From the IMG/VR virus record IMGVR_UViG_3300025872_000250, positions 1 through 27,264 of that record: a DNA stretch of 27,264 nt; one strand, given 5' to 3'. The position numbers and the translations under genes are program-made. Positions 1-27,264 of this stretch are shown one piece after another. How positions within the stretch are numbered: the first letter of the stretch is position 1; each line of letters opens with the position of its first letter. The notes under the pieces were generated by a model. The model had not been told where the DNA came from. It was given only the letters and a program-made list of their open reading frames with translations, and made no database searches. The stretch comes from a virus.

Positions 1-1
1 C

Positions 2-205
2 CTTTGCGAACACAACCTTTGGCCGGGAACGTGCCGGGAATGCAAACCGGTGAATTGGGGCCTGCTGGAGACCGAGACTGACGCGGCGTTCCTCCAAGGC
101 ATGGAATTCGCCAAGAACAAGGCAGCTCAGGTCGTCTACGAGATGTTGCGGACGCAGGACGCGCGGAATATTGAGGCGGCGATCATGCGGATCAAGAAGC
201 CGTGA
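2..205 (+). CDS. C-terminal part of a small CxH/CxxC protein (partial, 5' end outside window)
   Basis: Frame 2 is open from the window edge to the TGA at 203-205 and gives 67 residues. It begins LCEHNLWPGTCRECKPVNWG, a C-x-H followed seven residues later by C-x2-C, which could be a small zinc-binding knuckle. The rest is a probable helical segment ending MRIKKP. The stop overlaps the GTG start of the methyltransferase as GTGA, so the two are likely translationally coupled in one plus-strand operon. The start codon lies upstream of the window. No family was recognised; a small phage regulator or accessory protein is only a guess. Confidence 0.6.
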   Translation, partial: LCEHNLWPGTCRECKPVNWGLLETETDAAFLQGMEFAKNKAAQVVYEMLRTQDARNIEAAIMRIKKP

Positions 206-1017
206 AAACCATAGGCTCACTCTTCGCCGGCATCGGCGGCTTTGACCTCGGCTTTGAGCGCGCTGGGTTCACGACCTCATGGGCCGTTGAGATTGACCAG
301 AAGGCGCAGGCCGTCCTGCGGCGTCACTTTCCGTCAGCAGCGCTTCACGATGACGTCTGCGCCGTTGGCGTTCACAACCTCGCCCCGGTGGATGTCGTCA
401 CCTTCGGGTCGCCCTGCCAAGACCTCTCTGTGGCAGGCAAGCGTGCCGGTTTGGTCGGCGAAAGGTCAGGTCTGTTCCATGAGTCAGCTCGAATTATTCG
501 CCAACTTAGGGAAGCCCACGGCAAGCCCGACTTCGCCATCTGGGAGAACGTCCCTGGAGCCTTTAGTAGCAACGCTGGCCGAGACTTTGCTGCTGTCATC
601 CAGACGATGGTCAACATCGGGGCGCGTGACGTTGCGTGGCGAGTGCTGGACAGCCGCTTCGCAGGAGTGGCTCAACGACGCCGAAGAGTGTTCGTTGTCG
701 CAGATTTTGGAGGCGAACGCGCCGCCGAAGTACTTTCTCTCCGCACGGGCGGCGGCGGGAATCCTCCGAAGGGCCGAGCGGCGCGGAAAGGAACTGCCGC
801 CAGAGCTGGAGCGGGCTTTGACGAACGTGGCATCCCGCGAACCGTAGGTGCGCTGACTGACGGTGCCCACAACGGGGGGGGGCTCAACGGGCAGGACGCA
901 TACACGGGTCGAATATTCCCCGCGTATCGCGAACCCGCTGACCGCGCGCATGGCGAAGGGAATCAACTCGACGCTGGACGAAGGTCAGACGCCGATAGTC
1001 GTCGGAGGGGGCTTTGA
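202..1017 (+). CDS. DNA cytosine-5 methyltransferase, N-terminal (catalytic) half, frame 1
   Basis: This is a C5-type DNA methyltransferase that transfers a methyl group from S-adenosylmethionine to cytosine carbon 5. It starts at GTG 202, which overlaps the previous stop. Visible motifs are I (LFAGIGGFDLGFERAG, residues 7-22, SAM binding), IV (GSPCQDLS, near residue 70, with the catalytic Cys of PCQ), VI (ENVPG, near residue 114) and VIII (QRRRRVFVV, near residue 158). Motifs IX and X are missing from this frame but are present in frame 2 downstream. The frame-1 protein reads sensibly to GLNGQDAYTGRIFP (codons to about 921) and then becomes non-protein-like until a stop at 1017. Skipping one base near 918-921 would join it to the 3' half as a 491-aa enzyme, a normal size for the family. 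In phages such enzymes usually protect DNA from host restriction; target specificity cannot be read from the sequence. Confidence 0.9.
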   Translation: MKTIGSLFAGIGGFDLGFERAGFTTSWAVEIDQKAQAVLRRHFPSAALHDDVCAVGVHNLAPVDVVTFGSPCQDLSVAGKRAGLVGERSGLFHESARIIRQLREAHGKPDFAIWENVPGAFSSNAGRDFAAVIQTMVNIGARDVAWRVLDSRFAGVAQRRRRVFVVADFGGERAAEVLSLRTGGGGNPPKGRAARKGTAARAGAGFDERGIPRTVGALTDGAHNGGGLNGQDAYTGRIFPAYREPADRAHGEGNQLDAGRRSDADSRRRGL

Positions 1018-1678
1018 CGATGCGACTTATGGCTTCTACGCCAACGAGGGTTCGCACGGGATGGGCGACAACCGCGAGATTTCGCCATCCCTCAAGATTG
1101 GCAGCGGAACATGTGCAGTACCGCCAGCCATCGCGTTCCATCCGACGCAAGACCCGATCAGCAGCGTCGAGCAGACGCACGCGCTGTCGTGCGGGAGTAA
1201 GAGCGGTAATGCGAGCGTTGCCGCTCTTGTCCCCGAGGTTGCAGGCATCCTCGGCGGCGGCTCCGGGCAGCGAGGTTGGAGCAACGACCTCGACAGGAGC
1301 GGGGCGTTCATTCCGATTCATGCGCCAACGCTTACAGCGGCAAATGACCCATCGCGCTCACCGCAAAGTAGCGAGGTAACGCAACAGGTGTCTGCCGTCC
1401 ATCAGGCGTCGGCTGTTGTGCGAAGATTGACGCCCACGGAATGTGAAAGATTGCAGGGTTTTCCAGATGGGCACACCGCCTGGGGCATCGACAAGGCCGG
1501 CAAGCGCGTCGAGATGGCCGACTCAAGCCGGTATCGCCAGCTCGGGAACGCCGTAACGGTCAACGTTGCCGAACGAATTGCACGACGCCTTGTGTCGGTG
1601 TATGCTGACGCAGAGGTGTCCCATGTCGAAGGCAATGGTCAAGAGCATCGTGGCGAAGGCGCTGAAGGCGCCCCGTGA
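863..1678 (+). CDS. DNA cytosine-5 methyltransferase, C-terminal half, frame 2
   Basis: Frame 2 is open from 848 to the TGA at 1678; the first possible start is GTG 863. It supplies the missing parts of the methyltransferase: a long linker/target-recognition region, motif IX (LTPTECERLQGFPDGHT, about 1430-1480) and motif X (RYRQLGNAVTVNVAERIA, about 1531-1584). It is very unlikely to be an independent enzyme because it has no SAM site or catalytic Cys. The convincing part begins at PRIANPLTARMAKG near 920; the first 19 residues after 863 look like an out-of-frame reading. The 3' end overlaps the next gene by 56 bases. It is either the second half of a frameshifted enzyme (real mutation, recoding or assembly error), or a separately translated subunit, as in rare two-chain C5 methylases. 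Confidence 0.8.
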   Translation: MPTTGGGSTGRTHTRVEYSPRIANPLTARMAKGINSTLDEGQTPIVVGGGFDDATYGFYANEGSHGMGDNREISPSLKIGSGTCAVPPAIAFHPTQDPISSVEQTHALSCGSKSGNASVAALVPEVAGILGGGSGQRGWSNDLDRSGAFIPIHAPTLTAANDPSRSPQSSEVTQQVSAVHQASAVVRRLTPTECERLQGFPDGHTAWGIDKAGKRVEMADSSRYRQLGNAVTVNVAERIARRLVSVYADAEVSHVEGNGQEHRGEGAEGAP

Positions 1679-1847
1679 ACCAAAGGACGTGTCGCACGCG
1701 CCCCGTGCGTCGTCCGCAGGCATGAAGAAGTTTGCTTCTTGCGGTACCGCTGACCTGACGGGCGTCCACTACGACCCGCCGATTAGCACGTCGAAGCGTT
1801 GGGCCTGGGAGATTGCCGGCGTGCCGCTCAAGGAGCGAAAGGGTTAG
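1623..1847 (+). CDS. small basic phage protein, unknown function (74 aa)
   Basis: I chose ATG 1623 (MSKAMVKSIVAKALKAPREP) over an in-frame start at 1566 because it is preceded by AGAGGTG at a workable distance and because the earlier residues read as shadow of the methyltransferase. The protein is basic, with a Lys/Ala-rich amphipathic N-terminus and an aromatic C-terminal part (HYDPPISTSKRWAWEIAGVP). It overlaps the methyltransferase 3' end by 56 bases and ends two bases before the next ATG, so it sits in the same operon. No domain was recognised. Confidence 0.65.
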   Translation: MSKAMVKSIVAKALKAPREPKDVSHAPRASSAGMKKFASCGTADLTGVHYDPPISTSKRWAWEIAGVPLKERKG

Positions 1848-1849
1848 CC

Positions 1850-2149
1850 ATGCCCAACGTCAAGCCCCCGAGTGTCGTCCAGCAGATTGCCCGCAAGGCG
1901 CTTGAGGACCGCAAGAAGCATGGTCGCGGCGGTACCGAGGTCGGTGTGGCGCGTGCGCGCGACCTTGCCAACGGCAAGGGCATCAGCCCGAGTACCCTCA
2001 AGCGGATGAAGAGTTTCTTCGCGCGCCACAGCGTGGACCCGAAGGATGACCGCTCTAGCGCCGCATCTATCGCGTGGCGCCTCTGGGGAGGGTCCGCTGG
2101 TCGTCGCTGGGCTGTCTCTCAGGTGAACAAGCTGGACCGGAAGAAGTAG
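1850..2149 (+). CDS. small basic phage protein with VARAR...RMKSFFARH...AWRLWGG motif (99 aa)
   Basis: The start is ATG 1850, two bases after the previous stop, with AAGGAGCGAAAGGG upstream as ribosome site. The protein is strongly basic. Its core reads GVARARDLANGKGISPSTLKRMKSFFARHSVDPK, then SAASIAWRLWGGSAGRRWA. From memory this pattern (RA-x-LxNGxxLSPxTxxRMxxFFxRH followed by IAWxLWGGxAGxxWA) recurs in small phage proteins and at the ends of some phage structural proteins, but its function is not established. The stop TAG (2147-2149) directly abuts the stop of the converging minus-strand gene. Confidence 0.75.
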   Translation: MPNVKPPSVVQQIARKALEDRKKHGRGGTEVGVARARDLANGKGISPSTLKRMKSFFARHSVDPKDDRSSAASIAWRLWGGSAGRRWAVSQVNKLDRKK

Positions 2150-2578
2150 CTACCAGACCACCAGCACAACGCCGCCGGCAAGGCCGACAAGACCGGCGCC
2201 GCCGAGCGCGTAACGTGCTGCGTCAGGAATGGGCGCAACAAGCCCCGTCACAAGCAGCAGTGTCGATGCGACGCCGAGACCGTATCCGGTCAGCGGCTTC
2301 ACAAGGCTACGCACAGGAGGCGGCTCGCACGGCTTGACCGCAGCAAGCGACGCCTCGCAGGCTTGAAGCGCCGCTTCTCGAGCCGACACCTTGGCCTCGG
2401 ACTCGTTCAGCCGAAGAGCGCACGTCTTCTGCTCACCACGGGCGAGAATAGCCTCTCGGGTCAGCAGACCGAAGCCCTCGGCGGTACAAGTCACCGACGC
2501 GCCATCAGCCGACTTGACGCAGTCAGCCGCCCTTGCCGTCGCTGTTACGCAGAGAAGCGATAAGGTCGTTCGCAGCAT
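2150..2578 (-). CDS. secreted/membrane protein in the lysis cassette, spanin-like position (142 aa)
   Basis: I chose ATG 2578 because it starts a signal-like N-terminus (MLRTTLSLLCVTATARA, with an A-x-A cleavage-type end near residue 17); the upstream in-frame residues are Arg-rich shadow of the spanin-like gene. The middle is Cys-containing with a helical stretch (residues 40-82). Two hydrophobic segments follow at about 98-116 and 122-142, and the chain ends inside the second. It overlaps the 3' end of the i-spanin-like gene by 56 bases in another frame, the usual position of an outer-membrane spanin. A canonical lipobox is not seen (SLLC and AADC both lack the small residue before Cys). 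N-terminal export signal plus C-terminal TM recalls unimolecular spanins, but that is inference. It is the last minus-strand gene. Confidence 0.6.
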   Translation of the reverse strand: MLRTTLSLLCVTATARAADCVKSADGASVTCTAEGFGLLTREAILARGEQKTCALRLNESEAKVSAREAALQACEASLAAVKPCEPPPVRSLVKPLTGYGLGVASTLLLVTGLVAPIPDAARYALGGAGLVGLAGGVVLVVW

Positions 2579-2825
2579 CCACCGAGTCACGGGAAGCCTC
2601 CTGCTTCGTCTGCTCTTCGACCTTTGCCACAGCAGCGGTCGTCGCCGCAGCCTGAGCAACCTCGGCTTGCTTGAGCGCAGCAATCTTGTCCTTCAGACGC
2701 TGCGCCAGAGCCTCCCGCTCGGCCTGCATGATCTTGCGTCGGTCGTACATCAGCGCCGCGACAGCCAAGGCACCCATGAGCAGGGTTGAAATCACAGACC
2801 AGAACACCAGTCGCACCTTGTTCAC
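2523..2825 (-). CDS. inner-membrane spanin-like protein (Rz-type topology, 100 aa)
   Basis: The start is GTG 2825, overlapping the previous TGA as GTGA. The protein has a short basic N-terminus, one transmembrane segment (VFWSVISTLLMGALAVAALM, about residues 7-26), then a long charged Ala/Lys/Glu helix likely to form a periplasmic coiled coil (about 30-85), ending SLRNSDGKGG. This matches i-spanins, which sit in the inner membrane and, with an outer-membrane partner, disrupt the outer membrane at lysis. Placement downstream of the transglycosylase and an out-of-frame overlapping gene support it. There is no sequence-level match I can claim, since spanins diverge strongly. Confidence 0.6.
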   Translation of the reverse strand: MNKVRLVFWSVISTLLMGALAVAALMYDRRKIMQAEREALAQRLKDKIAALKQAEVAQAAATTAAVAKVEEQTKQEASRDSVDAANDLIASLRNSDGKGG

Positions 2826-3058
2826 GGCTTTTGCTCCGTTTCGGGAGGGGTTTCACCCTTCGACAGGCGAGCGAGCTGCATCGCCTTGTCGAGGTTCAGA
2901 GCACCGACGTTCAGCGCCGCCGCAGCCTTGAGGGCCACAGAACTCGACACGTCACCGACACGCACCTTGTGGTTGAGGTACGACGCCAGCGCCGACATCA
3001 GCGGCACCAGCGCCCCGAGGAACGCGAGGACGTGCTCGACCTTGTCACTCGTCGTCAT
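2822..3058 (-). CDS. small one-TM membrane protein in lysis cassette (78 aa)
   Basis: ATG 3058 lies within the end of the upstream gene (14-base overlap) with AAGGTGAAGG as ribosome site. One hydrophobic segment, VLAFLGALVPLMSALASYL (about residues 9-27), is followed by a basic loop and an Ala/Leu-rich helix (SVALKAAAALNVGALNLDKA). The size, topology and place between the endolysin and the spanin-like gene fit a holin or accessory lysis protein, but I cannot tell which of the small TM proteins here is the holin. Confidence 0.65.
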   Translation of the reverse strand: MTTSDKVEHVLAFLGALVPLMSALASYLNHKVRVGDVSSSVALKAAAALNVGALNLDKAMQLARLSKGETPPETEQKP

Positions 3059-3728
3059 TGGCCTTCACCTTCTTCGGGCGACCGGGACCGGGAAACTTCT
3101 TCTCGATGCGCTTGAGCCGCTTCTCGATGTCCTCGGGGTTGAAGCTCTCAAGGTCGAACGTCGAACCCTGTTTCTCGACGGTACCGCTCAGGCTCTGAAC
3201 CTTCGCGCTCAACTCGGTCAGCGATGCCTGGAGCACAGCACGCTCGGCAGCGCACGCCTTGTGTTGGTCGTCGCCCCGGTCCTGCTTCTCGCGCTCAAGC
3301 TTCAGCCGCTCCATCTCCAGTTCATGGGCCTGCTCGGCGCGCTCGGTGCGAGCCTTGAGCGCCTGCGGGCCGAGCTTGAACGCCGCCGCGATGCCGGCGA
3401 GGGCGACAGCACCGATGATGAGCGCGCTGCTGCTGGCGTCAGCCGGCAGAAGCGACTTCACCTGAGCGACCGTAGAATCAACGCCCAGCGTCGCGACGGG
3501 TGCAGCTACCGGAGCGGAAATCGACGCAGACGCAACCGGCGCAACGGACTCAACCACCGGCTCCTCGACGGGCGTAGGCTTCTGGTTTTTCATCGGGCCA
3601 CCATCCTCTTCGTCATACTGAATCGGCATCGAGAAACAGATTCCAGCGTGCCATCGACAACCCGCATCAAGCATGGTCTCGATGGGATAGCAGTCGTCCC
3701 TCGGGAACAGCTCGCAGGGCTCATCCAC
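3045..3728 (-). CDS. membrane protein with central TM and coiled coil (up to 227 aa)
   Basis: The longest reading starts at GTG 3728, overlapping the upstream stop by 8 bases. An internal ATG at 3593 (MKNQKPTPVEEP) has GGATGG upstream and is an alternative giving 182 residues. The N-terminal 45 residues contain five Cys. A Pro/Val/Ala-rich linker follows, then a TM segment (ALIIGAVALAGIAAAFKLG, about residues 101-119), a long charged coiled coil (about 123-205), and a basic tail (KKFPGPGRPKKVKANDDE). It lies between the holin-like gene and another small TM gene, so a role in lysis or superinfection control is possible. No family was recognised. Confidence 0.6.
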   Translation of the reverse strand: MDEPCELFPRDDCYPIETMLDAGCRWHAGICFSMPIQYDEEDGGPMKNQKPTPVEEPVVESVAPVASASISAPVAAPVATLGVDSTVAQVKSLLPADASSSALIIGAVALAGIAAAFKLGPQALKARTERAEQAHELEMERLKLEREKQDRGDDQHKACAAERAVLQASLTELSAKVQSLSGTVEKQGSTFDLESFNPEDIEKRLKRIEKKFPGPGRPKKVKANDDE

Positions 3729-4017
3729 GACTGCTGCGTTGGTCTTCGATGACGGCTAGGCGCACCGTCATGCTCATAACGTTGTTTGCCAGCGCATCCA
3801 ATTTCTCTTGAATGCTGTCGAGTTTTTCTTCAATGCGACTGTGCTTTTCGTTGGTGATGGCGAGGATGACGGCACGGCCCTCGATGGAGCCGACAGCCTC
3901 AAGCGCCGCCCTTGCAACCATCTCGCGACCCTTGAGAATCGCGAACACCAGCGTCGTCAGCCAGCCGGTAGCGGCGATTACCGCAACGACCAGCGTCGCA
4001 TCCACATTCGGCATCAT
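3721..4017 (-). CDS. holin-like one-TM/coiled-coil protein (98 aa)
   Basis: The start was set at ATG 4017 because it forms an ATGA overlap with the transglycosylase stop and is preceded by GGGGGAG at ideal spacing; an upstream GTG-type start at 4038 is less likely. A single TM segment (ATLVVAVIAATGWLTTLVFAIL, about 7-28) is followed by a charged helix with heptad-like spacing (KHSRIEEKLDSIQEKLDALA). N-terminal TM plus coiled coil directly after an endolysin is typical of small holins or haemolysin-XhlA-type proteins. The assignment rests on topology and position only. Confidence 0.6.
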   Translation of the reverse strand: MMPNVDATLVVAVIAATGWLTTLVFAILKGREMVARAALEAVGSIEGRAVILAITNEKHSRIEEKLDSIQEKLDALANNVMSMTVRLAVIEDQRSSRG

Positions 4018-4676
4018 GCTCCCCCAGTGGTCATCCACGCGCCGGAATGACCGGCGAGGTCGTCAGCCTTGTGGCAAATCTTGTCCACATAACCGGGATG
4101 GAACGTAGCTGCGTCGAGCCCCTTGCCCTCCTTGAGGAACTTGGCGACCCGTCCGGCGCCAGCGTTGTACGCCGCAATGACCGCGCGGTCAAGATCAACA
4201 CCAGTGAGGGATGGAGACAACTTATTGAGCGAGCTGCGGGCGCTCTTCAAGATGCCGATGGCATAGGCGCAGCACTTCGCCGGGTCCTTCCACGCACCCG
4301 ACTTGCAGAACTCAAAGTGGGCCTCGTAGTCGATTTGGAACAGGCCGCAACCCCAGCCGTTCGTCGTCGGCACCCAGGCGTCGATGGGACCGGCGAGCTT
4401 CCGCGCAGGGATGCCATCGGGCAGGTTCTTGCGCGCCACGGCGGGGAGTGGGAACTCCTTCATCCGCTTGTCACGGTCGGGCGTGCAGGCTCGAGGAATG
4501 AAGTCACCGGAGCCCTCGGGGCCCTTCGGCTTGAGCGCCTGGCCGAAGTTGCTCTCAGCGTACAGAAATCCCAGCATCAGGTACGGCGAGACACCCGTAC
4601 CGGCGCAGACCTTCTCGACCACGTCGGCAAGGTACTCGGAGCCCTTCGGAAGCGGCGACGCAAGATGCAGGCTCAT
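4014..4676 (-). CDS. lytic transglycosylase endolysin, SLT-type (220 aa)
   Basis: ATG 4676 overlaps the upstream stop as ATGA, so I prefer it to the longer start at 4733. The protein cleaves the MurNAc-GlcNAc bond of peptidoglycan by the soluble-lytic-transglycosylase mechanism. Evidence: YAESNFG with the likely catalytic Glu41, GWGCGLFQID (residues 107-116, the G-x-x-Q motif) and AAYNAGAGRV (169-177). Several Cys residues are scattered in the chain (C24, C64, C110, C124, C135, C136, C201). There is no signal peptide or SAR anchor, so export would need a holin. It heads the lysis cassette; alternatively such a domain could act at DNA entry, but the free-standing size and neighbours favour lysis. 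Confidence 0.85.
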   Translation of the reverse strand: MSLHLASPLPKGSEYLADVVEKVCAGTGVSPYLMLGFLYAESNFGQALKPKGPEGSGDFIPRACTPDRDKRMKEFPLPAVARKNLPDGIPARKLAGPIDAWVPTTNGWGCGLFQIDYEAHFEFCKSGAWKDPAKCCAYAIGILKSARSSLNKLSPSLTGVDLDRAVIAAYNAGAGRVAKFLKEGKGLDAATFHPGYVDKICHKADDLAGHSGAWMTTGGA

Positions 4677-4843
4677 TCGATGACCTCGGTCACAGGTGCG
4701 TGCGCGTTGATCACGTCCAGTGCTTTCGTCCAACCATAGCCAATAGGACCGGCGACAATAATGCCGTCAGTCGAATAGACTTCCATCTCTCCGACGACGG
4801 TTTTCGTGATGGTGCGCCCATAGGCATCAATTTGCGTTTCCAT
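4673..4843 (-). CDS. small conserved-looking protein, unknown (56 aa)
   Basis: ATG 4843 is preceded by GAGGTGATC, a strong ribosome site, eight bases after the stop of the polyglycine fibre gene; the longer in-frame reading is shadow of that fibre. The protein (METQIDAYGRTITKTVVGEM...) looks like a small beta-rich domain with an acidic C-terminus, and its stop overlaps the transglycosylase start. No function was recognised; its position between the last fibre and lysis genes is the only clue. Confidence 0.6.
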   Translation of the reverse strand: METQIDAYGRTITKTVVGEMEVYSTDGIIVAGPIGYGWTKALDVINAHAPVTEVIE

Positions 4844-4850
4844 GATCACC

Positions 4851-7688
4851 TCAGAATCGCGTAATGACAGAACCACCCGACGTGCCCGATGCGCCTGTAG
4901 CAGTTGTGGGTTGTGTCGGTTGACCGGGAACCGTGGTGCGCCCGTCATTTACTGTGGCAATATCACCCACGGTTGCGGCGCCCAAATTGTAGAGAATAAT
5001 GACGCCGCCAGCGCCACCAGCTCCACCGTTGCCGCCTTTGCCGGTGCCGTTCCCGTTGCCACCGTTGCCGCCGTTACCGCCTGAAGCGTCACAGAAGTTG
5101 GTGGCTGAAGGCAAACTGCCCGAGAGCGCATTGTACCCAACGATGAGTACCCCGCCGCCGCCACCGGCTCCTCCACCACCGCCGCCCGTGTTGCCTGATG
5201 ATGTCGTGAAGCCGTTACCCCCATTACCGCCTCCGGCGAAGAACGTCTTGGCCGGTGACGTACCCGTTCGAGCGATGGTGTTGGCCCAGACGACGACGTA
5301 AGAACCACCGGCACCACCACCGCCACCTGCGCCGCCACCGACGCCCGTGTCGCCACCACCGCCTGAACCTCCAGGCCCGCCTTGACCGGCGACGACCAGC
5401 GCGGTACCTCGGAAGATAGGCAGAAGGGGCTGCGGCAGCGAACCGCGAAGGCTCCAACCAAGGGTGTAGTTGCCCGCCGTTCCAGCGTTACCTGCGGCGA
5501 GCGTAGCACCCTGCCCACCCTTGCCAGCGTCGCCGCCAGCACCACCGATACCTGCGGTGACGGCTGCGGAGCTTGCAGAGGCGTTGCCCGCCGAGCCGGA
5601 AACACCTGTAGACCCAATAATGCCGACGTTGCCGGTGTTGCCGATGCCAGATGCCGGAACGCCGCCAGCGGCTCCTGCGCCGCTTGTGGTGCCGGTGGCG
5701 TTGCCGCCGTTGCCCGCGTTCGTCGCGTTCGTGTTGTAGACGCACGGTGAGACGGTGGCAGCCGTGACATCAAGCGTGCCTTTGACCAGAATCGGGTATC
5801 CGGCTGTATTAATACTGCCGCCCGCCGCAATGGTTAGGCTATTGTAGAACATCGGTCGCGTCAGCGTCGTCAAACTGCTGATCGTGACGATTCCATCGGA
5901 ACCATCTCCGAAATACTGAAACAGATCAACTATGTTTGGCGGAAGGTTTGTTCCGTTCGATGCTGAGGTCACTCGACCCTTGGCATCAACAGTAACGGTC
6001 GCAGTAGTGTATGTTCCAGCGGGCGACGGCGACAGATCAGGGATGGTCGGAGTAGATGACACCCATGCGCTGCCGTTGCTGGTAAGCACATCCCCGGCAG
6101 TACCGGGCGAGCTAAGACCCGTGCCGCCATTACCGGCCGGCAGGGTTCCGGTCACCTCGCTTGAGCCGCCAGCAAGGTTGATTGCGGTCGCAGGCGTTTG
6201 GAAGACACCGTTGATGACATGAACCAGACCGGTGCCAGCGACCGAGGGGAAGGTCGTCTGAACGTGCGACGGCGTAGCATCGCCAAACTTGATGGTGATG
6301 GTCTTGTTGGCCGCAGTCGCCTTTGCGCGCAGCTCGATGTAGATGCGGTCAGTGGCGGCAATCGTCGTCTGTGGGAACACCACCGAGGCGATGTACTGAG
6401 CCGTCACCGAGGGGTCGTACAGGCTGACGTCATCCGACGAGGCCAGCAGCGTCGGCGCAGTCGAGCCATCGTACTTATAGACCTCAATCTTGAGAATCGT
6501 CTGACTCGGACCGGTCGAGTTGGACGATGCCCAGACATTGAAGTCCCAGATGCCGGCAGGGATTGCCGTCACACCGGGGTCGATGCTTGGCGTCGAGTCG
6601 GTGACGAATCCTGCCACAAGGTCGTATGTGGACTGAGACAACGTGCCCGAGGTGATGCTTGTCTGCGCGACTTCAGCAACACGTCCAAGCTGATGCGGAA
6701 CAACCGGCGTCGTCGGCAGGCCGGTCGTCGGAGACTGCGCGACCGTGCCGTAGTTGAAACTGTACTGAATGCCGCCACCGCCGGAACCACCGGAGGCAAT
6801 TGCGCCGGGGACCCAGGAGGTGCCGTTGTATTGAAGAATCTGACCATTGCTCGGCGCGCTGCTCGAGACTGACGTGCCTTGAATCTTGGCAACGGTCGGT
6901 GACGGGTAAGTTCCCGACAGGTCACCAGAGGCAGTACCGTCAGGCGGCAGGCTGCTCGGTGTGCCAGACAGGTCGCTGTAAGCACCGGACGTTGCAACCG
7001 CTGCAAGCGACGGCGTCCCCGACAGGTCAGAATACGCGCCCGAAGTGGCGACCGTTGCAAGACCGGAGACCTGAGACGAGCTGATACCAAGAAGCGTCTG
7101 ATCAATGCCGACCGGTGAGCCAACCGAACCGTCACCGGTAATCGGTGACGCGACCGCAACGGTTCCGCCGCCACTACCAGCAGTCGGCTCCCAAGCGGAG
7201 CCATTCCATCCAAGAACATCACCAGACGTTGGAGCCGTATCAAGCACCGGACGCGACTGGATACCGACGACGGTCTGGTAGGTGACCTGACCACCGAGGT
7301 CACCAGCAGGCGAGAATCCGCTGGTCGCACCTGGACCCGTCAGCGTGATGCTTGCGTAGATGGCGCCGCCCGTCCCCGCGCTCGGCGTCCAGACAACGCG
7401 CACAAAGCCATACGCGATGTTCGTAATCTGGATGATGAACTCGCCGTTACCGGCGATGGCGACCGACGCATTCGGGATGTCGGCCCAGTTGGTAGGGACG
7501 AAGTCGCCGGCAGGGAAGATGTTCGGCTGATCGTTCGATGCCTGCAACTTCACCGTGCCGGCGGCTCCGGTAGCGCCCGCAACAGTCACCACAACGCTGC
7601 ACTGCGTCACCTGCGAAGTGACGATGGAATCGCTGGCGAGGCTGTTATCGACAGGCCCAACGATTGCCGCATAGGTGACTGAGTGCAT
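4851..7688 (-). CDS. large tail fibre / receptor-binding protein with polyglycine C-terminal domain (945 aa)
   Basis: ATG 7688 follows TAGGAGT. Residues 1-175 form a beta-rich anchor domain that is clearly homologous to the N-terminus of the next fibre upstream. Residues 129-172 and 255-296 each contain the linker module GDL-x-G...TV-x-x-IQ...P-x-x-G-x-x-L-x-x-NG-x-x-W-x-P, and VATSGAYSDLSGTPS is repeated at about 213-227 and 231-245. Residues 306-482 look like a beta-sandwich. The C-terminal 290 residues are Gly-rich in blocks (about 655-745, 767-796, 818-846, 868-895), separated by hydrophobic strands such as SYVVVWANTI, GVLIVGYNAL and GVIILYNLG. This resembles the polyglycine-helix adhesins seen in T-even gp38-type tips. 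Likely role: host receptor recognition at the virion tail. Confidence 0.8.
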   Translation of the reverse strand: MHSVTYAAIVGPVDNSLASDSIVTSQVTQCSVVVTVAGATGAAGTVKLQASNDQPNIFPAGDFVPTNWADIPNASVAIAGNGEFIIQITNIAYGFVRVVWTPSAGTGGAIYASITLTGPGATSGFSPAGDLGGQVTYQTVVGIQSRPVLDTAPTSGDVLGWNGSAWEPTAGSGGGTVAVASPITGDGSVGSPVGIDQTLLGISSSQVSGLATVATSGAYSDLSGTPSLAAVATSGAYSDLSGTPSSLPPDGTASGDLSGTYPSPTVAKIQGTSVSSSAPSNGQILQYNGTSWVPGAIASGGSGGGGIQYSFNYGTVAQSPTTGLPTTPVVPHQLGRVAEVAQTSITSGTLSQSTYDLVAGFVTDSTPSIDPGVTAIPAGIWDFNVWASSNSTGPSQTILKIEVYKYDGSTAPTLLASSDDVSLYDPSVTAQYIASVVFPQTTIAATDRIYIELRAKATAANKTITIKFGDATPSHVQTTFPSVAGTGLVHVINGVFQTPATAINLAGGSSEVTGTLPAGNGGTGLSSPGTAGDVLTSNGSAWVSSTPTIPDLSPSPAGTYTTATVTVDAKGRVTSASNGTNLPPNIVDLFQYFGDGSDGIVTISSLTTLTRPMFYNSLTIAAGGSINTAGYPILVKGTLDVTAATVSPCVYNTNATNAGNGGNATGTTSGAGAAGGVPASGIGNTGNVGIIGSTGVSGSAGNASASSAAVTAGIGGAGGDAGKGGQGATLAAGNAGTAGNYTLGWSLRGSLPQPLLPIFRGTALVVAGQGGPGGSGGGGDTGVGGGAGGGGGAGGSYVVVWANTIARTGTSPAKTFFAGGGNGGNGFTTSSGNTGGGGGGAGGGGGVLIVGYNALSGSLPSATNFCDASGGNGGNGGNGNGTGKGGNGGAGGAGGVIILYNLGAATVGDIATVNDGRTTVPGQPTQPTTATGASGTSGGSVITRF

Positions 7689-7696
7689 TTTGACTC

Positions 7697-9037
7697 CTAG
7701 TACACTGAAAGAAGCGAACGCTTCCAGACAGGTCCGACAGCGTCAGTACAGGCATAGATGGCATTGGTCGAAATCGCCAGGTCACCAGCAACAGGCGACA
7801 CAGGGAATTGCGAATCAACAACACCATTAGGGTACGGAGCCGATGGGATGCTGATGGTTGCGCCGCTGTAGAGGGACGCCTTGTAGACGCGCACCTCGCT
7901 CATGTAGCCATCGACGCGCAGGTTAGACGTGTCCTGCTGTCCCATCACGCTCACGACCTGACTGTCGAGAGTGGCGGGGATCAGGTTCGTTGTGCCGCAC
8001 GACGTGCCATCGAACCACATCGTCGTCGTACTGCCAGCACGCGAGATGGCAACGTAATGCCAAGTATCAAGAGAAATGGCAGGACTGTAAATCTCAGAGC
8101 CGGCAACGCCGTTGGAGTAGAAGACAAGCTCACCGGGATGAGTCGGGTCCGTCAGGTTGTACAAGAGGACACCGATGCCGCTGCCGCTGGACACATTCCT
8201 CATATCGAACGGTTGGCACCCAAAGCTTCCGGTCTGATTAATTCCGTAGCTTGCAACACGAAAACAGAACTCAATCGTGAAGTCGCTGCTTCCGATGACA
8301 ACGTTGCTGTTGTTGATTTTGACGCTGGCGCCGGTCGAAGAAAAGATTGCGGTAGCATCGCCAGACGGCGGCAGCACCGGAGGAGCCGCAATCGACGCGC
8401 TGCCGCTGACCGTCACCGGAATGTTAAAGAATCCAGAATCCTCAATCGCGGTAGTACCGTGAAGAAGATAAAGACAGTCAGCGTCATCGATGTTGGCGTT
8501 AAACGTGATGTTTCCGCCACCGCCGCCAGCAGCAGGCGCCCACTCGGTGCCGCTCCAGGTGAGCACTTCACCGGAAGACGGTGCCGTCGAGGAGACCGGG
8601 TTGCCTTGGATGCCGATGACCGTCTGCGATGTGACCGTACCGGCGAGGTCACCACCCGGCCAGAAGCCGACACCGGGGCTCGGACCCGTCGTGTCCACCG
8701 TGCAGACGATGACGCCGCCCGTACCTGCCGAGCGCGTATAGACCACTCGGATGAACTGGTACGCGACGTTGGTGATCGGAATCAGCACCTGACCGTTGCC
8801 AGCCACCACCGCGCTGACACTGGGGAGCGTCACCCAGGGCGACGGCGAGGACTCGGTGACCGGAAAGCCGGTGCCCACGTCGTTCGACGCCTGCACGGTT
8901 ACGGTTCCGGCAGCGGTGCCGTCACCTGTCACCGACACGATGACGCTAAACTGCGTCACCTGAGAGACAGGAATGGGCGCACTGGTCAACGAGCTGCCGG
9001 TGCTGCCGGCAATCGCGGTGTAGCTGTTGGAGCGCAT
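7697..9037 (-). CDS. tail fibre with LamG/concanavalin-like C-terminal domain (446 aa)
   Basis: The ATG at 9037 overlaps the previous TAA (TAATG). Residues 1-175 align along their whole length with the anchor domain of the polyglycine fibre (shared landmarks: SQVTQ, VQASND, AGNG, ITN-x-AY, R-V-V, SAGTGG, GW/WSG-x-x-W-x-P). After a GGGGG hinge, residues about 185-415 look like a LamG-type jelly roll: DFTIEFCFRV, DTWHYVAISRAGSTTTMWFDG and MSEVRVYKASLY are classic strands of that fold, which often binds glycans. The stop TAG lies inside the ribosome site of the next fibre. Role: a second receptor-binding or side fibre, inferred. Confidence 0.8.
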   Translation of the reverse strand: MRSNSYTAIAGSTGSSLTSAPIPVSQVTQFSVIVSVTGDGTAAGTVTVQASNDVGTGFPVTESSPSPWVTLPSVSAVVAGNGQVLIPITNVAYQFIRVVYTRSAGTGGVIVCTVDTTGPSPGVGFWPGGDLAGTVTSQTVIGIQGNPVSSTAPSSGEVLTWSGTEWAPAAGGGGGNITFNANIDDADCLYLLHGTTAIEDSGFFNIPVTVSGSASIAAPPVLPPSGDATAIFSSTGASVKINNSNVVIGSSDFTIEFCFRVASYGINQTGSFGCQPFDMRNVSSGSGIGVLLYNLTDPTHPGELVFYSNGVAGSEIYSPAISLDTWHYVAISRAGSTTTMWFDGTSCGTTNLIPATLDSQVVSVMGQQDTSNLRVDGYMSEVRVYKASLYSGATISIPSAPYPNGVVDSQFPVSPVAGDLAISTNAIYACTDAVGPVWKRSLLSVY

Positions 9038-9537
9038 TAGCCCCTCCGGTGCTTGATGGCGCGAGCGAACCCGTCATCAAGGTTCGCACCCTTCTCCTTC
9101 TTGCGCGGGTACAGTTCCTTCATGTCGGCCTTGGCAACCTCGCCACCAAAGGCGCGACCGCAAGTCGGACACTCGCCACCGTGCGCCTTGAGCGGGACGT
9201 ACATCTCGCCACCGTGCGCGCGATACACGGTCGGGTCCATGACCTCGCCACCCTGAGCCTTCTTGGGGACATCCTTGGCGTCACCGTAGCCGCAGCGCGG
9301 GCAAGCCTCGCCAGCGTCCATCGCAACCGGAATCTGGTCGAGCGGATAGTCGCAGGCCGGGCAGCGCGTGCCCTTCTTGGCCTCGACCTGACCGCCGAAC
9401 GCCTTGCCGTCAACGTACTCGGGCAGCTTCTTGCCCTTCGACTCCCGGTCGTATTCCTTCACGACCTCGGGGGCGAGCTTCCCGGTGCTGACGAGGTGAT
9501 GCATTAGGCGACGCTGCGCCTCAGACTTGTACGGCAT
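9037..9537 (-). CDS. zinc-knuckle phage protein with repeated A-x-G-G-E motif (166 aa)
   Basis: ATG 9537 is preceded by TAGGAGTC. The N-terminus MPYKSEAQRRLMHHLVSTGK, followed by KEYDRESKGKKLPEYV, matches a small phage family that starts MPYKSEAQRR. Six Cys occur in three C-P-x-C knuckles: C59/C62 and C79/C82 probably form one zinc ribbon, while C123/C126 lacks a partner. Between them A-x-G-G-[EQ] occurs five times (residues 46, 94, 107, 118, 129). The C-terminus is basic. Function is unknown; it is placed between internal-virion-type genes and fibre genes, so it may be a virion or assembly protein. Confidence 0.7.
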   Translation of the reverse strand: MPYKSEAQRRLMHHLVSTGKLAPEVVKEYDRESKGKKLPEYVDGKAFGGQVEAKKGTRCPACDYPLDQIPVAMDAGEACPRCGYGDAKDVPKKAQGGEVMDPTVYRAHGGEMYVPLKAHGGECPTCGRAFGGEVAKADMKELYPRKKEKGANLDDGFARAIKHRRG

Positions 9538-9641
9538 TTCAGACTCCTACGGTGCGGCATGGCCGCTGGTGGTTGCTTGCGTTCACCGCTTGCTGCCGTC
9601 ACTGTAGGCGTCGGCACAGTAGCGGATTCTGTCACTTGCGT
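9538..9641 (-). promoter_or_regulatory. intergenic leader before the zinc-knuckle/fibre genes, with small hairpin
   Basis: This is one of only three minus-strand spacers near 100 bases. A perfect 5-bp stem with a 3-base loop (9554-9566, GCGGC/GCCGC) ends four bases before the TAGGAG ribosome site (9544-9549). A weaker inverted repeat ACTGT...ACAGT lies further upstream. I see no convincing -35/-10 pair at standard spacing on the minus strand. It may hold a phage-specific promoter or be an RNA leader. Confidence 0.35.
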
Positions 9642-10409
9642 CTAGCGGTTCCCTCGGTTCCAGGCGCCGATACCCTTCTGAGCCTCTCGCCAGGCGGCGG
9701 TCTCCTGCTGACTGCGACCAGACAGATTAAACGCCTTAGCGCGCGAGACCGGCATCTGCTGCGACTTCTGCTCAGTCGGGGCAGGCATATACGCCTGCTG
9801 GGCTTGCAACACCATCGAGGGAGACATGGTGCCAGTCATGTCTTGACCGAACAGTGCCGAAAGCTGCATCCGTCGCTTGTAAGGGATGCTTGGCATATTA
9901 TGAACACGGTCCGCCAGGTCTGCTTGGATTGAGTTGTAGACCTGAGGATAGACATGCTTCACGGCCTCAACGGATTCCGGCGTCAGCGTTCCCAATTCGG
10001 CATCATCCATGATGCTCAATGGGTCGTTGACTGCTTTGACATACCGCTCAAATCGAAGGACATCTTGTCGAGGAGCCGGAAGAGGCGGCATCCCAGGCGA
10101 CGACGGACGCTCCTTGGGCGACTTGGACGCAAGGAAAAACACAGCTCGCGAGATGGTGTTCCTGAGGTCTTGAGCCGACTGTGGAGCCACGTCATCCAGT
10201 TCGTCACCAACATCATCCATGATCCTCATCATCATGTCTGGGTCGCTGACAAGTTGAGACACGTTTTTTGCCACAGCAGATGAATCAACCGTTGTTGGCG
10301 GCTTAACCGAGCGCAAGACAGCTTGCGGCGTCATGGCTGGAGCAATGCGAGCAGGCTCAGAAGTAGAATCATCATTCAGCGTTGCTCGAGCCAAGATGTC
10401 TTTGATCAC
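9642..10409 (-). CDS. virion-region protein of unknown function (255 aa)
   Basis: The start is GTG 10409, sharing its first base with the previous TAG (TAGTG), with GGGAGGTGA as a strong ribosome site. The protein is soluble, helical in prediction by eye, with Met/Asp-rich stretches (DPDMMMRIMDDVGDELDDV, about residues 57-75), a Pro-rich linker (SSPGMPPLPAPRQD), and a Gln-rich C-terminus (QQAYMPAPTEQKSQQMP). It is coupled to the 850-aa protein and probably part of the same internal or tail-lumen complex. No domain was recognised. Confidence 0.7.
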   Translation of the reverse strand: MIKDILARATLNDDSTSEPARIAPAMTPQAVLRSVKPPTTVDSSAVAKNVSQLVSDPDMMMRIMDDVGDELDDVAPQSAQDLRNTISRAVFFLASKSPKERPSSPGMPPLPAPRQDVLRFERYVKAVNDPLSIMDDAELGTLTPESVEAVKHVYPQVYNSIQADLADRVHNMPSIPYKRRMQLSALFGQDMTGTMSPSMVLQAQQAYMPAPTEQKSQQMPVSRAKAFNLSGRSQQETAAWREAQKGIGAWNRGNR

Positions 10410-12961
10410 TAGTCACCTCCCGATGCAACATCAGCCGCAGCATCGTTGACTGCTTGATCAATTGCATCACGCATAACTTGCGATTGCTGCTGTGTCTCTT
10501 TCTTTTTAAAGCCACGGGCAGTGACACCGGCCGGCGCACCCATGAGCCGATAGCTCTTCTCTTGAATTTGCTTCTTGGTCAATCCGGTAGCTTCGCCAAG
10601 AGCCCGAAGCCGAGCAAGCCTAGATGGGTCGGTATGAACCGCCTGCTGACGAATCATCTCATCCAGCGTTCGCTGCGCTCGAGCGGTGCCGAAAGTTGCA
10701 GCAGGGTCAGCCAACACCGACGTAAATGAGTCACGAAGGTTTCGAAGGGTCTCATACCCTTGGCGATTAGCCTCAATGATTGAACGGGTTTTAGGCGTTG
10801 GAACACCGGTCCTGGTTGGAATGCTGGCCTTCTGAAGAATGTTGCGTGCCGACTCGATGGCATCACCAAGGATGTCGCCATCAAGTTCGTTTGGGCTCAG
10901 ACCAGCGCTTCGTGCGGCAGCAGCAGCATCATTGTAGCCGGCCTCTAAAATACTTTTTGCTTGCTTAATGGAGCTATTATAAGCAGATGGCAATCCCATC
11001 TGTTCCGCGTCAAGAATGTCCCCATACAGGTCAAGACTTTTTTGCTGCATCACGGAAGATGGCGCTTCCGCAACCGTTGAAATACCAAGAGTAGCTTCAT
11101 CAGCCCTCTGCTTCGCAAGCGCCGTCAAATCATTGACGATAGGCTGAGGCGCATTGTTCTTGATAGCACGCATGACAAGTTCTTCGTACTGAGCCGCAGC
11201 GCGAGGCTTGATGTACTTTACAGCGGCCATGCCACCACGAAGCATGGCTCCCTTGGTGAGGCCGCCAAAGAGAGCCGTAGCTACGGATGCATAATTTGCG
11301 AACCTGTCAAACGAATCAAACCCAGCATCTCTGGCTGCTCGGAGTGCCGACTTGGTTGCAATGCGTTCTGCGTGGCTTGCTACTTGGTATTCGCGCTGCG
11401 CCGCCTTCCATAGCGGCTTCGGCACGCCAGCGGCAACAGCTCGCTCGCCAATCTCGTTTGTCATTGCGTGACGGACTTGACGCAAGGCGTTGTAGAACTC
11501 GGTGCGATTCGGGTCCTTGATCATGAACTCGGTTGCGCCATAAATGCGGCTACTGATTTTTGTCCGCATATCGGACAGTTCCTGCATTGTCAGATTGTCA
11601 CCAGGGAACGCATTACGACGAGACTCAATCTCATCAAGCAATTCTCGAGCAACGCGCTGATCTTCAAGGTCGCCGGTCTTAGAGAGCGGCTTGACCACGT
11701 CATCGACAATGCGGTCCCACATCTTGGTGACGTTCTGAGCGGCACCTCCATTGGCCTCGTCGGTCAGTTGAGCAATTTCGCCAATTGATTCACCAACACG
11801 ATTCAGTTCATTTTTTACGCCGTGATACATCTTGAGCGGGTCCATGAACGGACCTACCAGACCCTTGTCGGCCGCTTCGTTGACGAGTTCAATTTGCGCT
11901 GGCATTCCGACTTGCTTGGTGACCGGAGTTGCAAGGTTCGGAGCATGAGCAGCATAGATTCGATCAGCGCGGCTCTTGCCTAGCTTCGCCAGGTATTCGC
12001 GACCAGCCTCAGTATTGGCAGAGAACTTCGACGCCGTCTTGAAGTGCTGCGCCACGCCAGAGATGCTGCCGCTAAGAAGAGCGCCGAGACCCATCTGCAA
12101 CGCAACGGACTCGCCAGACATCTCGCGGTTTTCGAGCTTGGCCTCAGCGTACTGAAGCGGAAGCGTTGCACCGATACCGGCAGCAGCGGATGCCGCCCCG
12201 ATGGCAGCGGCACCAGCACGGGTTGCGGCAACCTCGGGAGCAAGCGCAGTCAGACCGGCCTGTGTAGCTGTGCCTGCGCGAGTAGCGGCAGATATTACCG
12301 GCGAAACAGCTTCGGCTACGCTAGCGGCGCGTGCAGCCGGCGCAAGAGTTCCAGCGGCGCGAGCTGCGGCCAAAGCCTGAGCAACACGACCACCACCAGT
12401 AGCAGCAGTTGTTGCGGCAGCGGCCTCACCGGCACCAAGAGCAGCACCTGCGGCGCCACCAGTTGCAATAATGGGAGCGAGCAGGCCAGCAACACCGAGA
12501 ACCTTGCCACCCATCGTTCCTAGTGGCGATGCTTCTGCAATCTCCGTCTGTTCTTCGGCTGGTAGGCCAGCAGCGCGCTCAATCAAGCCGCCGACAACCG
12601 GAAGTGTCAGTTTCGCAAACGCTTGAGCGCCTGCCGCAACAGCGGTGCGAAGAGGCTGACGCCGAAGGAACTCCTCGCCCGCTTTGGTTTCTACCTCCTT
12701 GCGTTCCTTGATGCGTGTCTGCTCTTGGAATTTAGTCAACTCATCGGCAGTCGCACGCCGAAGCGTATTGTCCGCCTGAGCCTCTTCGTAGGTTGCACGG
12801 TCGCCTGCGGCGTAACGTTTGCCGGTTTGATCATCGACAAAAACAACAGGGCTCGGGAATACGCGAGACAACGACGGGTCTGCGTCAGCTTCGCGCTCGA
12901 CATCCTCATTGTCGGCCACAAGCGTTTTGCCGGTTTCCCTGTCGATGAACTTAGCGGCCAT
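10409..12961 (-). CDS. large internal-virion / ejection-type protein (850 aa)
   Basis: ATG 12961 is preceded by CAGGTGACCA. The N-terminus carries two copies of a short unit: FIDRETGKTLVA...ADPSLSR (residues 5-33) and FVDDQTGKRYAA...ADNTLRR (41-69). Residues about 145-285 are extremely Ala/Gly-rich and hydrophobic, suitable for membrane insertion. The remainder is a long helical, Ala/Arg/Glu-rich region. Size, composition and place after the tail nozzle gene resemble podoviral internal virion or DNA-ejection proteins, which leave the capsid and form a conduit across the cell envelope. The function is inferred from position and composition. GC content is lower here than in the capsid genes. 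Confidence 0.7.
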   Translation of the reverse strand: MAAKFIDRETGKTLVADNEDVEREADADPSLSRVFPSPVVFVDDQTGKRYAAGDRATYEEAQADNTLRRATADELTKFQEQTRIKERKEVETKAGEEFLRRQPLRTAVAAGAQAFAKLTLPVVGGLIERAAGLPAEEQTEIAEASPLGTMGGKVLGVAGLLAPIIATGGAAGAALGAGEAAAATTAATGGGRVAQALAAARAAGTLAPAARAASVAEAVSPVISAATRAGTATQAGLTALAPEVAATRAGAAAIGAASAAAGIGATLPLQYAEAKLENREMSGESVALQMGLGALLSGSISGVAQHFKTASKFSANTEAGREYLAKLGKSRADRIYAAHAPNLATPVTKQVGMPAQIELVNEAADKGLVGPFMDPLKMYHGVKNELNRVGESIGEIAQLTDEANGGAAQNVTKMWDRIVDDVVKPLSKTGDLEDQRVARELLDEIESRRNAFPGDNLTMQELSDMRTKISSRIYGATEFMIKDPNRTEFYNALRQVRHAMTNEIGERAVAAGVPKPLWKAAQREYQVASHAERIATKSALRAARDAGFDSFDRFANYASVATALFGGLTKGAMLRGGMAAVKYIKPRAAAQYEELVMRAIKNNAPQPIVNDLTALAKQRADEATLGISTVAEAPSSVMQQKSLDLYGDILDAEQMGLPSAYNSSIKQAKSILEAGYNDAAAAARSAGLSPNELDGDILGDAIESARNILQKASIPTRTGVPTPKTRSIIEANRQGYETLRNLRDSFTSVLADPAATFGTARAQRTLDEMIRQQAVHTDPSRLARLRALGEATGLTKKQIQEKSYRLMGAPAGVTARGFKKKETQQQSQVMRDAIDQAVNDAAADVASGGD

Positions 12962-12975
12962 TGGTCACCTGAGGG

Positions 12976-15432
12976 CTAAGGCAATTCGCGCATACGGCTT
13001 CGAATGTTACTAGTAGCAGGCGAACTTGGCGCAACCGCAGGCGCCGGAACGGTGGGAGCGGCGGCAGACGCCGGCAATTCCAGTTCAGCAGGCGCAAACT
13101 TGAGTGTTGGCATTGCCGGGAGCGCGCGACCAACAAGCTTGGCCTCTTTGGTCTTCAACTTCCAGAGGCCGTACTTAGCAGCATCCTGCTCTCGAGCGCT
13201 ATCTGCCTGTGCGTGCTCCATGATGTATTCATCACGCGCACGAACTGTTTCCTCAACAAGGCGACGAATGCCAGTCGCAGGAGGCACATCGCCAATAAAT
13301 TCTTTGAGGAATGCAACAAAACCAAACGGATTTGCGATAGCTTCTTTGAGTTGTTCTTTCGCCACCTTGGAAACGGCTCGATTGTAACCGAAAGCTTGCG
13401 GAAAGTTCTCAATCTGAAGCGCCAAGCTAGACAGGGCTCGCTGCCGGTCTGGGCTCAAAACGTTAATTGTTTCGCCAGGCTTAAGAGACTCAAGGTCTTT
13501 TGCGGCCTCCTCAAGCGACTTTACCGCGAAATTGCGACGCGCAACTTCATCCCGAACCGCTTTCATGCCGGTATCGCTGGAGGCTTTTACTGGCACATCA
13601 TCAACAGCAAAAACTCGACCAGTTTCCCACTTTGTTTGAGCAAAAGACGGACCCTTATCGACAACAGGCTTTGGTGCCGCAGGCGCACGAACAACGGTAG
13701 GCCGACTGGCGCGAGTCTGCGCGGCCTTGCCAAGCATCTCAAGGTATTCTTCCTTTGAGATGGTCGCCGTCAGGCGCTCAAGGTCGAGTGCAAGCTGCCG
13801 CTCAATCTGTGACTGAAGCAACCGAACCTTGGGACCAATTTTGCCTAGGTCTTGAGTCGAAGCAATCTTGTCGAGGGCGACCTGAAGCAACGCTTTGTTG
13901 TCCATGCGGACAAGTTCGTCGGCAGCTTCGGCGCTCTTCAATGCGTCCTTGTAACGCGACCACTTAGAGTCACGCTTGCGCTTCTGCTCCTCAAGGTCAC
14001 GCTCCATGGCGTTATTGAAGGCGGTGAGAGCATAATTGGGCGTGTTGGCGTAACCGGAAAGGAACCCGCCGACCACAAGCGAGGCAATGCTGAAGATGCT
14101 CTTGGCGAGACCCTGTGAGCTGCCTTCGCCACCAAGGAACGACTTCAGATCATCTGCCGCTTCGGCATCTTTGCGGTACGAGTCGATGTGTGAACGAATG
14201 TCGCGACGCGTTTCTTCATCCTTCTTCGCCTGCTCCGCGAGCGCCAACTCTTTCATGCGAACAGCATCAAGGGTTGCAGCCTGAGCGGCCTGCTCTGCCT
14301 CTCCCTGGGCCTTGAGCGCGTTGGCCCCGTCAACAGCAGCAGAGATAAACGCTTCCTGCAACTTGGGATTATCTTGCCGCAACAGCGAGAACACGGGCGC
14401 ATTTGCCACATCAGGAAGCGCGACTGCGGCAATCTCAGGCGAAGTACCAAGAATGCTTGCGACCACATCCTTGATAGGCGTCGCAGGCGGCAACTTCTTG
14501 GCGACATCAACCAACTGTTCAGCGGTCAGCGGGCGAAGAACCGGTGCAGGCGCAGGCGTAGGCGCGGTCGGCACCGGAGCAGCAACGGCAGCAGCGGGCG
14601 CTACCGGAACCGCAACAGGCGCTGCGGGCACCGGAGTCTGCGCGAGGGTCGGAGCCGCAAGAGGCGGCGCAAGCAGGCCTGGCTGCGCCAAGAACCTCCC
14701 CATAGGGACCGATGCGGGCGCGACCGGCGCAAGCGGTCCGACGGTCTCCTGCGACGTAATCGTAACCGGCGGCGCAGGCGTCACATCGACAGGGGCCGGG
14801 GCAAGCCGTTCCTCAATAATCGGGACAGGACGACGCGACGCGACGGGAGCGGGCGCGGGTGCAGGCGCAGCCTCTTCCGCAGGAGCCGGCGCTTCAGCCT
14901 TAGGCGCAGCAACCTCGGCGGGCTTCTTAGCCTCACTTTTGACGGCCGGAGGCGGGGCGGCGGGAGCAACAGGAGCGGTAGGTGCAGCAACGTTAACGTT
15001 GATTACCGGCGGCGGCGTGACCGGCGCAGGAGCGGGCGTAGCAGCTTGACGGGCAGCTTCCTGACGCAGCCGCTCAAGGTCAGCCGCTGCCTGCTGTTCA
15101 GCGGTTTGCGGTACACCGGTAGCTTCAGTAGCGCGAACTGCGCGACGACCAGTCAAGGGCACGGCGGCCTCTTCCTCAACGGGTTGCGCGACGGGAGTGG
15201 CAGCCATTGCGGCATCAACATCGGGTTGACGCGCAATATCCGCAGGCAGCACCTCACCGCCCTCTTCAAACTTCTGAACCTCGCCACCCTGCGCGTACCG
15301 ACGCAGACGCCCCAACATTCCCTGAGACAGCGGCTTCTTCGCGATGGTGATGGTCTTGCCACCGGGACTGACGACCTTGAAGTGCGTCGAGTGCTCAAAC
15401 ACCTGACGCAGGCGCGGCTTCGGAATCCTCAT
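12976..15432 (-). CDS. Pro/Ala-rich virion protein, probable internal/ejection protein (818 aa)
   Basis: ATG 15432 is preceded by AAGGAGTAGACC, where the TAG is the previous gene's stop. The N-terminal 65 residues are basic and contain YAQGGEVQKFEEGGEV. Residues about 130-300 are an extended low-complexity Pro/Ala/Val linker. A charged coiled coil covers about 370-430, followed by a hydrophobic stretch (AKSIFSIASLVVGGFLSGYA, about 443-461) and then NYALTAFNNAMERDLEEQ, a pattern I associate from memory with internal proteins of other tailed phages. The C-terminal half is helical. It is probably a component of the same ejection machinery as its neighbours. Confidence 0.7.
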   Translation of the reverse strand: MRIPKPRLRQVFEHSTHFKVVSPGGKTITIAKKPLSQGMLGRLRRYAQGGEVQKFEEGGEVLPADIARQPDVDAAMAATPVAQPVEEEAAVPLTGRRAVRATEATGVPQTAEQQAAADLERLRQEAARQAATPAPAPVTPPPVINVNVAAPTAPVAPAAPPPAVKSEAKKPAEVAAPKAEAPAPAEEAAPAPAPAPVASRRPVPIIEERLAPAPVDVTPAPPVTITSQETVGPLAPVAPASVPMGRFLAQPGLLAPPLAAPTLAQTPVPAAPVAVPVAPAAAVAAPVPTAPTPAPAPVLRPLTAEQLVDVAKKLPPATPIKDVVASILGTSPEIAAVALPDVANAPVFSLLRQDNPKLQEAFISAAVDGANALKAQGEAEQAAQAATLDAVRMKELALAEQAKKDEETRRDIRSHIDSYRKDAEAADDLKSFLGGEGSSQGLAKSIFSIASLVVGGFLSGYANTPNYALTAFNNAMERDLEEQKRKRDSKWSRYKDALKSAEAADELVRMDNKALLQVALDKIASTQDLGKIGPKVRLLQSQIERQLALDLERLTATISKEEYLEMLGKAAQTRASRPTVVRAPAAPKPVVDKGPSFAQTKWETGRVFAVDDVPVKASSDTGMKAVRDEVARRNFAVKSLEEAAKDLESLKPGETINVLSPDRQRALSSLALQIENFPQAFGYNRAVSKVAKEQLKEAIANPFGFVAFLKEFIGDVPPATGIRRLVEETVRARDEYIMEHAQADSAREQDAAKYGLWKLKTKEAKLVGRALPAMPTLKFAPAELELPASAAAPTVPAPAVAPSSPATSNIRSRMRELP

Positions 15433-15435
15433 GGT

Positions 15436-16374
15436 CTACTCCTTCCCTTCGGCTTCCAAGTCCATGAGCGTCTCGATGGCGTTCAGACGCGCCTCAAGCT
15501 CCTGCATTCGACCGAGAGCGGCGACGTAGTCCTTCGGAGTCGGCTTCTTCTTGCTCTTGATGGCAGAGACAAAGTCCTTCGCCTTCTCGGGAGCATTTGG
15601 CGACTGCGCCACCGAGCGCGGGAGGACAATCTCGCCAGGGGACAGCATCGCCGGGACGGTGTCGTTGGAGCGCGTATCGCCACCATAGGCAGCGCGACCC
15701 TTGATTTCGCCACCCTTGGAGACAAGAGAACTGCCAATTTTAGCGCCCGCCTGAGTCCCCTCAAGACTTCCACCGCTTATTGCAGCACCGAGCCCAGCGC
15801 CAAGCGCGCCAGCAATCGCCTTCTCCTGCGCCTGCTGCTGTTGCCGACGAAGCTCCTGCTCGCGAATCAACCGCTCCTGCTCCATCTGCTGTTGCGTCAG
15901 GCCAAGCTGCCCAGCCTGCATCCCAAGGCTACCAGCGGTGCTGGCTGCGAGGATGCCGCCCTGACGCTGCTGCGCGAGCGCAGTACCAAGGTTCGCCTGC
16001 GCCGCCATCTGCTCCTGCAAGCGAAGCGCGGCAGACTGACCAGCCGCCTGCTGGCGTGCCGCCTGCTGCTGCTGCATGGCTAGCTGCTGCGCCTGAGCAG
16101 GGCTCAGTCCTCGAGCCGATGCGAGCTGCGACTGAGTGGCCGCCTGCGCCTGCTGAAGCGCCTGAGCGAACTGCATCTGCGCCAGCGAGGGGCCACGACC
16201 CTCGGCCTGAGCACGCAACATCTCAGCAAGGCGACGCTGCTCCTCGCCGGTAGCGCGAGTGCTGCCAAGTTCTTCGTAGGCGTATTCCTGGCCGCGCTTG
16301 AAGCCGCCAGCAAACTCAGGCTCAACGGACGCCCTCGGGATGCTCGGCGCCTCTCCGAATCCAAACAGACCCAT
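15436..16374 (-). CDS. Gln-rich virion protein with VPAMLSPGEIVLPRSVA motif (312 aa)
   Basis: ATG 16374 follows TAGGAGTAGAAC. Residues about 65-185 are a Gln/Ala-rich helix, likely coiled coil; 186-215 is a Gly/Ala-rich hydrophobic stretch. Residues 236-257 read SNDTVPAMLSPGEIVLPRSV, a motif found near the ends of many phage virion and tape-measure-like proteins (DxVPAMLTPGEFVV). The C-terminus is a Lys-rich then Leu/Glu helix. It lies between the nozzle gene and the two large internal-type genes, so a tail-lumen or internal-core protein is the best guess. Confidence 0.7.
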   Translation of the reverse strand: MGLFGFGEAPSIPRASVEPEFAGGFKRGQEYAYEELGSTRATGEEQRRLAEMLRAQAEGRGPSLAQMQFAQALQQAQAATQSQLASARGLSPAQAQQLAMQQQQAARQQAAGQSAALRLQEQMAAQANLGTALAQQRQGGILAASTAGSLGMQAGQLGLTQQQMEQERLIREQELRRQQQQAQEKAIAGALGAGLGAAISGGSLEGTQAGAKIGSSLVSKGGEIKGRAAYGGDTRSNDTVPAMLSPGEIVLPRSVAQSPNAPEKAKDFVSAIKSKKKPTPKDYVAALGRMQELEARLNAIETLMDLEAEGKE

Positions 16375-16383
16375 GTTCTACTC

Positions 16384-19300
16384 CTAGCTCACAGTGCGCG
16401 ATGCCGGAACCTTGGCGAGACCAACCTTGGCGCCGACCTCAAACGCGATAGAGGACAGACTACAACCTTCGCCTGCCGTCGCTGTGGGCACGTCTTGAAT
16501 GACGAACTTTACCGCTTGAGTCTTCTGCCGCGCAAGGTCTACTCGCCACTGATAGAGCTGAAACTCTCCACCATAGACGCCCTCGCCATAGGGCGATACG
16601 CTACCATAGGTCGTCGGCGTTGTCGGGGAGATAGTTGCAGACTGGACGATGGCATCGTTGAAATCGACGCAGACATCAACCTCAAGGTCGTGGGCGCTCT
16701 TCCAGCCACCCAGAATCAACGCCCGTCGAACACGCTGGAACCCCTGCACGCCAGCGAAGGTCAACCAGGCGGTAGTGATTTTCAGCCGAATGGGCGAGCC
16801 GTTGTCGGTGAAGACGTCGTCAGCCTCGGTCAGCACCAGACCGTTCGACCGAACCAGCGTCGGCTTCTCGTTCCAGATGAGCGAGTCCACCGCGTACTGG
16901 TTGGTGAACGTGCCCCACTGGCCGACGAAGTAATCAAACACCAGTGACTTGCCGGAACCCAAGGTGAAGCGAACTTGATTAGTCCGCGCCGCCAAGGTGG
17001 CCGAGGTGATGGTTTCCCGGTTGAACGCCTCGACGGGAGCGCCGATGTACTGCACCTGGAGCGCCCGGTCGATGAGGTAGATGCCCTTGCGGGTCTGGAA
17101 CATGATGCCGACAGGAGTGCCGACGACGCTCCTCGGCTCGATGCATCCGACATCGGTGGTGATGAGGATGGCGTCCGAGAAGTCGTTGTTCTGACCGGTA
17201 CTGAGCGGACCCTGACCGACGATGAAGAAGACGTGATTCTGCTTGAACACCAGCAACTTGTCATCGACCGTCGCCAGCGCCGTGATGGGTCCACCGCGAG
17301 GGTCAATCTGCTTCACGAACCCGCTGTTGAACTCCACCGGGGCGTTGAGCCCACACTCCTTGGAGTACCAGAGGTGCAGCGGGTTGGTGCTGTCCACCAC
17401 CCAGATGCGATTGCGGTGAAGCTGAATCAGCTTTGCCGGCGGCGCAGGGTCGTTCTCGACCTCGTAAGCCTGCTGCGACAGGAACTGGCAGTAGAGCAGA
17501 GGGCGCACCGACAGGTCGGCATCCGACATGGAGATGTCGGTGCTGATGGTCGCCGTTGCGGACACGCCGTTAACGACGTTCACGGTCGGGGACGTCAGAC
17601 TGCTAGCGCGGTACAGAATGGTGCCGTTGGCCTGCGTGCGGTAGACGACGAGCTGCACCGGCCTGTCGCCCACCTTGTCGGTGATTTGCAGGTACGGCAC
17701 CGTCAGGGTCACGCTACCGGTCGTCACGCCCTTGTTGAACTTGACCTCTTCGGCAGGGCTCGGACGGCTGCGGTGGATATTGTTCTGGTGGTCAATCCAC
17801 TCGTAGCAGACCGTGAAGGCATAGGTGGACTCCTGGTCCGACAGACCAAGGTACCCGCCCGTGTTCGACTGCGAGCTGGTCACGCCCTCGGGGTACAGGT
17901 GGAACCCGTGTTCCACGATGTCCACGCCGTCGTACATCTGAACGAAGCCACCGCTGAAGTGCAGCGCGGAGCCAAGCTCGGAGTACAGGAACGAGTGCTG
18001 CGGGTCGTCAAAGGTCACAGTGACTGCGCTAACGCCCGTGTTGGTCGAGAGGCCAGAGCCCGCAAGCGCCGCCTGCTCAAGCACCGGGATGCGGAACGAG
18101 CCGTCACCAAGGTCGCTGACGTTGGCAACGATGGGCATAACGAAACTGGTCGAGGTGAATGGCGACACCGTGTTGGCTGTCGGGATGGGCCCAGCAATCT
18201 GCGACAACGCCTTGCCGACCGCGCTGCCGTCCTCGTCCAGTAGGAAGTAGGTGCTCTGAAGGCTGCTCTGATGAACGACGGAAACATACGCCTTGCCGTC
18301 GTATCGGAAAGCGCGAGCAAACGGCGCCACGTCACGACGCCACTGAGCAACCGATGATGTGGTGTAATTGGCTTGAACGGTAATTTTGTACGTTACCGGA
18401 GCCGCCGGAACCGTAAGGTCAGTATACCAGATGAATGCACCCTGCTGCGTATCAGATGACGCGCATCCGGTAATGCAGGTGGCAACATTTGGAGTGGCTA
18501 GCAGGCTACTGCTGCTTGAGTGTGTGATAGTGAAGTTGGATGCTATGGTGACAAATCTGACTCTTCCGTCGTATGGAGCAGAATTGAGGTCGCTATAAAA
18601 CGCAACCATGCATCCCTGCAAATTCAAGGAAGAATCCGAAACGACAGGAAAGACGCAGATGGAGCGGCTTCGTCGCTTGATAAACAGTTCCGGCGCATCT
18701 TGGGTTACAGCGGATGCTCCAGAGTATCGCCTGACGGTTGTTTCACCATCAGTGCCAGATGCTGAACTCAGTCCGTTGTTGAACGCAACAACGATGCTGT
18801 TTGACTGAGGCAGAAGACAGGCGTCAAAATTAGGTGATGAACTGTCGATTGCATCAGCGCCAGAGGCGCCCGTTAGCGTCGTAATGACCGGAGGCGCGTT
18901 CGGTGTGGCCGCAGGCACGGATGCAACGCGCAGAGCAAGGTCAGCGATGCTGTAGTAGTAGACAAGGAAGATGCCGCTAACGCAGAGCACTCGGGGCTTA
19001 ATGGCGCTGGCTTGAAGCAGGGATGATGAAATAATCACCTGTCCGGTGACGGTGTCGGTGATGGCATAGCGAACGGACTGTGCGCTCTGCGAGTCTTCCC
19101 AGGCGTACAGTTGCAGGCCGTTGGGAGCCGTCGCGCCGTCCTGCCGACCCTGCGAGTAGGTGTCTCGCACGACCGATGCCTTTTCGATGTAGGCCGACAC
19201 AAACGCGCCCTTGTCAGTCCAGCCGTTGGCGCCAGCGTCGTAGCTGTACAGGTCCGAGCCGTCCGACAACAACAGCTCGTTGCCGTAGGTGGCAAGCGCG

Positions 19301-19500
19301 GAGCCAGAAACGATTTTGTCGCCGCTGTTGGTGATGGTCTTGCCAAGACCGACCGTGCCATTGCGCTTGCGGATGGAGTTGGTGGTCGTGAAGACGCCGT
19401 TCTCAAGCCCAAGAAGCTTACCGGCCTGTACCTGCTTTGGGTCAGTCTTGGTATCGACGCCCTGCGCGAGCGGCAGAACGATGTTCTGGCGTTGCAGCAT
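16384..19500 (-). CDS. tail nozzle / stabilisation-type protein (1038 aa)
   Basis: I placed the start at ATG 19500 (MLQRQNIVLPLAQGVDTKTD), preceded by TAGGAGTCGCC, rather than at a longer start that runs into the previous fibre gene. The N-terminus GVDTKTDPKQVQAGKLLGLE, followed by NGVFTTTNSIRKRNG, matches the opening of podoviral tail stabilisation/nozzle proteins (P22 gp10-like or T7 gp12-like role), which cap the short tail and bind side fibres. The body is beta-rich, as expected for a propeller-like nozzle, with landmarks LIQLHRNRIWVVDSTNPLHLWYS and DKLLVFKQNHVFFIVG. Bases about 18360-18860 are clearly AT-richer than the rest, suggesting an exchanged domain. Confidence 0.75.
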   Translation of the reverse strand: MLQRQNIVLPLAQGVDTKTDPKQVQAGKLLGLENGVFTTTNSIRKRNGTVGLGKTITNSGDKIVSGSALATYGNELLLSDGSDLYSYDAGANGWTDKGAFVSAYIEKASVVRDTYSQGRQDGATAPNGLQLYAWEDSQSAQSVRYAITDTVTGQVIISSSLLQASAIKPRVLCVSGIFLVYYYSIADLALRVASVPAATPNAPPVITTLTGASGADAIDSSSPNFDACLLPQSNSIVVAFNNGLSSASGTDGETTVRRYSGASAVTQDAPELFIKRRSRSICVFPVVSDSSLNLQGCMVAFYSDLNSAPYDGRVRFVTIASNFTITHSSSSSLLATPNVATCITGCASSDTQQGAFIWYTDLTVPAAPVTYKITVQANYTTSSVAQWRRDVAPFARAFRYDGKAYVSVVHQSSLQSTYFLLDEDGSAVGKALSQIAGPIPTANTVSPFTSTSFVMPIVANVSDLGDGSFRIPVLEQAALAGSGLSTNTGVSAVTVTFDDPQHSFLYSELGSALHFSGGFVQMYDGVDIVEHGFHLYPEGVTSSQSNTGGYLGLSDQESTYAFTVCYEWIDHQNNIHRSRPSPAEEVKFNKGVTTGSVTLTVPYLQITDKVGDRPVQLVVYRTQANGTILYRASSLTSPTVNVVNGVSATATISTDISMSDADLSVRPLLYCQFLSQQAYEVENDPAPPAKLIQLHRNRIWVVDSTNPLHLWYSKECGLNAPVEFNSGFVKQIDPRGGPITALATVDDKLLVFKQNHVFFIVGQGPLSTGQNNDFSDAILITTDVGCIEPRSVVGTPVGIMFQTRKGIYLIDRALQVQYIGAPVEAFNRETITSATLAARTNQVRFTLGSGKSLVFDYFVGQWGTFTNQYAVDSLIWNEKPTLVRSNGLVLTEADDVFTDNGSPIRLKITTAWLTFAGVQGFQRVRRALILGGWKSAHDLEVDVCVDFNDAIVQSATISPTTPTTYGSVSPYGEGVYGGEFQLYQWRVDLARQKTQAVKFVIQDVPTATAGEGCSLSSIAFEVGAKVGLAKVPASRTVS

Positions 19501-19508
19501 GGCGACTC

Positions 19509-20666
19509 CTAGGTTTCGTAGGCAATCAGCTTGACATAGTTGGCGCTTATGGAAGTTGCGGATACAACAGACCATTCAGCATAAAACGTAGATGTGCCGG
19601 TAGATGGAGGGCTATACAAACAGGAGATTGAACGCGGAGTTGTTATTTGGGAACCCAAAAGCATTGAGCCAAAAGAATATGTTCCAAGAGAATCAATAAC
19701 CCACAACTCAATCAAACCTGTTCCACCAAGGCACTCAAATCCAGAAACTCCACCTAAAGCCGGAACAAATTCAACAGAAACATAATGCGAAGAACGAGCC
19801 GAAAACGACAATGCCGAACCAACAACAGTCACAGGCGTAGTTGAAGCTGTGGATTGCGATGTAATTACGGATGTTTGAGATACGGTCTTGGGGCCAAGCT
19901 TGGCTTGAGTAACATTGCCGTCAGTAATCTTGGTGGTCACAACGGCATTGGACGCAAGCTGAGTTGCCCCAACGGCTCCAGCGGCAATCTGTGTCGAAGT
20001 AATCCCTCCAGTCGCCACCGTCAGCGATGAACCGGTCAACGTCAGCGTGCTGTTGGTTGAGACGTACCCAACCTGACCACCCGACACGATGCCCATTAGC
20101 CGAGTGGCGCCGGGGTCGGCATTGGGCAAAAACAAGTTCCAGTTGCCGGTACCGCCAGAAGCGGGCTGGATGACGACACCGTAGGAGCCGACAGAATTGC
20201 GACGAACCGTTATTGGACCAGAATCAATATTCGCCGGCTTGTTGGCGTCGCTTTGAAACGTGAACGTAGAGGTGCCGACAGTGAACGCTACGCTAGCGTT
20301 AGTGCCGGTCATGCCGCTAATGGTGCCGCCAGAGCCAACAATATTTGGACCATTTGTAATGCGAACAGGCTGCCCGGCGCTGTTGGTGTAATACAAGTCT
20401 CCAACTGAATCAGAGTAGACGCTTGAGGTCGTAGGCGGCGTCGATGGAACGCGCAGGCCCAACGAGGAAACGGTCGTCAGACCAAAGCCGTTAAGGTCAA
20501 GGTCAGCGTCGATGCTAAGTGCCGCAGTCGTGATGGGCGCACCGAACCCACTGGTGTGGTTATGCGAGTCGATGAGCGACAGGTCGGAGTTGATGGTGCT
20601 GGCCCACTCGGGACCAGGCGTCTGCGACACCAGCGGCAGGGTCAGGCCCATAAACGTAGTAGCCAT
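19509..20666 (-). CDS. tail fibre-like structural protein (385 aa)
   Basis: ATG 20666 is preceded by TAGGAGTTTCGC. The N-terminus LPLVSQTPGPEWASTINSDL then SLIDSHNHTSGFG is the typical attachment end of phage short fibres (GP-x-x-A...IN-x-DL...ID-x-H-x-H-S-G). Residues about 60-250 are repetitive Ser/Thr/Gly beta material. The C-terminal part (about 255-385, KTVSQTSVITSQSTASTTPV...) looks like a compact beta-sandwich tip, encoded by a clearly AT-richer stretch (19520-19900, roughly 42-43% GC in sampled lines against about 60% nearby). Likely a fibre or spike component. Confidence 0.75.
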   Translation of the reverse strand: MATTFMGLTLPLVSQTPGPEWASTINSDLSLIDSHNHTSGFGAPITTAALSIDADLDLNGFGLTTVSSLGLRVPSTPPTTSSVYSDSVGDLYYTNSAGQPVRITNGPNIVGSGGTISGMTGTNASVAFTVGTSTFTFQSDANKPANIDSGPITVRRNSVGSYGVVIQPASGGTGNWNLFLPNADPGATRLMGIVSGGQVGYVSTNSTLTLTGSSLTVATGGITSTQIAAGAVGATQLASNAVVTTKITDGNVTQAKLGPKTVSQTSVITSQSTASTTPVTVVGSALSFSARSSHYVSVEFVPALGGVSGFECLGGTGLIELWVIDSLGTYSFGSMLLGSQITTPRSISCLYSPPSTGTSTFYAEWSVVSATSISANYVKLIAYET

Positions 20667-20675
20667 GCGAAACTC

Positions 20676-21389
20676 CTAGAACCCAACGCGCTTGACGTTG
20701 ACGATGATGGAGGGGTCGAGCGGACGTGCAGGTGGCCCGACGACAGCGGGCACAGCCGTCAGCGAGGGTGTTGCAGCAACCGTGTTGGCGGCGAACATGA
20801 ACTCAACGTATTGGTTCGCCTCAAGCGACAGGATGAAACTGTTGTACGGGATGTTGGCACCGTTGTTGTTGCCGAGTTCGATGAGGCTGGACGTATCGTC
20901 AACGTCAGCACCGTTGATGCGAATCCAGTTGTAGATTTCGGTCTTGGTGCCACCGGAGAGCGTCAGTTGCGCCGAGAAGGACAGCTCGTAGACACCAGCA
21001 GTAGCGACCGTGAAACGCGTCAGGTTCGTGCCGTTGCTCTCAACCGACACGCCCTTCGACAGCGAGACGACCTCGGCAGCAGCGGCCAGCGGCGTGCCTG
21101 CGCTGAACAATGGGATGGTCTGCGTTACGCGGCTGACGAACGAACCGTAAACGCTCGGCGTCGGAGTCCACTGCGAGCCATTGTAGACCAGCGACTCACC
21201 ATAGGCTGGTGCGACATTGCTGACAGGGTATCCTTGCAACTTTGCAACGGTAGGGCTCTCAAGCGGTCCCGACAGGTCACCCTTCACGCCGCGCAGGATA
21301 GGGTTCAGCGCAGACGCAATCTGATCCTGTACTCGATTGAGCGAGTCGTCTTCGCTGAAGATGCGAGAGAGTTGCTTGAGGGTAGCCAT
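20676..21389 (-). CDS. short fibre with C1q/TNF-like C-terminal domain (237 aa)
   Basis: ATG 21389 overlaps the previous stop as TAATG; the longer in-frame reading runs into the adaptor gene. Residues 1-35 are a helical attachment segment. Residues about 37-77 carry the fibre linker module (GDLSGPLESPTVAKLQGYPV...LVYNGSQWTP). The C-terminal 130 residues contain TRFTVATAGVYELSFSAQLT, NWIRINGADV and SFILSLEANQYVEFMFAANT, the strand pattern of C1q/TNF-like jelly rolls that often end phage fibres. The chain ends IIVNVKRVGF, a typical closing strand. Likely role: trimeric fibre or head/tail decoration that binds the host surface. Confidence 0.75.
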   Translation of the reverse strand: MATLKQLSRIFSEDDSLNRVQDQIASALNPILRGVKGDLSGPLESPTVAKLQGYPVSNVAPAYGESLVYNGSQWTPTPSVYGSFVSRVTQTIPLFSAGTPLAAAAEVVSLSKGVSVESNGTNLTRFTVATAGVYELSFSAQLTLSGGTKTEIYNWIRINGADVDDTSSLIELGNNNGANIPYNSFILSLEANQYVEFMFAANTVAATPSLTAVPAVVGPPARPLDPSIIVNVKRVGF

Positions 21390-22402
21390 TAGGGGATGCC
21401 ACCGCCACCACCGAAGCCGTTGCCAAACGGCCAGGTGCCGTTCGTCCACTGCACGTCAGCAACGGTCGCAGGCGAGCCGGCATCGCGGTTCTCAGCGGCA
21501 GCCTCAATGCGTTTGATGAGCGCCTGCTTCTGGAACTGAAGCACCGTCGTGTCCGATTCTTCCTTCTGCGCGGCCTTGATGGCGGCATCGGTGATGACGT
21601 ACTCCAGCCAACCGGACACACCATCGGCGGTGATGGGGTCGCCACTGATGGAGGCCGCTGAAAGCTGAAGGCGAGTTGTCACACCAGGCGTGCCGGCGGC
21701 ATTCATCACCGAAAGCGAGATGGGCGACACGCCAACCAAAGACAGCGTGATGACGTTGCCTGATGCTTCTGCTGTTACGCCGAATGTGGATTCATTGGCA
21801 GTAATGTATGCCGCAAGATTCGATGCGGTCTCAATAACCGTGCTGCCAAGATAATCTGTGGCAAGAATGCTTTCGCTTCCGATATTGATGGTGTCGTAGA
21901 AGGTCGGCTGCTCCGCAATCGTCAGCGTCACCGGGTCAGCCAGCGGCTTGAGCCTCGGGATGTACCAGATGCGGATGGTCTGGCCGGTCTGCGGGGACGG
22001 TGTAAACCACAGTTTGTTGGCGCTCAGACGGTAGCGGAGATTCGTCACGCCAATCCACGTCTGCACGTTTGCGGTCGAGTACCGATTGCGCTCTGCCAGC
22101 GTGAAGGGACGCAGCGAGACGTAACCATCGGGACCAGCGGAAATCTGGAGGTCTACGCCGAGAAGCTTGAAGAAGTCCTCGGGCAGGTCATAACGCGACT
22201 GGTTCCCGACAAGCGAGAACGAGTACTGCGTCATGTAGTAGTCGTTGCCGTACTTCTGCACCAACAGGTCGTACAGTTCAAAGTACGAGGCGTTGATGTA
22301 GCTGTTGAACTCCTGGTCCGTGACGAACGTGGAGTTCACCATGTCGGCGCGCTGACGGGTTGCAAGACGCAGCTCGGGCAGCGTCATCACAGGATAGGTC
22401 AT
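21389..22402 (-). CDS. head-tail adaptor / tubular tail protein A-type (337 aa)
   Basis: ATG 22402 is preceded by GGAGACGCG. Residues 26-85 (FVTDQEFNSYINASYFELYD...YDLPEDFFKLLGVD) and 138-155 (TGQTIRIWYIPRLKPL) match the podoviral adaptor family that joins the portal to the nozzle. Family members then usually continue straight into the helix seen here as SGWLEYVITDAAIKAAQKEESD (263-284). Here about 100 residues (157-256) are inserted, reading like a beta domain (TASNLAAYITANESTFGVTA, GNVITLSLVG), and the coding DNA for it is AT-richer. The protein ends in a Gly-rich tail. Confidence 0.75.
   Translation of the reverse strand: MTYPVMTLPELRLATRQRADMVNSTFVTDQEFNSYINASYFELYDLLVQKYGNDYYMTQYSFSLVGNQSRYDLPEDFFKLLGVDLQISAGPDGYVSLRPFTLAERNRYSTANVQTWIGVTNLRYRLSANKLWFTPSPQTGQTIRIWYIPRLKPLADPVTLTIAEQPTFYDTINIGSESILATDYLGSTVIETASNLAAYITANESTFGVTAEASGNVITLSLVGVSPISLSVMNAAGTPGVTTRLQLSAASISGDPITADGVSGWLEYVITDAAIKAAQKEESDTTVLQFQKQALIKRIEAAAENRDAGSPATVADVQWTNGTWPFGNGFGGGGGIP
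21635..21934 (-). other. inserted beta domain inside the adaptor gene
   Basis: This stretch encodes adaptor residues about 157-256. Sampled 60-base lines are 45-47% GC inside and 58-61% outside. The protein text (DTINIGSESI, TASNLAAYITANESTFGVTA) is Ser/Thr/Ala-rich beta material unlike the helical adaptor framework. It reads as a surface domain inserted into a loop. Confidence 0.45.
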
Positions 22403-22421
22403 CGCGTCTCCATGTGCGAGT

Positions 22422-22452
22422 GGGAGGAGCCCCGATTACCGAGGCCCCTCCC
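22422..22452 (-). promoter_or_regulatory. intergenic stem-loop between the acidic protein and adaptor genes
   Basis: In the minus-strand RNA the arms 22441-22452 and 22422-22433 pair as 12 consecutive base pairs (two of them G-U), closing a 7-base loop. On the plus strand the two wobble positions would be A-C mismatches, so the structure belongs to the minus transcript. It starts 14 bases after the stop at 22467. No U-run follows, so it is more likely a stability, processing or attenuation element than a simple terminator. Confidence 0.55.
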
Positions 22453-22466
22453 GCTCATCCTAGCAC

Positions 22467-22784
22467 TTACTTGCCGTAGGGCTCAAGTCCGCGCTTGTGC
22501 TCGTACTGCTCAAACGCAGGCTCCTCGGCGGCCTCATGCTCATCGTCCTCGAGGTGCGAGCCTTCGTGATGCGGCATGGCGTCCGCAATCTGGAAGGCCG
22601 CCTTGAGGGCGTGCGCGACACCGCGCGAGTCACCAGCCTTGACGGCATCGATGAGGTCATCGGCGCAGGCGAGGAGGGCCTCGTCGGCGTCCGAGCCTTC
22701 GTGCTTCTCGGGAGCAGGCGCGCCACCCTTCGGCTTGATCTTGCCGAGGATGATCGCAACCGCAGCCTTCTCGTCGTGAACCAT
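22467..22784 (-). CDS. small acidic His/Glu-rich phage protein (105 aa)
   Basis: ATG 22784 follows TAGGAGGCCGTC, in which TAG is the previous gene's stop. The core DEALLACADDLIDAVKAGDS followed by RGVAHALKAAFQIAD is a small helical unit that recurs in small proteins of many phage head modules, from memory. The C-terminus is acidic and His-rich (MPHHEGSHLEDDEHEAAEEP). It lies between the decoration-type protein and the adaptor. Function is unknown. Confidence 0.7.
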   Translation of the reverse strand: MVHDEKAAVAIILGKIKPKGGAPAPEKHEGSDADEALLACADDLIDAVKAGDSRGVAHALKAAFQIADAMPHHEGSHLEDDEHEAAEEPAFEQYEHKRGLEPYGK

Positions 22785-22793
22785 GACGGCCTC

Positions 22794-23322
22794 CTAGTAC
22801 GCAGTCGTGTTGGACAGCGTGACCTCGACCAGCAGCACGGTGCCATCAGTCGGGAACTGGATGGCCGGGTTGCCCATGCCGTCGAGGAAGACGGTGCTGA
22901 ACGTCAGCGACGGGTTGCCAGACACACCAGCAACGTCCTCGCTCGTCACGCCGAACGCCCACAAAAGGTCGGTCGGGGCGACGCTGGACGGTCCAAAGAC
23001 CGCGCTGCCAGAAACGTTCAGCAGACGGGCATAGGTGTCGTAGGTCGGGACGCCGCCGTTGTTCGCGCCGAGAACCAGCGTGTAGATGCCGGCGCCCGAG
23101 GTGGTCAGGCTCTGAAAGCCCTGCGACGGGTTGATGGTGACGGGGCTCGTTCCGGCGTTCAGCACTTCGCTGGTCACCAGAACGGGAGCGCCCGAAACAA
23201 ACTCGATTTTCGCGTACAGCTTCACCGGCTTGCGCTCAAGAGTGAGGCTGAACTGTTCGAACGTACGATTGGCCGTTGGATTACCCTCGTTTAGCGCAGG
23301 GCTTTGCCCTTTTGAGCGCCAT
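22794..23322 (-). CDS. capsid decoration / structural protein with frameshifted 5' end
   Basis: The main frame (22794 to a GTG at 23225, 143 aa) is beta-rich and ends VLLVEVTLSNTTAY. The same frame remains protein-like upstream of that GTG (PTANRTFEQFSLTLERKPVK) but has no ATG, GTG or TTG before a stop near 23366. An ATG at 23322, with GGGA five bases upstream, starts MALKRAKPCAKRG and hits TAA at 23281-23283. Skipping one base there (GGG-T-AAT) joins it to PTANRTFEQF, giving a continuous protein of 175 residues. That N-terminus resembles, from memory, a podoviral virion protein starting MALKR. I therefore annotate the full span with a +1 shift. It lies just after the major capsid gene, fitting a head decoration or tail protein. 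Confidence 0.65.
23280..23289 (-). other. candidate +1 frameshift site (CGA-GGG-TAA-T)
   Basis: Minus-strand mRNA reads CGA GGG TAA TCC. A Gly-tRNA on GGG could re-pair on GGT one base forward when the UAA stop is in the A site, then continue AAT CCA ACG in the downstream frame. This resembles stop-stimulated +1 recoding (as in the RF2 gene), though no RF2-like upstream SD is evident. An assembly insertion is the alternative. Confidence 0.4.
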
Positions 23323-23372
23323 TCACATCCCGCTTGCGCCGCTTGGACGAGGAGGGATGAAGAGAGAGTCTA

Positions 23373-23415
23373 CAACAAGGGGCGACCCAGCACCATGCCG
23401 AGCCGCCCCTCGTTG
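23373..23415 (-). terminator. 20-bp stem-loop directly after the major capsid gene
   Basis: In the minus RNA, 23396-23415 pairs with 23373-23392 over 20 consecutive positions (four are G-U/U-G), with a 3-base loop. All four wobbles would be mismatches on the plus strand. It begins 9 bases after the capsid stop (23425-23427) and is followed by UAGACUCUCUCUUC, pyrimidine-rich but without a clean U-tract. Position recalls the terminator after the T7 capsid gene; it may terminate partially or protect the capsid mRNA 3' end. Confidence 0.7.
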
Positions 23416-23424
23416 CACTAGGAA

Positions 23425-24714
23425 CTACGCGCCGAGCTGCACGACGGCGTTGAAGCCGGGGGCGTTGCAGCCGAGGTTGGCGTAGGAGACGACGCGCAGC
23501 TCAGCCGCGTCGCTGTTGTACACGCGGAGCATCTCGAGCCCGTCCGCGTACTTGGCGATGTGCGGCGCCGGGCCGAGCGAGTACAGCTTCCAGGTGTCCA
23601 TCTGGAGCAGGTACGCGGTCTTGGCCGGGCAGGACCGGTCGGGGAACACCTTGATCTGACCGGCGGCGCCGTTGATCAGGATGCCGGGGTAGTACAGCTT
23701 CGCCGGGCCGTCGAACGAGATGTACTGCGCCTTGGCGCCGAGCGACTTCTCGAGCGCGGCGTAGGAGGCGAAGTTCATGATGCAGACGTCCGGCATCCCG
23801 CCTTCACGGGCGACCAGCAGCGAGGCGTCGATGACGGCCTCCTCGATGCTCTCCGAGGAACCGTTGAACCGAACGCCGCCGAGACGGGTCGGGTCCTGCG
23901 AGCGGTCCACGCCGAAGAACGAGTCACCGGTCGTCGGAGCCGTCACCGGCAGCCAGGCGCCGAGGCCCTTGAGCGCCAGCGACCAGTCACCCTGCACGAC
24001 CAAACGGTCGGTGGCGACCCAACCGGCGGGGTTGGCAGCCGAACCACCGATGGAGGTGGCAACGGTGATGACGCCCGTCGTGCGGTTGACGGCAATGACG
24101 GCGCCCGTCGTGCCACGGTCAACGCCAGCGGTGTCGAACGCCCGCAGGGTCATGTTGACCTCGAAGTTGACGATGTCGGTCGCGTTGGTCAGCGTGATCA
24201 CGCCGGGGGTCAGGCCGGTGATCGTGCCGATGGTGCCGATGGTGCCGGTGCCGTCGCGGAAGAGCTGCGTGGCAAGGCTGTTGGTCAGGGCGCGAATCGC
24301 GCCGTCGATGACCACGGTGGCGCCGTTGATGAACGCCATCTTGTCGGTCTTCGACGCCAGCATCGTCTGGTTGTCGATCTGCGCAATCGAGTAGTTCGAC
24401 GCGCGGGTCAGTGCGAACGACTCAACCGTCGCGGCGGTCTGGTTGCCCTGCGCGTTGCTGAAGGTCGCGCTGCGGCCCTGCGAGGTGTTGATGATGAGCG
24501 GAATCGGCATATACTTCCCGCCGAACTCCTCCATCTTCGGAACCATCGCGAGGAACGGGTTGTTCTTGTAGACCAGGTTCGCGATCTTCTGGTCGTCGTA
24601 GAGCTCCTTGAGCGCCGCGTTCGCAGCGCCAAGGTCGAACGAGAACGACGGGCCGTTCTGCTGGTTCAGGTTCGGAGTCGGAACCTGCCCGGCTCCAGGG
24701 TAAGTCGTAGCCAT
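23425..24714 (-). CDS. major capsid protein, HK97-fold type (429 aa)
   Basis: ATG 24714 (MATTYPGAGQ) is preceded by AGGTG; a TTG one codon earlier is ignored. The protein has an N-terminal extended arm, then LKELYDDQKIANLVYKNNPF (about 35-54) and GGKYMPIPLIINTSQGRSAT, typical of podoviral capsid proteins, a beta-rich insertion (about 155-245, with GTIGTIGTI and AVNRTTGVITVAT), and a C-terminal A-domain-like part (PDVCIMNFASYAALEKSLGA, QIKVFPDRSCPAKTAYLLQM). It follows portal and scaffold genes in the standard order. Coding DNA is the most GC-rich in the window (about 70% in a sampled line), consistent with strong codon bias of a highly expressed gene. Confidence 0.88.
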   Translation of the reverse strand: MATTYPGAGQVPTPNLNQQNGPSFSFDLGAANAALKELYDDQKIANLVYKNNPFLAMVPKMEEFGGKYMPIPLIINTSQGRSATFSNAQGNQTAATVESFALTRASNYSIAQIDNQTMLASKTDKMAFINGATVVIDGAIRALTNSLATQLFRDGTGTIGTIGTITGLTPGVITLTNATDIVNFEVNMTLRAFDTAGVDRGTTGAVIAVNRTTGVITVATSIGGSAANPAGWVATDRLVVQGDWSLALKGLGAWLPVTAPTTGDSFFGVDRSQDPTRLGGVRFNGSSESIEEAVIDASLLVAREGGMPDVCIMNFASYAALEKSLGAKAQYISFDGPAKLYYPGILINGAAGQIKVFPDRSCPAKTAYLLQMDTWKLYSLGPAPHIAKYADGLEMLRVYNSDAAELRVVSYANLGCNAPGFNAVVQLGA

Positions 24715-24832
24715 CAATGCACCTATCGCGTGCTATGCACGCAAGACTGAAGCAGGCGAAATGCCCGCAAATCAGCGAGTTTGAAAGACGAAGTTGGGTT
24801 GGGGCGCCTTACGTCGCTTCAGTACCTAGTGG
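24715..24832 (-). promoter_or_regulatory. 118-base leader between scaffold and capsid genes
   Basis: This spacer holds the 6-bp hairpin noted separately and an 8-base inverted repeat, ACTGAAGC (24746-24753) and GCTTCAGT (24816-24823), 62 bases apart, which could form the base of a larger fold. No standard sigma70 promoter is convincing on the minus strand. A capsid-gene leader is expected to carry regulation because capsid protein is needed in large amounts. Confidence 0.4.
24728..24742 (-). promoter_or_regulatory. perfect hairpin just upstream of the capsid ribosome site
   Basis: GCGTGC-ATA-GCACGC in the minus RNA, a 6-bp perfect stem with a 3-base loop, ends three bases before the AGGTG ribosome site of the capsid gene. 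It could protect the mRNA 5' end after processing or set ribosome access. Confidence 0.5.
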
Positions 24833-25714
24833 TTACCGTCCCTCAAGCCTTGCGAGCGCGGCCTTGACCCGGTCCTCATCAGTACGAGGTCGCTGCGGGC
24901 TTCCGGCCACACCAGTCGTCAGGCTGTTCGTCAGGGTCGGTCCCATCTTGGGAGCCGAAGCCTGCGTCTGTGCCTGGGCTGAGTCCACTCTCTGCTGCGT
25001 CGCTGCGAACTTCTTGGTCGCCTGAGCCTTGCGAGCGAGGTCTTCGTAGTGCTCTTCAACCAGCTTTGCTGCCTCGGGAATCGTCAGCAGCTTTCCAGCC
25101 ATCTTGAAGTGCTCTTCGATGACATCGGATACAAGGCTTGCACCATTGTAGAGTGATGTCAACTCATAAGTTTCGGAGTGCTGCGAAATGTAGTCGGAGA
25201 CCTCTTCGCGGAACTGCTCGACAATTGCCGCCTGCTCCTGCGCGGCCATCTCGCGCTGCTGGCGGGTAAGCCGCTCCTGCTCTTCGCGAGCCTGACGCTT
25301 GAAGGCTTCCAACTCTTCACGAACGGACTGAACTTGAGCATCCGGCGTCGGCGTGTTGTCGTTGAGGACGTACTGCGCCACGTCGTCGTAGGTCAGGCCG
25401 AGCTGCTTGAGCGCCTCAAGCGGATTCAGCCGTGCGGTTCGCTTGGCAGCCTCAAAGGCGCGAAGCTCCTCGGCCTGCTGGGCAAGAACGGCCTGCTGCT
25501 GCCGAACCGCCTGCGCCTTGCGGAAGACCTCCTGCTCCTTGCGAGCGAGCACCGCGAACCGGTCGGACGCACGCTCCTTCGGGGGCTCAGGGGCCGCAGG
25601 AGGAGCCGCTTCCGGCGCTGCCGGCGGGGCTCCAAGGACATCCGCAGCGGTCGGCTGCGTTGCGGGCGCGTCTGCCCCTACCGTCATGTTCGTCATCGTG
25701 CCTTCGACTGCCAT
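24833..25714 (-). CDS. capsid scaffolding protein (293 aa)
   Basis: ATG 25714 is preceded by CAGGAG. The protein has a Pro/Ala-rich disordered N-terminus (residues 15-50), a long Arg/Glu/Gln-rich coiled coil (about 50-175, for example REEQERLTRQQREMAAQEQ), a helical middle, and a basic C-terminus (RPRTDEDRVKAALARLEGR). This layout, acidic-to-basic and helical, placed between portal and major capsid protein, is that of podoviral scaffolding proteins, which direct procapsid assembly and are then released or cleaved. Low sequence conservation in the family means position and composition carry the call. Confidence 0.8.
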   Translation of the reverse strand: MAVEGTMTNMTVGADAPATQPTAADVLGAPPAAPEAAPPAAPEPPKERASDRFAVLARKEQEVFRKAQAVRQQQAVLAQQAEELRAFEAAKRTARLNPLEALKQLGLTYDDVAQYVLNDNTPTPDAQVQSVREELEAFKRQAREEQERLTRQQREMAAQEQAAIVEQFREEVSDYISQHSETYELTSLYNGASLVSDVIEEHFKMAGKLLTIPEAAKLVEEHYEDLARKAQATKKFAATQQRVDSAQAQTQASAPKMGPTLTNSLTTGVAGSPQRPRTDEDRVKAALARLEGR

Positions 25715-25727
25715 GCCTCACTCCTGG

Positions 25728-27264
25728 TTACTGTACCGGGACATTCGGTACAAGGTCGCTGGGTCCAATCGGAATCGGGGGCGACAGCGGCGAGCCGGTA
25801 GCGCCGGGAACCATTGGTCCCATCGGCGGCATCGGAGGCGCCATCTGCCGCGCAATCTCGTCCTCAATTTCCTTGATCTGCTGGAGGTACGTTCGAAGCA
25901 TATCCAGACGGTCCTCGCGGAGGTTGTTCAGTTTGCCCTGCGCGTAATACTCAAGGCAAAGCTGCCGCGCCGTCTGGAGGTCGTCCAACGGGTCAGGCGA
26001 GGTGTAGTCGCCATCATCGACAATCTTGTCGAAGACGCTGGTGAGGTAATCCTCCTCGGCGTTCGCAAGTGACTCGACCTGCTCGAGGTCGGGGAAGTCC
26101 AGCAGACGACGAGCCTGACGCGGCGAGAGGAATCCGGCCTGCGCGTACTCCTGAATCGTCTGGAGGCGACCGGCGGGGTCGCTGGGCAGCGACGACACCG
26201 GGAAGCATTGCATGACATACTCGTCGTCGGTGAGCTTGATGTCCTTCCAGTTGAGCGTCTGAATCGACTTCTTACCGGGGACGCGGACCTCGTAGCCACC
26301 CTCCTCGGCGGCGATCATCTTGATCACCTCGATGGACAGGCGGGCGATGTCCATGAACATCGTTTCATAGCTCTTCGCAGGCGTATGCAGACGGTCGGTC
26401 TGGATGTCGTTGTACTCGCGGATGGCGCGACCGCTGTTGAGTCCCTCGGGCTTGAGCGATGCCGCCGAGAGCTGCGACACGCCAGCCTGCTCATAGCCTT
26501 TGTTGATGAGGTTCTGGAGGTGACTGAAAATCTCGGGCGCAACGGTCGGCGGCACAACGTACTGCGGCATGGTGCCGGTGTAGTTGATGATGCTGCCAAC
26601 GTCGTTGTTGATGTGCTCCTTCACGACCTTGGAGCCGTTCTCGATGAACACCTTGAACGTGCCCGAGAGATGGAACGACCGCTGAATCACCCAGAGCAGC
26701 TTGTTGATTTCAAGCTGGATGTTCTGAAGCTGCTCTGCGAGACCCTGTCCCCAGTAACCGTAGAGACGCGGGCACCACTGCACTCTGGCAAACGGGAACC
26801 ACTGGTGCGGCCACGGCTCAATCTCTCCAAGCACCGCGCCGTCGATGGTGATGACGTGTTTGCCGTCGTCTGCGCCGGGACCGCTGGCAAGGTGCCAAGA
26901 CTCGCGCACGGTCAGCATATCCGCGATGATGCTGCGACCCGCCTCTTCGGTACGGCTCGGCTTCGCCCCTGCAATCTTGGCGTAGTCATCAGGGAACATA
27001 TCGAACAGCACCTGACGGTCCACCTGCTTCACGCGGTGCATCTGACGCGGAGAACCGTAGAGCGACTCCACGTCGTCCACGAAAATCTCCGACGACATCA
27101 CGCGCTCATGGCAAACGCGGTCACCCTTGGCGAAGACGTGGATGAACCCATCGCCCCAGACAGCGGCGTCGCGGAACACCGTCGTGCCAATCTCATGCGT
27201 GCCGTTCTCGTAGAACACGCCATCAAGGAACGTGTTGAGCTTCTTCGCCTCTCGCTGCTTTTCG
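25728..27264 (-). CDS. portal protein (partial, N-terminus beyond window)
   Basis: The frame is open to the right window edge, so the true start lies outside; codons upstream of the GTG at 27218 still read EKQREAKKLNTFLDG, clearly coding. About 511 residues are present. Landmarks are FRDAAVWGDGFIHVF, FPFARVQWCPRLYGYWGQGL, the long helix QNIQLEINKLLWVIQRSFHL, the GVSQLSAASLKPEGLNSGRA loop (portal family signature of podoviruses, with preceding Gly/Val-rich region) and a barrel-like helical C-terminus ending in a Met/Pro-rich tail (MAPPMPPMGPMVPG). The portal forms the dodecameric DNA channel and nucleates assembly. The large terminase gene would be expected just outside to the right. Confidence 0.88.
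   Translation of the reverse strand, partial: EKQREAKKLNTFLDGVFYENGTHEIGTTVFRDAAVWGDGFIHVFAKGDRVCHERVMSSEIFVDDVESLYGSPRQMHRVKQVDRQVLFDMFPDDYAKIAGAKPSRTEEAGRSIIADMLTVRESWHLASGPGADDGKHVITIDGAVLGEIEPWPHQWFPFARVQWCPRLYGYWGQGLAEQLQNIQLEINKLLWVIQRSFHLSGTFKVFIENGSKVVKEHINNDVGSIINYTGTMPQYVVPPTVAPEIFSHLQNLINKGYEQAGVSQLSAASLKPEGLNSGRAIREYNDIQTDRLHTPAKSYETMFMDIARLSIEVIKMIAAEEGGYEVRVPGKKSIQTLNWKDIKLTDDEYVMQCFPVSSLPSDPAGRLQTIQEYAQAGFLSPRQARRLLDFPDLEQVESLANAEEDYLTSVFDKIVDDGDYTSPDPLDDLQTARQLCLEYYAQGKLNNLREDRLDMLRTYLQQIKEIEDEIARQMAPPMPPMGPMVPGATGSPLSPPIPIGPSDLVPNVPVQ

Follow-up and report, generated by a model that had tools for sequence, protein, structure and literature searches.

The C-terminal end of the tail fiber P0001, encoded in the window (the whole analyzed stretch of viral DNA, 27,264 nucleotides), forms a module of ~360 residues (residues 588–945 of 945) that, in view of its relationship to hafunavirus adhesins, its position and the behavior of its loops, is most likely a receptor-binding tip. 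Positions 4958–5730, where an earlier note had placed a polyglycine receptor-binding domain, correspond to residues 653–911 of the P0001 minus-strand ORF (7688..4851). This region is probably a C-terminal receptor-binding adhesin module with a Gly-rich, polyglycine-II (PGII)-like scaffold and variable host-contact loops, and it is probably exchanged as a cassette, in part of its family along with a small gene. The tip lies at the distal end of the tail fiber, that is to say, at the C-terminal end of a fiber ORF with stem homologs.

The module starts at residue ~588 (window position ~5927), earlier than had been noted, with the non-Gly signature FGDGSDG..TTLTRPMFYNSLTI, and all of its parts are on the minus strand. 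The tip base (DLFQYFGDGSDGIVTI..TLTRPMFYNSLTI..ILVKGTLDV; 5745..5927) comprises β-strands that are conserved in the family alignment (A3, described below) and are present in the AlphaFold model. The base is followed by a Gly/Ala/Ser/Thr-rich variable stretch (residues 649–712; 5553..5744), which was modeled with low confidence and belongs to a highly divergent region (residues 649–767). Four dense Gly blocks separated by hydrophobic segments, as the earlier note had described, were found at residues 713–740, 764–795, 819–846, and 870–895. Block 1 (5469..5552) was delimited by Gly composition. Block 2 (5304..5399) was recognized by composition and periodicity, and its apical turn DTGVG is hypervariable in relatives. 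It is followed by a strand pair with a basal turn (SYVVVWANTIARTGTSPAKTFFA, residues 796–818, including SYVVVWANT..TFFA; 5235..5303), which contains the AlphaFold strand of domain residues 210–219 and has 0 of 23 positions changed between the two related loci L014 and L100. Block 3 (5151..5234) is a hairpin, GGGNGGNG-FTTSSGNT-GGGGGGAGGGGG, recognized by periodicity and by a profile match to the PGII region of Obg. The next strand pair and basal turn (VLIVGYNALSGSLPSATNFCDAS, residues 847–869, including VLIVGYN..FCDAS; 5082..5150) contains the strand of domain residues 260–269, with 1 of 21 positions changed in the same pair. Block 4 (5004..5081), delimited by periodicity and composition, is composed of GGN/GGA triplets, and the module closes with the strand VIILYN (residues 896–901; domain residues 309–314) and a C-terminal tail (4854..5003), of which the part past domain residue 320 has low confidence.

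The densest 240 residues of P0001 contain 89 Gly, compared with a mean of 55 and a maximum of 75 in 5000 shuffles of the protein. A PGII helix has three residues per turn, and a spacing of three between non-Gly residues is therefore expected. Within the Gly blocks of the window, 56% of the pairs of non-Gly residues are separated by multiples of three, compared with 35% in shuffled blocks (z = 4.8), and the same spacing was found over 21 relatives (z = 16). The Gly region, which had been called unusually long, is so when compared with S16 gp38 but is ordinary in its own family (248–367 residues in the complete Gly-rich members). Pro-rich ORFs on the plus strand of this region were discounted, since they only mirror the Gly codons in antisense.

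The tip module had no match of its own in Pfam, PHROG, NCBIfam, or the PDB, but was found at ~78 loci in viral contigs by a search with its 62-residue base followed by alignment searches. A 358-aa tip query retrieved no relatives in viral contigs and a whole-ORF query retrieved stem relatives only, as Gly-rich sequence seeds a search poorly and is masked by BLAST; cutting the query to the Gly-poor 62-residue base recovered the tip relatives. The scan of genome contigs gave no confirmed relative of the tip, and nothing was found for it by tblastn in plasmids. At the 78 loci, the module forms either the C-terminus of fibers with unrelated stems or nearly the whole of a ~200–270-aa protein. The same tip thus occurs on other stems, and the stem of the window occurs with other tips, which indicates that the tip is a swappable module; its fusion to many unrelated stems is, at the level of sequence, new. 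The alignment of 22 sequences (A3) reveals the base FG(D/S)GSDGxVTI..TLTRxMxYxNLT followed by an alternation of Gly blocks and strands, both of which are present in the window. Low-Gly members (alignment A4) have the same base and strands with little glycine, and the extension slots of L024, L034, L064, L078, and L085 contain Tyr/Asn-rich (NNAPTYTYTAG), collagen-like (GASGAQ), and His-rich (HHHTNPHHH) repeats. Because of these members, the extension slot seems to be a general one that Gly hairpins are one way of filling. The family phrog_13336, of unknown function, matches 10 of the 22 Gly-rich and 6 of the 8 low-Gly members; the window tip, unlike this part of its family, has no match to it.

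The AlphaFold model of the tip, computed from the alignment of 22 sequences, had a pTM of 0.73 and a mean pLDDT of 66. The base strands (domain residues 13–53) were confident (block pLDDT 85–95), the three later strands frame the Gly blocks, and the Gly segments (domain residues 190–320) were neither helix nor strand, with a block pLDDT mostly of 69–90. Confidence was low in domain residues ~88–178, the first Gly-poor stretch, and in the tail after residue 320. Structure prediction thus gave a β-strand base with long Gly extensions, but not with confidence over domain residues ~88–178. Apart from this low-confidence stretch, neither of the outcomes that the earlier note had named as contrary to its idea (disorder with no stacked helices, or conserved loops with a variable framework) was observed. 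Foldseek comparison of the model with the PDB gave no significant match, and the BFVD contained a matching fold in an uncultured Caudovirales protein (E = 1e-18, TM 0.68). The predicted folds of "collagen-like" proteins of Orpheovirus and Pandoravirus dulcis in the BFVD (A0A2I2L5F3, A0A2I2L380, and S4VX73) also matched the tip (E 1e-10 to 1e-13), and a similar scaffold therefore occurs in eukaryotic viruses.

A profile of the Gly/strand pattern retrieved Obg GTPases from the PDB sequences, namely human MTG2 (E = 0.003), Bacillus subtilis Obg (1lnz, E = 0.01), Escherichia coli ObgE (5m04/4csu, E = 0.03–0.05), and Thermus thermophilus Obg (1udx, E = 0.47), whereas a shuffled-sequence control profile retrieved nothing at E ≤ 5. 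These matches are in the same register as the tip (GGxGGxG-loop-GGxGGxGG-VVL). Since other matches of the real profile include GGGGS-type linkers, we regard the Obg matches alone as meaningful. Six left-handed type-II Gly helices are packed together in the Obg fold (PMC3775756, PMC8409303), and we take the Obg profile match as the best evidence for PGII geometry short of coordinates. Pfam-type domain scans detected no GTPase domain in P0001, which sets it apart from the Obg family with its G domain.

In the A3 family, the Gly blocks have an entropy of 1.36 and few gaps, the strands are almost gapless, and the remaining columns have an entropy of 1.98 and 30% gaps. Hypervariability was measured in the related pair L014/L100, the closest pair, rather than in the window's own close relatives: in the first two hairpin apices 11 of 13 positions were changed, compared with 1 of 44 in the strands and basal turns (Fisher p = 5e-9). 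The ratio of amino-acid-changing to silent codon differences was 11:1 in these apices and 1:16 in wider framework segments with the Gly runs included, and the framework is, by all appearances, under purifying selection. The third apex had 1 of 8 positions changed, and other pairs followed a weaker trend. As the apical loops have varied while the framework still carries silent changes, the expectation of variable loops on a conserved framework is borne out for this pair. The variable elements are the apical turns of the hairpins and the 649–767 region, which is highly divergent among relatives, whereas the hydrophobic segments between the Gly blocks are conserved strands and basal turns; not all of the intervening segments are variable loops. 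In a sister phage (L013), the major capsid protein (MCP), portal, and SLT protein are 83%, 82%, and 71% identical to those of the window, and the tip is ~42–44% identical. Periodicity, the Obg profile, the AlphaFold layout, and loop variability together are consistent with a Gly-helix scaffold bearing variable loops at the fiber tip, in which the PGII geometry is the conjectural element.

A small gene of 56 aa (METQIDAYGRTI..INAHAP; 4673..4843, minus strand) starts 7 bp past the fiber stop. Homologs directly follow the tip in L012, L013, and L014, with more distant ones in L025 and L067. A scan of viral contigs with the small protein found seven loci, and at all seven it directly follows a tip of the same family, although four of these recover the queries themselves or a duplicate of a query, which leaves L098/L099 and L100 as the only independent lineages. 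The genes beyond the small gene differ between phages, which makes the tip its constant neighbor; the small gene, for its part, follows only some members of the tip family. Such a 56-residue gene, placed immediately after the fiber and found again next to tips of this kind in phages that are not related, is, as far as the compared loci go, a new feature, and the literature examined contained no description of this recurrent partner gene. The small protein was modeled as a compact ββββα domain (pLDDT 88.5) with no significant Foldseek match in the PDB and with weak, inconsistent matches only in Pfam and PHROG scans, and hhalign indicated no homology to the small neighbor gene of the hafunaviruses. 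By analogy with gp25 of Pam3 (PMC9608196), we infer that it may help the repetitive tip to fold, or may otherwise serve the tip.

The tail-fiber gene P0001 (4851..7688, minus strand; identified as an ORF and by its translation) encodes, in addition to the C-terminal Gly-rich tip, an N-terminal anchor (residues 1–175; 7164..7688, minus strand) and a stem domain (residues ~300–505; 6174..6791, minus strand) that is found in other phages with different tips. Residues 263–503 match other phage fibers at 48–57%, and loci L003–L008 have this stem with the Gly tip absent. The whole fiber had no match in Pfam, PHROG, NCBIfam, or the PDB. A second fiber gene (7697..9037, minus strand; 446 aa) precedes P0001; pairwise alignment revealed the same N-terminal anchor, and its tip is a Laminin_G_3 (ConA-like) domain (PF13385, E = 2.6e-11). 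With two fibers that share one anchor and differ in tip, receptor-binding tips of two kinds may be present on the phage. An SLT-domain protein (4014–4733), whose SLT match was just under the Pfam cut-off, is encoded downstream of P0001. The portal and the adaptor match Pfam SU10 models, the portal also matches a P22 model just under the cut-off, and the capsid protein matches SU10_MCP; from these matches, the window looks like an SU10/P22-type podophage. At E ≤ 1e-5, neither its MCP nor its portal had a relative in the isolate phage collection.

Three other loci of the window were observed. A C-5 cytosine DNA methylase (PF00145; 202–1678, plus strand) is split into an N-terminal part (202–1017) and a C-terminal part (863–1678), which are overlapping ORFs in different frames; this suggests a frameshift, a sequencing error or a decayed gene. 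The product of 20676–21449 (minus strand) had a weak C-terminal match to BclA_C (TNF/C1q-like; E = 1.2e-5, under the Pfam cut-off) and is possibly a third fiber or a head-decoration protein. An 818-aa virion-region protein (12976–15432, minus strand) contains a very long Ala/Pro/Val-rich low-complexity stretch and had no Pfam match.

We propose that a short β-strand base carries the long Gly-rich extensions, which would pair as PGII-like helices and, held together by main-chain hydrogen bonds, make up a rigid scaffold. At the distal end of each hairpin, the turn would be free to vary and would contact the host receptor. The tip would move as a cassette from one phage or stem to another, unrelated one. 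In some family members the small downstream gene would travel with it, and the product of this gene may aid folding of the repetitive tip or otherwise serve it. A broader version is conceivable, though we lean against it: the FGDGSDG tip might form, with the small protein encoded after it, a two-gene adhesin cassette that can be transferred. In this version, the β base would be universal, with slots that accept PGII hairpins as well as collagen-like, His-rich or Tyr/Asn-rich repeats, and the cassette would pass between bacterial and archaeal tailed viruses that are not related to one another, with related folds occurring in giant viruses. The 56–74-aa protein might then be a minimal chaperone dedicated to the tip, or a cap for it, with a new fold.

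The Gly region could instead be a structural spacer or flexible coat of the collagen or PE_PGRS kind, with binding located elsewhere on the fiber or on the LamG fiber. The low pLDDT in part of the region, the adjoining fiber with its ConA-like LamG tip, and the "collagen-like" Orpheovirus and Pandoravirus proteins among the BFVD matches agree with a spacer, but the Gly region is C-terminal, its repeats are GGX with long Gly runs rather than G-X-Y, amino-acid-changing and silent differences contrast between loops and framework, and the module is common to hafunavirus adhesins that have been tied to host range. We consider a spacer unlikely. A role as an autochaperone or assembly domain for fiber trimerization, rather than in binding, is considerably less probable. 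The C-terminal modules of several phage fibers are intramolecular chaperones (PMC9608196), and the low-Gly members keep the base without PGII; against this, no cleavage motif was seen, hypervariable apical loops would be unexpected in a chaperone, and the small gene beside the tip is itself a candidate chaperone.

Another reading, that 9-bp tandem duplications generated Gly-X repeats of little structural meaning, seems to us very improbable, even more so than an assembly domain. Short 9-bp tandem repeats are present at 5003–5081, both 9-bp and 12-bp tandem repeats occur inside the Gly blocks, and the Gly codon preferences of the tip are the same as in the rest of the fiber gene. The 9-bp repeats could contribute part of the triplet signal of the window but explain the family-wide signal less easily, and low-complexity expansion accords poorly with the conservation of Gly columns, block positions, and strand pattern across ~22 divergent sequences (A3) and with the purifying selection on the framework. 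A receptor-binding tip remains the preferred reading.

Gly-rich PGII adhesins are mainly known from T-even phages, one cyanophage, and haloarchaeal viruses. Compared with these, the present module appears distinct and widespread among PGII-type adhesin tips, and the PGII-type design would be far commoner than known; it has been missed by annotation because it has no Pfam model and is hidden by low-complexity filters. The FGDGSDG/TLTRDMYYNNLT base provides a sequence handle by which putative receptor-binding tips could be found in phages that have not been cultured. The positions at which the loops change are known exactly, which makes predictions of host contact testable, and with the small downstream gene a new candidate emerges for a folding factor specific to the tip.

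The tip resembles several known Gly-rich systems. The Obg fold of Obg/CgtA GTPases has GGxGGxG-loop-GGxGGxGG-VVL hairpins between strands, with known PGII helices and a profile match to the tip, but Obg/CgtA is a cellular ribosome-assembly GTPase and not an adhesin; common origin or convergence could account for the likeness. The GGX-rich repeats of mycobacterial PE_PGRS proteins have been modeled as a PGII sandwich; they are likened to the tip by description, and the PE domain is absent from the window. The gp38 adhesins of the T-even phages S16 and PP01 combine a β base, a PGII sandwich, and hypervariable distal loops, as in our model of the window tip (PMC6851490, PMC12892980), but gp38 is a separate adhesin on trimeric gp37 with a 73-residue PGII domain, whereas the window tip is fused in a 945-aa fiber. 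Between the window tip and S16 gp38 no sequence homology was detectable (hhalign probability 0.6), so the gp38-type adhesin suggested earlier holds as a look-alike in design and not as a homolog by sequence.

A Gly tip within the fiber chain, which had been presented as a novelty, is already found in Pam3 gp24, a Gly-rich receptor-binding tip with a stacked Gly lattice at the C-terminus of its fiber (PMC9608196). Pam3 also encodes a specific chaperone, gp25, for the gp24 tip (PMC9608196). The two systems differ in that (i) gp24 has a TNF-like β base and 49 Gly in 125 residues, whereas the window tip has the FGDGSDG base, and searches of the PDB by sequence and by fold gave no match for the window tip; and (ii) gp25 has 162 aa and a helical domain, whereas the small protein of the window has 56 aa.

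The base consensus, with E values reaching 2e-4, matched the "putative adhesin" of the Halorubrum viruses HRTV-15, HRTV-16, and HRTV-9 and the corresponding genes of HF2, Hardycor2, and Serpecor1 at 62–68% identity over 34 residues. The window sequence itself matched the hafunavirus adhesins weakly (HRTV-7 gp33, E = 0.4), and the hhalign value of 98% between the window family and these adhesins covers mainly Gly-rich columns. The Gly-rich adhesins of hafunaviruses, which are haloarchaeal tailed viruses, were reported as a host-range determinant by Liu et al. (PMC8651126), and a later study with Haloferax hosts found no clear correlation (PMC9229481). The hafunavirus adhesins (HRTV-15 gp33, HRTV-9 gp32, and HRTV-7 gp33) share with the window tip the N-terminal β signature and the alternation of Gly blocks with VIVLVSE-type strands. 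These three genes and that of Hardycor2 are located just after the tail-fiber gene, and a small gene adjoins the adhesin, as in the window. The hafunavirus adhesins, however, are stand-alone proteins of ~330 aa from viruses of archaeal hosts, whereas the window tip is fused to its fiber.
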